Shown here in pieces: positions 1 through 64,000 of a DNA stretch of 64,000 bases. Each line of letters opens with the position of its first letter. Positions within the stretch are counted from its first letter, which is position 1. A model generated the notes under the pieces. It was not told the DNA's origin and made no database searches. It saw nothing but the letters and a program-made list of their open reading frames with translations. The position numbers and the translations under genes are program-made. Origin of the DNA: Rhizobiales bacterium PAR1 (GTDB taxonomy: Bacteria > Pseudomonadota > Alphaproteobacteria > Rhizobiales > Beijerinckiaceae); NCBI GenBank assembly GCA_002256205.1, contig NKIW01000001.1, positions 124,001 through 188,000 of the forward strand, in the 5' to 3' direction.

Positions 1-140
1 AGATCACCCGCAAGCACGCGGCCATCGGCCTCAGCGACCGGAACCATCTCGACGTCTTTGGGAAAAGTCTCGGCAGCAGCGAGAATACGCACCAGCGCAT
101 CCTCGACGGGCAGAAGCCCGGACCGCCCAGCGCCGGTCAC
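1..140 (-). CDS. moeA: molybdopterin molybdenumtransferase MoeA, N-terminal fragment (runs off left edge)
   Basis: MoeA inserts molybdate into molybdopterin in the last step of molybdenum cofactor synthesis. The fragment is too short for the ORF track. Read from a GTG at 140 it gives a typical MoeA N-terminus, with [16 protein letters not shown] and later [10 protein letters not shown]. The GTG overlaps the moaC TGA as GTGA, the coupling style used throughout this operon. Only about 46 codons lie in the window. The identity rests on the N-terminal motif and on its position after moaC. Confidence 0.8.
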
Positions 141-628
141 GAAGCGGACTCCGCACGCCAGTCACCGGATTTGCCACCGGACTTTTCAAGAAGCCGGATC
201 CCCTCGATCCGCATGCCGCGATCAACCGCTTTCGCCATGTCATAAATCGTGAGACATGCGACGGATACCGCTGTCAGCGCTTCCATTTCCACCCCGGTTT
301 GGCCGGAAACGCGAGCGAGGGCGCGGACATGGAGCCCTGGTAAGCTGTCGTCTGGCTCAATATCCACGGAAACCTTGGTCAGCAGCAGCGGATGGCAAAG
401 CGGGATCAGCTCATGCGTCTTCTTCGCCGCCATGATGCCTGCAATGCGCGCGACAGCGATCACGTCGCCCTTTTTGGAGAGGCCTGAGCGGATGAGATCC
501 AGCGTCGCCTTTTCCATCACAACACGCCCTTCGGAGAGGGCTTCGCGTGTCGTGACGGCCTTTTCACCGACATCGACCATATGCGCGGCGCCCGCCGCAT
601 CAAGATGCGTGAGCCGCGCGTCACTCAT
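137..628 (-). CDS. moaC: cyclic pyranopterin monophosphate synthase MoaC
   Basis: MoaC works with MoaA to turn GTP into cyclic pyranopterin monophosphate, the first stage of molybdenum cofactor synthesis. The 163-residue product has the family hallmarks [13 protein letters not shown] and [13 protein letters not shown], with the catalytic KAVDRGM segment near the C-terminus. The ORF track extends it to 742, but the ATG at 628 gives the family start [10 protein letters not shown] and overlaps the trpC stop as ATGA. It sits between trpC and moeA, an arrangement common in Alphaproteobacteria, and is probably translationally coupled to both. Confidence 0.95.
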
Positions 629-1428
629 GCCGCCACTCCGAGGCCGAGCAAGGTGCGGGTCGCGGCGGCAACATCCGCCTGCCGCATCAGGCTTTCGCCC
701 ACAAGGAAGGTAGAGATGCGGGATTTCGCGAGGCGGACGCAATCGGAATGGGTGAAGATGCCACTTTCACCGACGATAATGCGATCCTCCGGGATCATCG
801 GTGCAAGGCGCTCGGAGGTTTCGAGCCCAACCTCGAAGGTTCTGAGGTTGCGGTTGTTGATGCCGACAAGGCGCGACGGCAGCTTCAGCGCGCGTTCTAG
901 TTCTTCCGCGTCATGCACCTCGATCAGCGCGTCCATCCCGAGGGATTGCGCACAAGTCGTCAATTCCAGCGCTGCGGCATCATCGACCGAGGCCATGATG
1001 ACGAGGATGCAGTCCGCGCCCATCGCCCGTGCTTCGTAGACCTGATAGGGCTCAAAAAGGAAATCCTTGCGGATCACCGGCAGGCTGCATGCGGCACGGG
1101 CCGCGATCAAGTATTCCGTCGCGCCCTGAAAATACGGGCTGTCGGTCAGCACAGAAAGGCAGGTCGCGCCACCCTCAGCATAGGCATTCGCAAGGGCAGG
1201 GGGATCGAAGTCGGCGCGGATCAACCCCTTGGAGGGGCTTGCCTTCTTGATCTCGGCGATCAGCGCAAAGCGATCCGCCGCCAGATGCGTCTCAATGGCA
1301 CGGATGAAACCGCGCGGCGCATCTGCATCGGCTGCGCGAGAGCGCAGCTCGGCTTCGGAAACCCGCGCCTTCGCAGCGGCGATTTCCTCGCGCTTTGTGG
1401 CTTCGATTTTCTTCAGAATATCCGTCAC
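625..1428 (-). CDS. trpC: indole-3-glycerol phosphate synthase TrpC
   Basis: TrpC converts carboxyphenylamino-deoxyribulose phosphate to indole-3-glycerol phosphate in tryptophan synthesis. The 267-residue protein is a complete TIM barrel with [11 protein letters not shown] near residue 60, VIRKDF, IEVHD, GINNRNL and GESGI, all expected for TrpC. Translation starts at a GTG. That GTG overlaps the stop of a 31-codon upstream ORF whose first ten codons encode the same peptide as the TrpC N-terminus (see separate entries). It is monofunctional, with no fused TrpF domain. It lies in the trpEGDC order, immediately before moaC. Confidence 0.97.
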
Positions 1429-1520
1429 GGTTTACATCCAAAGCCCGAACGGGCGCCCGAGCTTATGCGAGGAAACAAAGAAGAAAAGTCGGCTTCGATT
1501 TTCTTCAGGATGTCGGTCAC
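1425..1520 (-). CDS. 31-codon upstream ORF duplicating the TrpC N-terminus
   Basis: This ORF is too short for the track. A GTG at 1520 overlaps the trpD stop as GTGA. It opens a 31-residue frame that begins [10 protein letters not shown], exactly the TrpC N-terminus, then continues with an unrelated [12 protein letters not shown] tail. Its TGA overlaps the GTG of trpC, again as GTGA. Ribosomes leaving trpD could therefore pass through this frame into trpC. The first ten codons differ from those of trpC at three third positions only, all synonymous, which suggests translation since the duplication. No function is known. It may be a coupling or leader ORF, or a harmless scar. Confidence 0.5.
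1441..1464 (-). promoter_or_regulatory. predicted RNA hairpin just upstream of trpC
   Basis: On the minus-strand transcript the arms AAGCTCGGGC and GTTCGGGCTT pair over ten positions, three of them G-U, with a GCCC loop. The hairpin lies inside the 31-codon ORF and ends about 12 nt before the trpC GTG. A ribosome translating the small ORF would melt it, so it could tune trpC initiation. No U-tract follows, so it is not a conventional terminator. The role is inferred. Confidence 0.4.
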
Positions 1521-2542
1521 GCCGCGGCACCTGCATTCGAAGCAGCGACTACGGCTGCCAGCACGACCTTCACCTTGCCGGAATCGAGCGCTGCGGCAGC
1601 CTGCTTCGCGCCGTCCTTGAGATCGGAGGCCTTGCCGGCAACCACCAGCGCGGCAGCGGCATTGAACACAGCGATATCGCGATAGGCGTTCTTGGCGCCA
1701 TCGACGACCGCCGTCAGCGCGGCAGCATTCTGGCCCGGCTCGCCGCCCTTGAGCGCATCCGGATCAGAGAGCGGCAGGCCCGCGTCTTCGGGGTTGATCT
1801 CGAAGGCGCGGATCTCGCCACCCTTGAGCTCAACGACCGAAGTCGGTCCCGTGGTTGTGATTTCATCAAGCCCGTCCGATCCATGCACGACCCATGCGGC
1901 TTCCGTGCCGAGATCCCGCAGCGTCTCGGCTATCGGCTGCTGCCACGACGGCGCGAACACGCCGAGGAGGATGCGCGAAACACCCGCTGGATTGGAGAGC
2001 GGGCCAAGGAGGTTGAAAATCGTCCGCGTGCCAAGTTCCGTGCGCACCGGACCGACATGCCGCATCGCCGGATGATGCGCCGGCGCGAGCATGAAAGCAA
2101 AACCGGCCTTCGCGACGCAAGCCGAAACCTCCGCCGGCGTGAGGCCGATCTTGACACCAAGCGCCTGCAAGACATCCGCCGTGCCCGACTTGGACGATGC
2201 CGCGCGATTGCCGTGCTTGGCAACCGGCACGCCGCAAGCCGCGACGATCAAACCCGCCAGCGTCGAGACATTCCAAGAGCCGGAGGCATCGCCACCCGTG
2301 CCGACAACATCGATCGCGCCCGGGACATATGGCACCGCGAGCATCTTGCCCCGCATGGCTTTGACCGCGCCAGTGACTTCATCCACCGTCTCGCCACGCA
2401 CGCGTAGAGCCATCAGGAAGCCCGCGGTTTGGGCGGGGGTCGATTCGCCGGAAAGAATCTGGCTGAACGCCACCTCGGCCTCGGAGGCCGAAAGCGGCAG
2501 CCCGGCGGCAACTTTGGCGATAAGCGGCTTGAACGCATCCAT
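1517..2542 (-). CDS. trpD: anthranilate phosphoribosyltransferase TrpD
   Basis: TrpD joins anthranilate to phosphoribosyl pyrophosphate to make phosphoribosylanthranilate. The 341-residue protein has the glycine-rich PRPP loop [16 protein letters not shown] near residue 80, then [12 protein letters not shown] and the [12 protein letters not shown] segment, all standard for a monofunctional TrpD. It starts 12 bp after trpG. Its stop overlaps the small ORF that precedes trpC. The alanine-rich C-terminus ASNAGAAA looks like lineage-specific low complexity. Confidence 0.97.
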
Positions 2543-2554
2543 ACTTCGAAACCC

Positions 2555-3151
2555 TTAGGCAGCTCTCGTGCAGGCGTTGAATTCCCGCGCGAGGGTGAGA
2601 AAATTCCGGCAAATCGCGGAGCCCTGTTCGGTCGCGATGGATTCGGGGTGAAACTGCACGCCGTAGATCGGCTTGGCGCGATGCTGGAGCGCCATCACGA
2701 GGCCATCCTCGGAGCGCGCAGTGGCGATCAGCGCCTCTGGCATCGTGGCGGCCTCGACCACCAGCGAATGATAGCGCGTGACATCAAGCGGGCCATTGAT
2801 GCCCCGGAACAGGCCCTTGCCATCATGCGTGATGCGGCTGACCTTGCCATGCACCGGCCCGACGCGGATCACCTTACCGCCGAAGGCCTGCCCGATGGCC
2901 TGATGGCCAAGGCAGACGCCGAACAGCGGCACTTTGCCCGCCGCAAGCTTGATCACATCGAGCGAAATGCCCGCCTCGTTGGGCGTGCAGGGGCCAGGCG
3001 AAACCACAATGGCCTGATGCCCGCGCGCCAACAGTTCTTCCGCGCTCATGGCATCGTTGCGGATCACGTCGATCTTCGCGCCATGCGCCCCGAGGGCGTG
3101 CACGACGTTGAACGTGAAGCTGTCGTAATTGTCGATCAGGGCAACGCGCAT
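2555..3151 (-). CDS. trpG: anthranilate synthase component II (glutamine amidotransferase) TrpG
   Basis: This subunit supplies ammonia from glutamine to TrpE for anthranilate synthesis. The 198-residue protein starts MRVALIDNYDSFTFN, the standard family start, so the 55 extra residues in the ORF track are discarded. The class I amidotransferase triad is visible: Cys80 in LFGVCLGHQ, and His168 and Glu170 in VQFHPES. It sits 25 bp after trpE and 12 bp before trpD. The same subunit may also serve folate synthesis (PabB), as in many bacteria with one such gene, but nothing here tests that. Confidence 0.96.
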   Translation of the reverse strand: MRVALIDNYDSFTFNVVHALGAHGAKIDVIRNDAMSAEELLARGHQAIVVSPGPCTPNEAGISLDVIKLAAGKVPLFGVCLGHQAIGQAFGGKVIRVGPVHGKVSRITHDGKGLFRGINGPLDVTRYHSLVVEAATMPEALIATARSEDGLVMALQHRAKPIYGVQFHPESIATEQGSAICRNFLTLAREFNACTRAA

Positions 3152-3176
3152 GACTTTGCTTTCCGATGAGCGGCGA

Positions 3177-4685
3177 TTATTGCCCGCGTTTCCCGCGCGA
3201 TGCAAACCGCACCGCTTCCTCTGCCGCGCGGAACAGCGCCTTGGCCTTGTTCTCGCATTCGGCCTGTTCGGATGCAGGGTTGGAATCGTGGACGATACCC
3301 GCGCCAGCCTGCACATGCATCACGCCGTCTTTCACAACAGCCGTGCGCAGCACGATGCAGGTGTCCATTGCGCCATCGGCCCCGAAATAGCCGATAGCAC
3401 CAGCGTAAGCGCCGCGCTTGTCCTTTTCGAGTTCGTCAATGATCTCCATCGCGCGGATCTTCGGCGCGCCGGAGACCGTACCGGCCGGAAAACCGGCAGA
3501 AAGCGCATCAATGACGTCATATTTCGCATCAATCCGCCCTTCGACGTTCGAAACGATATGCATCACCTGGCTGTAGCGCTCGACGAAATAGCTGTCGGTG
3601 ACGCTGACCGAGCCAATCTCCGAGACACGGCCGACATCGTTGCGCCCGAGATCGAGCAACATGAGATGCTCGGCACGCTCCTTGGGATCGGCGAGAAGTT
3701 CTTCCTCCAGTCGCTTGTCCTCGGCGAGCGTCGCGCCGCGCGGCCGCGTGCCGGCGATGGGCCGGATCGTGACCTTACCGTCCACCACCTTGACCAGAAT
3801 TTCCGGGCTCGAACAGACGATCTGAAACTCAGAAAAATCGAGATAACAGAGATAAGGCGAGGGGTTCACACGGCGCAGCGCGCGATAAAGCGAGAAGGCA
3901 TCAAGATCGAACGGCGTCGAGAACCGCTGGGAAAGCACGACCTGAAAGATGTCACCCGCGAGGATGTATTCCTTAGCCGCCGCCACCATCGCCTTGTATT
4001 CGTCGGGCGTCGTGTTCGAGACCGTCGTGGGCAGACGGGCATCAAGGTCCGCTGCATCACCGGCATAGGCGAGGGGAGTATCGAGCGCGGCAACCGCCGC
4101 GTTGAGACGATCAGAGGCCGCTTCATAGGCCGCTTTCGCGCTTACGCCCGTTTTGGGGAAAACCGGCGTGATGACAACGAGTTCGTCCTTCACCGCGTCG
4201 AACACCACGAGAAGTGTCGGGCGGATCATCAGGGCATCCGGCACGCCTATGGGATCGGCCTTGGCGGCGGGAAGCCGCTCCATATGCCGCACCATATCAT
4301 AGCCAAGAAAGCCAAACACGCCCGAAGCCATCGGCGGCAGACCCGCGAGATGCGGAATGCGGCTTTCCGCAAGCAGGGCGCGCAAGCTGTCGAGCGGCTT
4401 TCCGGTCAGCGTCTCCACCTTGCCATCGCGCGAAATCTCGATGGCGTCGGACTTGCAGCGCCATGTCAGGTCCGGCTTGAGACCGATGATCGAATAGCGC
4501 CCGCGCACCGCGCCGCCTTCGACCGATTCGAGCAGGAAGCTCGGCCCGCCAGCGGCAAGCGCCTTCATCTTCAGGTAGGCCGAGACTGGCGTTTCGAGGT
4601 CGGCGACGAGCCGGATCGCAAGGCACTGCGCTTCGCCCGCGCCGTAGCGCGGCTCGAAGACGCTTGAAGAAGGCTCTATCGACAT
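3177..4685 (-). CDS. trpE: anthranilate synthase component I TrpE
   Basis: TrpE aminates chorismate and releases pyruvate, the committed step to tryptophan. The 502-residue protein carries LLES at residues 51-54, the segment that forms the tryptophan feedback site in this family. The chorismate-binding half has GTRPRGAT, LDLGRNDVGRVS and SGAPKIRAMEII. It is a separate TrpE, not the fused TrpEG found in some rhizobia. It starts only 12 bp after the ppiD stop, so ppiD and trpE are probably cotranscribed. No leader peptide rich in Trp codons is visible in that gap, so classical trp attenuation there is unlikely. Confidence 0.97.
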   Translation of the reverse strand: MSIEPSSSVFEPRYGAGEAQCLAIRLVADLETPVSAYLKMKALAAGGPSFLLESVEGGAVRGRYSIIGLKPDLTWRCKSDAIEISRDGKVETLTGKPLDSLRALLAESRIPHLAGLPPMASGVFGFLGYDMVRHMERLPAAKADPIGVPDALMIRPTLLVVFDAVKDELVVITPVFPKTGVSAKAAYEAASDRLNAAVAALDTPLAYAGDAADLDARLPTTVSNTTPDEYKAMVAAAKEYILAGDIFQVVLSQRFSTPFDLDAFSLYRALRRVNPSPYLCYLDFSEFQIVCSSPEILVKVVDGKVTIRPIAGTRPRGATLAEDKRLEEELLADPKERAEHLMLLDLGRNDVGRVSEIGSVSVTDSYFVERYSQVMHIVSNVEGRIDAKYDVIDALSAGFPAGTVSGAPKIRAMEIIDELEKDKRGAYAGAIGYFGADGAMDTCIVLRTAVVKDGVMHVQAGAGIVHDSNPASEQAECENKAKALFRAAEEAVRFASRGKRGQ

Positions 4686-4697
4686 CGGCAGTCAGTC

Positions 4698-6620
4698 TCA
4701 GTTGTTCTGGCCAAGCGCCTGATTGAGGATCGCCTGATTAATGGTAACGCCCATCTGCTTCTTCAGACCGGCGGTATATTGCGCCATGATGTCCTCCGAA
4801 AAACCCTGCGCGATCTGGCGCGGCAAGCCCGACTTTTCATCCAGCGCCGCGTCATAGGGCGTCAGCGTCGCGGTGACCGGAACGATCAGCGCGCGGCTGG
4901 TGCCATCTGCAACGAGCGCGGAGACTGGCTTGCCGATCGCACCAGCAAAGGCACGCTCGACACCGGCCTGACCGAGAACGGCATCGCGCCCGCCACGCTT
5001 CACGCCGGGGATGCGCTGAACCGTTAGTCCCAGCTCGGAAGCGATGAGGGTCAGCGACCCACCTTCCTCGATCTTCTTGACGTAGCCGGTCATCTTTTCA
5101 GAGAGCGCCTTGTCGCGGAGTTCAGCGATCAGGCGGGTTTTGACGTCGGCCTTGACCTCATCGAAGCTCTTGTCGCGCGCCGGCTCGACGCCATTGACCT
5201 CAAACCAGATGCTCCCGCCGTCGCGTTGCTGAAGCGGTTCGTTGTCAAGACCGATATCCGAAGCAAACAACGCATTGATGACATCCGCACCACCCGGCAG
5301 CGCGACGCGGTTGCCGGTGCCGTCATTGCCCTGGCGATCCACCGCCGCAATCGCAACGGTCGGAACGCCAGCAGCGACAGCGGCTTCGGCGAGACTCTTG
5401 CCGGCGATGCGCTGCTCTTCGATCTTCTTGGTCACGGCTTCGAGCTTGCCGCGAATGGTCGGATCGCGCGTGAGCTTGTCAGCGCGCGCTTCGCCCTCGA
5501 TCTGCGGGCGAGCGACATCAAACGGCGTCACCTTGGCTGGCTCGATCTTGAGAACACGCACCAGTACGAAGCCGAAGGGATCTTTCACCGGCGCACTGAT
5601 CTTGCCCGCTTCAGCACCAAAAATCGCGGCGCGCAGTGCCGCATCGCCGATTTCGCCCGCCGCCTTGAGGCCAAGATCGACATCGCTTGCGCTGAGCTTC
5701 TTCTCCGCGAGCAATGCCTCAAAGGTGCCGCCGGCCGTGACCTTCTCCGCGGCAGCCTTGGCTTCAGCCTCGGTATCGAACAGCACGCGCTGCGCCTGAC
5801 GCTTCTCGGGCGAGCCAAAACGGCCCGAGACCACGAGGCGGTCATAGTAGGCCTTGAGATCGGCCTCGGTGACGGTCAAACCGGCGGCGAAATCATTCGG
5901 CGAGGTGACGATCAGCGTCGCCTTGCGGGTCTCGACTGTGCGGAACTCTGCCTTGCGCTCTTCAAAAAAGGTGGTGAGGGCAGCGGCATCGGGTTCGGCG
6001 GGTGCGGCGACCTTATCGACCGGCACCACCACAACATCAAGCGTGCGCTCCTCATCGCGATACTGGTGGATTGCGCGCTGGAGCGTCTCTGAGCTGGTCA
6101 TGCCACCGACAAGACCATTCATGAGCTGCATGCGCACCACGAGATCGGCTTGCTGCTTCAGGAACGCCTGTTCCGAAAGCCCGGCCTGTTGCAGGGCATC
6201 GGCGAGGCGATTGCGATCAAACTGGCCGGCAACACGGAATTCCGGTGATTCCGTCACCGAACGCACCACCAACGCCTGATCAACGGCGAGGCCGAGATCA
6301 CGAACCTTCTGGTTCAACGCGGCTTCGTCGATCGAACGGTTGATCAGCAGGCGATCAAGCCCGAAGGCGCGTGCATCCTCTGTCGTGATCGGGCGGCGCG
6401 ATTGCTGCTGGATGCGGCGAAGCTCGGTGTTGAAGCTCGCGCGGAAATCATCGGCGCTGATCTTGGTCGAGCCAACCGTCGCGACGGTGCGGTTGATGCC
6501 GCCCTTGAAAATATCGCCGATACCCCAGATCGCGAACGAGATGATCAGGAACCCCATGATGACGGTCAGGACGAGACGTCCGAGCCATTTCGAGGAGGCA
6601 ACGCGGATGGCATTCAGCAT
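4698..6620 (-). CDS. ppiD: periplasmic folding chaperone PpiD (SurA N-terminal / parvulin peptidyl-prolyl isomerase)
   Basis: PpiD is an inner-membrane-anchored chaperone near the Sec translocon that helps exported proteins fold. The 640-residue product has a short cytoplasmic N-terminus, one membrane helix at about 14-35 (LVLTVIMGFLIISFAIWGIG), a SurA_N-like helical region and a central parvulin-like domain at about 260-360 (QRVLF, GFVLVRV). The C-terminal part repeats the chaperone fold. It starts at an ATG divergent from tpiA across a 204-bp intergenic region. It is the first gene of the run that continues into trpE. Confidence 0.9.
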   Translation of the reverse strand: MLNAIRVASSKWLGRLVLTVIMGFLIISFAIWGIGDIFKGGINRTVATVGSTKISADDFRASFNTELRRIQQQSRRPITTEDARAFGLDRLLINRSIDEAALNQKVRDLGLAVDQALVVRSVTESPEFRVAGQFDRNRLADALQQAGLSEQAFLKQQADLVVRMQLMNGLVGGMTSSETLQRAIHQYRDEERTLDVVVVPVDKVAAPAEPDAAALTTFFEERKAEFRTVETRKATLIVTSPNDFAAGLTVTEADLKAYYDRLVVSGRFGSPEKRQAQRVLFDTEAEAKAAAEKVTAGGTFEALLAEKKLSASDVDLGLKAAGEIGDAALRAAIFGAEAGKISAPVKDPFGFVLVRVLKIEPAKVTPFDVARPQIEGEARADKLTRDPTIRGKLEAVTKKIEEQRIAGKSLAEAAVAAGVPTVAIAAVDRQGNDGTGNRVALPGGADVINALFASDIGLDNEPLQQRDGGSIWFEVNGVEPARDKSFDEVKADVKTRLIAELRDKALSEKMTGYVKKIEEGGSLTLIASELGLTVQRIPGVKRGGRDAVLGQAGVERAFAGAIGKPVSALVADGTSRALIVPVTATLTPYDAALDEKSGLPRQIAQGFSEDIMAQYTAGLKKQMGVTINQAILNQALGQNN

Positions 6621-6824
6621 GGGGGTAGCGGCCTGCTATAAAGAGGGACAAGTGGGGCGGGACCATATGCAGCAGGAGCCGGGAAGGCAACACGGCAAAA
6701 GCGGGGGAAAGCCAGCAAAGGCCGCGAAACGCGCGATCTTCTCACTCTGAGGTTGGATTGAAGCGGCTTGCACGGCATGTTAACCCGCGCCGCAATGAAA
6801 TCCGAAAGATCAAGGAGAATCCCC

Positions 6825-7574
6825 ATGCGCAAGCCGCTCGTAGCTGGAAACTGGAAGATGAACGGAACCCGCGCGAGCCTCAACGAAATCGTTGAGATGG
6901 GTAAGGCCTATTCTCTGGCCCTGCGCGGCAAGGTCGATATGCTGATCGCTCCACCCTCAACCTTGCTCTATACAGCCTCCGCCGTTGCCCTGGGTACCGG
7001 CATTGCGATCGGCGCGCAGGATTGCCACGCAGGCGCGGCAGGCGCACACACCGGTGATCTTGCCGCAAGCCAGCTCTTCGATGTCGGTGCTAGCGCGGTC
7101 ATTGTCGGCCATTCCGAGCGCCGCGCTGACCATGGCGAAACCGATACGCAAGTGAAGGCCAAGGCCGAAGCCGTGATCGCGCAGGGCATGGTCGCGATCA
7201 TCTGCGTCGGCGAGACGAAAGCACAGCGCGAAGCCGGCAAGGCGCTCGCTGTCGTCGGCAAGCAGGTCAAGGGCTCGATTCCGGCGGGTGTGAGCGCGGA
7301 TCAGGTCGTGATCGCCTATGAGCCGGTCTGGGCCATCGGCACGGGCCTCACGCCGACGCTGGCCGATATCGCAGAAGTCCACGCCGACATCCGCAAGACC
7401 ATCGCGCGGCTTCTCGGCAAGGAAACCGCAGCCAAGATGCGCATTCTCTACGGCGGCTCTGTAAAGCCAAACAACGCCAAGGACATCCTCGGCCTTGCCG
7501 ATGTCGATGGTGCGTTGGTGGGCGGAGCCTCGCTCAAGGCGAGCGATTTCATGGGGATCGTCGAGGCGGCGTGA
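6825..7574 (+). CDS. tpiA: triosephosphate isomerase
   Basis: TpiA interconverts dihydroxyacetone phosphate and glyceraldehyde 3-phosphate. The 249-residue protein begins [14 protein letters not shown], holding the active-site Asn and Lys. It contains the catalytic histidine in VIVGHSERR and the signature [11 protein letters not shown] with the catalytic Glu, then the phosphate-binding YGGSV. The ATG at 6825 follows AAGGAG, so the 19-residue upstream extension in the ORF track is rejected. It is divergent from ppiD. Confidence 0.97.
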
Positions 7575-7616
7575 ATCAGCTAGAACGCAGCGCGGGTCTA
7601 GGGAGAGGTCAAAACT

Positions 7617-8390
7617 TTGGCGTTCGGGGACATCAATCGGCGGCGCTTTATCGCACTGGGTTCAGCCGGGAGCCTACTGGCGCTCAGCGGCTGTGCCACC
7701 GTTGGTGTCTATCGCTATAAGGTCGCGCTGGAATTCGATACGCCCTCCGGCCCCAGGAGCGGCTCGACGATCCTGGAAGCGACCTACGGCTGGCACGCCA
7801 CGCTGGAAACCATGTTCGCCGAAGACCTCTCCATTCGGGGTGAGGCCATCTACGTTGACCTCGGTCAGGACAAGTTTGTCGTCGGACTTCTCAATACCGG
7901 GCGTATGCTGCCGCTACCGGCGCTCTACGATGTTCTGGGCTGGGCTCGCCCCGACATTCACGAGCTTCGCGCGCACGAGGGCAAGCTGAGCGGAAAAGCG
8001 CCCCTTCCGGGTGGGGAGGCGCCGATCCTCGTGACGTTCACCGGTCTCGACAATCCGGACACGGTCAAGCTCGTGTATGAGGCCAAGCTCAATCGTCGCC
8101 TGAGCTACTCCTATGACTACGAGCGCAAAATGCAGTCCGTAAAAGAGGTGTCCCGCGGATCGGAGGTGACATCCGACAACTTCGAGGCCGCCTTCGGCAA
8201 AGGCTATGTGTTGCGCGGCGCGACACTCGAAATCGTCGATCCGAAAACGCCCTTCACGACGACGGTTCGCGACAAGCTCGGCGCCATCCTTTCACGCATC
8301 GGGAATGCCGGCCCTGTTGTCGAGGGCGTCATCACCGAAACGAAATCCGTCTTCCGGCTGCAACGGACCCATCTGGTTCAGGGTCTTTAG
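7617..8390 (+). CDS. predicted lipoprotein of unknown function with Tat-like signal
   Basis: I do not recognise a family. The 257-residue product starts at a TTG 8 bp after GGGAGAGG. Its signal has a twin-arginine-like NRRRFIALGSAG run followed by the lipobox LSGC, with the cysteine at residue 26. It is therefore probably exported and lipid-anchored. The rest is a soluble, beta-rich region with no membrane helix or obvious catalytic motif. It lies 42 bp after tpiA in the same direction. A short hairpin with a T-run follows its stop. Confidence 0.65.
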   Translation: MAFGDINRRRFIALGSAGSLLALSGCATVGVYRYKVALEFDTPSGPRSGSTILEATYGWHATLETMFAEDLSIRGEAIYVDLGQDKFVVGLLNTGRMLPLPALYDVLGWARPDIHELRAHEGKLSGKAPLPGGEAPILVTFTGLDNPDTVKLVYEAKLNRRLSYSYDYERKMQSVKEVSRGSEVTSDNFEAAFGKGYVLRGATLEIVDPKTPFTTTVRDKLGAILSRIGNAGPVVEGVITETKSVFRLQRTHLVQGL

Positions 8391-8407
8391 GGCGACGGGA
8401 CCTTTCC

Positions 8408-8427
8408 TCCGGAAGCCTCCGGATTTT
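8408..8427 (+). terminator. candidate Rho-independent terminator after the lipoprotein gene
   Basis: Two TCCGGA arms are separated by AGCC and followed directly by TTTT. The 6-bp stem is short, so termination may be weak. It lies 18 bp after the lipoprotein stop and 100 bp before secG. Confidence 0.45.
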
Positions 8428-8529
8428 CGGCACCTCCTTTTCGGCCTTCCTTGGATTTTCCCTTTCCCAATGCCCATATTGTCGCTAAGAGGCGGAAATC
8501 CTTCTTCTGCCGGAAAACCGTAGGCTTCC

Positions 8530-8892
8530 ATGGAAACCGTTCTGATCGTCGTTCACCTGCTGATTGTCATCGCGCTTTGCGGCGTGGTGTTGCTGCAACG
8601 CTCTGAGGGCGGCGGCCTTGGCATGGGCTCCAGCCCGTCGGGCTTCATGACTGGTCGTGGGCAGGCGAACCTTCTGACCCGCGCCACCGCCATTCTCGGC
8701 ACGGCGTTCTTTGTCACCTCGCTCGCGCTGGCGATTCTTGCCGCACGTGGCCGGGCGCCGACTTCGCCGCTGGATGCCGCCGCGCCGCAGCCGCCGACCA
8801 CACAAGGCGCGCCGGCGACGCCGGGCAGTGCGCCAAACGTGCTTGACCAGCTCAAGCAGCTTCAGGGCGGCACACAGCAGCCCAAGCAGTAA
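8530..8892 (+). CDS. secG: preprotein translocase subunit SecG
   Basis: SecG is the small accessory subunit of the SecYEG channel. The 120-residue protein has two membrane helices, at about 3-20 (VLIVVHLLIVIALCGVVLLQ) and 52-73. They flank the conserved cytoplasmic loop RSEGGGLGMG and FMTGRG. The C-terminal tail is rich in Ala, Pro and Gln, as in other alphaproteobacterial SecG. A strong terminator follows, separating it from pyrG. Confidence 0.95.
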   Translation: METVLIVVHLLIVIALCGVVLLQRSEGGGLGMGSSPSGFMTGRGQANLLTRATAILGTAFFVTSLALAILAARGRAPTSPLDAAAPQPPTTQGAPATPGSAPNVLDQLKQLQGGTQQPKQ

Positions 8893-8915
8893 CATTTCAC
8901 GGCCTTCACTGAGAT

Positions 8916-8950
8916 AAAGCGCCGTCCTTGTGGATGGCGCTTTTTCTTTT
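8916..8950 (+). terminator. Rho-independent terminator after secG
   Basis: The arms AAAGCGCC and GGCGCTTT enclose a short inner stem of TCC with GGA. They are followed by TTTTTCTTTT, a classic hairpin and U-tract, 23 bp downstream of secG and 37 bp before pyrG. Confidence 0.85.
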
Positions 8951-8975
8951 GCGCGAATCGATTCGATAGAGCTAA

Positions 8976-10616
<1,641 letters not shown>

Positions 10617-10726
10617 CCGCCTTTTCCCCAGCGCTGTGTGGCAACGCACTGCGCTCGGGCGCCGGATTTGCTTTTCATCACGTCATCCCTGAGGCATCCT
10701 GCCGGAGGCCATCAGGAGGACAGACG

Positions 10727-11149
10727 ATGTTTCAGGCAGGCAGCGGCGTGATGAGCTCACTCCTCGGAATTCCCTATTTCCTGCTCTACTTCGCGGTTGG
10801 CGCCGCGATCATGGCGTTGTTCATCATCGTCTATATCCGCGTCACGCCGCACGACGAGTTCGCGCTGATCCGTGCCGGGAATTTCACGGCGAGCATGGCG
10901 CTCTCGGGCACGATCATCGGCTTTGCGATTCCGCTCTCGAAGGCGCTGGCGCAGGCCGTGAGCATTCCGGATCTGCTGGTCTGGGCCTTCGCCGCGTTCA
11001 TCGTTCAGCTACTGACCTATGGTATCCTGCGGCTTCTGATGCGTGATTTGACCAGAATGATCGAAACCAACACGGCCGCTGCGGGCACCTTGCTTGCTGC
11101 CGGTTCCATCGCGAGCGGCATGTTGAACGCCGCAGCGATGAGCCTTTGA
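10727..11149 (+). CDS. DUF350 (YjfL-type) inner-membrane protein
   Basis: This 140-residue protein is almost entirely hydrophobic, with about four predicted membrane helices. The first two are near residues 15-37 and 54-75, the others in the second half, around IPDLLVWAFAAFIVQLL and the Ala-rich C-terminus. It matches the single-unit DUF350/YjfL family, whose function is not established. The ATG follows AGGAGGA. It is the first gene of a tight plus-strand cluster with a DUF1190 protein 22 bp downstream and an ATP-grasp enzyme. The same trio (yjfL-yjfM-yjfC) occurs in E. coli, which supports the assignment. Confidence 0.75.
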   Translation: MFQAGSGVMSSLLGIPYFLLYFAVGAAIMALFIIVYIRVTPHDEFALIRAGNFTASMALSGTIIGFAIPLSKALAQAVSIPDLLVWAFAAFIVQLLTYGILRLLMRDLTRMIETNTAAAGTLLAAGSIASGMLNAAAMSL

Positions 11150-11171
11150 GGCCCGGAAACAGGAGCTTCCG

Positions 11172-11858
11172 ATGAAGCGTTCCCATGTCATCGCCCTCGG
11201 TGCTTCCGGCCTGATTGCCGTGGCACTTGTTTCCGGCCATGGCGACCAGCGCATCACCCAGGACGAAGCGCCCAAGGATGCCGCCATCTATGCCAACGCG
11301 CAGGAGTGCATCCGCGCCGGCGTCCTTGCGGCCGATGTCTGCGAGGTGGAATTCCAGAAAGCCGCCGCGACGCATGTCACCGCCGCGCCGAAATTTACCG
11401 ATCAGACGGCCTGCGAGAACCAGTATGGCGCAAGCCAGTGTCGCCCGGCGACACACAACGGTTCCTCGGTTTTCGTGCCCGCCATGGTCGGCTTCATGGT
11501 CGGAAATTACCTGTCGAACCAGCGCAACGCCCAGCCGCTGCTGCCGCCGAACCGGCTTGGTGCCGCACCGTGCCCACCGGGCATCACACCCGCGATGCAG
11601 CCGGGATGCCTGATGCCCCGGCAGGCGAGTACCACCTCCTCAAGCGGCTCCTCTGGTTCGTCCTCAAGCTGGCGCTCCTACTCGACCTCCAACGGTAGTA
11701 CCGTTAGCCGGACCGATGCCGGCAACGGCACGACCAAGGTCGAGTCGGCGGCGACGCACACCAGCGCCCGCAGCACGTCGAGCAGCGCCTCGTCGTCCAC
11801 GGCAACGCGCGGCGGTTTCGGCTCGACCGGCCACGCCACCGCATCCGCGAGCTCGTAA
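11172..11858 (+). CDS. DUF1190 (YgiB/YjfM-type) cysteine-rich exported protein
   Basis: The 228-residue protein has an N-terminal hydrophobic segment (HVIALGASGLIAVALVSG), likely a signal or anchor. The conserved DUF1190 core runs from about 40 to 112, with cysteines at 46, 57, 81 and 90, then a short FVPAMVGFMVG stretch. The last 80 residues are low-complexity Ser/Thr-rich sequence, typical of YgiB tails. The molecular role of the family is unknown. It starts 22 bp after the DUF350 gene and ends 3 bp before the ATP-grasp gene. Two shorter paralogs lie downstream at 13954 and 14365. Confidence 0.8.
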   Translation: MKRSHVIALGASGLIAVALVSGHGDQRITQDEAPKDAAIYANAQECIRAGVLAADVCEVEFQKAAATHVTAAPKFTDQTACENQYGASQCRPATHNGSSVFVPAMVGFMVGNYLSNQRNAQPLLPPNRLGAAPCPPGITPAMQPGCLMPRQASTTSSSGSSGSSSSWRSYSTSNGSTVSRTDAGNGTTKVESAATHTSARSTSSSASSSTATRGGFGSTGHATASASS

Positions 11859-11861
11859 ATC

Positions 11862-13025
11862 ATGCGCAGGATCACGGTTCCCGAGCGCCCCGATTGGCGG
11901 CAGAAGGCCGAGCACGTCGGTTTCACGTTCCATAGCGCCGAAGGGCGCCCGTATTGGGATGAAACCGGCGCTTTCGCCTTTACGCTGCGCGAGATCGAGG
12001 AAGATATCGAGGCGCCGGCCGCGGAACTCGAGGAAATGGCGCTCGAATTCGTCGGCAATGCCTGCCGTGACGAGGAAATCCTGACCCGTCTCGCCATTCC
12101 GCGCGAATTCTGGCCGGAAATCTGGGAAAGCTGGCAGCGCGGAGATCGCAATCTCTATGGCCGCTTCGATTTCGCCTATGACGGGCAGGGGTCTGCCAAG
12201 CTCCTCGAATATAACGCCGATACGCCGACGGCCCTACTCGAAACCGGTGTCTTCCAATGGCTATGGCTTGAGGAAATGATGGCCAACGGGCAATTGCCCA
12301 AGGGCTCGGACCAGTTCAATTCCGTCCACGAAAAGCTGATCGCTGCGTTCCAGAACTTCCGCAATGGGCGGCCCTACGCGCTCCATCTCGCCTGCATCGG
12401 CGAGAGCGAGGAAGATCGCGGCACGGTGGGATATCTGGAGGAATGCGCGCAGCAGGCGGGCGTGAAAACCACCTTCCTTCGGGTCGACGAGATCGGCCTG
12501 ACCAAGGACGGCAAGTTCGTCGACATGCAGAACATGCCCATCGAGCTTCTGTTCAAGCTCTACCCTTGGGAATGGATGATGCGCGAAGACTTCGGCAAGG
12601 CAATTTCCGGCTGCGGCACGCAGTTCATCGAGCCGATCTGGAAAGCGCTGCTCTCCAACAAGGGGCTCTTGCCTTACCTCTGGAAGATGGCGCCGAAGCA
12701 CCCGAACCTCGTTCCGGCGTATTTTGCCAATGAAACCGGTGCAGACCTCGGCCAATCCTATGTCGAAAAGCCGCTGTTCTCGCGGGAGGGTGCGAATATC
12801 CGCCTTTTCGAGCGCGGGCGCGCGGTGGGTGATACCGAGGGACCTTACGGGCAGGAAGGCTTCATCCGCCAACAGAAGATCCCGATCCCGGATTTCGGCT
12901 ATGGCCATGTCATCCTCGGGGCGTGGATGGTCGCGAGCGAACCGGCGGGCATGCTGGTGCGTGAGGACAAATCGCCGATCACCGGCAACCTCGCGCGTTT
13001 CATTCCCCATTGCATAGAGCCGTGA
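11862..13025 (+). CDS. glutathionylspermidine synthase-like ATP-grasp protein (YgiC/YjfC type)
   Basis: The 387-residue protein matches the C-terminal amide-ligase domain of glutathionylspermidine synthase, without the amidase domain. Visible family segments are GRFDFAYDGQGS with LLEYNADTPT (residues 104-130), LFKLYPWEWMMRE, FIEPIWKALLSNKG and VEKPLFSREGANI. Such enzymes use ATP to join a carboxylate to an amine. The substrate of the YgiC/YjfC branch is not settled. It follows the DUF1190 gene by 3 bp. The fixed pairing in other bacteria suggests the cysteine-rich protein is its partner or target, which is inference. Confidence 0.85.
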   Translation: MRRITVPERPDWRQKAEHVGFTFHSAEGRPYWDETGAFAFTLREIEEDIEAPAAELEEMALEFVGNACRDEEILTRLAIPREFWPEIWESWQRGDRNLYGRFDFAYDGQGSAKLLEYNADTPTALLETGVFQWLWLEEMMANGQLPKGSDQFNSVHEKLIAAFQNFRNGRPYALHLACIGESEEDRGTVGYLEECAQQAGVKTTFLRVDEIGLTKDGKFVDMQNMPIELLFKLYPWEWMMREDFGKAISGCGTQFIEPIWKALLSNKGLLPYLWKMAPKHPNLVPAYFANETGADLGQSYVEKPLFSREGANIRLFERGRAVGDTEGPYGQEGFIRQQKIPIPDFGYGHVILGAWMVASEPAGMLVREDKSPITGNLARFIPHCIEP

Positions 13026-13093
13026 TCCGGGGCTGACCTCGTGCTGCTGGAATGCTAGAAACCCGGCACAGGGTTTGTCTAGGCAGAGGTTTC

Positions 13094-13957
13094 ATGGCGC
13101 GTGCACTCGATCATTTTGTTCTCGGCGTTGCCGATCTTGACGCCGCCGGAGCGCGCTTTGCCGCGATGGGCTTCACAGTTGGGGCACGCAACAAGCACCC
13201 CTGGGGCACGGAAAACCGGATCATCCAGTTCGCGGATCAGACCTTTTTCGAACTGATCACGGTAGGTGATGCGAGCGCGATCCCGCCACACGCGCCGCGC
13301 CACTTTTCTTTCGGTGCGTTTGTTCGGGATGCCCTCGCGAAGAAAACCGGCCTTTCCATGCTGGTGCTGAAAAGCGCGGACGCCAAGGCGGATACCGCGG
13401 AATTCGCGCGCCTTGGCATCGGTGATTTCGAGCCTTTTCATTTCGCGCGGAAGGGCAAACGCCCGGATGGCTCCGAGGTCGAAGTCGCCTTCAGCCTCGC
13501 CTTTGCCGCCGAGCCCGCCATGCCGGATTGCGCCTTTTTCGTCTGCCAGCAGCATTTTCCGCAGAATTTCTGGTCCGGTTCGGCGCAACAACACACCAAT
13601 GGCGCAACGGGCGTGCGTCGCGTGACGATCGTTGCCGAGAACCCCTCGGACCATCATATTTTCCTCTCTGCCTTCGTGGGCGAGCGGGCCATGCGGTCGA
13701 CCTCTTTCGGCATCGAGATCGCCGCCGGTCAGGGGATCATTGAGATCATCTCGCCCGAGGGCTTCCGATTCCGTTACGGAACGAAGGCACCGGCCGCACC
13801 GTCCCCTACCTTTGCAGGGCTTGAAATTGCGACCACGAAACTGGAAGGCATGCACGTCAAGGGTTTCGAAACTCATGCAGGGGGCCTCACCGCACCGGCT
13901 GATCATGACTTCGCAACCGCACTTCGGTTCGTTCCTGTTGGGGGAGTTGCAGTATGA
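13094..13957 (+). CDS. VOC superfamily (glyoxalase-like domain) protein
   Basis: The 287-residue protein starts ARALDHFVLGVADLDAA, typical of the first beta-strand of a glyoxalase/VOC module. A second VOC-like half begins around GVRRVTIVAENPSDH. VOC proteins usually bind a metal in a cupped active site and act as lyases, dioxygenases or isomerases; the reaction here is not predictable. The ATG at 13094 follows GAGG. Its stop overlaps the start of the small DUF1190-like gene as ATGA, so these two are translationally coupled. The resemblance to Glyoxalase_3-like proteins is from memory of the fold pattern. Confidence 0.7.
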   Translation: MARALDHFVLGVADLDAAGARFAAMGFTVGARNKHPWGTENRIIQFADQTFFELITVGDASAIPPHAPRHFSFGAFVRDALAKKTGLSMLVLKSADAKADTAEFARLGIGDFEPFHFARKGKRPDGSEVEVAFSLAFAAEPAMPDCAFFVCQQHFPQNFWSGSAQQHTNGATGVRRVTIVAENPSDHHIFLSAFVGERAMRSTSFGIEIAAGQGIIEIISPEGFRFRYGTKAPAAPSPTFAGLEIATTKLEGMHVKGFETHAGGLTAPADHDFATALRFVPVGGVAV

Positions 13958-14304
13958 AGAAGATCATTATCGCGCTTGTGGCGATTGCGGCCGGCTTTCT
14001 CGGCTACAAGATGATGGCGAAGGATGAATGCCCCGGTGGCAAGGCCTTCGAAACCGTTGCCGAATGCCAGGCCTCGGGCCTCACGGCGGACGTCTGCTCG
14101 ACGAGCTTCAAGACCGCGCAGGAAAAGTCGGCCTCGTTCAAGCCGATTGAATCGATGGAACAGTGCCAGCTCCGCTATCCGCATTGCGAGCAGAAGGGGC
14201 CGACCGCTTTCGTTCCCTCGATCCACAAGGTCTGCATCGTGGCTGGCAAGCCGGCAGAGCCGCTTTACGGCACGCTCGGCATGAATATCGCCGGCGGCCA
14301 TTAA
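13954..14304 (+). CDS. small membrane-anchored six-cysteine protein, DUF1190-like (paralog 1)
   Basis: This 116-residue protein has one N-terminal hydrophobic segment (IIIALVAIAAGFLGY) and a short outer domain with cysteines at 26, 38, 48, 71, 78 and 94. The pattern AECQASGLTADVC, then EQCQ, a Pro-x-Cys element and AFVP, matches the core of the YgiB-type protein encoded at 11172. Cysteine spacings are 12, 10, 23, 7 and 16. It lacks the long Ser/Thr tail. The start overlaps the VOC stop. I infer a periplasmic disulfide-bonded domain; no function is known. Confidence 0.65.
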   Translation: MKKIIIALVAIAAGFLGYKMMAKDECPGGKAFETVAECQASGLTADVCSTSFKTAQEKSASFKPIESMEQCQLRYPHCEQKGPTAFVPSIHKVCIVAGKPAEPLYGTLGMNIAGGH

Positions 14305-14364
14305 TCTCCTGATATCGGTTCTCCGGCTCTCGCCGGAGGACCGAATTCACGCTAAAACAAAGCC

Positions 14365-14742
14365 ATGAATCGCGCATCCCGAGGCTTTGTTTTCTTTCTG
14401 ATCGGCGCTGTCGCCGCCGCGATCGGGTGGTTCGCCTGGAACGGCGAATGCCGCGATGGAACCGTTTTCGCCACCGAATCGGGTTGTCGCGAAGCTGCTG
14501 GCTTTAATGCCGCCTTCTGTCGCGAGGCCTTCAAACAGGCGCACGCGAAGGCCACGATGGATTACGCGCCCTTCCGCACCCAGACCGAATGCCTGGAAAA
14601 ATTCCCGGCCTGTGTTCCGCACGGCGTGATCACCGGTGGCTTTGTCCCGACCCCGCGCGGCACTTGCGTTGCCCGTATCGCAGGCGGTATCTCCGGCATT
14701 CCGGTTTACCAGCGCCTCGGCGCGAACCTGTCATCGCGTTGA
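14365..14742 (+). CDS. small membrane-anchored six-cysteine protein, DUF1190-like (paralog 2)
   Basis: This 125-residue protein also has one N-terminal membrane segment (VFFLIGAVAAAIGWFAW), followed by six cysteines at 29, 41, 52, 76, 83 and 101. The spacings 12, 11, 24, 7 and 18 are nearly the same as in the preceding gene, as are the TEC, PAC and GGFVP elements. The two are clearly paralogs, diverged in sequence. It ends 6 bp before kdsA, so it may be cotranscribed with that core gene. The gap from the preceding gene is 60 bp. Confidence 0.6.
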   Translation: MNRASRGFVFFLIGAVAAAIGWFAWNGECRDGTVFATESGCREAAGFNAAFCREAFKQAHAKATMDYAPFRTQTECLEKFPACVPHGVITGGFVPTPRGTCVARIAGGISGIPVYQRLGANLSSR

Positions 14743-14748
14743 GGTCTT

Positions 14749-15576
14749 ATGCCTGAAACCACCGTCAACATCGGCAAGGTTGCCTTTGGCAATCACCTGC
14801 CGTTCTCGCTGATCGCCGGCCCCTGCCAGATGGAAAGTCGCGCCCATGCCTTCGAGATGGCGAGCGCGCTCAAAGAGATCTGCGGGAAGCTCGGCATCGG
14901 GCTTGTCTATAAATCCTCCTTCGATAAGGCGAACCGGACCTCCGGCAAGGCCGCGCGCGGCATCGGTCTCGACAAGGCGCTGGAGGTCTTCGCCGATATC
15001 CGCCGCGATCTCGATCTGCCGGTGATCACCGATGTGCATGAACCCTGGCAGTGCAAGGCTGTGGCAGGCGCGGTCGATGTGTTGCAAATCCCGGCGTTTC
15101 TCTGCCGCCAGACCGACCTTCTGATCGCCGCTGCCGAAACCGGCCTCGCGATCAACGTCAAGAAGGGGCAATTTCTCGCGCCCTGGGACATGAAAAACGT
15201 CATCCAGAAGCTCAGGGATGCCGGTAATGATCGCGGCATGGCTTGTGATCGCGGCACCTCCTTCGGATACAACACGTTGGTGACGGATTTCCGCGGGCTG
15301 CCGATCATGGCCGAGCAATGCCAGTGCCCGGTGATTTTCGATGCGACGCATTCGGTGCAGCAACCGGGCGGGCAGGGCGGTTCCTCCGGCGGTCAGCGCG
15401 AATTCGTGCCGGTTCTGGCACGCGCCGCGCTCGCTGTGGGCTGCGCCGGACTCTTCATCGAGACGCACGAGCACCCGGACAAGGCGCCCTCAGACGGTCC
15501 CAACATGGTGCCACTGAAGGAAATGCCGGCCTTGCTGGCCCGCCTCAAGGCCTTCGATACGCTTGCTAAATCCTGA
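14749..15576 (+). CDS. kdsA: 3-deoxy-8-phosphooctulonate synthase KdsA
   Basis: KdsA condenses phosphoenolpyruvate with arabinose 5-phosphate to make Kdo 8-phosphate for lipopolysaccharide. The 275-residue barrel contains [39 protein letters not shown] and [11 protein letters not shown]. Cys26 in AGPCQMES occupies the position of the metal-binding cysteine of the metal-dependent KdsA class, where E. coli has Asn. So this is probably the metal-dependent form. It is closely preceded by a six-cysteine membrane protein gene. Confidence 0.97.
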
Positions 15577-15585
15577 GGAGTCTCC

Positions 15586-16125
15586 ATGCCCGTCATTCTC
15601 GCGATCCTCGGGGCCATGATGTCTGGCCTCTTCATGTGGGTGGTCTGGGGTAACGGCATGGAGGTCATCAACCACTGGCTCGACCAACGCAGCGCGAGGA
15701 CCAAGACGGAGAAGGATGCCAAAGCCATCGCGGCCGCGCGCGAACGAGCCGCCCGTGCGCCACTCCGGGCCATTGAAGACCCCCGCGAGGCGGTGATGGT
15801 GCTGCTCTCCAAGCTTGCGATGCTGCGCGGCGATATCACGGCGGAGCAGAACGTGGCGCTAAGCCGCATCGCGATGGAACGCCTCGGTCTGCCCGGCAAG
15901 GCCGAGCACCACACCGCGCTGGCGGCCTTTGCGGCCAAATCCGCAGCCAGCGCGGATTCCGTTGTCACGGATCTGATGCCGCTGCTCTGGGCGCAACTCA
16001 GCGCCGAGGAAAAAGCCGATTTCTTTGCGATGCTCGACGAGATCGCGGCGCTTCATGGCGGCCCGACAGAGCCGCAGGATCAGATGATCACCCGCATCCG
16101 CACGCGCCTTGAGGCCAAATTCTGA
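15586..16125 (+). CDS. TerB-like domain membrane-anchored protein of unknown function
   Basis: The 179-residue protein has an N-terminal membrane helix (about 3-24), a basic, charged linker (RSARTKTEKDAKAIAAARERA) and a C-terminal all-helical region from about 65. The region resembles TerB/DjlA-N-type domains (MVLLSKLAMLRGDITAEQ, then LSAEEKADFFAMLDEIA). The resemblance is weak and from pattern only. It lies 10 bp after kdsA in the same direction and converges on the TlpA-like gene. Confidence 0.5.
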   Translation: MPVILAILGAMMSGLFMWVVWGNGMEVINHWLDQRSARTKTEKDAKAIAAARERAARAPLRAIEDPREAVMVLLSKLAMLRGDITAEQNVALSRIAMERLGLPGKAEHHTALAAFAAKSAASADSVVTDLMPLLWAQLSAEEKADFFAMLDEIAALHGGPTEPQDQMITRIRTRLEAKF

Positions 16126-16144
16126 TCCTGCCACGGGTGGAGCA

Positions 16145-16711
16145 TCACGCGGTCTGGCTGGCCCTTTCGAGCGCCGGCAGCAGCTTGGTTTCCACCAGCG
16201 CGGGAGAAAGCTCGCGCCCGATCTTGGCAACAAAGCGCCCATCAGCCCGGAACACAAAGGTTGAAGGCACGCCGCGCTGCTTCAGCCCGCGCACGTAGAT
16301 CTTGTGAAAATCAATCGAGAGCCGGTGATACGGATTGCCATGGCTCTTGAGGAAATCCGCGACATTTGCCGCCGTATCATCCACCGCAAGACCAAAAAGA
16401 CGAATGCCCGGTCGCTCCGAAAGGCTGAGCAGCGTCTCGTGCTCATCGCGGCACTGCGGGCACCACGAGGCCCAGACGTTGAGCACCGTTACGCCCTCGT
16501 CAAACGCGGCGCGCGTCACCGCAGGAACAACCTCCTGATGGCGCAGGGCGCCCGGCACGGCCTTGAGATCACCCTCGACAGGCAACACCGGAGTCAGGAG
16601 ATCAATCCGACCCGTTTCAGCTGCGAAGCCGACAAGCCCGAGCGCCGGCACGCCGAGGACAGCAGCGCCGCCAATCAAATTCCGCCGAGTAAGAAAGACC
16701 GATTTCAGCAT
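16145..16711 (-). CDS. TlpA/DsbE-like membrane-anchored thioredoxin
   Basis: The 188-residue protein has an N-terminal signal or anchor with TRRNLIGGAAVLGVPALG and a thioredoxin fold. The active site is WCPQC (Cys84, Cys87), with the conserved cis-Pro in GVPSTFVF. TlpA/CcmG-type proteins reduce disulfides in the periplasm, for example on apocytochrome c. No cytochrome c maturation gene is nearby, so the client is unknown. The 130-residue upstream extension in the ORF track overlaps queF and is rejected. The ATG at 16711 is the family-like start. Confidence 0.85.
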   Translation of the reverse strand: MLKSVFLTRRNLIGGAAVLGVPALGLVGFAAETGRIDLLTPVLPVEGDLKAVPGALRHQEVVPAVTRAAFDEGVTVLNVWASWCPQCRDEHETLLSLSERPGIRLFGLAVDDTAANVADFLKSHGNPYHRLSIDFHKIYVRGLKQRGVPSTFVFRADGRFVAKIGRELSPALVETKLLPALERASQTA

Positions 16712-16832
16712 CCTGCCGTCCGTTATGTTTTGCCTGACGTGTGAAGCGACACCATCGGCCCGTAAGGGTTGGCAAATCCTGAATCCGGCGCTCCGCCTTT
16801 GAAGCGAGGTTGATGGTTCCTTGCGCCGATCA

Positions 16833-17291
16833 TCAACGTCCGCGATAGGGCGGTACACCCTGATCCGGCAGGAAGATGTTCTTGGGCATCTCGCCATGCT
16901 GGTAAAAGACATCGATGGGGATGCCGCCGCGCGGATACCAGTAGCCGCCGATGCGGAACCAGCGCGGGTGAAGCAGGTCCACAAGCTGCTTGCCGATCGC
17001 CACTGTGCAATCCTCGTGGAACGCCCCGTGATTGCGGAAGGCGCCGAGGTAGAGCTTGAGCGACTTCGATTCGACCAGCCAGTCGCCCGGCACGTAATCA
17101 ATCACGAGGATGCCGAAATCAGGCTGCCCCGTTACCGGACAGATCGAGGTGAATTCGGGGCAGGTGAAGCGCGCGACATAATCCGTACCGGCATGCGGGT
17201 TCGGAACGCGGTCGAGCGTGGCTTCCTCGGGCGAGGCAGGCAAGGCGGAAGCCTTGCCGAGCTGCATGGTTTCAAACGGGGCCTTGCTCAT
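16833..17291 (-). CDS. queF: NADPH-dependent 7-cyano-7-deazaguanine reductase QueF
   Basis: QueF reduces the nitrile preQ0 to the amine preQ1 in queuosine synthesis. The 152-residue single-domain (YkvM-type) protein carries nucleophile Cys51 and Asp58 in [13 protein letters not shown], the [16 protein letters not shown] substrate-binding segment and FHEDC. The ATG at 17291 gives the normal length; an in-frame ATG at 17333 would add 14 atypical residues. No other queuosine gene is in the window. I see no recognisable preQ1 riboswitch upstream. Confidence 0.93.
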
Positions 17292-17370
17292 TTCGTTTAT
17301 CCTGCCGATTTTTAACGCCGTAACGGCTTTCATCTTGGCGTCGATGTTTGTATGAGCGGCTCACTTATAG

Positions 17371-18711
<1,341 letters not shown>

Positions 18712-18792
18712 GCCGCGCGCAATCTGTCATTCCCAACGCGGCCATGAGGTATCCAAAAGGATAAACTTTGGGCGCTAGTGGGAATCCAGATC

Positions 18793-18818
18793 AAGGCCGC
18801 CGAGAGGTGGCCTTTTTC
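18793..18818 (+). terminator. Rho-independent terminator after eno
   Basis: The arms AAGGCCGCC and GGTGGCCTT, with one G-T pair and a GAGA loop, are followed by TTTC. This is a stable 9-bp stem between eno and the EamA transporter gene. Confidence 0.75.
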
Positions 18819-18940
18819 ATACCTTGATGGGTGTCTGCGTTACCCTTTCTCCACATCTCTCTCTTTTTGCCAAAATATCTGACCTTTTGCTGGACGACCC
18901 AAAACCCGCGCTCCATAAGTTTTCCAAGGAGCCTTGCTCG

Positions 18941-19858
18941 ATGAATTTTTCCCCCCGCGCGCCCATTTCCTCCCGGACATTGGGCGTCCTCGCGATGCTC
19001 GGCGCCATGACGATTTATGGCGCGAATTTTCCGATCTCGCGACACGGCATACAACATGGCCTGACCCCTGCGGATATGACCGCGCTGCGCTTCACCGTCG
19101 CCGGCGTGCTGATGCTGCCCGTCTTGCTACGTGCCGGTCTGAAGGATTGTGCGGGGATCGGTTGGGGCAGGGGCCTTGTTCTCACCCTGATGAGCGGTTT
19201 TCCCATCGGCCTCCTGATGATGCTCGGCCTTTCCTATGCGCCAGCGTCTCATGGTTCGGCGATTGGCCCCGGGACGGTCACGGTGGTCGGGATTATCGGC
19301 GGGCGGCTGCTGTTCGGCATCAAGCCGACCTTGCCGGCGCTCGCCGGTGTCGCCTGTGTGCTCGTCGGCCTCGGCGTGATCGCGACCGCCAGCTCGACCG
19401 GCGGGAGCGCGACCATGCTGCTCGGTGATCTTTGCTTTGTCGGGGTAGGGATGATCTGGGGCAGCTATCCGCTGCTGCTCATGCTCTGGAAGGTCGATCC
19501 CCTGAAAGCCGCCGCTGTGCTCTCGGTGCTCTCGGCCATCACCTATATGCCGTACTACGCGCTGACCGAAGGTGGCCATATTTTCACGCTGCCGTGGAGC
19601 GTGCTGCTGCTCCATGGCTTCAACCAGGGCGTCCTGAATGTCATTGTCGGGCTTTGGTGCTGGGGCATTGGTGTAGCGAAACTCGGGGTTGCCACAGCGG
19701 GACGCTTTCCGCCGCTGATCCCGGTCATCGGCACGCTGATCGGCATTCCGCTGGTGGGGGAATGGCCAGGCCCGTTACAGTGGCTCGGCGTGAGCCTCAT
19801 CGTGACCGGCCTTGCCGTCGCCGCAATTAGGCCCGCCGTGCAGCGCCAGAATTCATAA
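18941..19858 (+). CDS. EamA/DMT-family transporter
   Basis: The 305-residue inner-membrane protein has about ten hydrophobic helices in two EamA repeats. The first opens with MLGAMTIYGANFPISR and the second is around LLGDLCFVGVGMIWGSYPLL. The family exports metabolites such as amino acids; the substrate cannot be read from sequence. The ATG at 18941 follows AAGGAG at 9-bp spacing and precedes a normal first helix, so the 39-residue upstream extension is rejected. The following 180 bp to the MBL gene holds no gene, only a short tandem repeat. Confidence 0.85.
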   Translation: MNFSPRAPISSRTLGVLAMLGAMTIYGANFPISRHGIQHGLTPADMTALRFTVAGVLMLPVLLRAGLKDCAGIGWGRGLVLTLMSGFPIGLLMMLGLSYAPASHGSAIGPGTVTVVGIIGGRLLFGIKPTLPALAGVACVLVGLGVIATASSTGGSATMLLGDLCFVGVGMIWGSYPLLLMLWKVDPLKAAAVLSVLSAITYMPYYALTEGGHIFTLPWSVLLLHGFNQGVLNVIVGLWCWGIGVAKLGVATAGRFPPLIPVIGTLIGIPLVGEWPGPLQWLGVSLIVTGLAVAAIRPAVQRQNS

Positions 19859-20020
19859 CACCGAAGACCTCAGGGATGACCTAGGAAAACGGGATACATG
19901 ATTCGCATAAGACATATTATGGAACTAATTTCGATGCAGGAAGACACGTAGTGCGCATCACGACAACGGCATTTCTGTTTTTATATTCAGAGAGATACCG
20001 CGCGTTCTTCGCAGATTTTC

Positions 20021-20054
20021 ACTCAGGATGCGCGCGCACTCAGGATGCGCGCGC
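20021..20054. repeat. 17-bp perfect tandem duplication at the end of the MBL hydrolase gene
   Basis: ACTCAGGATGCGCGCGC occurs twice in immediate succession. The MBL gene stop lies at the left edge of the right-hand copy. The second, left-hand copy lies just downstream of the gene and is non-coding. It looks like a recent slippage duplication. Confidence 0.9.
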
Positions 20055-20852
20055 ATTCCATTCGATGCGCATTCCATCGTAGGCTGGAGCAATGCCCTCG
20101 CGCATTTCCCGCATCAGCCGACCGTAATCAAGATCGGTGTGGAGATTGGTCAGCACAGCGCGCTGCGGTTTCTGGCGCTCGATCCAATCCAGCGCTTCAC
20201 CGAGGCTGAAATGCGTCGGATGACGTGTATCGCGCAGCGCATCGATCACCCAGCAATCAAGCCCGTGAAGCCAGCGCACGCTGCTATCCGGGATCTCGTT
20301 GACATCAGGCGTATAAGCGAAATCATCGATCCGGAATCCGAGCGCTTCGATCGTGCCATGAACCAGCGGAAACGGCTGCAAGGTGATCGTTCCGCCGGCA
20401 CCGTCGAGCGTGAACGGCGCCTCGTTGTCGATGAGATGGCCGGTCAGGATCGGCGGATAATCGCTGCCCTGAGGCGTTGCAAAACAATAGCCGAAGCGCG
20501 AGGTCAGCATGCCCATGGTGGTGCTGTCTGCATAAACCGGCATGCGCTTGCGCGACACGATCGCAAATGGCCGCAAATCATCGATTCCGTGGGTGTGATC
20601 GGCATGTTCGTGGGTAAAAACCACGGCATCCAGCGCTGGCACTTCGGCATCAATGAGCTGCTCGCGAAGATCCGGCGACGTGTCGATCAGAACACGCGTC
20701 GTGCCGCCCTCGCCAATCCGCTCGACAAGGATCGAGCAGCGGCGGCGACGGTTTTTCGGCTCATCAGGGTCGCATTTTCCCCAGCCCTGCGCCACGCGCG
20801 GTACCCCGCCCGAGGAACCGCAGCCGAGGATGGTGACGACCATTTTCGCCAT
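20040..20852 (-). CDS. MBL-fold metal-dependent hydrolase (PhnP-like)
   Basis: The 270-residue protein has the metallo-beta-lactamase signature VFTHEHADHTHGIDDLR, the N-terminal ILGCGSSGGVPR motif, and downstream His and Asp residues in LVHG and NLHTDLDY. The pattern resembles PhnP-type phosphoribosyl cyclic phosphodiesterases, although no phn gene is present. The true substrate is unknown. It follows tatD with a 1-bp gap, a pairing common in Hyphomicrobiales next to metG and holB. A 17-bp tandem repeat sits at its 3' end. Confidence 0.85.
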   Translation of the reverse strand: MAKMVVTILGCGSSGGVPRVAQGWGKCDPDEPKNRRRRCSILVERIGEGGTTRVLIDTSPDLREQLIDAEVPALDAVVFTHEHADHTHGIDDLRPFAIVSRKRMPVYADSTTMGMLTSRFGYCFATPQGSDYPPILTGHLIDNEAPFTLDGAGGTITLQPFPLVHGTIEALGFRIDDFAYTPDVNEIPDSSVRWLHGLDCWVIDALRDTRHPTHFSLGEALDWIERQKPQRAVLTNLHTDLDYGRLMREMREGIAPAYDGMRIEWNARAS

Positions 20853-20853
20853 A

Positions 20854-21642
20854 TCAGCGCGCCGTCAGGCGGCTGAAAAGCCGGTTCGTATTCGCTTCGA
20901 GGATCGGCGCGAAAGCCTCCAGCGGCACGCCGCGCACACTCGCCAGCACGGCTGCGGTATGCGCAGTATAGGCTGGCTCGTTGCGCTTGCCACGATGTGG
21001 CATCGGCGCGAGAAACGGCGCATCGGTCTCGACCAGCAGTCGATCTTCCGGCGCTTCAGCCGCAATCGCGCGGATTTCCTCAGAATTCTTGAAAGTCAGA
21101 ATGCCAGAAAACGACAAATAAAGCCCAAGCGCGACGCCGCGCCGGGCGAGTTCCGCACCTGATGAGAAGCAGTGCAAAACAGCCTTGAAAGCCCCCTTGC
21201 CCATCTCGTCTTCGAGAATGGCGATCATGTCATCATCCGCCGCGCGGGCATGGATGACGAGCGGCAGACCGGTGATCCGCGCCGCCTCGATCTGCATCCG
21301 GAACGAGGCCTGCTGCTGCGCTGGCGTCGCCTTATCGTAGAAATAATCGAGTCCCGCCTCGCCGATCGCGACGCATTTGGGGTGATCAGCCCCCGCAAGA
21401 ACATCCGCCAATGTCACATCCGGCTCTTCCGCGGCGCTGTTGGGGTGCGTGCCAACGGTGAACCAGACATTCTCGAACCGTTCGGCGAGCGCGCGATACA
21501 CCGCAACCTTGCGAACGCGCGTCGAGATCGTGATCAGGCGCTGGACGCCTGCGGCACGGGCACGAGCAACAACGGCCTCGATTTCCTCGGCAAAATCAGG
21601 AAAATCGAGGTGGCAGTGCGTATCGGTGAGAATAGGGGTCAT
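20854..21642 (-). CDS. tatD: TatD-family metal-dependent hydrolase / DNase
   Basis: TatD proteins are TIM-barrel metal-dependent hydrolases with reported 3'-5' exonuclease activity. The 262-residue protein has [11 protein letters not shown] (first metal motif), [28 protein letters not shown] and the late acidic ETDAPFLAP. Its ATG overlaps the metG stop as ATGA, so the two are coupled. TatD here is unrelated to twin-arginine export despite its name. Confidence 0.92.
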
Positions 21643-23216
21643 CCCCCCTTCCCTTCCTTGCCAGGGGTTTGCCCTTCAGTCTCCGCCTCAACATAGCGCG
21701 GGAAGAGCGCCGTCGGTGCCGGAAGTTCCGTGCCGGATGTCAGAGCAAAACCGGCTTCGGCATGCGCGAAATCGCGGCTGTCTGCCGGAACGGCCAGCAA
21801 ATCCAACAGCTTCGGTGCCGCCAGCGGAATGAACGGCTGCGTGAGGATGCCAATGATGCGCAACACCTCTGCGGTCACCCAGAGCACAGTTTCCATGCGC
21901 GCGGGATCGGTCTTGCGCAGCGCCCAAGGGGCCTGTCCGGCGAAATAGCGATTGGTATCGCCCACAACCTTCCAGATCGCATTGAGGATGCTGTGAAGCG
22001 CGAAGTCATTCATCGCTGCGCGTGCCTCGGCACGGAGCGCGTAAGCCGCGTCGAGCAGCACCTTGTCCTCATCGCTCAACGGCCCCTTGGCCGGGATTTT
22101 CGCCTCGCAGTTCTTGTTGACCATCGAGAGCGAGCGCTGGGCAAGGTTGCCGAGATCATTCGCAAGGTCAGCATTGAGCCGCGCGACAATCGCCTCGTGG
22201 CTGTACGAGCCATCCGCGCCGAAGGTAATCTCCCGCAGGAAGAAGTAGCGGAAGGCATCGAGCCCGTAGTGCTCCGCCATGGCGATCGGTTCGAGCACAT
22301 TGCCGGTCGATTTCGACATCTTCTCGCCGCGATTGTTCAGAAACCCATGCGCGAAGACGCGCTTGGGCACCGGCAGACCAGCGGACATCAGGAACGCCGG
22401 CCAATAGACCGTGTGAAAGCGGATGATATCCTTGCCGATGAGGTGCAGGTTCGCCGGCCAATAGGGATAGCGCTCGGCGCTCTCATCCGGGAAGCCGCAG
22501 GCGGTGATGTAATTGGTCAGCGCATCGACCCAGACGTACATCACATGATCCGGCGCATCTGGCACCGGCACGCCCCAACTGAAGGTCTTGCGGGAGATCG
22601 AGAGATCCGTCAGGCCGCGCTTGACGAAGCTCACCACCTCGTTTTTCCGCGTCTCCGGCCCGATGAAATCGGGGTGGGCATCGTACCAGTCGAGCAGCTT
22701 CTGCTGGTAGGAAGCCAGCTTGAAGAAGTAGCTCTCCTCCTCGACCCATTCGACTGGCGCGCCGGAAGGCGCAAATTTCTTGCCACCGTCGCCCGACGTC
22801 AGCTCGTCCTCGCCAAAGAAAGCCTCGTCGCGCACCGAATACCAACCCGAATATTTCGAGAGGTAGATGTCGCCGTTGGCCTCCATGCGCTTCCAGATTG
22901 CCTGGCTGGCATCGTAGTGGCGCGGCTCGGTCGTGCGAATGAAGTCATCGTTGGTGGCGGCCAGCGTTTGGCCCATGGCGCGGAAGCGCGCCGCATTGCG
23001 ATCCGCAAGGTCCTTCACCGGCAGACCTTCGCGCTCGGCAGTCTGCACCATTTTTAGGCCATGCTCGTCCGTGCCGGTGAGGAAGAAGACATCCTTGCCA
23101 TCGAGCCGCATGAACCGCGCAATCGCATCCGCCGCCAGAAGCTCATAGGCGTGGCCGAGGTGCGGCGCGCCATTGGGATAGGAAATCGCGGTGGTAAGAA
23201 AAAAGCGGTCTTTCAC
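21639..23216 (-). CDS. metG: methionyl-tRNA synthetase
   Basis: MetG charges tRNA-Met. The 525-residue class I synthetase has the HIGH-type motif APHLGHAYE near residue 20 and the KMSKS loop [11 protein letters not shown] near 310. An anticodon-binding helical domain follows. It lacks the cysteine-rich zinc knuckle of long MetG forms and the C-terminal tRNA-binding extension, so it is a short bacterial type. It sits 65 bp after holB and overlaps tatD by 4 bp. Confidence 0.96.
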
Positions 23217-23281
23217 GTCGGGCCCCTAACTGGGTGATACAAACAGGAATCGGCGCAATGTCAGCGCCGTATGTCGTTCTA

Positions 23282-24379
23282 TCAGCGCTGGGCGTCAGAA
23301 ACCAGCGTTGCAAGCTCATCGACGAGCGTCATGACAAAGGCACGGCGATCAAGGTTTAGCGCATCGAGCCGCGCGGCATTCTCGCTCATGCGTGACCAGA
23401 ACTCCGCAAGCGCCGAAGCGCGAAGCACGTCGCCGGTACCGGCGCGCATTCGGATGGCTTCATGCAGCCAGCTTTCGAGGATTTCAAGGAAGTCAGTCAG
23501 CGCCTGCTCGCCATCGGTGCCGGTGCGGCACGCCTCGGCGATACGATCAATTTCCGCGTGGCGACGCTTCGGAAGCGCGGCGAGAACATCATCGACGAGT
23601 GCAAGAAAGGCACGAAACCCCGACTGCCCGAGGCGCAGGGCGCGCTTTACCGAGCCGTTGGCGCGCATGGCGGCGGTATCATCGAGCGCAGCAGCGTTCG
23701 AGATCGCGGGCACGAGCTCCTTCAGCACGGTGGGTGCGAGCATTGAAAAGCTCAACGTCCGGCAGCGCGAGCGGATCGTCGGCAACAGGCGCTGCGGTTG
23801 ATGCGTCACCAGCAGGAAAATCGCCCGCGACGGCGGTTCTTCCAGCGTCTTGAGGAGCGCGTTGGCGCTGGCGTTATTCAGATCATCCGCCGCATCGACG
23901 ATGATCACGCGCCAACCGCCGAAGGCCGAGGTTTTCTCGAAGAGATTGAGGCTATCCCGTGTATCCTCGACGCTGATTTCACTGCGGAATTTCTTCGTTT
24001 TCGGGTCATACCGTCGCTTGAGAACGCCCAGATCGGGGTGCGCATCATTGGCGACGAGATGCGCGGTGCGCGATGTTTCCGCCACAGCGAGACTGTCGGG
24101 CGACCCGCCGAACAAGGCATCGCCGCCCTCACGCTCGGCTTCCGCGAGCAGGAATCGCGCGGCACGATAGGCGAAGGTCGCCTTGCCGATCCCTTCCGGC
24201 CCGACCAGCAGGAAGGCATGATGCAGCTTCTTACCATTGTAGAGGTCGAGAAAGGCCTGTTCGGCATCTTCCTGCCCCAGAAGCGAGAGCATCTCGCGCG
24301 GATGCGGCACGCCCGGCACGCGGTCGATTTCCGGCACCTCCCCTGTCTGGGGTGGCATGAAATGGATACGACCGGCCAT
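23282..24379 (-). CDS. holB: DNA polymerase III subunit delta-prime
   Basis: Delta-prime is a stator subunit of the clamp loader. The 365-residue protein has an N-terminal AAA+ domain with a P-loop-like LVGPEGIGKATFA near residue 63 and VIIVDAADDLNNASANALLKTLEEPP near 150. A helical C-terminal domain follows. The zinc-binding cysteines common in clamp-loader AAA+ subunits are not evident. Its ATG overlaps the tmk stop as TGATG, so the two are coupled. Confidence 0.92.
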   Translation of the reverse strand: MAGRIHFMPPQTGEVPEIDRVPGVPHPREMLSLLGQEDAEQAFLDLYNGKKLHHAFLLVGPEGIGKATFAYRAARFLLAEAEREGGDALFGGSPDSLAVAETSRTAHLVANDAHPDLGVLKRRYDPKTKKFRSEISVEDTRDSLNLFEKTSAFGGWRVIIVDAADDLNNASANALLKTLEEPPSRAIFLLVTHQPQRLLPTIRSRCRTLSFSMLAPTVLKELVPAISNAAALDDTAAMRANGSVKRALRLGQSGFRAFLALVDDVLAALPKRRHAEIDRIAEACRTGTDGEQALTDFLEILESWLHEAIRMRAGTGDVLRASALAEFWSRMSENAARLDALNLDRRAFVMTLVDELATLVSDAQR

Positions 24380-25023
24380 CAGCCCGCCATTTCAGCGAGA
24401 TGCTCGCCCAGGCGGTCCTGAACAGTGGCGAGCACCACAGCAGCCACGCTCGCCTCGTTGGCGGCCGCGTCGACCACTGCGAAGCGCTCGGATTCGCCCT
24501 TGGCGAAGGCGAGAAAGCGCGCGCGCACATCCTCGTGGAACGCAAGGTCGGCCTTCTCGAAAGTATCGACTGCCGCCGAACGCTTCTGCGCGCGAGCGAG
24601 GCCGATCTTTGGTGGAAGATCGAGCAGGATGGTGAGGTTTGGCTCCAGCCCCGATGTCGCCAGAATGATCGAGGCCTCGATCGCCTCTGGCGCGATACGT
24701 CCGCCCTGATAGGCGCGAGTGGAATCGGTGAAGCGATCGCACAGCACTACGCTCCCTGCCATCAGCGCCGGTCCGATGAGCGCGCGGATATGTTCGCGTC
24801 GCGCGGCGGCAAACAGCAACGCCTGCGTCATCGCATCGGAGGAAGCTTCGGGCGAGAGCAGAACGGCTCGGATCGCCTCGGCGAAGGGCGTACCGCCAGG
24901 TTCGCGCGTGACGACGACACGATGCCCCAGCGCTTCGAGTTCACGCGCGAGATGGCGGATCTGCGTCGATTTTCCCGCGCCTTCGCCGCCTTCGAAGGTA
25001 ATGAATGCTCCGGGGTGAATCAC
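24379..25023 (-). CDS. tmk: thymidylate kinase
   Basis: Tmk phosphorylates dTMP to dTDP. The 214-residue protein has the P-loop EGGEGAGKST at residues 11-20, the REPGGTPFAE motif and the lid CDRFTDST. The start is taken as the GTG at 25023. It overlaps the dacA-like stop as GTGA and gives the normal length and N-terminus. The 38 upstream residues in the ORF track come from the dacA tail in another frame. The order dacA, tmk, holB, metG is a known alphaproteobacterial arrangement. Confidence 0.95.
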   Translation of the reverse strand: MIHPGAFITFEGGEGAGKSTQIRHLARELEALGHRVVVTREPGGTPFAEAIRAVLLSPEASSDAMTQALLFAAARREHIRALIGPALMAGSVVLCDRFTDSTRAYQGGRIAPEAIEASIILATSGLEPNLTILLDLPPKIGLARAQKRSAAVDTFEKADLAFHEDVRARFLAFAKGESERFAVVDAAANEASVAAVVLATVQDRLGEHLAEMAG

Positions 25024-26372
25024 GTTTTTGCCTTGCCTGTATTGTCTTGGCCCGTTTCGGCCGGTTTCTGCGGCCCTGTTTTTACGGGGTCTGTTTCGCC
25101 GGGTTTCGAGCGCGCGCGCGCCTTGTCGACAACCCATTGCCAGCCATTCTTGGCGACCTGCCGGGAGCCTTCCATCACCGCGTCGCGCGCGCGGGCGATG
25201 ACACCGCCGGGTTCCACTGCACGCGCGGCCACAAGCGGCGCGACCTGCACCACGCGGCCATCAAGCACGACTTCAAGACGCGCGATCTCCTGCCCCTCGG
25301 CGATGGGTGCCGGCACCGGCCCGCGATAGGCAAGCCGGAGCACGGTGCCATCGTTCGTGCCACGCAGCAGCGGCAAACGAACCTCACGCGCCGTTTTGAC
25401 CGGCACGGACGCCGCAGCGCCACCGTAAACCGAGACATCACCCAGCTCAGCATTGGCGGCAAAAAGCGTGCGGATTTCAAAGCGTCGGAAGCCCCATTCG
25501 ATGAGCTTGCGCGCTTCGAGAGAGCGCTCCTGAGCCGTCTCAAGGCCTGCGACCGCAATGATTACCCGCCTTCCCTCCTGCATGGCGGAACCGACAAGTG
25601 CCTGCCCGGTTTCCGGCAAATAGCCGGTCGCCAGACCATCGGCGCCGATCTCCATGGTCAGCAGCGGATTGCGGCTGACCTGCCGGTTCTTGCCGAGCGG
25701 AAAATCGCGCTGCGCAAACAGCGGGTAATAATCAGGGTATTCCTCGATCAGATGCGCGGCGAGCTTCACGAGATCGCGCATCGTCGTCACCTGTCCCTCG
25801 GCGGTGAAACCGGTGGCATTTCTGAATTCGGTCGAGGTGAGGCCCAGCGCGCGGGCATGGGTGTTCATCATCTCGACAAAGCGGTCCTCCTTGCCGGCGA
25901 TGTTCTCGGCAAGGGTCAGGGCGGCATCGTTCGCGCCACCAACAATCAGCCCCGTCAGCAGTTCAGAGACCTTGATCACCTTGTTCGGCGTCAGCAACAT
26001 GTTCGGATTGCCGGAAACCGCACCGCCACGCCGCCAAGCGTCGGTCGAGACAACCATATCGCCCTCGGGCTTGAGCCGTCCTTCACGCAATTCACGGAAC
26101 ACCAGCGTGATGGTCATCAGCTTGGCGAGGCTGGCCGGAGCGATCTTCTGGTCAGCCTCACGCTGGAAGAGTACGGAGCGCGTCGAGTAGTCGAACAGCA
26201 GGGCCTGCTTCGCGCCCGTATCGAAGGCAGCGGACTTGTCCTGTCCGGCCTTATCCTGCGCCACGACAAGGCTGGCCAGCGGCACGAGCGCCGCAACCAG
26301 AAAAACGTGCAGAAATCGGAACAGATGCAACACGAAGCGGCCTCCCCCTCCTATTTGCCCAAGGGGGGGCAT
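25020..26372 (-). CDS. DacA/PBP5-like D-alanyl-D-alanine carboxypeptidase family protein with altered active-site motifs
   Basis: The 450-residue exported protein has a signal peptide (about 15-38), an S11-type penicillin-binding domain and a PBP5 C-terminal beta domain. It ends in a charged Lys/Pro-rich tail. The nucleophile motif SLAK is present at 81-84. The second motif, normally SxN, reads GAN (146-148). The third, normally KTG, reads ATG (248-250). The Ser and Lys that assist catalysis are thus replaced, so DD-carboxypeptidase activity is doubtful. It may be a binding or regulatory form. It heads the run with tmk and holB and lies 66 bp downstream of rlpA. Confidence 0.85.
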   Translation of the reverse strand: MPPLGQIGGGGRFVLHLFRFLHVFLVAALVPLASLVVAQDKAGQDKSAAFDTGAKQALLFDYSTRSVLFQREADQKIAPASLAKLMTITLVFRELREGRLKPEGDMVVSTDAWRRGGAVSGNPNMLLTPNKVIKVSELLTGLIVGGANDAALTLAENIAGKEDRFVEMMNTHARALGLTSTEFRNATGFTAEGQVTTMRDLVKLAAHLIEEYPDYYPLFAQRDFPLGKNRQVSRNPLLTMEIGADGLATGYLPETGQALVGSAMQEGRRVIIAVAGLETAQERSLEARKLIEWGFRRFEIRTLFAANAELGDVSVYGGAAASVPVKTAREVRLPLLRGTNDGTVLRLAYRGPVPAPIAEGQEIARLEVVLDGRVVQVAPLVAARAVEPGGVIARARDAVMEGSRQVAKNGWQWVVDKARARSKPGETDPVKTGPQKPAETGQDNTGKAKT

Positions 26373-26438
26373 GAGATCAACACGGTTACCGAAGATTTGG
26401 AGGGCTTACCCGTCGAATATCACACCGGAAAGGCGTGA

Positions 26439-27518
26439 TCAGGTCCGCTTGCCTGGTTGCGTCGGCTCGAGTTCGCCGATCCGCGAGAAGGCATGGTCCT
26501 TGCCGAAGCGCGAACGCCCGCCATCCATCGACTGGAACGAGAGGTCCGCCGAGCGAGGATGCGTGTTCGCGCCGATCTTGCGGCTCGGCGGCGTGGCCAC
26601 TGGCCCGATCGGGCCCGAGGCGCCACCGATGGTCTCGAGATCAAATGGGCGCGGCGGCGGAACCGGGAGGTTCGAAACCGGCGTGAAGCGCGTCTCGGTG
26701 ATCAAACCGGCGTTTTCCGGCGCGGGACGCGAAATCGGCGCGGCAGAGGGCGCGTTCGATGTCGCGCTGAAGGACATCAGAGAATTGCTTTGCGCCGGAC
26801 GCGCCGTAGCAACCGGCTCCACCGAGGCAACCATGGTCGGGGCGCCAGTGCCCGCCGGGGCGATCGCGGGGCCGCGTGTATTCAGCGAAGCAACCAGCTT
26901 GGTGTCATCCGAACCGGCCAGCGCTGCGGGGCCGAGATAATCGATCTTCACCCGTGCCGTTCCGAGATGCTTGAACTGGAGAAGATTTGCAGTGCGCTCG
27001 GAGACGTCCATCACACGGTTGCCGTGATAGGGTCCGCGATCATTAACCCGCACCACGATCGAGTGGTTGTTGGTCATGTTGGTGACGCGCGCATAGCTCG
27101 GGAGCGGCATGGTGGGATGCGCGGCAGAGATCGAGTTTCGATCATAAACCTCGCCGTTGGCCGTCTTGCGACCATGGAAGGCGACACCGTACCAGCTCGC
27201 ATTGCCGCTCGCGGTGTAGCCGACCGGCTTTTCACGCGGCACATAGGTGCGTCCAGCTACCTGATAGGGCTTGCCGATCTGATAGCGGCCGCCACCCTTC
27301 GGCGCATCCTCATCCATGCCGACAACGCGCGGGCTGGCCTTGCCGTATTTCGGATCGGAAAATGCGCCGATTTCCTTGGAATTCGACCCGCCGCGACCAC
27401 CACTCTGATTGGCACAGTTCGCGAGGGTGAGCGCCAGAAGGGACACGCCAGCCACCTTGAGCATGCCGATGGAAAGAGCAGAACCGCCCTTCCCCAAAAC
27501 CGCTGCCTGATGCTGCAT
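26439..27518 (-). CDS. rlpA: RlpA-family septal/endolytic peptidoglycan transglycosylase (lipoprotein)
   Basis: RlpA cleaves glycan strands, preferring those lacking stem peptides. From the ATG at 27518, which follows GGGGGG, the protein is 359 residues. It has a signal peptide ending in the lipobox LANC (Cys35), and a double-psi beta-barrel domain with ASWYGVAFHGRKTANGE and the catalytic-Asp segment VRVNDRGPYHGNRVMD. The C-terminal third is Pro/Ala-rich and has no recognisable SPOR domain. The 52-residue extension in the track has no coding character. It lies beside the dacA-like gene, so the two may share a peptidoglycan context. Confidence 0.9.
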   Translation of the reverse strand: MQHQAAVLGKGGSALSIGMLKVAGVSLLALTLANCANQSGGRGGSNSKEIGAFSDPKYGKASPRVVGMDEDAPKGGGRYQIGKPYQVAGRTYVPREKPVGYTASGNASWYGVAFHGRKTANGEVYDRNSISAAHPTMPLPSYARVTNMTNNHSIVVRVNDRGPYHGNRVMDVSERTANLLQFKHLGTARVKIDYLGPAALAGSDDTKLVASLNTRGPAIAPAGTGAPTMVASVEPVATARPAQSNSLMSFSATSNAPSAAPISRPAPENAGLITETRFTPVSNLPVPPPRPFDLETIGGASGPIGPVATPPSRKIGANTHPRSADLSFQSMDGGRSRFGKDHAFSRIGELEPTQPGKRT

Positions 27519-27795
27519 ATGCCCCCCGATACCGCTTATGTCATGAGCCTCGACGAGGCGCCGGAGACTCACGAACGCATAAGACTTCCTGAATCCATTC
27601 ACGCAAACGTGATGGATCACGTCAACAGAACATCCAGAATAAGGCGGGTTAAAGGCGAGCGGCGGTTCGGTCAAGATGCGGCGCCCGGTTGGGTTTCTGC
27701 TTCGTTAACAGCAGCGCCCTATCACGGCCAAATGTGAAATTCTCCGCCCTTCCCGCTTGCGTCCGAGCGCCGAACAAGGCATTTCCTTTCCCGCC

Positions 27796-27885
27796 GGATG
27801 GGTGGCCGAGTGGTTTAAGGCAGCGGTCTTGAAAACCGCCGTAGGTGGAAGCCTACCGTGAGTTCGAATCTCACCCCATCCGCCA
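27796..27885 (+). tRNA. tRNA-Ser (anticodon UGA)
   Basis: The sequence folds as a class II tRNA. The acceptor arms are GGATGGG and CCCATCC, and the anticodon loop CTTGAAA holds TGA. A long variable arm pairs GTAGG with CCTAC, and the T-arm is GTGAG-TTCGAAT-CTCAC. It has a discriminator G and an encoded CCA. The long variable arm and anticodon identify serine. It is the left edge of the accessory region. Confidence 0.96.
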
Positions 27886-27921
27886 GCGTATGAGCGCTAT
27901 CTTTCCTCATGTTCCGGGCGA

Positions 27922-28176
27922 TCACTTCGCGGCATCCATGGTTTCCTCGACCCACGCGGCGGTTCGCGCGACAGTCGGGATGCGCGCACGGTCAGGATGA
28001 AGCAGGAGGTAGAGCGGTCGCTCGGCCTGACCGCCTTCAATCGCCACCATCTCAAAACGGTGATCCGCACGCCCGATGACCTCCGGCAGCATGATTTCCG
28101 CACCCAGCGCGAGAGCCGCCTCGATCAGCACATCGTTGCGGCTTGAGCGCAAGGCGATGCGTGCGCCCTTGCGTGC
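27922..28176 (-). pseudogene. C-terminal remnant of a LysR-type regulator
   Basis: In one minus-strand frame the sequence reads ARIALRSSRNDVLIEAALAL, then LPEVIG, then RPLYLLLHPDRARIPTVAR. This is the end of a LysR substrate-binding domain. Everything upstream, including the helix-turn-helix, is missing. The frame loses homology at about 28176, where an unrelated remnant on the other strand begins. The fragment has no proper start and is considered non-functional. Confidence 0.6.
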
Positions 28177-28354
28177 CGCGCTCGATTTTGGTCACGAGAT
28201 CAGCATCGCAGCCGATGCCTGCGCAACCCGCGATCTGCCGGGCATTGGCGGAGCGATCCCGGCAGATGTCATCCACCGTGCAACACTTGCAGCACTGGGC
28301 GATCACCATGCGCTGATCGCAGATGTCGCGGAGCTGGTGCAGAACCAGGCATGA
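28166..28354 (+). pseudogene. C-terminal remnant of an isochorismatase-family hydrolase
   Basis: The plus-strand frame ending at the TGA at 28352 reads RAALDFGHEISIAADACATR, then IPADVIHRATLAALGDHHAL. This is the typical C-terminal third of a cysteine hydrolase of the isochorismatase family. The catalytic Asp, Lys and most of the fold are absent. The TGA overlaps an ATG in ATGA style, so another gene may once have followed. The remaining bases to 28469 hold no convincing gene. Confidence 0.6.
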
Positions 28355-28469
28355 CGCACACCGTCACGCGCGTCGTCTGGCGCGGCTACGACGTGGAGCC
28401 GTTGGCCCTCCCCGCCTCCACCGCTAAGGAGGGCGGTGAGCAGCGGCCACCAGCCGCTCGAGTGCACCG

Positions 28470-29456
28470 TCAAGAAGTCGGATCATTCCTTAGTTCTTCG
28501 GCACGCGGGGCTGCCCAGTACACGATAGCCGTACTGAGCGGATAGGCGGCAGTAAACCCCAACTCGCGCGCCGCGGCTCCCGTGCTCGACGGTGCGGGAC
28601 GCTGTTGCAGAAAGCCGGCAAAACCTGTGTTGATCGTATGGGGAAACTCGACATCCAGTCCAGGATAGTTCTGCCGGACGGCATCTACAAATTCGCCAAG
28701 GGTATGCCAATGCCCGCTTGCTACATTATAGACGCCCTGCTTGGGCGCTCCCGCATCGAGCGCAGCGAGATTGGCCCTCGCACAATCGCGGGCATCGATG
28801 AATTCCTCGCGCCCGCCCCAGAGAAGAAGCGGATCATCGAGCACGACCCTTTTTCCGGCACGCACCCCCGCGACCAGCACGGCAAGAAGCCGCCCCGGTA
28901 CGCTGGTGGGATGCTCGAGCGAACCGCCAATGACCGCGCCATATCGCAATGAAACCACGTCAACGCCGTAGAGATCGCGATAGAGCAGCGCGAGATGTTC
29001 GCCGGCCAGTTTGCTTGCTGCATAAAGACTGGCGGGGCGCTGGCTGATCAGCCGAAGCGGCTCATCCTCGATCATCGGGCCAGGACCATGACCGCCGAAC
29101 GTGGTGTAGGCAACAGTGGTGGAACTCGCGAGAACCACGCGCTTCAGGCCTGTTTCACGTGCGAGATCGAGCAGGTTCGCCGTGCCCATCACATTGACGC
29201 GGATACCGCTCAACGGGTCCTTGCGGATGCCGGTCGACAACATCGCGGCGGTATGGATGACGCGGGTGATACCGTGGCGGCTGAGCACATTGGCGAGTGC
29301 GTCAAAATCCGAGATGTCGCAGGTTTCAAAGGTGACGCCGTCCGGCAGGCTCGGCGGCGTGCGGATGTCGATCACCACGACGCGCTCGCCGCGCGCGGCC
29401 AGCAGTTCGGCTGTCAGACCGCCAATGACACCCGCCCCGGTAACGAGTACGCTCAT
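28470..29456 (-). CDS. NAD(P)-dependent extended SDR (epimerase/dehydratase family)
   Basis: The 328-residue Rossmann protein starts MSVLVTGAGVIGGLTAELLAA with the nucleotide-binding glycine motif. It has the DIRT acidic cofactor selector and the YAASK catalytic pair near residue 165. The extended C-terminal substrate domain fits UDP-sugar epimerase-like or sugar-acid dehydrogenase-like enzymes; the substrate is unknown. Its ATG overlaps the EthD-like stop. It is the last gene of a three-gene minus-strand operon led by a GntR regulator. Confidence 0.85.
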   Translation of the reverse strand: MSVLVTGAGVIGGLTAELLAARGERVVVIDIRTPPSLPDGVTFETCDISDFDALANVLSRHGITRVIHTAAMLSTGIRKDPLSGIRVNVMGTANLLDLARETGLKRVVLASSTTVAYTTFGGHGPGPMIEDEPLRLISQRPASLYAASKLAGEHLALLYRDLYGVDVVSLRYGAVIGGSLEHPTSVPGRLLAVLVAGVRAGKRVVLDDPLLLWGGREEFIDARDCARANLAALDAGAPKQGVYNVASGHWHTLGEFVDAVRQNYPGLDVEFPHTINTGFAGFLQQRPAPSSTGAAARELGFTAAYPLSTAIVYWAAPRAEELRNDPTS

Positions 29457-29791
29457 GGCGTGCCTTTCACCCCGGCGCCTTCTTCCAGCACGAGGTGATA
29501 AACGCGGCCTTCGAAGTGCTTCATCACCTCGCCAATGCGTGTGCGGACTTCCTGCCGGATGGGGCTTGCGAGCGCCGCATGCATATCCGCCAGCGTTGCG
29601 AACCAGAGGTCGAACACCATGTAGACCGGCGGCGCGCCTGCCTCCTGTTCCACCGGGCGGCGCAGGCGAACCTCACGAATGCCGGGATAGCGCGCGATGG
29701 CGGTGAGCACTGTCGTTGCCATGTGATGATCGAAATTTACGCGGTTTTCCTCTGCCACATGGCCTTCGAGAACCGCCGAGCGGATAATCAT
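29453..29791 (-). CDS. EthD-like / dimeric alpha-beta barrel small protein
   Basis: The 112-residue protein has the size and pattern of the dimeric alpha+beta barrel superfamily. An N-terminal strand is followed by FDHHMATTVLTAIARYPGIREVRL and a later DLWFATLADMHAALAS helix, similar to EthD proteins. Such proteins often assist or perform small oxidative or isomerising steps in catabolic pathways. It overlaps both neighbours by ATGA, so it is tightly coupled to the GntR and SDR genes. Family assignment is moderate. Confidence 0.6.
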   Translation of the reverse strand: MIIRSAVLEGHVAEENRVNFDHHMATTVLTAIARYPGIREVRLRRPVEQEAGAPPVYMVFDLWFATLADMHAALASPIRQEVRTRIGEVMKHFEGRVYHLVLEEGAGVKGTP

Positions 29792-30522
29792 CGGGCTTTC
29801 TCCTCATGAAATTCCGGGGCGAGCAGACCGGCAACGGATTTCTCGGTCGCGGTGAGATGCGCATCCATCAGGGTTGTTGCGCGGGCGACATCGCGGTCCA
29901 GCACGGCGGCCATGATGAGCTGGTGCTCGGCGTTGACGTCTCGCACCTCCGCCTTGATCTCGCGATGATGCAGCAAACGCACCTTGCGATAGCGCTCTGA
30001 ATGATCCGCCAGCATGTTCCAGAAGCGCAGCAGCCAGCTGGAACCGCATGCCGCGACCAGCGCACTATGGAAACGCCGGTGGTGGATTTCCCATTCCGCC
30101 GCAGCGCGGCGATCCTCAACATCCGCCGGGAGCGGCGTGCGCGAGAGGAGATGCATCGCGGCGACGATTTCCGCCTCCCAAGCCGCGTCCCCGTGTTCGA
30201 TGGCGGCGGTGAGGCAGGCGCGTTCGATGATCCGCCGCGTGGACATCAGATCAACGAGTTCGGCGAGCGACGCCTCCGTGACACGGCTGCCGCGATTGGT
30301 TTCTGCCTCGACGAGGCTCTCCGAGGAGAGCCGCATCAGAGCCTCGCGGATCGGCGTCAGGCCCAATTGAAAGCGGTCCTGAAGGTCGGCGGCGCGCAGG
30401 CGCTCGCCCGGCATCAGATCGCCATGCAGGATTTCACTGCGCAGGCGGCGGTAGGCACGTTCGGCCTGCGAGAGATCGTCGAGGTGGTTCATGATGCGAG
30501 TCACATTTATGTTGACAGACAT
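29788..30522 (-). CDS. GntR-family transcriptional regulator (FCD type)
   Basis: The 244-residue protein has an N-terminal winged helix-turn-helix at about 20-85 (YRRLRSEILHGDLMPGERL, then LTPIREALMRLSSESLVE). A helical FCD ligand domain follows, with the metal-binding pattern around HHRRFHSALVAACGS and NAEHQLIMAAV. It is divergent from the FAH-TRAP operon across about 55 bp and probably controls both directions. A 12-bp palindrome abuts its start. An in-frame ATG ten codons in (30492) is an alternative start. Confidence 0.88.
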   Translation of the reverse strand: MSVNINVTRIMNHLDDLSQAERAYRRLRSEILHGDLMPGERLRAADLQDRFQLGLTPIREALMRLSSESLVEAETNRGSRVTEASLAELVDLMSTRRIIERACLTAAIEHGDAAWEAEIVAAMHLLSRTPLPADVEDRRAAAEWEIHHRRFHSALVAACGSSWLLRFWNMLADHSERYRKVRLLHHREIKAEVRDVNAEHQLIMAAVLDRDVARATTLMDAHLTATEKSVAGLLAPEFHEEKAR

Positions 30523-30534
30523 ATTTTATAAAAT
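30523..30534. promoter_or_regulatory. 12-bp AT-rich palindrome between divergent operons (candidate operator)
   Basis: ATTTTATAAAAT is a perfect palindrome directly upstream of the GntR start and 43 bp before the FAH hydrolase start. It could be a GntR operator or simply part of an AT-rich promoter. Confidence 0.35.
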
Positions 30535-30576
30535 CACTCTTGCTTTATGACAAGTGAATTCGAACAGGAGAATGGC

Positions 30577-31482
30577 ATGGCAGGATCGGGTTGGAGCCTT
30601 GCGACGCTGGAAGTGGGTGGCAAGCCGATTGGCTGCATCAGCCTCGGCGGGCAGCATTATCGCCTCGGCCCCTCGCTGGCGCGCGTCGGGCTTGCCGGTG
30701 TCGAGAGTGTCGCCGCCCTCTTTGAGGATTGGGAAAGCGCGCAAAAGGCGCTCGACGCCGCGGTGGCAAAGCTCGATCCGGCAGATATTGTCACTGGCGG
30801 ACGCCTCGCGCCGCTGCTCTACCCCGGCAAGATCCTCTGTGCGGGTGCGAACTATTTCGACCATCTCGCCGAAATGGGCATGCCCGGCGCGAAGAAGGAG
30901 GATCAACGCCTGTTTTTCTTCATGAAGCCGCCGCGCAACGCCGTGGTCGGCGAAGGCGCGACGGTCCATATGCCGATTGGCACCAAGGCGTTCGACTGGG
31001 AAATCGAGCTAGCGCTGGTCATCGGCAAGCGGGCGCGCAACGTTTCGGTAGAAACCGCACTCAGCCATGTCGCAGCCTATTCCGTCGCCATCGATTTCTC
31101 CGCGCGCGATCACAACCGCGCGCCGGAAACCTTCTACAAGCTCGATTGGGTTGCCGGCAAAGCCAACGATACCTGCTGCCCGATTGGGCCGTGCCTCGTA
31201 CCGGCCTCGGCGATTCCCAACCCGCAGGATATCGGCCTCAAACTGTGGGTGAATGGCGAGTTGAAGCAGAACGGCCGCTCGACCGACATGATCTTCACCA
31301 TTGCCGAACAGATCGCGACCGCCTCTCGCATCATGACGCTTGATCCGGGCGATGTCCTGCTAACCGGCACCCCCGCCGGCGTGGGCGTGCCGAAACAGAC
31401 CTTCCTTTCCGTGGGCGACACGGTTGATGCCGAAATCGAGGGCATCGGCCGGCTGTCCGTGACGATCCAACCCTCGCGCTGA
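30577..31482 (+). CDS. fumarylacetoacetate hydrolase (FAH) family protein
   Basis: The 301-residue protein has a small N-terminal domain and a C-terminal FAH fold. The metal-binding WEIELALVIG segment, AIDFSARDHN and the conserved LLTGTPAGVG are all visible. FAH enzymes hydrolyse or decarboxylate oxo-acids at the end of catabolic pathways. The ATG at 30577 has AGGAG six bases upstream and is preferred over the ATG at 30547. It leads an operon with a TRAP transporter and an SDR, so the imported compound is probably an organic acid. Substrate unknown. Confidence 0.87.
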   Translation: MAGSGWSLATLEVGGKPIGCISLGGQHYRLGPSLARVGLAGVESVAALFEDWESAQKALDAAVAKLDPADIVTGGRLAPLLYPGKILCAGANYFDHLAEMGMPGAKKEDQRLFFFMKPPRNAVVGEGATVHMPIGTKAFDWEIELALVIGKRARNVSVETALSHVAAYSVAIDFSARDHNRAPETFYKLDWVAGKANDTCCPIGPCLVPASAIPNPQDIGLKLWVNGELKQNGRSTDMIFTIAEQIATASRIMTLDPGDVLLTGTPAGVGVPKQTFLSVGDTVDAEIEGIGRLSVTIQPSR

Positions 31483-31511
31483 TGCGCGCTTGCCACCTTT
31501 CGGAGGATACC

Positions 31512-32507
31512 ATGATCTCTCGCCGTGAAGCTCTGACGGGCGCCATCGCAGGCGCACTTGCCGTTCCTTTCCTGCCGCGCCTCGCTGACGCGCAGGGCGC
31601 CGCACAAATCCGGATTTCGACCGCCGCGCCGCCGTCCGATTTTCTGGCCAAGGCGCTGGAGCAGTTGAAGGCGGAAGTCGATGCCGCGAACGCCGGGCTC
31701 AATGTCAGCGTCCACGTCGCCTCGACGCTGTTCAAGCAAGGCACCGAGGTTCCAGCGCTCCAGCGCGGAAACCTCGAAATGAGCACGATGACCACGTTCG
31801 AGGTGGCCCAGCAAATCCCGGAACTCGGCTATTTCAATCGGGGCTACCTTTTCAAGGATCATGCGCATCTGCGCCGGGTGTTCGACGGGCCGATCGGCGA
31901 GAGCTACCGCGCCATTGTCGCCGAGAAGATGGGCATCGAAATCCTCGCGACGCATTATCTCGGCACGCGGCAAGTCAACCTACGCCAGAAGCGCGCGGTC
32001 AAAGGCCCGGCCGATCTCGCCGGCGTCAAGCTCAGGATGCCTGCCGGGCCGGAATGGCTGCTGCTCGGGCGCACGCTCGGCGTCAGCCCGGTGCCGATGG
32101 GCATGCCGGAAGTCTATCTCGCGATGAAAACCGGCACGATCGACGGGCAGGAAAACCCGCTCTCGATCCTCAACGCCGCCAAGCTGCATGAGGTCTCCGA
32201 ACAGGTGGTGATGACCTCGCATATGCTTCAGCCGGTGCTGTTCTCGATTGCCAAGCCGGTCTGGGACAAACTCAATGCAGACCAGAAGAAGCTCCTGAAG
32301 GCTGCGGCCATCAAGGCCGCCAAATGGGGCGATGGTGCCCGCCTTGCCGATGAGGCCAGCATCATCGATGCCCTCAAGGGGCGTGGGCTCGCGGTCGATG
32401 TCATCGATCTCGCCCCGTTCCGCGAGGCGGCGAACAAGGCTTACGACGGCGCAGAAGCGACCAAGGCCTGGGATTTGGCGGGTCTCAAGCGCATTCAGGA
32501 TGCGTGA
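31512..32507 (+). CDS. TRAP transporter substrate-binding protein, DctP type
   Basis: The 331-residue periplasmic protein starts with a Tat-like signal (SRREALTGAIAGALA, cleaved near ADAQG). It then has the DctP fold, with the conserved arginine segment GVKLRMPAGPEW and VYLAMKTGTIDGQENP. It delivers an organic acid to the DctQM membrane pair that follows. The ATG at 31512 is preceded by GGAGGA and excludes ten atypical residues in the track. Confidence 0.92.
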   Translation: MISRREALTGAIAGALAVPFLPRLADAQGAAQIRISTAAPPSDFLAKALEQLKAEVDAANAGLNVSVHVASTLFKQGTEVPALQRGNLEMSTMTTFEVAQQIPELGYFNRGYLFKDHAHLRRVFDGPIGESYRAIVAEKMGIEILATHYLGTRQVNLRQKRAVKGPADLAGVKLRMPAGPEWLLLGRTLGVSPVPMGMPEVYLAMKTGTIDGQENPLSILNAAKLHEVSEQVVMTSHMLQPVLFSIAKPVWDKLNADQKKLLKAAAIKAAKWGDGARLADEASIIDALKGRGLAVDVIDLAPFREAANKAYDGAEATKAWDLAGLKRIQDA

Positions 32508-32516
32508 GGCACCCCG

Positions 32517-33047
32517 ATGCACCCCGAGCCCCCGCTATCCGGCACGCCCTCGCCGCCTGAAACGCCCGTCGCGCGCGTTCTTGTCCGGCTGCGTGATGCG
32601 GCGAACTGGATTTCCGGCATCATGTTCGTGCTGGTCTTCGCGATCTTCAATTACAAGATCGTCTCGCGCTATCTCGCGCATGATGAGCCTGCATGGTCGG
32701 ACGAGGTCTCTGTGATCCTCTTTGTCTGGATCATTTTCTGGGCGAATGCGTTTCTGGTTCGCGACCGCGAGCAGATCACGTTCGATCTCGCCTATCGCCC
32801 GATGCCGGACGGGATCAAACGCATCATGGCGATCGCGCGGGTCATTCTGATCGGAGGCATCTTCCTCTGGGCGTTGCCCGGCTCGCTCGATTACCTCGCC
32901 TTCCTCTGGCGTGAACGAACGCCGGTGCTGAGCCTTCGGCTCGACCTCATCTATTCCTGCTTCGGGCTGTTCATGGTTGCGGTTGTGGTGCGATCCCTTT
33001 TTGCGCTCAGGCGCCTTCTTGGGCCTCGCTGGCGCGACGCGCTGTAA
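32517..33047 (+). CDS. TRAP transporter small permease, DctQ type
   Basis: The 176-residue protein has four predicted membrane helices after a proline-rich N-terminal tail. It shows the DctQ pattern with SDEVSVILFVWIIFWANAFLVRDREQI. DctQ is the small partner that associates with the large DctM channel. It is 9 bp after the binding-protein gene and 18 bp before dctM. The region after residue 90 contains the last two helices. Confidence 0.9.
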   Translation: MHPEPPLSGTPSPPETPVARVLVRLRDAANWISGIMFVLVFAIFNYKIVSRYLAHDEPAWSDEVSVILFVWIIFWANAFLVRDREQITFDLAYRPMPDGIKRIMAIARVILIGGIFLWALPGSLDYLAFLWRERTPVLSLRLDLIYSCFGLFMVAVVVRSLFALRRLLGPRWRDAL

Positions 33048-33065
33048 CTTTCAAAGGAACGCGTC

Positions 33066-34364
33066 ATGTCGAACGGTTTGTGGATGCTGTTGGGCGTTTT
33101 CACCCTTGCCGCGCTGCTCGGGGCGCCGCTGGGCCTCTCGATGCTGGCAGCAGGTTTCGCCTATCTCGTTTCAACGCATCAGGATGTCGGGCTCGTCGTC
33201 GATCAGACCATGAACGGTCTCTACAACAGCTATCTGCTGATTGCCGTCCCACTTTTCATCTTCGTCGCCAATGTGATGAACGCCAGCGGGGTGATCGAGC
33301 GTCTGCTGGCGTTTGGCGCCGCGATGGTGGGGCATCTGCCCGGCGGGCTCGCGCAGGTGAACGTGGTCTCCAACCTCATCTTCTCCGGCATGAGCGGCAG
33401 TGCGGTGGCGGATGCCTCCGGTCCGGGTCTGATCGTGGCGCGCATGATGACGCGGAATGGCCGATACCCCAGAGGCTTTGCGGCAGCGACTTCGGTCGTC
33501 TCCGCGACGCTTGGGCCGTTGATGCCGACCTCGATCCCGATGATCTTCTATGCGCTCATCGCTAATGCTTCCGTCGGCGCGATGTTCCTCGGCGGGTTGG
33601 TGCCGGCAGCCCTGATGGCCATTTCCCTGATGGGTGTGATCGCGATCATCGCCCGACGGCGCAATTTTCCACGTGAAGCGCGCGTGAGCTGGGCGGAAAC
33701 GCCAGCCATTTTCGGTCGGGCGATTCTGCCGCTCGCCCTGCCCGGCCTGTTGCTCGGACTGATCTATTCCGGCGTCACCACCCCCACCGAGGCGGCGGCA
33801 ATCGCGGCGAGCTATGCGCTGATCCTCGCCTTTGCCGTGTACCGGACGCTCCGCCCCGCCCAGTTGCTGGGCGTGATTTCCGATACCGTGAAAGCCACAG
33901 CCATGATCGCCCTGATCATGGCCGGAGCCTTCGTCTTCAACTATGCCGTTGCCAATGAGGGCGTGCCGACCCTGATCCAGACGACGTTCCTCAAATGGAA
34001 CCTCTCGCCGACCGGCTTTCTTCTCTGCGTCGACCTCCTGATGCTGCTGCTTGCCATCGTGCTCGACGAGGTGACAATCCTGCTGGTGATCGTGCCGCTG
34101 CTGGTGCCCATCGCGCAGAGTCTCGGCATCGATCTCGTGCATTTCGGGATCGTGGTGGTCCTCAACATGATGGTCGGGCTGACGCTGCCGCCGCATGGGC
34201 TGTTGCTGTTCGTGATGAGCGGGCTGACCGGCACGCCGCTCTCCGAAATCTTCCGCGAGGTGCCACCTTTCATTGTGGCCATGCTCGGCATCGTGATCCT
34301 CGTCACGTTCTTCCCGGAATTCGCACTGTGGCTGCCGCGTCATGCCGGACTGATCAAGCCGTGA
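33066..34364 (+). CDS. TRAP transporter large permease, DctM type
   Basis: The 432-residue protein has about twelve hydrophobic helices. It carries the DctM signature SGMSGSAVADASGPG near residue 110 and a long conserved C-terminal half (VGLTLPPHGLLLFVMSGLTG). It couples sodium entry to uptake of the solute held by the DctP protein. Its TGA lies inside GTGA, overlapping a possible GTG start of the next gene. Confidence 0.93.
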   Translation: MSNGLWMLLGVFTLAALLGAPLGLSMLAAGFAYLVSTHQDVGLVVDQTMNGLYNSYLLIAVPLFIFVANVMNASGVIERLLAFGAAMVGHLPGGLAQVNVVSNLIFSGMSGSAVADASGPGLIVARMMTRNGRYPRGFAAATSVVSATLGPLMPTSIPMIFYALIANASVGAMFLGGLVPAALMAISLMGVIAIIARRRNFPREARVSWAETPAIFGRAILPLALPGLLLGLIYSGVTTPTEAAAIAASYALILAFAVYRTLRPAQLLGVISDTVKATAMIALIMAGAFVFNYAVANEGVPTLIQTTFLKWNLSPTGFLLCVDLLMLLLAIVLDEVTILLVIVPLLVPIAQSLGIDLVHFGIVVVLNMMVGLTLPPHGLLLFVMSGLTGTPLSEIFREVPPFIVAMLGIVILVTFFPEFALWLPRHAGLIKP

Positions 34365-34378
34365 ACCGGGCGAAGACC

Positions 34379-35104
34379 ATGCCGGAAACCGCCTTCATCA
34401 CCGGTGCGGCACAGGGTATTGGCCTCGCGATTGCCAGACGGCTCGCGCGTGATGGTTTCCGTGTCGTGATGATGGATCGCGCGCGCGAGCCGCTTGAGCA
34501 GGAGAGCGCCTCGCTGCGGGCGGAGGGACACGAGGCCGTTCCCGCCCTTTGCGATGTCTGTGATCGCGCCTCCGTCGCAGCCGTCATCGCGGAGGAGGCG
34601 CAGGTCGATGTCATGGTCACGGCGGCGGGAATCTACAACGATGCGCATTTTCTCGATCTCGACGAGGCGCGTTTTCGCCAGATGCTTGACGTCAATGTCA
34701 TCGGGACCTTTCTTCCGGCGCAGGAGGCGGCAAAGCGGATGGAGGCAGGTGGACGCATCGTCACCATCTCCTCGCGCGGAGCGCTCGGCGGTACCCGTTT
34801 TGCGCATTATGTCGCGTCAAAAGCGGCGGTAATCGGCCTGACGCGCGCCATGGCGATGGAGCTTCGCGACAAGCGTATCGCGGTCAATTCCATCGCGCCG
34901 GGCTTTACCGATACGCCGATGACGCGCTCTGCCCCACCCGAGATGTTCGCGGCCTGGGAAGCGCTGGAGCCTGCCGGCAAGGCGGCATCTCCGGCTGAAA
35001 TCGCCCATGCCGTCGCGTTTCTGGCAAGCCCCATGACGCGCTTCATCACCGGGCAGACGCTCTTCGTCGACGGCGGCAAATCGCTCGGTGGACTTTCCAT
35101 TTAG
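34379..35104 (+). CDS. short-chain dehydrogenase/reductase (classical SDR)
   Basis: The 241-residue protein has the cofactor motif ITGAAQGIG near the N-terminus, then DVNVIGTF, the catalytic Ser in VTISSRGALGG, HYVASKAA and the PGFTDTPMT loop. Cofactor and substrate are unknown. The ATG at 34379 gives the usual SDR start. A GTG at 34361 overlapping the dctM stop is in frame and would add six residues. It closes the FAH-TRAP operon and could oxidise the imported compound before cleavage. Confidence 0.87.
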   Translation: MPETAFITGAAQGIGLAIARRLARDGFRVVMMDRAREPLEQESASLRAEGHEAVPALCDVCDRASVAAVIAEEAQVDVMVTAAGIYNDAHFLDLDEARFRQMLDVNVIGTFLPAQEAAKRMEAGGRIVTISSRGALGGTRFAHYVASKAAVIGLTRAMAMELRDKRIAVNSIAPGFTDTPMTRSAPPEMFAAWEALEPAGKAASPAEIAHAVAFLASPMTRFITGQTLFVDGGKSLGGLSI

Positions 35105-35246
35105 TGCCCCCCGGATTTTAACCTGCCCTGAATTCGTTTCCGGGGTTTGATGTGTCCCGAACGGACCGGCAAAGCTGCAGACAACCGCAGTCAAGCTGCA
35201 AGAGAGGCAGAACGAACCTCGGGCTGGATCAGGTCACGGGGCAATA

Positions 35247-35921
35247 TCAAACGTCAAACGGCACGACCGGTTTACGCTGCGCGATGTCACCCGCACGCCA
35301 TTCGGCCAGCGACATCGTCGAGAGGTCAAAGATCTCGCGGGTCAGCGAATAGCCCTGCCCGCCGAGCCTTCCGATGGCGTCCAGCGCGACGGGATCGACA
35401 TGGTGGTTGGCGTTGACAAGGTTCGCGTGGAAATGCGCGTAAACGACCTCGCCAAGGATGATTTCGCGTGAATTGCCGATACCGAGCGTGGTGTGGTGGC
35501 GGCATTCGAAGGCGACCGGCGCGTCGATGATGCGTGGCGCGGCCACTTTCACGCCCGGCGCGGTCGCGAGCCCAGCTTCGCGCATCTCGTCAATGCCCGG
35601 CTCGAACGGCACGGCGCAGACATTCATCGCCTCAAGGATCGCATCCGAAACGATGTGGATCGTGAACCCCAGGGTTTCGCGGATATTGCGCCCGGTATCC
35701 TTCTGCGCGCCGGTGGGCCGGTATTCGACACCGAGCGCGAGGATCGCAGGATCTGCCGAGAGGCAGTTGAAAAAGCTGAAAGGCGCGGCATTGGCGATAC
35801 CGTCCTTCGAGATGGTCGTGACCAGCGCGATGGGACGTGGGATCACAGCGCCAATCAGCAGCTTATAGCGCTCGCGCGGGCTCAATGCGCCAAAATCGAA
35901 GGTCGTTACATCGCGTGTCAT
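35247..35921 (-). CDS. flavin reductase-like domain protein
   Basis: The 224-residue protein has the flavin-reductase/FMN-binding split-barrel pattern. Near the N-terminus is IGAVIPRPIALVTTISKDGIANAAPFSFFN, with HHTTLGIGNSREIILGEV later. Such proteins bind FMN and often supply reduced flavin to a monooxygenase or reduce small quinones. Its ATG overlaps the stop of the GntR gene upstream as ATGA, so they form an operon. No partner monooxygenase is visible nearby. Confidence 0.82.
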   Translation of the reverse strand: MTRDVTTFDFGALSPRERYKLLIGAVIPRPIALVTTISKDGIANAAPFSFFNCLSADPAILALGVEYRPTGAQKDTGRNIRETLGFTIHIVSDAILEAMNVCAVPFEPGIDEMREAGLATAPGVKVAAPRIIDAPVAFECRHHTTLGIGNSREIILGEVVYAHFHANLVNANHHVDPVALDAIGRLGGQGYSLTREIFDLSTMSLAEWRAGDIAQRKPVVPFDV

Positions 35922-36658
35922 GATGACTTGAGGCCTTCCTTGCGGGCAAAAGGAGCGAGGAGATCGCGGATATCTGCTGAATTTCGCGGTGCGAGCACGG
36001 CGCGGGCCGCCACCGCTTCGAGGTGGTGATCCATCACCGCCATGGCCTCTTCGGCATCACCGCGCTTCAGGGCTTCGATCAACTGGCGATGTTCACTCAC
36101 AGCGCATTCCGAGGAATGCGGGCGGCCATACAGCGCGAGAATGAGCGAGCAGCGCGAGCTTACCTCCTGCACGTAGCGGTCGAGCAGTGCATTGCCGGTC
36201 ATTTCGGAAAGCAGGATGTGGAATTCGCCCGCCAGGCGGATTGATTCCGGGCCGTCGCGCCCCTGCGCCTCATCTTCAAGCCGGACATGAGTTTCGAGGG
36301 TTGTGACCTGCTGCGCGGTCAGTCGTCCCGCCAGCGACTGCACCACGAGCCGTTCCAGCGACCGGCGAACATCAAAGACGTCGCGCGCTTCCTCCAGCGT
36401 CGGATAGGCAACGGAGGCGCCTTTATTTGGCTTGAGTTCGACAAGCCCTTCCACCGAGAGACGCCCCAAAGCCTCGCGCACTAGCGTACGGGATACGCCG
36501 AGCTGTTCGCCAATCGAATCCTCCGGCAGCTTCATGCCAGGCCTCAGCGCCTGCTCGATGATCGCGCGGCGAATGGCGCGATACACCGATTGCGCCCTCG
36601 AGCCCTTCGGCTCGGCACGGTGGGCCCCACTCGCTTTTGCGCTCATCTGGTTTGGCAT
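35918..36658 (-). CDS. GntR-family transcriptional regulator (FCD type)
   Basis: The 246-residue protein has an N-terminal winged helix (VYRAIRRAIIEQALRPGMKL, then GVSRTLVREALGRLSVEGLVELKPNKG) and a C-terminal FCD domain with FHILLSEMTGN and SEHRQLIEALKRGD. The ATG at 36658 is chosen because it precedes the protein's coding character and follows a GGGA stretch. The 48 residues upstream in the track look non-coding. It is divergent from the peptide-type ABC operon and likely regulates it. Confidence 0.87.
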   Translation of the reverse strand: MPNQMSAKASGAHRAEPKGSRAQSVYRAIRRAIIEQALRPGMKLPEDSIGEQLGVSRTLVREALGRLSVEGLVELKPNKGASVAYPTLEEARDVFDVRRSLERLVVQSLAGRLTAQQVTTLETHVRLEDEAQGRDGPESIRLAGEFHILLSEMTGNALLDRYVQEVSSRCSLILALYGRPHSSECAVSEHRQLIEALKRGDAEEAMAVMDHHLEAVAARAVLAPRNSADIRDLLAPFARKEGLKSS

Positions 36659-36670
36659 CAAACGGTCCCT

Positions 36671-36686
36671 GCTCCTGATCAGGAGC
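36671..36686 (-). promoter_or_regulatory. 16-bp perfect palindrome in the leader of the GntR gene
   Basis: GCTCCTGATCAGGAGC is a perfect palindrome ending 12 bp before the GntR start. As RNA it forms a 6-bp hairpin with a GATC loop, in which CTCCT pairs with the Shine-Dalgarno-like AGGAG. It could be a protein operator or a translational brake. I cannot decide from sequence. Confidence 0.45.
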
Positions 36687-36739
36687 CCTTCTCTCACGAA
36701 GCCCACGCGGTTTCCATAAATCGCTTGCGCATCCAAATC

Positions 36740-36768
36740 GCATACAATACGCTTCTTGAACCGTATGC
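36740..36768. promoter_or_regulatory. inverted repeat, candidate GntR operator
   Basis: GCATAC and GTATGC are arranged head to head with starts 23 bp apart (about two helical turns) in the AT-rich region between the divergent GntR and ABC operons. Spacing and symmetry suit a dimeric regulator. Confidence 0.35.
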
Positions 36769-36912
36769 AATATTGAATATTTCTTGTGCGCATTTGCTGC
36801 AAAAATGCGCAAATCGCACGGGAAAAAGCAGGCTACACCGCAACAATTCACCGGCCGGATTATGGGCAGCGGAGAACGCGCCTGAAGCGGCCAATCACCA
36901 CGGGAGACGTTG

Positions 36913-38520
36913 ATGTCGAGAAATTGGTTCCAGAACTCTCCCCGCCTGCTGGGGGCGACCGCTGCCCTCGCGCTGATGGCCGTCACCACCCCGATGGCGG
37001 CTCAGGCGCAGGGTAAGGTGCTCAAGTGGGGTGCCGGACGCGAGATCGCCTCGCTCGATCCCTATTCCTTCGGCGAGACCTTCACACTCTCGGTACTCAA
37101 CCACGTTTATGAGGGCCTGGTGCGCTACACCGGCGATCTCAAGATCGAGCCGGCGCTGGCGGAAAGCTGGGAGACTGTTTCACCGACTATCTGGCGCTTC
37201 AAACTGCGACAGGGCGTGAAGTTCCACAACGGCAATACCTTCAATGCCGATGACGTGCTAGCCTCGCTTGCCCGCGTGACGCATGACACCTCGCCGCTCA
37301 AGGGCAACCTGCCGGCCTATAAATCCTCGAAGAAGATCGACGATTATACGGTCGAGATCGAGGTCAACGGCCCCTACCCGCTGCTGCTCAATGATCTCAC
37401 CAACATCTACATCTTCGACAAGGAGTGGATGGAGGCCAACAACACCTCGCTGCCGACCGATTCCGGAAAGGGCGTGAAGGGTTATGCAACCGACAACGCC
37501 AATGGCACCGGCCCGTTCTTCGTCGAGAGCCGGCGCGCCGACGCCAAAACCGTGTTTGCCGTCAACCCGAGCTGGTGGGACAAGCCGAAACACAACATCT
37601 CGAAGATCGAATTCACGCCAATCACCTCCTCCGCGACCCGCGTAGCTGCGATGCTCTCCGGCGAGATCGATTTCACCAACGTCGCGCCATTGCAGGATCT
37701 GCCGCGCCTCGCCGCCTCGCCCGACATCAAGGTGCTCCAGACCAACGAACTCCGCACCGTGTATTTCGCCTTCAATCTCTCGGACAAGATGTACGAGAGC
37801 GACGTGAAGGACAAAAATCCCTTGCAGGACAAGCGTGTGCGCGAGGCCCTTTACCGCGCCATCGACATTGACGGTGTGCAGAAACGTGCCATGCGCGGCC
37901 TCTCGCGCAACACCGGTGCGCTGGTCGCCCCGGCGATTCCGGGCTATACCCCGGCGCAGGACGAGCGGCTGCCGTTCGATCTCGACGGCGCGAAGAAGCT
38001 CCTGACCGAAGCAGGGTATCCCAACGGCTTCTCGTTCCAGATGAACTGCCAGAGCGATGGTCTCGTCAACGAGGAGGAGTTCTGTCAGGCGGTGGCGGCG
38101 ATGTGGTCGCGCGCCGGATTCAAACCGAACCTCTCGATGGCACCGCGTGCGCAGCAGGCACCGAAGCGCGTCAAGGGCGAGTTCGACGTGATCTCTTTCG
38201 GCTGGGCCAACGAGCCGATGATCGATGCCTATTCTATCCTCGTGCAGGTCATCCGCTCCAAGAGCGGCACCGGCGGTGTGTTCAACTGGGGCAACTGGGG
38301 TCGCCCGGACATGGATGCACTGATCGACAAAGCGGGGGTGGAACTCGACAATGCCAAGCGCATCCCCATGATGAGCGAGGCACTGATGATCGCCAAGAAG
38401 GAGCACCTCTTCATTCCGCTACATCAGCAGCCGATGGCCTGGGCGACCCGCAACACGGTTTCGACCATGGTGCAGGCCTCCGACAACAAGCCGAGGCTCT
38501 GGCTCACGCAGATGAAGTGA
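36913..38520 (+). CDS. ABC transporter substrate-binding protein (Opp/Dpp family 5)
   Basis: The 535-residue protein has a signal peptide (ALALMAVTTPMAAQAQG) and the family 5 solute-binding fold. NHVYEGLVRYTGDLKIEPALAESW is the N-terminal signature and a DKRVREALYRAID segment lies near residue 310. Members bind peptides, but also opines, nickel chelates and other solutes. The linked amidohydrolases suggest a nitrogen heterocycle or amide rather than a plain peptide. The ATG at 36913 follows GGGAGA. A strong hairpin follows the gene. Confidence 0.9.
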   Translation: MSRNWFQNSPRLLGATAALALMAVTTPMAAQAQGKVLKWGAGREIASLDPYSFGETFTLSVLNHVYEGLVRYTGDLKIEPALAESWETVSPTIWRFKLRQGVKFHNGNTFNADDVLASLARVTHDTSPLKGNLPAYKSSKKIDDYTVEIEVNGPYPLLLNDLTNIYIFDKEWMEANNTSLPTDSGKGVKGYATDNANGTGPFFVESRRADAKTVFAVNPSWWDKPKHNISKIEFTPITSSATRVAAMLSGEIDFTNVAPLQDLPRLAASPDIKVLQTNELRTVYFAFNLSDKMYESDVKDKNPLQDKRVREALYRAIDIDGVQKRAMRGLSRNTGALVAPAIPGYTPAQDERLPFDLDGAKKLLTEAGYPNGFSFQMNCQSDGLVNEEEFCQAVAAMWSRAGFKPNLSMAPRAQQAPKRVKGEFDVISFGWANEPMIDAYSILVQVIRSKSGTGGVFNWGNWGRPDMDALIDKAGVELDNAKRIPMMSEALMIAKKEHLFIPLHQQPMAWATRNTVSTMVQASDNKPRLWLTQMK

Positions 38521-38536
38521 GCTTTGATGCAGTTGA

Positions 38537-38560
38537 CCGGCGTGGAATTTTCCACGCCGG
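38537..38560 (+). promoter_or_regulatory. intergenic hairpin between binding-protein and permease genes
   Basis: The arms CCGGCGTGGAA and TTCCACGCCGG form an 11-bp perfect stem with a 2-base centre and no U-tract. It lies 16 bp after the binding-protein gene. Such stem-loops often protect the upstream transcript or reduce read-through, letting the binding protein exceed the permeases. Confidence 0.6.
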
Positions 38561-38639
38561 AGAAGTGCATAAATTCAGTCGCGTGGTGTGACGCAAAACC
38601 AGTATCCACTTTTGCGCACCATGCTCCGGAGAGAACGGG

Positions 38640-39632
38640 ATGCTCGCCTTCCTCGTCAAGCGCCTCCTGAACGCCGTCGGCGTGATGCTGGCGGTTGCGT
38701 TCCTCGCCTTCATGATCTTCCGCTTCGTCGGTGATCCGGTTGAGCTGATGCTCAACGAACAGGCGAGCCAGGCGCAGCGCGATGAATTGCGGATGCGGCT
38801 AGGGCTCGACCGCAGCTTCTTTGTCCAATTCGGCACCTTCGTTTTCAACGCCATGCGTGGCGATTTCGGCATCTCCTACCGCAACCAGCAGGAGGTGTTC
38901 ACACTGATCGTCGAACGCTTCCCCGCGACCTTCGAACTTGTGCTGGTCGCGACGTTCCTGTCGCTCGCCATCGGCATTCCGCTCGGTGTTTATTCCGCGA
39001 TCCGCCGCGAGAGCCTTGGCGCGCAGGCGATCCAGTTCATCTCGGTACTCGGGGTCTCGCTGCCGAGTTTCGCACTAGGCATCCTGTTTATTCTCCTGTT
39101 TTCCGTGACGCTCCAATGGCTTCCCGCCTTCGGGCGCGGTGAAACCGTCGCGCTCGGCTGGTGGACGACCGGACTGTTGACGCCGAGTGGCCGTCTCGCG
39201 TTGATCCTTCCGGGTCTCACACTCTCGCTGTTTCAGATCACACTAGTGATGCGCCTCGTGCGGGCGGAAATGCTGGAAACCATGCGCACCGAGTTCATCC
39301 GCTTCGCGCGGGCACGCGGATTGCCAGATGGGTCGATCCATTTCCGTCATGCGCTACGTAACTGCCTGATGCCGGTGATCACCGTGACAGGACTTCAAAT
39401 CGGCAATCTCATCGCCTTCGCGCTGGTGACGGAAACCGTGTTCCAATGGCCGGGCATGGGGCTGCTGTTCGTGCAGGCCGTAACCTTCGTCGATATTCCG
39501 GTGATGGCGGCCTACCTCATCATCGTTTCATTCATTTTCGTGACGCTGAACACGCTGGTGGACCTGACTTACGCGCTGGTCGATCCACGCCTGCGGCAGG
39601 ACGCCTTGGCTGGGGGCGCGCATGGCCGCTAA
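38640..39632 (+). CDS. ABC transporter permease (DppB/OppB type)
   Basis: The 330-residue protein has the N-terminal DppB helix (LAFLVKRLLNAVGVMLAVAFLAFMIF) and about six membrane helices. The EAA-like loop (FIRFARARGLPDGSIHFRHALRNCLMPV) contacts the ATPases. It pairs with the following DppC-type permease, whose start lies 11 bp inside this gene. The gap to the binding-protein gene is 119 bp and contains a hairpin. Confidence 0.92.
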   Translation: MLAFLVKRLLNAVGVMLAVAFLAFMIFRFVGDPVELMLNEQASQAQRDELRMRLGLDRSFFVQFGTFVFNAMRGDFGISYRNQQEVFTLIVERFPATFELVLVATFLSLAIGIPLGVYSAIRRESLGAQAIQFISVLGVSLPSFALGILFILLFSVTLQWLPAFGRGETVALGWWTTGLLTPSGRLALILPGLTLSLFQITLVMRLVRAEMLETMRTEFIRFARARGLPDGSIHFRHALRNCLMPVITVTGLQIGNLIAFALVTETVFQWPGMGLLFVQAVTFVDIPVMAAYLIIVSFIFVTLNTLVDLTYALVDPRLRQDALAGGAHGR

Positions 39633-40545
39633 CGCTTCAACGTTCAAACGCCTTTTCGCTTCAGATCTCGGCTACAGCTTCCGCCAGTCGCCGGTCGCGA
39701 TGACATCGTTCGTTCTGCTGGTTTTCCTGATGCTCACGGCGTTTCTCGCGCCGTGGATCAGCCCGCAGGACCCGCATGATCTCAAGCAGCTTTTCATCGA
39801 CAAGGCTGAGCTGCCGCCGATCTGGGCGAAAGACGGCGAATGGCCCTTTATCCTTGGCACTGACCCGCAGGGGCGCGATGTGCTCTCAGCTATCCTCTAT
39901 GGCACGCGGATTTCGCTGATCATCGGCCTTGCGGCGGTCGCGGTCTCGATGACCGTCGGCGTCGCCATCGGCCTGATGGCCGGGTTTTTCGGTGGCTGGA
40001 TCGACAATCTCTTGATGCGCATCGGCGATACCGTGCTCTCAATCCCGACGCTGCTGGTCGCCATTCTGGTGAGCGCGATTTTCCGTGGGCTACTGCCGCC
40101 GGCAATGCGTGATCCCTTCGCCGCGATCATCCTCGTGCTCGCCATCGCGCTGACGGGCTGGGTGCAATATGCGCGGACGGTTCGCGCCTCCACGATGGTT
40201 GAGCGGCGCAAGGAATATGTGCTCGCGGCGCGGATTATCGGCGTTTCGCCAGCGCGCGTGATGCGCAAGCACATCCTTCCGAACACGCTGACGCCCGTAA
40301 TGGTGGCCGCGACGCTGAACCTCGGCCTCGCCATCCTTTCGGAAGCAACCCTATCCTTTCTCGGCGTCGGCATGCCGATCACACAGCCCTCGCTCGGCAC
40401 GCTGATCCGCATCGGCAACCAGTATCTCTTCTCCGGCTCGTGGTGGCTGGTGGTGTTTCCCGCGCTTCACCTCGGGCTGATCGTTCTCGCCGTCAACCTC
40501 CTCGGTGACTGGCTGCGCGATGCGCTCAACCCCAAACTTCGTTAG
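39622..40545 (+). CDS. ABC transporter permease (DppC/OppC type)
   Basis: The 307-residue protein has a membrane helix near the N-terminus (MTSFVLLVFLMLTAFLAPWI), the GTDPQGRDVLSAILYGTRISL motif of DppC permeases and the EAA loop (YVLAARIIGVSPARVMRKHILPN). It completes the membrane part of the importer. It overlaps the preceding permease and is followed after 13 bp by an amidohydrolase gene. Confidence 0.93.
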   Translation: MAANASTFKRLFASDLGYSFRQSPVAMTSFVLLVFLMLTAFLAPWISPQDPHDLKQLFIDKAELPPIWAKDGEWPFILGTDPQGRDVLSAILYGTRISLIIGLAAVAVSMTVGVAIGLMAGFFGGWIDNLLMRIGDTVLSIPTLLVAILVSAIFRGLLPPAMRDPFAAIILVLAIALTGWVQYARTVRASTMVERRKEYVLAARIIGVSPARVMRKHILPNTLTPVMVAATLNLGLAILSEATLSFLGVGMPITQPSLGTLIRIGNQYLFSGSWWLVVFPALHLGLIVLAVNLLGDWLRDALNPKLR

Positions 40546-40558
40546 AAAAGGTTCGTCG

Positions 40559-41755
40559 ATGAGCACCGCGCTCCTGATCAAGAATACGCGCCCGATGGGC
40601 GGCGAAACCGCGGATATCCTGATCCGCGACGGGATTATCGCGGCCATCGGCCCGAACCTGACCGCACCAGATGCCACCATTGAGGATGCGGGTGGCGATC
40701 TCGCATTACCGGGGCTTGTCGAAGCGCATACGCATCTCGATAAATCGCTCTGGGGCATGGGCTGGCGGCCGAATGATGCCGGACCGCGCCTCATCGACAA
40801 GATTGACAATGAGCGCCGCCTCAAGCGCGCGATTAACATCGATCCGGCGCGCCAATCCGCGCGGCAGGTGGTGCTTTCGGTCAGTCATGGCTCGACGCAT
40901 ATCCGCTCCCATGTCGATGTCGATACCGATCACGGCCTCTGGGGCATCGAGGGCGTGATGCGGACGCGAGCGGATTATGCCGATATCGTCGATATCGACA
41001 TCGTGGCGTTTCCGCAGTCCGGCCTGTTGCGCCGCCCCGGCACGCTCGAATTGATGGATCAGGCGATGAAGGCCGGCGCGGATGTCGTCGGCGGGCTTGA
41101 CCCTTGCGCCATCGATCGCGACCCCAAGGGCCATTGTGATGCGATTTTTGCGCTCGCCGAGAAATACGGCAAGCCGCTCGATATTCACCTGCATGAGCCG
41201 GGTGAAATGGGCGCGTTCTCGTTCGATCTCATCTTTGAGCGCACCCGCGCGCTGGGGATGAAGGGGCAGGTTGTGGTGAGCCATGCCTTCTGCCTTGGCA
41301 CGCCCGATCCCGATCTCGTGAACCCGATGATCGAGCAGCTCGCGGAACTCGATATCGGCATCATGACCACCGGCCCCGCCTCGCGCCCGGCTCCGCCGGT
41401 CAAGCGGCTGCTCGATGCGGGCATCCGCGTTTGTTCGGGCTCGGATGGCATCCGCGATACCTGGGGGCCCTATGGCAACGCAGATATGCTCGAACGCACC
41501 ATGCTCGTGGGCCTGAGGAACAATTTCCGCCGCGATGATGAGGTGGAACTTGCGTTCCATGTCTGCACGCAAGGCGGCGCGGACATCATGCGGCTAGAGA
41601 ACTATGGCCTGAAGGTCGGCGCGAAGGCGGACCTGATCATCGTCGAAGGCGAGACGATCACCCATGCCGCTGTGGCGCGGCCCGCGCGGCGCCTTGTCGT
41701 CAAGCATGGCAAGATCGTCGCCCGCAACGGCGTTTGCAACCGGACTGCACCATGA
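40559..41755 (+). CDS. amidohydrolase, cytosine deaminase-like
   Basis: The 398-residue protein fits the cytosine deaminase/AtzC-like branch of the amidohydrolase superfamily. It has the metal motif HTHLDKS near residue 60, HIRSHVDVDTDHG, LDIHLHEPGEMG, VVSHAFCLG and the late Asp in GSDGIRDTWGPYG. All five metal-ligand regions look intact, so it should be an active deaminase or amidase, probably cytosolic. The ATG at 40559 gives the family-like start. It lies inside a transporter operon, so its substrate is probably what the ABC system imports. Confidence 0.83.
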   Translation: MSTALLIKNTRPMGGETADILIRDGIIAAIGPNLTAPDATIEDAGGDLALPGLVEAHTHLDKSLWGMGWRPNDAGPRLIDKIDNERRLKRAINIDPARQSARQVVLSVSHGSTHIRSHVDVDTDHGLWGIEGVMRTRADYADIVDIDIVAFPQSGLLRRPGTLELMDQAMKAGADVVGGLDPCAIDRDPKGHCDAIFALAEKYGKPLDIHLHEPGEMGAFSFDLIFERTRALGMKGQVVVSHAFCLGTPDPDLVNPMIEQLAELDIGIMTTGPASRPAPPVKRLLDAGIRVCSGSDGIRDTWGPYGNADMLERTMLVGLRNNFRRDDEVELAFHVCTQGGADIMRLENYGLKVGAKADLIIVEGETITHAAVARPARRLVVKHGKIVARNGVCNRTAP

Positions 41756-43278
41756 CTTCGCCGATAGCCAGGCCACGCCCGAAAGGCCCTCACCTCATCA
41801 CGGCACGATGGGTGGTGGGACATCGCGGTGGTTCGCACATCCTGATCGAGAATGGCGAGGTCGTGTTCGAGGATGGCGCGATCACCTTCGTCGGGCGCAG
41901 GTACGGCGGCCCGATTGCGTCGCGGCGCGACTATGGCAACGCGCTGGTTGGTCCCGGCTTTGTCGATCTCGACGCGCTCTCGGACCTCGACACCACGATC
42001 CTCGGGTTTGACAACCAGCCTGCGACGAAAAAGGGGCGCGTCTGGCCACAGAGCTATATCGAGGCCGGGCCTTACGAGATGTATTCGCGTGAGGAACTCG
42101 CGTTTCAGAAGACCTACGCCTTCGCCGGACTGATCCGGAACGGCATCACCACCGCGCTGCCGATTGCCTCACTGTTCTATCGCGCCTGGGGCGAGACGGT
42201 GGAGGAATTCGACGATGCGGCGCTCGCCGCCGCCGATCTTGGCCTCAGGGTCTATCTCGGCCCGGCTTATCGCACCGGCAATCAGGTCGTCGCGGAAGAC
42301 GGCACCATCGGCACGTATTACGACGAACCGCGCGGGCTCGCCGAACTTGACGCCGCAGTTGCCTTTGCGGGGCGCATAGAGGGCGCTGCCGGTGGGCTTA
42401 TCCGCGCCATGCTTTCACCGGACAGGATCGAGACCTGCACGCCGGAACTGCTGCGGCAGACCGCCGCCGCCGCGCGCGATCTCGATATCCCTGTTCGTCA
42501 GCACTGCTGCCAATCGAAAATCGAATACGATCTCGTGCTCAAGCAGCATGGCATGAGCCCGCCGGAATGGATGGCGAGCCTCGGCTATCTCTCCGAGCGC
42601 AGCCTGTTGCCACATGGCACTTACGTTTCCGGCTCGCGCTATATCGACCGCCCCGGTCGCGATCTGGAGATCATACGGGATTCGGGCGCGAGCCTCGTCC
42701 ATTGCCCGCTGGTCTCTGGCCGGCACGGTGGCACCATCGACCATTTCACACGCTACCGCGAGATGGGCCTGAAGATCGGGCTGGGCACGGACACCGCCCC
42801 GCCCGACATGATCCTCAATATGCAGGTGGGCATGATCCTGACACGGGTGATGGGCGGTTCCGCCGCCGTGGTGCGTTCGGAGGATTACTACAACGCCGCA
42901 ACGATTGGCGGTGCGGATGCCTTGCAACGGCCCGATCTCGGGCGACTCCAGCCCGGCGCGCGAGCGGATATCACCGTGTTCGACCTTGACCGCCCGCATC
43001 TCGGACAGGTGATCGACCCGATCCAGACCATGATGCTCGCCGGGCATGGCCGCGACTTTAGCCATGTCATCATCGACGGGCGGTTTGTCATGGAAAACCG
43101 CGATATTCCGGGCCGCGACGAGGCTGTGGACAAGGCGCGGGCGCAGACCCAGTTCGAAGGTCTGATGGCGAAATACCCCGAACGCACACTGCATCACCCG
43201 CCAACATCTCAGATATTCTCGTCAAGCTTTCCGGTGGATCGCACGGGCGAAGGCCCTCACCTCTGGGGCAACCCATGA
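41752..43278 (+). CDS. amidohydrolase superfamily protein lacking the HxH metal motif
   Basis: The 508-residue protein shows the chlorohydrolase/deaminase scaffold: an N-terminal beta domain (LVGPGFVD), the His of VRQHCCQS, the His of LLPHGTYVSG, the GLGTDTAPPDM Asp and a C-terminal ARADITVFDLD. At the place of the usual HxH (residues 74-76) it has D-A-L, so two metal ligands are missing. It may be inactive, use another metal scheme or be a distinct subfamily. Its ATG overlaps the preceding amidohydrolase stop, and its stop overlaps the next ATPase start. Confidence 0.8.
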   Translation: MTSPIARPRPKGPHLITARWVVGHRGGSHILIENGEVVFEDGAITFVGRRYGGPIASRRDYGNALVGPGFVDLDALSDLDTTILGFDNQPATKKGRVWPQSYIEAGPYEMYSREELAFQKTYAFAGLIRNGITTALPIASLFYRAWGETVEEFDDAALAAADLGLRVYLGPAYRTGNQVVAEDGTIGTYYDEPRGLAELDAAVAFAGRIEGAAGGLIRAMLSPDRIETCTPELLRQTAAAARDLDIPVRQHCCQSKIEYDLVLKQHGMSPPEWMASLGYLSERSLLPHGTYVSGSRYIDRPGRDLEIIRDSGASLVHCPLVSGRHGGTIDHFTRYREMGLKIGLGTDTAPPDMILNMQVGMILTRVMGGSAAVVRSEDYYNAATIGGADALQRPDLGRLQPGARADITVFDLDRPHLGQVIDPIQTMMLAGHGRDFSHVIIDGRFVMENRDIPGRDEAVDKARAQTQFEGLMAKYPERTLHHPPTSQIFSSSFPVDRTGEGPHLWGNP

Positions 43279-44258
43279 GTGGAGCCCCACCCCTCCTTGC
43301 CGTGGATCATCTTGAGGTTGTGTTCGATACACGCCACGGTCCGCTGCGGGCCCTCGATCATGTATCGCTGGAGATTAGCGCGGGGGAAATTCTTGGCGTT
43401 GTCGGCGAATCGGGCGCCGGAAAATCCCTCACTGGCACGGCCATCATCGGCCTTCTTGATCCGCCAGGACGCATCGCCGGTGGAGAAATCCGCCTCAATG
43501 GCCAGCGGATAGACAATCTCCCTCCTGAGGCGATGCGCAAGCTGCGCGGAAAGCGCATCGGCGCGATCTTTCAGGACCCGCTAACCTCGCTCCACCCGAT
43601 GCTGACCATCGGCGAACAACTCATCGAGACGATCCGCACGCATCTGCCGCTCGATGCGGCAGCAGCGCGGGCGCGGGCGATCGACCTCCTCACCGAGGTC
43701 GGGATTCCCGCCCCGGAGGTCCGGATCGATCATCACCCGCACCAGTTTTCCGGCGGGATGCGCCAGCGCGTCGTCATCGCGCTAGCGCTCGCGGGCGAGC
43801 CGGACCTGATCGTCGCCGATGAACCCACAACCGCGCTCGATGTTTCCATTCAGGCGCAAATCACCACGCTCCTGAAGCGCATCTGCCGGGAACGCGGCGC
43901 TGCGGTGATGCTGGTGACGCACGATATGGGCGTCATCGCCGAAACAGCAGACCGTGTCGCGGTGATGTACGCCGGGCGCATCATCGAGACCGGGCCGGTC
44001 GAGGCCGTGACGCGTGCACCACGTCACCCCTATACGCGTGGGTTGATGGCCTCGATCCCCTCGATGCGGGTGCGCGAAGCGAGCCTCCACCAGATCGATG
44101 GCGCGATGCCACGTCTCACCGCGATCCCGCCGGGTTGCGCCTTTAACCCGCGTTGCCTCGGGGCTTCGGCGCGCTGTCGGGTTGAAAAGCCCATGCTTGA
44201 AGCCCTGCCCCATGCGGTCGCCTGCTGGCACCCCGTAGCCGGGGGTCCGCATGGCTGA
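43275..44258 (+). CDS. ABC transporter ATP-binding protein (DppD/OppD type)
   Basis: The 327-residue protein has Walker A GESGAGKS, the [11 protein letters not shown]-loop segment, signature [16 protein letters not shown] and Walker [10 protein letters not shown]. It ends with the DppD/OppD C-terminal region containing [14 protein letters not shown]. It overlaps the preceding amidohydrolase and the next ATPase by a few bases, so all are translated together. Confidence 0.93.
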
Positions 44259-45234
44259 GGAGAACCCCATCGCGCTTACGGTCGAGGACGCGACTTGCCA
44301 TTTCGATGTTTCGGCGCCTTGGCTGACGCGCGTGTTGCAGCAAAGCCAGCGCCGGATTTTGAAGGCCGTTGATGGCGTATCCTTCACCGTGCCGCGCGGC
44401 AAGACCTTGAGTATCGTGGGGGAATCCGGTTGCGGAAAGTCGACGCTGGCACGCATGGTGATCGGCCTGCAACCGTTGACCAGCGGCAAGATTGCCTTCC
44501 CGCCGCTCGCAAGGCCGCACGGCACCTTCGCTCCCCCGCGTTTGCAGATGATCTTTCAGGACCCTTACGCCAGCCTCAACCCGCGCTGGCGCGTCGGCGA
44601 AATTGTCGCCGAGCCGATCCGCGAATTGAAGCTGATGGTCGGGGAAAGCGCGATTCAGGCGCGGATCGCCGAGCTTCTGAACATTGTCGGCCTCGCGCCT
44701 GCCGATGCCGCGCGCTATCCGCATGAGTTCTCCGGCGGCCAGCGCCAGCGCATCTCGATAGCCCGCGCGCTGGCGACGGAGGCAGATTTCCTCGTTTGCG
44801 ACGAGCCGACCTCGGCGCTTGACGTCTCGGTTCAGGCGCAAATTCTCAATCTGATGCGCCAGTTGCAGGACGAATTCGGCCTCACCTACCTCTTTATCAG
44901 CCATAATCTCTCGGTTGTCCGGCATATGTCGGACGAGATCGCGATCATGTATCTGGGTCGCTTCGTTGAGACCGGCCCGGCAGAGCAGGTTTTTTCCGAT
45001 CCGCGCCATCCCTATACGCGGCTGTTGCTCGAAACGATTCCGAGTGTCGAGACGCCCAATCGCGCCCGCACGCCGATGTCCGGTGAGGTGCCGAGCCCGA
45101 TAGCGCCGCCTTCGGGCTGTCCGTTTCATCCTCGCTGCGCCTTGGCGGAGGCGCGCTGCCGCACGGAACGCCCGCGCCTAACCGGGAGTGGACGTCAAGT
45201 CGCCTGCCACGTGACAGCAGCCGTGGCGCCATGA
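44251..45234 (+). CDS. ABC transporter ATP-binding protein (DppF/OppF type)
   Basis: The 327-residue protein has Walker [10 protein letters not shown], the Q-loop FQDPYASLNPRW, signature FSGGQRQRISIARALA and Walker B FLVCDEPTSALD. The C-terminal zinc-finger-like CPFHPRCALAEARC region is present. It pairs with the DppD-type ATPase, overlaps it by 8 bp and closes the operon. The next gene, a modA-like one, is separated by 138 bp and is functionally unrelated. Confidence 0.93.
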   Translation: MAEENPIALTVEDATCHFDVSAPWLTRVLQQSQRRILKAVDGVSFTVPRGKTLSIVGESGCGKSTLARMVIGLQPLTSGKIAFPPLARPHGTFAPPRLQMIFQDPYASLNPRWRVGEIVAEPIRELKLMVGESAIQARIAELLNIVGLAPADAARYPHEFSGGQRQRISIARALATEADFLVCDEPTSALDVSVQAQILNLMRQLQDEFGLTYLFISHNLSVVRHMSDEIAIMYLGRFVETGPAEQVFSDPRHPYTRLLLETIPSVETPNRARTPMSGEVPSPIAPPSGCPFHPRCALAEARCRTERPRLTGSGRQVACHVTAAVAP

Positions 45235-45372
45235 CAGCCCCTGCTGAAATCACATGACAAAAGGTATGGTGTGGCTGTTCTCATCGTGGATGAAGCCATG
45301 GGACTTCCAATTCTGATGTCGGATGAGCTGCACCATGATATTTTGTGGAATGTAACCAACCGGAAGAATCGT

Positions 45373-46149
45373 ATGAAACTCCTCATCCGTTGCACCATGC
45401 TCGCCTTGTTTATTGCGACGCTTGGAACCTTGCCGGTCACCGCGCAGGAGAGACGCCCGGTGCTGGTCTTTGCAGCCGCCAGCCTCCAGACCGCGCTCAA
45501 CGCTGTTGCAACGGAATGGCAGAAAGAAGCCGGCAAAGAAGTGAAGTTCTCCTATGGCGCCTCTTCAGCCCTCGCACGGCAGATCGAGCAGGGCGCGCCC
45601 GCTGATCTCTTCGCCTCCGCCGATCTGGACTGGATGGATTGGGCCACCGAGCGCAAGCTAATCAAAATTGGGACGCGCCGGACGCTCTTGGGGAACGCAC
45701 TCGTGCTGATCGCGCCAAAAGAACTGGCGACCCATCTCGTGATCGCGCCGGGCTTCCCCCTCGCGCAGGAGATCGGGGACACGCGCCTTGCGACCGGCAA
45801 TCCACAGTCCGTTCCGGTCGGCAAATACGCCCGGCAGGCGCTGATGGCGCTCGGCGTGTGGGAACAGGTCGGCCCACGCATCGCCGGTGCGGATAATGTC
45901 CGCGCGGCGCTGTCGCTGGTCGCACGCGGTGAGGCCAAATTCGGCATCGTCTACGAAACCGACGCGCGCACCGAACCGCGCGTGCGGGTTGTCGGCACTT
46001 TCCCGGCCAGCAGCCATTCGCCGGTAGTGTATCCTTTTGCGGTCACCGCCACCTCGACCAACCCGGACGCCGACGCATTTCTCACCTACCTCAGCTCGCC
46101 CACCGCGCGGCGCATTTTCGAAAAAGAAGGCTTCTCGATCCTGAAATAA
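45373..46149 (+). CDS. modA: molybdate ABC transporter substrate-binding protein ModA-like
   Basis: The 258-residue exported protein has a signal peptide and the ModA pattern: LVFAAASLQTALNAVA, FSYGASSALARQIEQGAPADLFASAD and later VGKYARQAL. ModA captures molybdate or tungstate for the ModBC pump. No modB, modC or modE is in this window, so it is an orphan here or partners with genes elsewhere. The upstream ATG at 45271 would add 34 residues before the signal, so 45373 is preferred. No clear ModE site was recognised upstream. Confidence 0.82.
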   Translation: MKLLIRCTMLALFIATLGTLPVTAQERRPVLVFAAASLQTALNAVATEWQKEAGKEVKFSYGASSALARQIEQGAPADLFASADLDWMDWATERKLIKIGTRRTLLGNALVLIAPKELATHLVIAPGFPLAQEIGDTRLATGNPQSVPVGKYARQALMALGVWEQVGPRIAGADNVRAALSLVARGEAKFGIVYETDARTEPRVRVVGTFPASSHSPVVYPFAVTATSTNPDADAFLTYLSSPTARRIFEKEGFSILK

Positions 46150-46151
46150 GC

Positions 46152-46182
46152 GCTGGGGCGTTCAGCGTCCGGTAGCCCCAGC
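46152..46182. terminator. hairpin between convergent modA and RraA-like genes
   Basis: The arms GCTGGGGC and GCCCCAGC are separated by 15 bases, just after the modA stop. There is no strong T-run. It may mark the end of both transcripts. Confidence 0.4.
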
Positions 46183-46225
46183 TATCCCGCCGCCCGGCCT
46201 AAGCGACGGGTTATCCCTTGCCGGG

Positions 46226-46942
46226 TTATCTGCCCTTGGACTTGCGCCAGACCTCGAAATCCACCTTGGTTTGAGGGTCTGTCGCCGGGTACAGTCCGAG
46301 AATCGACCGCCCCTCGAGCACTTTCTCGGTCACGAAATCCTCGAAGGCGGTCATTTCCACGGCTTCGGCGGCGATCTCATCAGCAAGATGCGCGGGAATA
46401 ACGATCACGCCTTCCGCATCGCCCACGACCACATCGCCCGGAAACACCGGCGCATCGCCACACCCGATTGGCACGTTGGCCTCGATGGCGTGATGCAGGG
46501 TGATATTCGTCGGGGAGGACGGGCGAGCATGATAGGCATGGATCGACAGCGCCTCGATCTCGGGACTGTCACGGAAGCCCCCATCAGTCACGATCCCCTC
46601 GACGCCGCGCACCATCAGGCGGGAGACCAGGATAGCCCCGGCCGAGGCGGCGCGCGCATCCTTGCGGCTGTCGATCACAAAGACCGCACCCGGCGGGCAG
46701 TCCTCAATCGCCTTGCGCTGGGGATGGGCGCGATCATTGAAGACCGTGATCGGGTTGAGATCCTCGCGCGCCGGAATATAGCGCAGCGTGTAGGCTTCCC
46801 CGACCATGACCTCTTTCTTGGCCTTCAACGGCCGGACATCCTGAATGAACTGGTTGCGCAGGCCGCGCTTGAACAGGGCCGTCGAGAGGGTGGCAACAGA
46901 AACACCCCTGAGTTTGGCGCGGGTTTGATCGGAGAGAGCCAT
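46226..46942 (-). CDS. RraA-like family protein (possible 2-keto acid aldolase)
   Basis: The 238-residue protein belongs to the RraA/HMG-aldolase-like family, with GAVFVIDSRKDARAASAGAI and the conserved VTDGGFRDSPEI containing the Arg-Asp pair. Many members are class II pyruvate aldolases acting on 4-hydroxy-2-oxo acids. Others regulate RNase E. Its place downstream of an IlvD/Edd-type dehydratase suggests an aldolase step rather than RNase regulation. It is 12 bp after the dehydratase, as the last gene of a minus-strand operon. Confidence 0.85.
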   Translation of the reverse strand: MALSDQTRAKLRGVSVATLSTALFKRGLRNQFIQDVRPLKAKKEVMVGEAYTLRYIPAREDLNPITVFNDRAHPQRKAIEDCPPGAVFVIDSRKDARAASAGAILVSRLMVRGVEGIVTDGGFRDSPEIEALSIHAYHARPSSPTNITLHHAIEANVPIGCGDAPVFPGDVVVGDAEGVIVIPAHLADEIAAEAVEMTAFEDFVTEKVLEGRSILGLYPATDPQTKVDFEVWRKSKGR

Positions 46943-46954
46943 GGTCGGACCTTT

Positions 46955-48688
46955 TCAGAAAATGGCAGGTTCGGAGACTGGCGCGCCAAAACCGGTTTCA
47001 AGGAAATCGAAGTCGCAGCCCTCGTCGGCCTGCTTGATATGGCGCGAGAACATGTAGCCATAGCCGCGCTCGTAGCGCGGCTCGGGCGCCTTGAGCGCCG
47101 CGCGGCGCGCTGCCAACTCTGTCTCCGGCACCTCCATGGTGATGGTGCGCGCCGGAATATCGAGCCGGATGATGTCGCCGGTTTTGACGAGCGCGAGTGG
47201 GCCTCCGATATAGCTCTCGGGTGCCACATGCAGGATACAGGCGCCGTAGGACGTGCCGCTCATCCGGGCATCGGAAATCCGCACCATGTCGCGGATACCC
47301 TGCTTGACGAGCTTTTTCGGGATCGGAAGCATGCCCCATTCCGGCATGCCCGGACCACCGAGAGGCCCGGCATTCCGCAACACAAGAACGGTATTCTCGG
47401 TGACATCAAGATCTTCGCGGTCAATATTGGCCTTGAGGTCCGCATAGCTGTCGAACACCAGCGCCGGGCCGGCATGCTTCTGGAATTTCGCGCCGGCGGC
47501 GGAGGGCTTGATGACGCAGCCCCGCGGCGCGAGATTGCCGCACAGAACCGCGAGCGCACCCTCCTTGTAGATGGCGTTATCCAGCGTGCGGATGACGTCA
47601 TCGTTGTAGACCTGCGCGCCTTCAAGGGATTTTGCCCATGTCTCGCCTGAGGCATTGATTTCATCGAGCTTGAGGAACGGCCTGAGTCGCGAGAGCATGC
47701 CGAGAAGGCCGCCCGCGTAATAGAAATCTTCCATCAGGTATGTATCGCCCGAAGGGCGGATATTGGCGATCACCGGCACCTTGCGCGAGGCGGCGTCGAA
47801 ATCGTCGAGCGTGACATCGATTCCCGCGCGCCGCCCCATGGCGATGATATGCACCACGGCATTGGTCGAGCAGCCCATCGCCATCGCCGTGACGATGGCA
47901 TTGTCGAAGGCACCGCGCGTCATGATCTTTTGCGGGGTGAGGTCTTCCCAGACCATCTCCACCGCACGCTGACCGGTGAGGCTTGCCATCCGGATATGGT
48001 TGGCATCCGCCGCAAGGATCGAAGAGGCGCCCGGCAGCGTCATGCCCAGCGCATCGGCGAGCCCGGTCATGGTCGCAGCGGTGCCCATCGTCATGCAGAC
48101 GCCATAGGAGCGCGCGATGCCGGTCTGCATCTCGTTCCACTGCTTTTCGTTGATATTGCCCGCGCGGCGCTCATCCCAGAATTTCCACGCATCGGACCCG
48201 GAACCGAGCGACTTTCCGGCATAATTGCCGCGCAGCATCGGCCCGGCCGGCATGAAGATCGCGGGAACCCCGGCGCTTGTTGCACCCAGGATGAGGCCGG
48301 GCGTTGTCTTGTCGCATCCCCCCATCAGCACGACACCGTCCACCGGCTGGGAGCGGATGAGTTCCTCCGTCTCCATCGCGAGGAAATTGCGATAGAGCAT
48401 CGTCGTCGGCTTCACGGTGCTCTCGGACAGCGAGATCGCCGGAAGCTCCACCGGGAAGCCACCCGCCATCAGCACACCGCGTTTCACGTCCTCGACGCGC
48501 TGCTTGAAATGCGCGTGGCATTGGGCAAAATCCGACCAGGTATTGAGGATGCCGATGATCGGTTTGCCGCGAAACTCGGCATCCGCATAGCCCATCTGAT
48601 TCATCCGGCTGCGATGGCCGAAGGACCGCAGATCATCCGGGGCAAACCAGCGGGCCGAACGCAGGTCTTCAGGTTTTTTGCGTGTCAT
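46955..48688 (-). CDS. IlvD/Edd-family dehydratase, probably an aldonate (e.g. L-arabinonate) dehydratase
   Basis: The 577-residue protein has the Fe-S dehydratase pattern: LMGGCDKTTPGLILGATSAG, then TMGTAATMTGLADALGMTLPG, the AMGCSTNAVVHI loop and RISDARMSGTSYGACI. The three cluster cysteines are in QCHAH, GGCDKT and YGVCMT. In sequence style it resembles sugar-acid dehydratases (araC/araD type) rather than the biosynthetic IlvD. It sits between an ABC importer and an RraA-like protein, which fits a degradative role. Confidence 0.85.
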   Translation of the reverse strand: MTRKKPEDLRSARWFAPDDLRSFGHRSRMNQMGYADAEFRGKPIIGILNTWSDFAQCHAHFKQRVEDVKRGVLMAGGFPVELPAISLSESTVKPTTMLYRNFLAMETEELIRSQPVDGVVLMGGCDKTTPGLILGATSAGVPAIFMPAGPMLRGNYAGKSLGSGSDAWKFWDERRAGNINEKQWNEMQTGIARSYGVCMTMGTAATMTGLADALGMTLPGASSILAADANHIRMASLTGQRAVEMVWEDLTPQKIMTRGAFDNAIVTAMAMGCSTNAVVHIIAMGRRAGIDVTLDDFDAASRKVPVIANIRPSGDTYLMEDFYYAGGLLGMLSRLRPFLKLDEINASGETWAKSLEGAQVYNDDVIRTLDNAIYKEGALAVLCGNLAPRGCVIKPSAAGAKFQKHAGPALVFDSYADLKANIDREDLDVTENTVLVLRNAGPLGGPGMPEWGMLPIPKKLVKQGIRDMVRISDARMSGTSYGACILHVAPESYIGGPLALVKTGDIIRLDIPARTITMEVPETELAARRAALKAPEPRYERGYGYMFSRHIKQADEGCDFDFLETGFGAPVSEPAIF

Positions 48689-48703
48689 GGTTCTTTCCTT
48701 CTC

Positions 48704-48750
48704 GCATCATTCTGCTTCAAAGGCCGGGTAGCCACTTTTTGGAATGATGC
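48704..48750. promoter_or_regulatory. inverted repeat between ABC permease and dehydratase genes
   Basis: The arms GCATCATTC and GAATGATGC are separated by 29 bases. They form a 9-bp stem in the 73-bp gap within the minus-strand operon. No U-tract follows on the operon strand, so it may affect mRNA stability rather than terminate. Confidence 0.4.
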
Positions 48751-48761
48751 TTTTCCCGGTC

Positions 48762-49616
48762 TCAGGATTGCAGGCCCCAGCGCAGCACCGTTCGGCGCTC
48801 GATGGTGCGGAACACAAGGTTTTCAACCACGAGGCCGATCAGGATCACGGTCAAAAGTCCGGCAAAGACGGAGGGAATTTCCAACAGGTTGCGGTTCTCG
48901 AAGATGAACCAGCCAAGCCCGCCCTGCCCCGAGGACACGCCGAAAACCAGCTCCGCCGCAACCAGCGTGCGCCAGGCGAAGGCCCAGCCGATTTTCAATC
49001 CGGCGAGAATGGAAGGAAACGCCGCAGGGATCAGGATCTTGCGGATATAACCAAAACCCTTCAGCCCATAGTTCCGCCCCACCATGCGCAGCGTATGGGA
49101 GACCGCCCGGAAGCCGGAATGGGTGTTGAGCGCCACCGGCCAGAGTACCGAATGAATGAGGATGAAGACGAGGCTGCCGTTGCCAAGGCCAAACCAGAGC
49201 AGCGCCAGCGGCAAGAGCGCAATCGCCGGCAAGGGCGAGAGCATCGCGGTCATGGTTTCGAGGAAATCGGACCCCAGCCGCGTGTTGATCGCCGCGATCG
49301 TCAACGCGCCCGCCATGATGACACCAACGCCATAGCCCAACAGCAGGACCTTGATCGAGGCATAGGCGCGCTGAGGGAGCGAGCCATCCCGGATATGCCC
49401 GATGAGCGCAGTGATGGTCTCGCTCAGGGTCGGGAACAGCAGCGGATTGTTGGTCCAGCGACCGTAGACTTCCCACAAAACAGCCAGAAAGAGCAGCAAG
49501 GCCGCTTTGCGGACGAAGCCATTTTCCCACACCCGTTCAAGGAACGAGAGTTCACGCTCGACCTCGCCGCTGGCCTCGCCGGCGCTTTCACGCAGGATGA
49601 TCCGGGCCTTGCTCAT
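48762..49616 (-). CDS. ABC transporter permease (NitT/TauT, SsuC type)
   Basis: The 284-residue protein has an N-terminal cytoplasmic part and about six membrane helices (LLLFLAVLWEVYGRW, LLGYGVGVIMAGALTIAA). The EAA-like loop (YGLKGFGYIRKILIPAAFPSILAGLKI) is typical of NitT/TauT importers. It partners with the ATPase, whose gene it overlaps by 4 bp, and with the binding protein encoded upstream. The solute is unknown. Confidence 0.9.
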   Translation of the reverse strand: MSKARIILRESAGEASGEVERELSFLERVWENGFVRKAALLLFLAVLWEVYGRWTNNPLLFPTLSETITALIGHIRDGSLPQRAYASIKVLLLGYGVGVIMAGALTIAAINTRLGSDFLETMTAMLSPLPAIALLPLALLWFGLGNGSLVFILIHSVLWPVALNTHSGFRAVSHTLRMVGRNYGLKGFGYIRKILIPAAFPSILAGLKIGWAFAWRTLVAAELVFGVSSGQGGLGWFIFENRNLLEIPSVFAGLLTVILIGLVVENLVFRTIERRTVLRWGLQS

Positions 49617-50407
49617 CCGTGAGCCTCCTCACCGGTTTGGGCGAACAGGAGATCGTGGATATCCTTTTCAAGCCGCCCCGCCGAACCATCCGTCGCTGAA
49701 GCCGTATCAACATCGACGACTTCGGCCTTCACGCGGCCGGGATGCGGTGAAAGCAACAGGATCCGGTTCCCGATCCGGATCGCCTCCGCGATGGAATGGG
49801 TGACGAACATCACCGTGAAGCGCGTCTCTTCCCAGAGCTGCAAAAGCTCATCCTGACAGGTGCGGCGCGTCAGCGCGTCAAGAGCCGCAAAGGGCTCGTC
49901 CATCAGCAGGATATCGGGTTCCATGGCCATGCCGCGCGCAATCGCGACGCGCTGTTTCATCCCGCCCGAAAGCGTATGCGGCAAGGCATCAAGCACCCGC
50001 GTGAGATTCACCTTCTCGATATAATGACGCGCCTTCTCCTCCGCCTCCTTGCGCGAGAAACCCCGCGCATCAATCAGCGGAAAGGTGACGTTTTCAAGCA
50101 CGGTCTTCCACGGCAGCAACTGGTCGAATTCCTGAAACACCATCATCCGATCCGGGCCAGGCTCGCTCACCCTGCGACCGTTGATCGTGATCGCCCCTTC
50201 GGACGGCGCGAGATACCCACCGACTGCCTTCAGCAAGGTCGATTTTCCGCAGCCCGAAGGTCCGAGAAGCACGAAACGATCCGACCGGTTGACGGTAAAA
50301 CTCACCCGTTCCGTTGCCGTGACCAAGGCTCCGGGGGTCTTGTAGCGCAACGTAACGCCGTTCACATCCAGCAGGGGCGCCCCTGCCGCAACCGCTGTTC
50401 CGGCCAT
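49613..50407 (-). CDS. ABC transporter ATP-binding protein (NitT/TauT, SsuB type)
   Basis: The 264-residue protein has Walker A GPSGCGKST, the Q-loop FQEFDQLLPW, signature LSGGMKQRVAIARGMA, Walker B ILLMDEP and the switch His in VTHSIAEA. The ATG at 50407 lies one base after the binding-protein stop and gives a normal N-terminus; the 18-residue upstream extension is rejected. It energises the importer with the neighbouring permease. Confidence 0.93.
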   Translation of the reverse strand: MAGTAVAAGAPLLDVNGVTLRYKTPGALVTATERVSFTVNRSDRFVLLGPSGCGKSTLLKAVGGYLAPSEGAITINGRRVSEPGPDRMMVFQEFDQLLPWKTVLENVTFPLIDARGFSRKEAEEKARHYIEKVNLTRVLDALPHTLSGGMKQRVAIARGMAMEPDILLMDEPFAALDALTRRTCQDELLQLWEETRFTVMFVTHSIAEAIRIGNRILLLSPHPGRVKAEVVDVDTASATDGSAGRLEKDIHDLLFAQTGEEAHG

Positions 50408-50408
50408 G

Positions 50409-51428
50409 TCAGTTGCCCGGCAGATCATGCGCGATGGGGAGATAATAATCGCTCCACGCACCCGGCTTTGTCCTGAGCGTACCGGTCCGGTTGAGATGAT
50501 CGGCGAACTTCATGGTACCTTGCGGGTAGATGTTCCATTCCATCATGCCCGGCTGCTTCAGCAACTCGAGCAGATCGGCGACATCGGTCTTGTCGCCGGT
50601 GATCTCGCGATAGATTTCAACCGCTTCCCGCGTGTTGGTTTCGATAAAGCTCTTGGCCTCTTCCGCCGCCGCGCGCACGGCCTTGATGAAGACCGGATTG
50701 GCATCCGCGAACTTGGTCATGGCCATGAACTGCCCCTGCGAGAGCGGACCACCGATCACATCGGGTGAATTCAAAATAACCCGCGCGCCCTCGACCTGCT
50801 TGAGTTCATAATGCTGGAAGGGCGGTGCCGCGAAATGCGTCTTCACTTCATGCGAGGCATTCTTCATCGCGATATAGGCATCGGGATGACCCATCTGAAC
50901 CGTATTGACGTCCAGTCTGGCGTAGTTCTCCGGGCCATACAGCTTGCCAACCGCCATTTGCAGCAAAATGGCCTGCGTCGAGACCTTGATCGTCGGAACC
51001 GCGATCTTGTCAATTGGGCCAAAATCCGAAATCGACTTGATGCGCGGATCGCGCGTCACCAGCGCCAGCGGCTGGGCGGAGGACGCCACGACGCCCTTGA
51101 CCCCGCCCTTCGTCCGATCCCACAGCAGCAAGAGCGGACCTGTCCCCGTGTTGATCATATCGACATTGCCAGAGAGCAATGCGTCCTGCTGGGCTGAGGA
51201 GGAGTTGAAGCTCAGCCATTTGACGCTCACCCCCTTCAGGCCGAGCCGTTCGGCGTGCTTCTCGAAAAGCTTGAGCTTCTCGATGACATGCGTCGGCATG
51301 TACAGGATGCCCTGCTGGCGCGAGACCGCAAAATCCGTCTTTTGCTGCGCATGCGCCATCGAAACGAAGGCGCTGATGACGGCAGTCGCCGCCACGGCCA
51401 GCCTGAGCAGGGGGCCTTTGCTTGCCAT
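50409..51428 (-). CDS. ABC transporter substrate-binding protein (NitT/TauT family)
   Basis: The 339-residue protein has a signal peptide (LRLAVAATAVISAFVSMAHAQ) and the SsuA/NMT1-like two-lobe pattern: GVSVKWLSFNSSSAQQDALLSG, GTGPLLLLWDRT and the IPTIKVSTQAILLQMAVG-like mid segment. These proteins bind taurine, sulfonates, nitrate, pyrimidine precursors or other small solutes. It is the first gene of a five-gene minus-strand operon. The solute may be a sugar acid, judging from the dehydratase downstream. Confidence 0.9.
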   Translation of the reverse strand: MASKGPLLRLAVAATAVISAFVSMAHAQQKTDFAVSRQQGILYMPTHVIEKLKLFEKHAERLGLKGVSVKWLSFNSSSAQQDALLSGNVDMINTGTGPLLLLWDRTKGGVKGVVASSAQPLALVTRDPRIKSISDFGPIDKIAVPTIKVSTQAILLQMAVGKLYGPENYARLDVNTVQMGHPDAYIAMKNASHEVKTHFAAPPFQHYELKQVEGARVILNSPDVIGGPLSQGQFMAMTKFADANPVFIKAVRAAAEEAKSFIETNTREAVEIYREITGDKTDVADLLELLKQPGMMEWNIYPQGTMKFADHLNRTGTLRTKPGAWSDYYLPIAHDLPGN

Positions 51429-51523
51429 GATGAGGTCTCCTCCGGTGTGCAGATGCCCGGCCCGTCACAAAACAACGAGAACCGCTCCATCCGTTTTGGA
51501 TGGACTGCTTATGTGTGTTAGGG

Positions 51524-51539
51524 CACTAATACATTAGTG
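51524..51539. promoter_or_regulatory. inverted repeat, candidate GntR operator between divergent operons
   Basis: CACTAAT-AC-ATTAGTG has perfect 7-bp arms and a 2-bp centre. It lies between the divergent ABC-dehydratase operon and the GntR gene. Symmetry, length and location fit an FCD-type GntR operator controlling both promoters. Confidence 0.6.
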
Positions 51540-51619
51540 TGTCAAGCAGCATGGATAGAGGGGTGCCTCGCCCCTCAATCCGGGCTATCGGTCGGGCTGA
51601 AAATTGCGGGAGACAAAAT

Positions 51620-52309
51620 ATGGATAGCCACTCCGACCCGTTGACCATCCCGCGCGGGCGCGGGGCACAGAGCATTTTTGATGCCCTGCGTGACGAAATT
51701 ATCGCCCTGAAGCTGACCCCCGGCACGATTCTCTCGCGCATCGAGTTGCAGACCCGGTTCGGATTGAGTTCTTCGCCAATCCGGGATGCGCTGATCCGCC
51801 TTCAGGTGGAAGGTCTGGTCGATATCTTTCCCCAGCATGCCACGGTCGTCAGTCCGATCGACCTTGAACGCGCCCGGCAGGCGCAATTTCTGCGTCGTTC
51901 GGTGGAACTCGAAATCGTCCGCCAACTGGCGCTCGCCCCGGGAACCGCGCCGCTCCAGAAGCTCAGAAGTCTCATTCGCCAACAGGCGACGCTGGCGGAA
52001 CTGGGTGAATATGAAACCTTCACGACGCTCGATCACGCCTTCCACCGCGCGATGTATGAGGCGGTGCGGCTTGTGGATTTATGGGATCTTGTTCGCCGGC
52101 AAGGTGGCCATATCGACCGGCTGCGGCGCCTGAACCTGCCCGTGAGCGGCAAGATGCAGGGCATCATTGAGGATCATACGGCCATCGTTGATGCCATTGC
52201 CGCAGGAAATCCGGCGGCCGCGCAGGAGGCGCTACGTGACCACCTCTCGCGCTCGATCCAGTTCGTCGGCCAACTGCGCGAGGCCTATCCGCAATATTTT
52301 TCCCGCTAG
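51620..52309 (+). CDS. GntR-family transcriptional regulator (FCD type)
   Basis: The 229-residue protein has an N-terminal winged helix (IFDALRDEIIALKLTPGTIL, then SSSPIRDALIRLQVEGLVDIFPQ). The FCD domain carries FHRAMYEAVRL and EDHTAIVDAIAAGNPAAAQEALRDHL, holding likely metal and ligand residues. The ATG at 51620 follows GGGAGA; the 27 upstream residues in the track are atypical. It is divergent from the NitT/TauT operon and precedes an alcohol dehydrogenase. Confidence 0.88.
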   Translation: MDSHSDPLTIPRGRGAQSIFDALRDEIIALKLTPGTILSRIELQTRFGLSSSPIRDALIRLQVEGLVDIFPQHATVVSPIDLERARQAQFLRRSVELEIVRQLALAPGTAPLQKLRSLIRQQATLAELGEYETFTTLDHAFHRAMYEAVRLVDLWDLVRRQGGHIDRLRRLNLPVSGKMQGIIEDHTAIVDAIAAGNPAAAQEALRDHLSRSIQFVGQLREAYPQYFSR

Positions 52310-52443
52310 GCGACCAGCCACTCGCCACGTGATGGCCAACGAGGACTTTGGCCAGCGACCAGGCAGGAAGTCCGGCGGTTGACGCGCCCGCAAATCCTTG
52401 GTCCCCTGTCTGCCAGAAAAATGCGTGCGGGAAACGATTGCCG

Positions 52444-53595
52444 ATGTTCAGCTTCAACACCACCAAATCCATCGTTTCAGGCCCCGGCTCGACCGGAAGC
52501 ATTGTACAACTCATCCGCCCGGTTCTGGGCGAACGCATCCTGCTTGTCACGGATAAGGGCTTGCGCAAGCTCGGCCTTCTTGAAGGCATTCTCCGACAAC
52601 TGGCAGCGGGCGGCATCTCGGTCGCGATCTTCGACGAAGTTGCTGCCGATCCACCGGAAGACAATGTCCTCGCCGGCGTCGTTGCCGCGAAAACCCATCG
52701 TGCCACCGGTGTCCTGGCCGTGGGCGGTGGCTCGCCGATGGATGTCGCCAAGGTCATCGCGCTCGTCGCGAAAAGCGGAGAGACACTGGCGAGCGCTTAC
52801 GGCGTCGGCAATGCCAAGGGGCCACGCCTGCCGCTGGTTCTGGTGCCGACAACCGCCGGCACAGGCTCCGAAGTCACGCCAATCGCGATCCTGACGACGG
52901 GCGAAGCCGAGAAAAAGGGCATCGTGAGCCCCCTGCTTCTACCGGATATGGCCATTCTGGATGCCGACCTTACCGTCGGTCTGCCGAAGAGTGTCACGGC
53001 GGCCACCGGCATCGATGCGATGGTTCATGCCATCGAGGCCTATGCCTCGGCCTCCGCCAACAACAACCCGATTTCGCGTACGCTGGCGCGCGAGGCACTG
53101 CGGCTTCTCGGCGCGAATATCCGCGAAGCCTGTTTCAACGGCACCAACCGCGAGGCGCGCGGCGGCATGCTGCTGGGCTCGCTTCTGGCCGGGCAGGCCT
53201 TTGCAAACTCCCCCGTTGCCGCCGTCCATGCCCTCGCCTATCCCATCGGCGGGCATTTTCATATCCCGCATGGGCTCTCGAATGCGCTGGTGCTGCCGCA
53301 CGTGTTGCGCTTCAATATGCCCGCCGCCGCGACAGCCTATGGCGAGATCGCAGCGGATGTTTTCCCCAAGTTCGCGGAAACACCGCTGGAGGAACGCGGC
53401 GCGGCGTTTGTCTACGAGCTTGAAGCACTCTCTCGCGCCCTCGATGTGCCCCAACGCCTGCGCGATGTCGGCATCCCGGAAGACGCGTTGCCGATGCTCG
53501 CCGCCGACGCGATGAAACAGACACGGCTCCTGATCAACAATCCGCGCCCGCTCGATGAGCGCGACGCGTTCCAGATTTATCAAGCGGCGTTCTAG
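52444..53595 (+). CDS. iron-containing alcohol dehydrogenase
   Basis: The 383-residue protein is a group III Fe-dependent alcohol dehydrogenase. It has the nucleotide motif VGGGSPMDVAK near residue 97, PTTAGTGSEVT and the metal region GIDAMVHAIEAY. The iron-binding histidines lie in HALAYPIGGHFHIPHG. It oxidises an alcohol or reduces an aldehyde, for instance the aldehyde from an aldolase step. The ATG at 52444 is the family-like start; 32 extra residues in the track are rejected. The stop overlaps the convergent M20 gene by 4 bp. Confidence 0.93.
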   Translation: MFSFNTTKSIVSGPGSTGSIVQLIRPVLGERILLVTDKGLRKLGLLEGILRQLAAGGISVAIFDEVAADPPEDNVLAGVVAAKTHRATGVLAVGGGSPMDVAKVIALVAKSGETLASAYGVGNAKGPRLPLVLVPTTAGTGSEVTPIAILTTGEAEKKGIVSPLLLPDMAILDADLTVGLPKSVTAATGIDAMVHAIEAYASASANNNPISRTLAREALRLLGANIREACFNGTNREARGGMLLGSLLAGQAFANSPVAAVHALAYPIGGHFHIPHGLSNALVLPHVLRFNMPAAATAYGEIAADVFPKFAETPLEERGAAFVYELEALSRALDVPQRLRDVGIPEDALPMLAADAMKQTRLLINNPRPLDERDAFQIYQAAF

Positions 53596-54989
53596 AGCCC
53601 CAAGTCCGCTCGGCTTGCCTCGCCCAGATCCCAATAGAGCCCGGCCATCAGGCCCAGGGCTTCGCGGATCAGCGCAAAGGGGACATGCTCGTTCGGCGCA
53701 TGCTGCGAGCAACCGGGATAGGAATGCGGCACCCAGATCGTCTTGAGGCCGAGGAGATCGCAGAAGACATCATTCGGCAAGGCGCCGCCGAGGTTCGGCA
53801 ACAGCGCCGGTTTCTTGTTGCTCGAACGCTGGATGGATTTGAGCGCGAAATGTACCGCCGGGTGATCCGGATCAAGCCGCGTCGCGGGGAAGTTATTCTC
53901 CCGTGCACTCAAGACCTGCACCATCTTGAGCCCCTGACGATCCAGATGCGCCCGGATCGCCGGCAGGATATCCTCGGTCTCGACGCCCACGACATGGCGC
54001 AACTGACAGCGCGCAAAGGCACGCGGCGGAATGGCGTTGACCGGCGTTTTCGGATTACCGGTTTCAAAGGCCAGCACCTCGAAATTGCACCAGCCATAAA
54101 CGCGCTCCACGGGCGTCAGGCCCGGCTCACCCCAATCGGGATCGATCTCGGGATCGCCGGGGCCGGGCTCCAGCGTGCAGTCCGCCAGCGCTGCGCGCAC
54201 ATTGGCCGGAATGCCATCCTTCGGCACCAAGGCCGGCACGCGGATTTCGCCCTTAGGGCCGACGATCGAGGCAATTGCATGCGCAAGCTGAATACCGGGG
54301 TTGGAGAGAAGCCCGCCCCAATTCCCCGAATGATGGCCCCCTTCCCGCGCCTCGACGACGAGATCGACAAGCGCCGCACCACGCGCGCCGAGAAACACCG
54401 TTGGGCGCGTCGCGGAGAGGCGCGGCCCATCGGAGGCAATCAGGAAATCTGCCGCGAGCAAGTCCTTGTTGGCCTCGCAGACCTGGTGCAGGCCGGGCGA
54501 GCCGGTCTCCTCACCCATCTCAATAATCCACTTGGCGTTAAAGCCGAGCTTGCCGCGCGCCGCGATCACCGCGGCCTGCGCCGCCATATTGATCGAGTGC
54601 TGCCCTTTGTTGTCGACCACGCCGCGCCCGTACCAGCGGTCGCCGCGCGTCTCCATTTTCCACGGCGAGAGACCCTCTTTCCAGCTGTCATCAAGGCCGC
54701 GAATGACATCGCCGTGGCCGTAACCGAGCACAGTCGGCAAATCAGCGCCTTCGATACGCTCGGCAAAGAGAAACGGCGCCTTGGCGGCAGGATGTTCGAG
54801 GATGCGGGTCGCAAAGCCCATCGCCGCGAAGGCCGGGATCATCTCGGTTGTGAGGTAAGCGACGAGATCCCCTGCCCGGTCCGGGTTTTGGCTCTCGGTG
54901 GGGATGGCGATGCGCCGCGTCAGCACCTCGGCAAAGCGACCGGAATCGAAATCGGCATAGACCTGCGCAACAGCGCTCTCACGCGACAT
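53592..54989 (-). CDS. M20-family metallopeptidase (dipeptidase/deacylase type)
   Basis: The 465-residue protein has the M20 metal and catalytic motifs LGYGHGDVIRG, GRGVVDNKGQ, EMGEETGSPGLHQ and ASDGPRL, plus a dimerisation lid domain in the middle. M20 enzymes remove single amino acids or acyl groups from amides. The ATG at 54989 overlaps the ABC ATPase gene by 11 bp and gives the typical start; the track extension is rejected. It probably hydrolyses the substrate imported by the adjacent Dpp-type transporter. Confidence 0.88.
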   Translation of the reverse strand: MSRESAVAQVYADFDSGRFAEVLTRRIAIPTESQNPDRAGDLVAYLTTEMIPAFAAMGFATRILEHPAAKAPFLFAERIEGADLPTVLGYGHGDVIRGLDDSWKEGLSPWKMETRGDRWYGRGVVDNKGQHSINMAAQAAVIAARGKLGFNAKWIIEMGEETGSPGLHQVCEANKDLLAADFLIASDGPRLSATRPTVFLGARGAALVDLVVEAREGGHHSGNWGGLLSNPGIQLAHAIASIVGPKGEIRVPALVPKDGIPANVRAALADCTLEPGPGDPEIDPDWGEPGLTPVERVYGWCNFEVLAFETGNPKTPVNAIPPRAFARCQLRHVVGVETEDILPAIRAHLDRQGLKMVQVLSARENNFPATRLDPDHPAVHFALKSIQRSSNKKPALLPNLGGALPNDVFCDLLGLKTIWVPHSYPGCSQHAPNEHVPFALIREALGLMAGLYWDLGEASRADLGL

Positions 54990-55950
54990 GGGTTTCTTCC
55001 TCGACAAGATGACAGGCCGCCGCGCCGCCATGGGCAGGCTTGAGCGCTGGCGTTGTGGTGGTGCAGGCCGGCACAGCGTCCGGGCAGCGGGGGTGGAAAA
55101 CACACCCCGAGGGCGGGTTCAGCGGATCAGGAAAGCCGCCCTTGAGGCCAATATCCGGCACGCCTGCCCCCGGCTCGGGTGTCAGCACGGAACGCAGCAG
55201 CGCGCGGGTATAGGGGTGCTGCGGCTTGGCGAACAGCCGGGCCGCTGGCGCGACCTCGACCATGCGCCCGAGATACATCACGCCAACGCGGTCCGCGATA
55301 TGCTCGACGACCTGAAGGTTGTGCGAGATAAAGAGATAGGTGAGGCCGAATTCGCCGCGCAACTCCATCAGAAGATTGAGGATTTGCGATTGCACAGAAA
55401 CATCAAGCGCTGAAGTCGGCTCGTCGCATACAATCAGTTCGGGGTTCAGAATGAGCGCCCGTGCGATCGCCACACGCTGACGCTGACCGCCTGAAAGCTG
55501 GCTCGGAACATGGCGCGCAAAGCGGCTCGGCAGCCCGACGCGGTCGAGCATTGCAACCGCTTTATCCAGCCTCTCCGAGGCATGGCCGATGCCATGGATA
55601 GAGAGCGGTTCGGCAACCGTTCCGGCGATGGAACGACGCGGATTGAGCGAGGAATACGGGTCTTGAAAAATCGGCTGCACCAGCCGTGCCAACTCCAGCC
55701 GCGGGATCGTTGTGACATCGCGCCCGTTGAGCGTGATGCGCCCGTCGCTCGGTTTCATGAGGCCGGTGACGATGCGTCCAAGCGTCGATTTACCGCAGCC
55801 GGACTCCCCGACGATGCCGAGGATTTCACCCGGCGCGAGGGCAAGATCGATGCCGTTGACCGCATTGAGAATTGCGGGCTTGCGGAACGCGCCCTGCGCG
55901 ATCTCGAACCGCTTGGTGACGCCTTCGATAGAGAGCAAAGGAGCATTCAT
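54979..55950 (-). CDS. ABC transporter ATP-binding protein (DppF/OppF type)
   Basis: The 323-residue protein has Walker [11 protein letters not shown]-loop FQDPYSSLNPRR, signature LSGGQRQRVAIARALI, Walker B LIVCDEPTSALD and a C-terminal VFHPRC zinc-finger-like element. The ATG at 55950 overlaps the previous ATPase stop as TGATG. It works with the DppD-type ATPase. A long N-terminal extension in the track is rejected. Confidence 0.93.
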   Translation of the reverse strand: MNAPLLSIEGVTKRFEIAQGAFRKPAILNAVNGIDLALAPGEILGIVGESGCGKSTLGRIVTGLMKPSDGRITLNGRDVTTIPRLELARLVQPIFQDPYSSLNPRRSIAGTVAEPLSIHGIGHASERLDKAVAMLDRVGLPSRFARHVPSQLSGGQRQRVAIARALILNPELIVCDEPTSALDVSVQSQILNLLMELRGEFGLTYLFISHNLQVVEHIADRVGVMYLGRMVEVAPAARLFAKPQHPYTRALLRSVLTPEPGAGVPDIGLKGGFPDPLNPPSGCVFHPRCPDAVPACTTTTPALKPAHGGAAACHLVEEETHVA

Positions 55951-56906
55951 CACACGCTCTCCCGCACACAGCGCCAGCGATGCGTGCCGGCGTGCCTCTC
56001 GGGAATGTCGCCCGCGCAATCCGGCCCCGCGAGGGAACACCGGTCACGAAAGGCGCAACCCTGCACCTCGCCAATGAGCGAGGGCACAACGCCGGGAATG
56101 GCACCGAGCGGTTCGCCGGGCTTCGTGCGTCCTGGCACCGGGATGCAGGCCATGAGGCCGCGCGTGTAGGGATGCTTCGGCGCAGCAAAAATCGCCTGCG
56201 CCGTCCCCTCCTCAACAATTTCGCCGGCATACATTACCGCGACCCTGTCAGCGACGCGCGCGACAAGCCCAAGATCATGGGTGATCAGCATCAACCCGAG
56301 GCCGAACTCCTGCCTCAAATTCGCAAGCAAATGGAGGATTTGCGCTTGAATTGTCACGTCGAGCGCAGTCGTCGGCTCATCTGCGATCAGCAGCTTCGGG
56401 CCGCACATCAGCGCCATCGCGATCATCACACGCTGGCGCAAGCCGCCCGAAAGCTGATGCGGGTATTGGGTGAGGCGCTGCGGACCGTTGGCGATGCCGA
56501 CCTTGTCGAGAAGGTAGAGCGCCCGTTCGCGCGCCTCGGCCTCGCTGGCTTTGTTGTGGCGGCGGTAGCCCTCAATCAACTGGTTTCCGATTGAAAAGAT
56601 CGGGTTGAGCGAGGTCATCGGCTCCTGAAAGATCATGGCGATAGCGTCGCCGTTGAGGCTTTCGCTTGCCGCAAGATCAAGCTTGCGCCCCTCATAGGCG
56701 AGCGTATCGAAGCTGCGCCGCGCCGCCTTCGGCAACAGCCCCATGATCGACATCGCGGTCATGGATTTGCCGCAACCAGACTCACCCACGAGGCAGAAGG
56801 TTTCGCCCGCATTCACGGCAAAGGAAATGCCGCGCACCGCGCGCAGCGGCCCGCCGGTGGTGGCAATATCGACCAGGAGGTTCTCAACCGCGAGAAGCGG
56901 AGTCAT
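55950..56906 (-). CDS. ABC transporter ATP-binding protein (DppD/OppD type)
   Basis: The 318-residue protein has Walker [11 protein letters not shown]-loop [10 protein letters not shown], signature [16 protein letters not shown], Walker [13 protein letters not shown] and the C-terminal GCAFRDRC element. The ATG at 56906 begins one base after the DppC-type permease stop. It forms the ATPase heterodimer with the following gene. The extension in the track is rejected. Confidence 0.93.
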
Positions 56907-56907
56907 C

Positions 56908-57792
56908 TCAGCCTCTCCTCTTTGGCACGATGAGATCGCGGAGGCCATCGCCAACGAGATTGATCGCGAAGACGAGCAGCGCCAGCATCGAACCGGGGAT
57001 CGCGATCATCCAGAAGGCAAAAAACATCATGGTCTTGGCCTCGGCAATCATCAGCCCCCAGGAGGGCAACGGTGGCTGAACGCCAAGACCCAGGAAAGAG
57101 AGCGCCGCTTCGAGCAGAATGGCGCTGGCGGCCTCGACGGTCGCGACAACGATGAGCTGCGGGAAGACATTCGGCAGCACCTCCTTGAGGATGATGCGCG
57201 GCACGCTGGCACCAGCTGCTTCGGCGGCGGCAATATAGTCGAGCCCTCTCACCTGCTGCGTCGCGGCGCGCATCACCACCGCGATACGATCCCATTTGAG
57301 AAGGCCAAGGACGAGGATCACCACAACAAGCGAGCCGCCGATCATCGCGACCACCGCGAGCGCCACCAGCACCACGGGAATCGCCAGGCGAGTCGTGATG
57401 AGAAACGTGATTGCGAGGTCCACGCGTCCGCCGAAATACCCGGCGAGCAACCCGAGCGTGGTACCGATCAGCCCTGAAATCAGCATCACCGCAAAACCGA
57501 TCAGCAGCGAGATCCGCGCGCCATAGAGAATGCGGCTGAGATAATCCCGCCCAAGGTTATCGGTGCCGAGAAGATGCGCGGGGTTGGCCTTGGGGCTCCA
57601 GAAGGGCGGGATGAGTCGCCGCCCCAAATCCTGATCATAGGGGTCGAACGGCGACAGGAGTGGTGCAAAAATCGCCATGGCGAAGATGACACCCAGCAAC
57701 ACAAGCCCGATCACCAACCCGCGGTGGCCCAGAATCCGTTGGAAAGTTTTGCCCGCCATGCTGCTCTTGCTTGCCATGTTCTTGCTTGCCAC
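56908..57792 (-). CDS. ABC transporter permease (DppC/OppC type)
   Basis: The 294-residue protein has a first helix (LVIGLVLLGVIFAMAIFAPLL), the GTDNLGRDYLSRILYGARISL motif and the EAA-like loop (DYIAAAEAAGASVPRIILKEVLPN). The GTG at 57792 has GAGGG upstream at normal spacing, and an in-frame ATG follows 15 bases later. These two start codons sit in consecutive 15-bp tandem repeat units, so the true start is uncertain. The longer frame in the track runs into the DppB gene. Confidence 0.9.
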   Translation of the reverse strand: MASKNMASKSSMAGKTFQRILGHRGLVIGLVLLGVIFAMAIFAPLLSPFDPYDQDLGRRLIPPFWSPKANPAHLLGTDNLGRDYLSRILYGARISLLIGFAVMLISGLIGTTLGLLAGYFGGRVDLAITFLITTRLAIPVVLVALAVVAMIGGSLVVVILVLGLLKWDRIAVVMRAATQQVRGLDYIAAAEAAGASVPRIILKEVLPNVFPQLIVVATVEAASAILLEAALSFLGLGVQPPLPSWGLMIAEAKTMMFFAFWMIAIPGSMLALLVFAINLVGDGLRDLIVPKRRG

Positions 57793-57799
57793 GCTCTTG
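57764..57799 (-). repeat. 15-bp tandem repeat at the start of the DppC-type permease
   Basis: On the coding strand, GTGGCAAGCAAGAAC is followed directly by ATGGCAAGCAAGAGC, with part of a further copy upstream. Each unit carries a potential start codon in the same frame. The repeat adds the peptide unit ASK(N/S) to the protein if the first start is used. Confidence 0.7.
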
Positions 57800-57802
57800 C
57801 CC

Positions 57803-58720
57803 TCAGGCGAGGCGGATGCGCGGATCGATCCATGCATTCACAAGATCGGCCAGCAGCGTGAGCCCGACGTAGGCGATCGAGAGCATAAGCAGGATCGCCT
57901 GCGTCACCGGGAAATCCTTATGCGTGATCGACTGATAAGCGAGATAGCCGAGGCCATCGAGCGCGAAAATCGTCTCGATCACCACCGAGCCACCGAGCAG
58001 CAGGCCGAGCTGCACGCCCGCGAGCGCCACCACCGGGACCAGCGCATTCGCCAGCGCATGCTTGAGAACCACGCTCGCCTTCGAGAGCCCTTTGGCACGC
58101 GCGGTTCGGACGTAATCCATCTCCAGCGCATCGACCATGCCAGCGCGGACGATTCGCATGAAAGGCGGCGTGATGTAATAGCCGAGTGTGATGGTTGGCA
58201 GCACGAAATGCAGCCATGTGCCCGAGCCGGAAACCGGAAGCCAGCGGAGCTGCACCGAGAACAGCATCACGAGCACCAACGCGAGGAAGAAGTTTGGCAG
58301 CGCCTGCCCGGTGACGGCGATTCCCAGCGCCAGCCGATCCACCCATCCGCCCTGATAAACCGCCGCCAGCACACCGAGCGGAACGCCGATCAGGAGCGCG
58401 AAGGCGAGTGAGGCCACGGAGAGGATGATCGTGTTGCCGATCTTGTCAGCAATCAGCGGCATCACCGGCGATTTGAAATAGAGCGAGGTGCCGAAATCCC
58501 CCAGCGCCGCATGGCCGAGCCAGTCGAAATACTGCACCATCAACGGCCGATCGAGCCCGTTGAGCTTGCGAATGAGCTCGATATCCTCGGCGCGCGCGCC
58601 TTCGCCCGCGAGCGCGATGGCGACATCGCCTGACATCCGGAGCAGCATGAAGCTCAGGATCGAGACGAAAATCGCCACCGCAAGCGCGGTGCCGAGCCTC
58701 TTGAGGGCGTAACCGAGCAT
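57803..58720 (-). CDS. ABC transporter permease (DppB/OppB type)
   Basis: The 305-residue protein has an N-terminal helix (LGYALKRLGTALAVAIFVSILSFMLL) and about six helices. The EAA-like loop (YVRTARAKGLSKASVVLKHALANALVPV) faces the ATPases. It begins 6 bp after the binding-protein gene. It forms the membrane channel with the DppC-type protein encoded next. Confidence 0.93.
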   Translation of the reverse strand: MLGYALKRLGTALAVAIFVSILSFMLLRMSGDVAIALAGEGARAEDIELIRKLNGLDRPLMVQYFDWLGHAALGDFGTSLYFKSPVMPLIADKIGNTIILSVASLAFALLIGVPLGVLAAVYQGGWVDRLALGIAVTGQALPNFFLALVLVMLFSVQLRWLPVSGSGTWLHFVLPTITLGYYITPPFMRIVRAGMVDALEMDYVRTARAKGLSKASVVLKHALANALVPVVALAGVQLGLLLGGSVVIETIFALDGLGYLAYQSITHKDFPVTQAILLMLSIAYVGLTLLADLVNAWIDPRIRLA

Positions 58721-58726
58721 CCTCCG

Positions 58727-60250
58727 TTACTTCCAGCTCATCTCCCAGAAGCGCGGGATTTCATCGGGGTATGTATTGAACTGCAACGCGCCGTTCGCAA
58801 CGTAATGCGTCGTGAGCGAATAAAGCGGCACACCGAGCACGCGCTCCTGAATCATCCCCAACGCCTTGGCATAAGCCTCCTTGCGCGCGGCCGGATCGAC
58901 CGAGGAATCGCCCTTCTCCAGCAGGTCGCGCACTTCGGGATCGCGCGCCATATCATCCGAGAGGAACTTGAAATAAACCGGCGTACCGGCTGACACATCG
59001 TTCACCGAGAACGATCCCCAGGTCTGATGCGCAATCGCCGCCTTGTTGAGCCGGAGGTGCTCGCGCATCGCGGCATATTGCAGGAACTGGAGCTTGGCGT
59101 TGATGTGGATCGAGCGCAGCGCGCCAATCATCGCCTCGGTCTGGTCGCGCTCGCGGTAAGCGACGATTTCAAGCTCAAGCTTCTTGTCCGGTCCGTAGCC
59201 GGCTTCCTTCATGAGTTCGCGCGCCTTGGTCAGGTCGTAGGCGTAGCGCGGCGCGAGTTTATCGTCACAGCCGAACTGCGTCGGAAAGCAGATCGCGTTG
59301 ATGATGCGCGCCTTTTCGCCCACGAGCTGCTTCACCATCGCTTCGCGCGGGATCGCATGGGCAATTGCCTTGCGAACCCGGATATCCTTGATCGCCGGCG
59401 TCGGAGATTGCTCCGTCAGGTTGAAGTTGAGGAAAACGATACGCATCGTCTCACCCTCAACGACCTGCAAATGCGGCACGGCCTTCATGCCGAGCGCCTG
59501 ATCCACCGCGACGCCCATGATGAAATCGAGGTTTTCGGACATCACCTCGGCGGTCTGCGTCTGCCGATCAGGAATGAAGCGGATCTCGAGGTTCTTGATT
59601 TTCGGCACGCGCTTGTTGAGGCTCGCCGGGTAATCCGGGTTCGCCGTCAGCTTGATCGACTTGCCGATGGTATGCTCGACCACCTTGTACGGCCCGGAGC
59701 CCACGGGTTTGGCGTTCATGCCAAGCGGCCCGGCCTCGGCGTAATATTTGCCCGAATGGATCACGACAGGCCCGGCGAGGTATTCAATCGCCGCCGGGAA
59801 GGCACGCTTCAGCTTGATGCGAACCTGATATTTGCCGAGCTTTTCGGCGCTTTCGATCCAGTTGACGTTGGTTTGCGTGGTGACCTTGTTTTCAGCCTTA
59901 CCAACGAAATTCAGCGTGTAGACCACATCGTCGGCATCAAAATCCTGCCCATTATGGAACTTTACGCCCTCGCGCAGATCAAGATCGAGCGTTTTATCGT
60001 CGACCCACTTCCAGGATTTGGCAAGCTGCCCCTTGTATTCATTGGTCACAGGATCGCGGAAAATCAACGTATCCCAGACGAGTTGACCAAGGATCACACC
60101 AATACGGACGTTGTTGAAATAGGGGTCGACATTCTCCGGCACCTGCTCATAGGCGAAGCGGATCGTGTCATCCTTCTTGCCGGCAAAGGCGGTGCCGGAA
60201 AGCGCCACCATCAGCGCGCCGACCATCAGGCCGGTTTTGAGTTTCAGCAT
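58727..60250 (-). CDS. ABC transporter substrate-binding protein (Opp/Dpp family 5)
   Basis: The 507-residue protein from the ATG at 60250 has a signal peptide (LKTGLMVGALMVALSGTAFAG), followed by the family 5 fold (LRFAYEQVPENVD-like region, LVWDTLIFRDPVTNEYKGQLAKSW). GGGAG lies six bases before this ATG, so it is preferred over the ATG at 60256 and the upstream one at 60271. It heads the operon with two permeases, two ATPases and an M20 peptidase. The solute is likely a peptide or an N-acyl amino acid, by association with M20. Confidence 0.9.
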   Translation of the reverse strand: MLKLKTGLMVGALMVALSGTAFAGKKDDTIRFAYEQVPENVDPYFNNVRIGVILGQLVWDTLIFRDPVTNEYKGQLAKSWKWVDDKTLDLDLREGVKFHNGQDFDADDVVYTLNFVGKAENKVTTQTNVNWIESAEKLGKYQVRIKLKRAFPAAIEYLAGPVVIHSGKYYAEAGPLGMNAKPVGSGPYKVVEHTIGKSIKLTANPDYPASLNKRVPKIKNLEIRFIPDRQTQTAEVMSENLDFIMGVAVDQALGMKAVPHLQVVEGETMRIVFLNFNLTEQSPTPAIKDIRVRKAIAHAIPREAMVKQLVGEKARIINAICFPTQFGCDDKLAPRYAYDLTKARELMKEAGYGPDKKLELEIVAYRERDQTEAMIGALRSIHINAKLQFLQYAAMREHLRLNKAAIAHQTWGSFSVNDVSAGTPVYFKFLSDDMARDPEVRDLLEKGDSSVDPAARKEAYAKALGMIQERVLGVPLYSLTTHYVANGALQFNTYPDEIPRFWEMSWK

Positions 60251-60396
60251 CGACATCTCCCATTTCCGCATAACGGTGCCTTCCGTTTCAGGTGCATAGA
60301 CTGCATGAGCGCATGGCGCCTCACAACAGGAATGTTTATGACAAGGCCCATACAGGCCGAGCGTTTTTGGCCCCCTTCGCTTGTCAGGTTACCCCG

Positions 60397-61227
<831 letters not shown>

Positions 61228-61229
61228 CC

Positions 61230-62510
61230 CTATCGCCCGGGAAATTTGCGCGTGATGCGCCCCATTTCGGTGGCACCAGCACGGATTTTCAGCGTCACTT
61301 TGCCGGTTCGGCCATTGCGCCGCCCGAGCACTTCGGCATTCTCGTAAAGCCAGGCGAGACCTGCGCCATCGCCCGCATCGAGGGTGATTTCGAGCGTCTC
61401 GCGCCCTTCGGCGAGCCGCCTCTCGATCTCGGCGAGAAGGTCCGCCACACCCTTGCCAGTGAGCGCCGAGACGAGCACCGGAGCGCCCTCACCGCGCCGT
61501 GTCGCGACTTCCTTGAGCCGACGCGCCTCTTCCGGCGACAGCAAATCGGCCTTGTTCCAGACCTCGACAATCCGCTTTTCCGCCGCCCCGGAGATGCCGA
61601 GATCCGCAAGAACGGACTTCACATCGAGTTCCTGCGCCTCGGTATCCGGATTGGCGATATCGCGGACATGGAGAATGATCTCGGCGGAAATCACGTCTTC
61701 CAGCGTTGCGCGGAACGCCGCGACCAGCTGCGTCGGCAGGTCCGAGATGAACCCGACCGTATCGGACAGCACAACCTTGAGGCCATGCAGCAGCGAGACC
61801 GCGCGCGTCGTGGGATCGAGGGTCGCGAAGAGCATATCCTTCGCCAGCACTTCCGCTTCGGTCATGCGGTTGAAAAGGCTCGATTTTCCGGCGTTGGTAT
61901 ACCCCACCAGCGCAACGGTCGGATACGGTACCTTGTCACGGCTGGCGCGATGCAGTCCGCGCGTGCGCTTGACGTCCTCGAGGTCTTTCTCGATCCGCGT
62001 CATGCGCTCCTGAATGAGCCGACGGTCGGTCTCGATCTGGGTTTCACCCGGGCCACCGAGAAAGCCGAAGCCGCCACGCTGGCGTTCGAGATGGGTCCAG
62101 GAGCGGACAAGACGCGATTTTTGATAGGCGAGATGCGCAAGCTCGACCTGCAACCGGCCCTCACGGGTCGAGGCGCGGCGGCCGAAAATCTCGAGGATCA
62201 GTCCGGTCCGGTCAATCACCTTGGCCTTGAACGCCTGCTCAAGGTTGCGCTGCTGCACGGGGCTGAGCGCGCAATCCATCATGACGAGCGAAATCTCTTC
62301 TGCCTCGACGAAAGCGGTGATCTCCTCGACCTTGCCCTGCCCGAGAAAGGTCGCCGGGCGCGGTAGACGAATCGGCGCGATCTGGCTCGCAACGATGGTG
62401 AGATCGATCGCCATCGTCAGGCCGATCGCTTCATCAAGCCGCGCCTCCTGCGTGCGCAGGCTCAGCGCGCCTGCTGCCGTGGCCGCACGTTCGGAAAGAT
62501 AAGGCCCCAC
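61230..62510 (-). CDS. hflX: GTPase HflX (start uncertain; frame is open to 62642)
   Basis: HflX is a ribosome-associated GTPase that rescues stalled or heat-damaged ribosomes. The 426-residue ORF shows the glycine-rich FLGGPGETQIETDRR motif, P-loop GYTNAGKSS, G3 DTVGFI and G4 NKAD. The GTG at 62510 is the most upstream standard start. The same frame stays open upstream and reads TIALQTRTLVVGPYLSER across it, like the conserved start of other HflX proteins. Initiation may therefore be at a CTG (62642-62640) overlapping the hfq stop as CTGA, giving 470 residues. It is downstream of hfq and convergent with mazG. Confidence 0.93.
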   Translation of the reverse strand: MGPYLSERAATAAGALSLRTQEARLDEAIGLTMAIDLTIVASQIAPIRLPRPATFLGQGKVEEITAFVEAEEISLVMMDCALSPVQQRNLEQAFKAKVIDRTGLILEIFGRRASTREGRLQVELAHLAYQKSRLVRSWTHLERQRGGFGFLGGPGETQIETDRRLIQERMTRIEKDLEDVKRTRGLHRASRDKVPYPTVALVGYTNAGKSSLFNRMTEAEVLAKDMLFATLDPTTRAVSLLHGLKVVLSDTVGFISDLPTQLVAAFRATLEDVISAEIILHVRDIANPDTEAQELDVKSVLADLGISGAAEKRIVEVWNKADLLSPEEARRLKEVATRRGEGAPVLVSALTGKGVADLLAEIERRLAEGRETLEITLDAGDGAGLAWLYENAEVLGRRNGRTGKVTLKIRAGATEMGRITRKFPGR

Positions 62511-62638
62511 GACAAGCGTGCGCGTCTGGAGCGCAATCGTCTTCTCGGGTTCGAAGGCGCCCTGCTTGACGGCTCTGGTGCCGCTACGGTTCTGAAGGTC
62601 GGTCGTGGCCGTATTCCGTCTCTCGGAGGCAAAACGCC

Positions 62639-62881
62639 TCAGTCTTCGTCGTTCGGACCCGGAAGATGGATCGGCGAGGCCGGCATGATGGTCGAAATCG
62701 CGTGCTTGTAGACCAGCTGCGATACCCCATCGCGCTTCAGCAACACGCAGAAATTATCGAACCAAGTCACCGCGCCCTGCAATTTGACGCCATTGACCAG
62801 AAAGATCGTGACTGAAATCTTGTTCTTACGAACGTGATTAAGAAAATTATCCTGTAAACTCAGCGTCCGTTCCGTCGCCAT
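62639..62881 (-). CDS. hfq: RNA chaperone Hfq
   Basis: Hfq is a hexameric Sm-like protein that pairs small RNAs with target mRNAs. The 80-residue product from the ATG at 62881 has Sm1 ([22 protein letters not shown]) and Sm2 ([12 protein letters not shown]). The C-terminal tail is short, typical of Alphaproteobacteria. The ORF track starts at a GTG three codons earlier, which is less typical. The region before the start is very A-rich and carries a hairpin. Its stop overlaps the possible CTG start of hflX. Confidence 0.97.
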
Positions 62882-62918
62882 TTTTTTCACCCGTTTTTTT
62901 AGCGCGGCGTCTTTCCCG

Positions 62919-62937
62919 TCTGGAATACGATTCCAGA
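62919..62937 (-). promoter_or_regulatory. hairpin in the hfq leader
   Basis: TCTGGAAT and ATTCCAGA form perfect 8-bp arms with a 3-base centre, 37 bp upstream of the hfq ATG. No U-tract follows on the hfq strand. Together with the A-rich stretch near the start codon, it could be part of a leader recognised by Hfq or a regulator, or an operator. The 234 bp between ntrX and hfq otherwise hold no gene. Confidence 0.45.
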
Positions 62938-63115
62938 TTGGGATCCCTCACCCTCAATTTGGATCGGAACCCGCGAGAAGCACAAGTAGGAAAGTCACGT
63001 CAGGCCAAATTTGCTGCACTGCAACCAGTTGACGCTATCCTGCATGTTTCGCGCGCCTTGCCAAGGGATTTAAGAGCACACTGTTAGACTTAAGAACATG
63101 GGGCCGCACCGCAGA

Positions 63116-64000
63116 TCATATCCCCAGCGACTTCAACTTCCGGTGTAGTGCGGAGCGCTCCATGCCGACGAATTCCGCCGTGCGCGAAACATTTCCGCCG
63201 AAACGGTTGATCTGGGCGATGAGATATTCGCGTTCGAACACCTCGCGCGCCTCCCGCAGGGCCATGGAAAGCAGACGTTCGCCCCCGGCTCCGCTGGGTG
63301 TCGCGGGCGCAGAGGAGCCGACATCCTGCGGCAGCATTTCCGCAGTGACCTCTTGATTGGCATCGCCGCCAGCCAGGATCATTAGCCGCTCGACGTTGTT
63401 CCGCAATTGGCGGATGTTGCCCGGCCAGTCATGTGTTTGCAGGATCGCCATGGCATCCATCGCGATCTTGCGTTTGGGCAAGCCGGAGGAAATCGCGATC
63501 TGCTGCATGAAATGATCGATGAGCGCAGGAATATCTTCCCGGCGCTCCGCAAGCGAAGGCACGCGGATCGGCACGACGCCGAGGCGGTGATAGAGATCTT
63601 CACGGAAGCGCCCGGCAGCGATTTCCTCGCCAAGGTCGCGGCTGGTCGAGGAGATAATCCGGACATCGACATGCACACGCGCCGAACCATCGACCCGCTG
63701 GAAGTTCTGATCGACCAGCACGCGCAGGATCTTGTTCTGCGTTTCGCGCGGCATATCCGCGATTTCGTCAATAAAGAGCGAGCCGCCATGGGCCTCTTCC
63801 AGCGCGCCGATGCGCCGCGGGCGCCCCTTGGCGGCTTCAACGCCGAACAGCGCCTCTTCCATGCGTTCCGGCGTGATCGCAGCGGCGTTGATGACCACGA
63901 ACGGCCCGCCAGCACGCGACGAGGATTGGTGCAGCGACCGCGCGGTCAATTCCTTGCCTGAACCGGGCGGTCCGGAAATCATCACGCGGGCATTCGTCGG
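63116..64000 (-). CDS. ntrX: two-component response regulator NtrX, C-terminal part (runs off right edge)
   Basis: NtrX is the regulator partner of the membrane kinase NtrY. The visible 294 codons include the AAA+ domain with Walker A GPPGSGKE, Walker B GGSLFIDEIADMP and RFREDLYHRL. The C-terminal Fis-type helix-turn-helix has ALHRKLKSLGI at the very end. The receiver domain lies beyond the window. In place of the GAFTGA loop used for sigma-54 contact the sequence reads VEAAKGRPRRIGALE, as is usual for NtrX. The order ntrX-hfq-hflX supports the call. Confidence 0.9.
   Translation of the reverse strand, partial: PTNARVMISGPPGSGKELTARSLHQSSSRAGGPFVVINAAAITPERMEEALFGVEAAKGRPRRIGALEEAHGGSLFIDEIADMPRETQNKILRVLVDQNFQRVDGSARVHVDVRIISSTSRDLGEEIAAGRFREDLYHRLGVVPIRVPSLAERREDIPALIDHFMQQIAISSGLPKRKIAMDAMAILQTHDWPGNIRQLRNNVERLMILAGGDANQEVTAEMLPQDVGSSAPATPSGAGGERLLSMALREAREVFEREYLIAQINRFGGNVSRTAEFVGMERSALHRKLKSLGI

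Follow-up and report, generated by a model that had tools for sequence, protein, structure and literature searches.

A conserved C-terminal tail of DUF1190 proteins accompanies YgiC/YjfC-type ligases and is found in a pyrG-kdsA interval of a Beijerinckiaceae genome

Introduction

GspS couples spermidine to glutathione at the C-terminal glycine of the peptide, and the Escherichia coli relatives of this enzyme, YgiC and YjfC, are said to accept free peptides in vitro. The latter two are named peptide-spermidine ligases in RefSeq, presumably following Pederick 2023, a reference cited in PMC12568646, and the literature that we searched contains no statement of their natural acceptor. PSP-associated operons unite DUF350, DUF1190 (termed a metal-chelating lipoprotein) and an ATP-grasp peptide ligase (PMC11237479), as does a locus in the 64,000 nt of Rhizobiales bacterium PAR1 (genome size 4.2 Mb) analyzed here, hereafter the window.

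Results and Discussion

Six genes lie at window positions 10727-14742, bordered by genes whose products we take to be CTP synthase (pyrG, 8988..10616) and KDO-8-P synthase (kdsA, 14749..15576). The intergenic gaps are 22, 3, 68, -4, and 60 nt, followed by 6 nt to kdsA, the negative value reflecting a 4-nt overlap (ATGA) between the VOC stop and the mini1 start. An earlier reading made from the sequence alone had described six same-strand genes with short gaps, and both the ORFs and their Pfam families bear this out. The features are as follows.

8988..10616, + strand: pyrG, upstream border of the locus (ORF; landmark in the context counts)
10727..11149, + strand: DUF350 (YjfL-type) small membrane protein with multiple transmembrane segments, 140 aa (PF03994, 3.1e-32)
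11172..11858, + strand: DUF1190 (YgiB/YjfM-type) protein, 228 aa (PF06693, 2.4e-26; alignments)
11808..11855, + strand: C-terminal tail of the DUF1190 protein, RGGFGSTGHATASASS, candidate ligase acceptor (conserved beside the ligase across bacteria)
11862..13025, + strand: GspS-like ATP-grasp ligase of the YgiC/YjfC type, 387 aa (PF03738, 7e-143; 7uk8, 2.5e-127; 7uk6, 7e-118; GspS, 6e-28)
13094..13957, + strand: VOC / Glyoxalase_3 protein, outside the trio (PF13468, 1.6e-30; context in related genomes)
13954..14304, + strand: mini1, N-anchored six-cysteine paralog of the DUF1190 head without the tail, 116 aa (ORF; alignments; profile-profile comparison)
14365..14742, + strand: mini2, N-anchored six-cysteine paralog of the DUF1190 head without the tail, 125 aa (PF06693, 6.6e-5; alignments; AF2; profile-profile comparison)
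14749..15576, + strand: kdsA, downstream border of the locus (ORF; landmark in the context counts)

Promoter and terminator scans of the locus gave no more matches than expected by chance. Outside the block, a predicted lipoprotein (MAFGDINRRRFIALGSAGSLLALSGC...) without a Pfam or NCBIfam match is encoded at 7617-8390, between tpiA and secG, and a TerB-like protein (sub-threshold PF05099) at 15586-16125, 9 nt past kdsA. The TerB-like gene is conserved after kdsA in a number of relatives (L052, L062, L071, L155, and L156). Overall, the gene descriptions of the sequence-only reading stood, whereas its single cysteine pattern, its inclusion of the VOC gene, and its view of the chemistry as unresolved did not, and its interpretation was supported in part.

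Positions 10727..13025 form a complete YjfL-YjfM-YjfC-type trio in the pyrG-VOC-kdsA interval of this Beijerinckiaceae genome, in agreement with the recognition, in that reading, of a DUF350-DUF1190-GspS-like set known from E. coli. The three genes are adjacent on the same strand (co-transcription is putative), the DUF1190 partner carries an RGGFG-type C-terminal tail as in YgiB and YjfM, and the nearest relatives of the ligase are YgiC and YjfC. Full-length matches link the ligase to YgiC (7uk8, 428 bits) and YjfC (7uk6, 397 bits), and weaker ones to trypanothione synthetase and GspS (101 bits for the latter). Residues R101, D103, E116, N118, K267, and K303 align with R316, D318, E330, N332, K498, and K533 of GspS, the catalytic residues of that enzyme. 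Homology to 7uk8 and 7uk6, together with the annotation of the E. coli enzymes, suggests that the ligase forms an amide between a peptide carboxylate and spermidine in an ATP-dependent manner. Given this closeness to peptide-spermidine ligases and the retention of the GspS-fold residues, its chemistry appears to be known in outline and is less open than had been held; for the ligase itself, the word unresolved is outdated, and the proposal that it attaches an amine such as a polyamine gains support.

The DUF1190 protein of the window consists of an N-terminal KRS followed by a hydrophobic anchor, a four-cysteine head (C46, C57, C81, and C90), a Ser-rich linker, and the RGGFG tail; its full-length AF2 model (pLDDT 47) is usable for the head only. 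Nearly all DUF1190 proteins end in (R/S)GGFG, then a stretch of 8 to 30 residues and a small residue at the C-terminus. In a set of 50 representatives sharing <60% identity, GFG was present in 46 (3.7 expected from shuffled tails, with a maximum of 9) and 94% ended in G or S. E. coli YgiB (TRGGFG...RSMGG) and YjfM (SRGGYG...HWGG) also carry the tail, both ending in GG.

To quantify the pairing, loci were chosen by the GSP ligase alone and scored for a GFG-tail ORF ending between -300 and +60 nt from the ligase start, with other genes serving as controls. A gene with an (R/F)GGFG...GG/GS/SS/GGE tail abutted the ligase at 46 of 57 loci, compared with 3 of 151 control sites (p about 1e-31, kinship among loci ignored). 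The 11 exceptions included two near-variants (RGGF, the final G missing) and three loci that carry the tail ORF at another place in the locus; four ligase loci in one family, and a few others, had no adjacent tail gene. At about 19 family/order ligase loci the tail was kept by a neighbor with no detectable DUF1190 head, these being short genes that encode an anchor, a Ser/Gly linker, and the tail, some ending in GGE. Genes of the same anchor-linker-tail build, without a recognizable head, also occur at ligase loci of Saccharibacteria and Verrucomicrobia (L160 and L159). In this sample, the ligase is accompanied more constantly by the tail than by the cysteine head. The literature searched, which covered only some of the key papers, does not mention the tail, and earlier notice is possible.

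Tail proteins ending in Gly-Gly-Glu lie beside the ligase at seven loci (L082, L083, L087, L095, L096, L097, and L210). Pup, a ligation tag, also ends in Gly-Gly-Glu.

For a relative of GspS with a constant neighbor whose disordered tail ends in Gly or Ser, the C-terminus of that tail would be the simplest acid substrate. The DUF1190 protein may accordingly be pictured as two modules: a membrane-anchored, disulfide-type cysteine head, which would face the periplasm and be exchangeable between lineages, and a disordered linker ending in the (R/F)GGFG...(G/S/E) tail. The ligase would join the C-terminal carboxylate of the tail to a polyamine as an amide before the protein is exported, with DUF350 as the putative membrane partner. 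The minis, as duplicated heads, probably work as free head domains, be it as partner, competitor, or sensor, rather than as ligase substrates, a role deduced only from the features that they miss. This scheme, in which the tail is amidated, the head is exchangeable, the minis are head-only nonsubstrates, and VOC is a bystander, is in our judgment evenly poised between right and wrong. We advance more tentatively the general proposition that DUF1190 proteins are widespread, ribosomally made, membrane-anchored acceptors whose tail is polyamine-capped by the adjacent YgiC/YjfC-type ligase, and whose sensory head is also deployed as free six-cysteine minis in some lineages.

The main objection to covalent capping is one of topology. 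With a basic N-terminus inside, followed by one transmembrane segment or a lipobox, the predicted arrangement would place the tail in the periplasm and the ligase in the cytosol, and modification would have to precede export. The tail could serve instead as a sorting or binding signal. It is possible, if on balance doubtful, that the tail serves noncovalently in recognition or sorting, whether by DUF350, by the ligase, or toward the outer membrane, and that the product of the ligase is a soluble metabolite of the peptide-polyamine type, e.g., one resembling glutathionylspermidine. The probable separation of a periplasmic tail from a cytosolic ligase would fit such a role, as would the use of free peptides by YgiC/YjfC in vitro that the title of Pederick 2023 suggests. 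Variation of the C-terminal residues (GG, GS, SS, GGE, and AT) likewise counts against a strict acceptor residue. However, the genetic pairing of tail and ligase is tight even where the head has been lost, and the last residue of almost every tail is small, as expected of a GspS-type acceptor.

The minis, which the earlier reading would examine for adducts, are unlikely to be ligation targets, because the conserved tail that accompanies the ligase is missing from them. Profile-profile comparison related the minis to DUF1190 (97.5%, E 6e-12). While mini2 exceeded the PF06693 cut-off (23.7 bits vs. 22; 6.6e-5), mini1 had no Pfam match above cut-off, PF06693 included, and was linked to DUF1190 by profile-profile comparison only. 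AF2 models of mini2 (pLDDT 71) and, with low confidence, of the DUF1190 head share a strand-helix-helix-helix-strand-strand order, consistent with the suggested structural kinship of the three cysteine-rich proteins. The claim that all three share one cysteine pattern survives for the four DUF1190 cysteines, to which the minis add two further invariant ones; they lack the Ser-rich tail and so depart from the DUF1190 form of a four-cysteine head and a Ser-rich linker with a GFG tail. Judged from these comparisons, the minis are true homologs of the DUF1190 head in a distinct form. A PDB sequence profile retrieved no fold relatives of the mini, and the best Foldseek match (E 1.1) was not meaningful.

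Within the genus of the window, minis occur in one or two copies in variable order and are absent from two of the six members found by genome search, which makes them accessory. They lie between the ligase and kdsA in genomes G136 and G255, and between pyrG and DUF350 in family f18. Minis were present at 11 of 24 pyrG/kdsA-linked trio loci compared with none of 28 trio loci elsewhere, a count that ignores kinship and a label that requires at least 4 to 5 changes on the tree. An unlinked mini with a longer, charged C-terminus is encoded in the trio genome G134 (L161, 7004-7405), far from both the trio and pyrG-kdsA. A weak mini2 match in G066 was rejected as an unrelated lipoprotein. The idea that the minis extend the trio holds insofar as at least four lineages have them at trio loci and every mini-bearing genome found also has the trio, and falls short in the two genus members without them. 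These absences, the shifting copy number and order, and the unlinked copy would suit decaying or neutral DUF1190 duplicates with no function in the system. We nonetheless consider decay improbable, as 11 mini sequences, down to 17% identity to mini1, keep six cysteines and one proline without exception, and the minis recur in separate lineages and were seen in trio genomes only.

Of 120 genomes sampled from the order, 75 contained VOC and 10 the ligase. Of the best 28 VOC loci outside the genus, 26 lay no more than 1.5 kb from pyrG and/or kdsA, and no ligase was present in that range; VOC is also absent from several trio loci among related genomes. VOC was thus rejected as a system member on gene context and is an old resident of an ancestral pyrG-VOC-kdsA neighborhood, a bystander to the trio rather than the extension of it that had been proposed. 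A single pathway of all six genes, with VOC acting on the amine or peptide, is very unlikely and largely refuted by these context data, despite the shared strand, the short gaps, the 4-nt overlap, and a trio-VOC adjacency that the genus shares with other genera of its family.

Among 52 sampled ligase loci, 24 were near pyrG or kdsA and were scattered over the ligase tree, which points to a recurrent or ancestral address and provides no evidence of a functional link to VOC. A single insertion into the pyrG-kdsA interval was discarded because the ligase tree requires several location changes; this tree does not distinguish a single origin followed by losses from repeated relocation. A solitary DUF350 gene lies beside VOC in this interval, with no ligase adjoining, in three genomes of family f25 (L020, L025, and L040), and G226 carries a second DUF350 gene after VOC (L069, 4937-5383).

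The trio is already known from E. coli and from PSP-linked operons (PMC11237479); new here are the tail-ligase pairing across bacteria and the tail-less six-cysteine paralogs. The pairing accounts for the ligase and DUF1190 genes being neighbors and yields a concrete acceptor candidate for YgiC/YjfC, one that E. coli K-12 itself possesses; the tail-less minis serve as a head-only control provided by nature. Should the tail indeed be modified, this would be a new kind of C-terminal modification of bacterial proteins, linked to the cell envelope.

Comparison with Known Systems

Unlike the window locus, the PSP-associated operons described in PMC11237479 have PspA, CesT/Tir, band-7, and potassium-channel partners, and the passage of that paper on these operons mentions neither the six-cysteine minis nor the tail. 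The window locus lacks the PspA-family partner of a PSP envelope-stress operon, and no PspA (PF04012) exceeded the Pfam cut-off in its genome, where the best match was sub-threshold (contig 6, 20807-21286).

The window ligase shares with GspS and trypanothione synthetase the GSP_synth ATP-grasp fold and the Arg/Asp/Glu/Asn/Lys positions of the active site. In contrast to GspS, it has no amidase domain, is about 390 aa long, and scores 428 and 397 bits to YgiC and YjfC compared with 101 bits to GspS.

The closest counterpart is E. coli yjfL-yjfM-yjfC, along with ygiB-ygiC, with which the window shares closely spaced DUF350, DUF1190, and peptide-spermidine ligase genes in identical order, as well as an RGGFG/RGGYG tail that in E. 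coli ends in GG. The yjfIJK neighbors of the E. coli genes (PspA/DUF2170/DUF2491) have no equivalents beside the window trio, which differs further from yjfLMC in having two six-cysteine, head-only paralogs and in its location between pyrG and kdsA.
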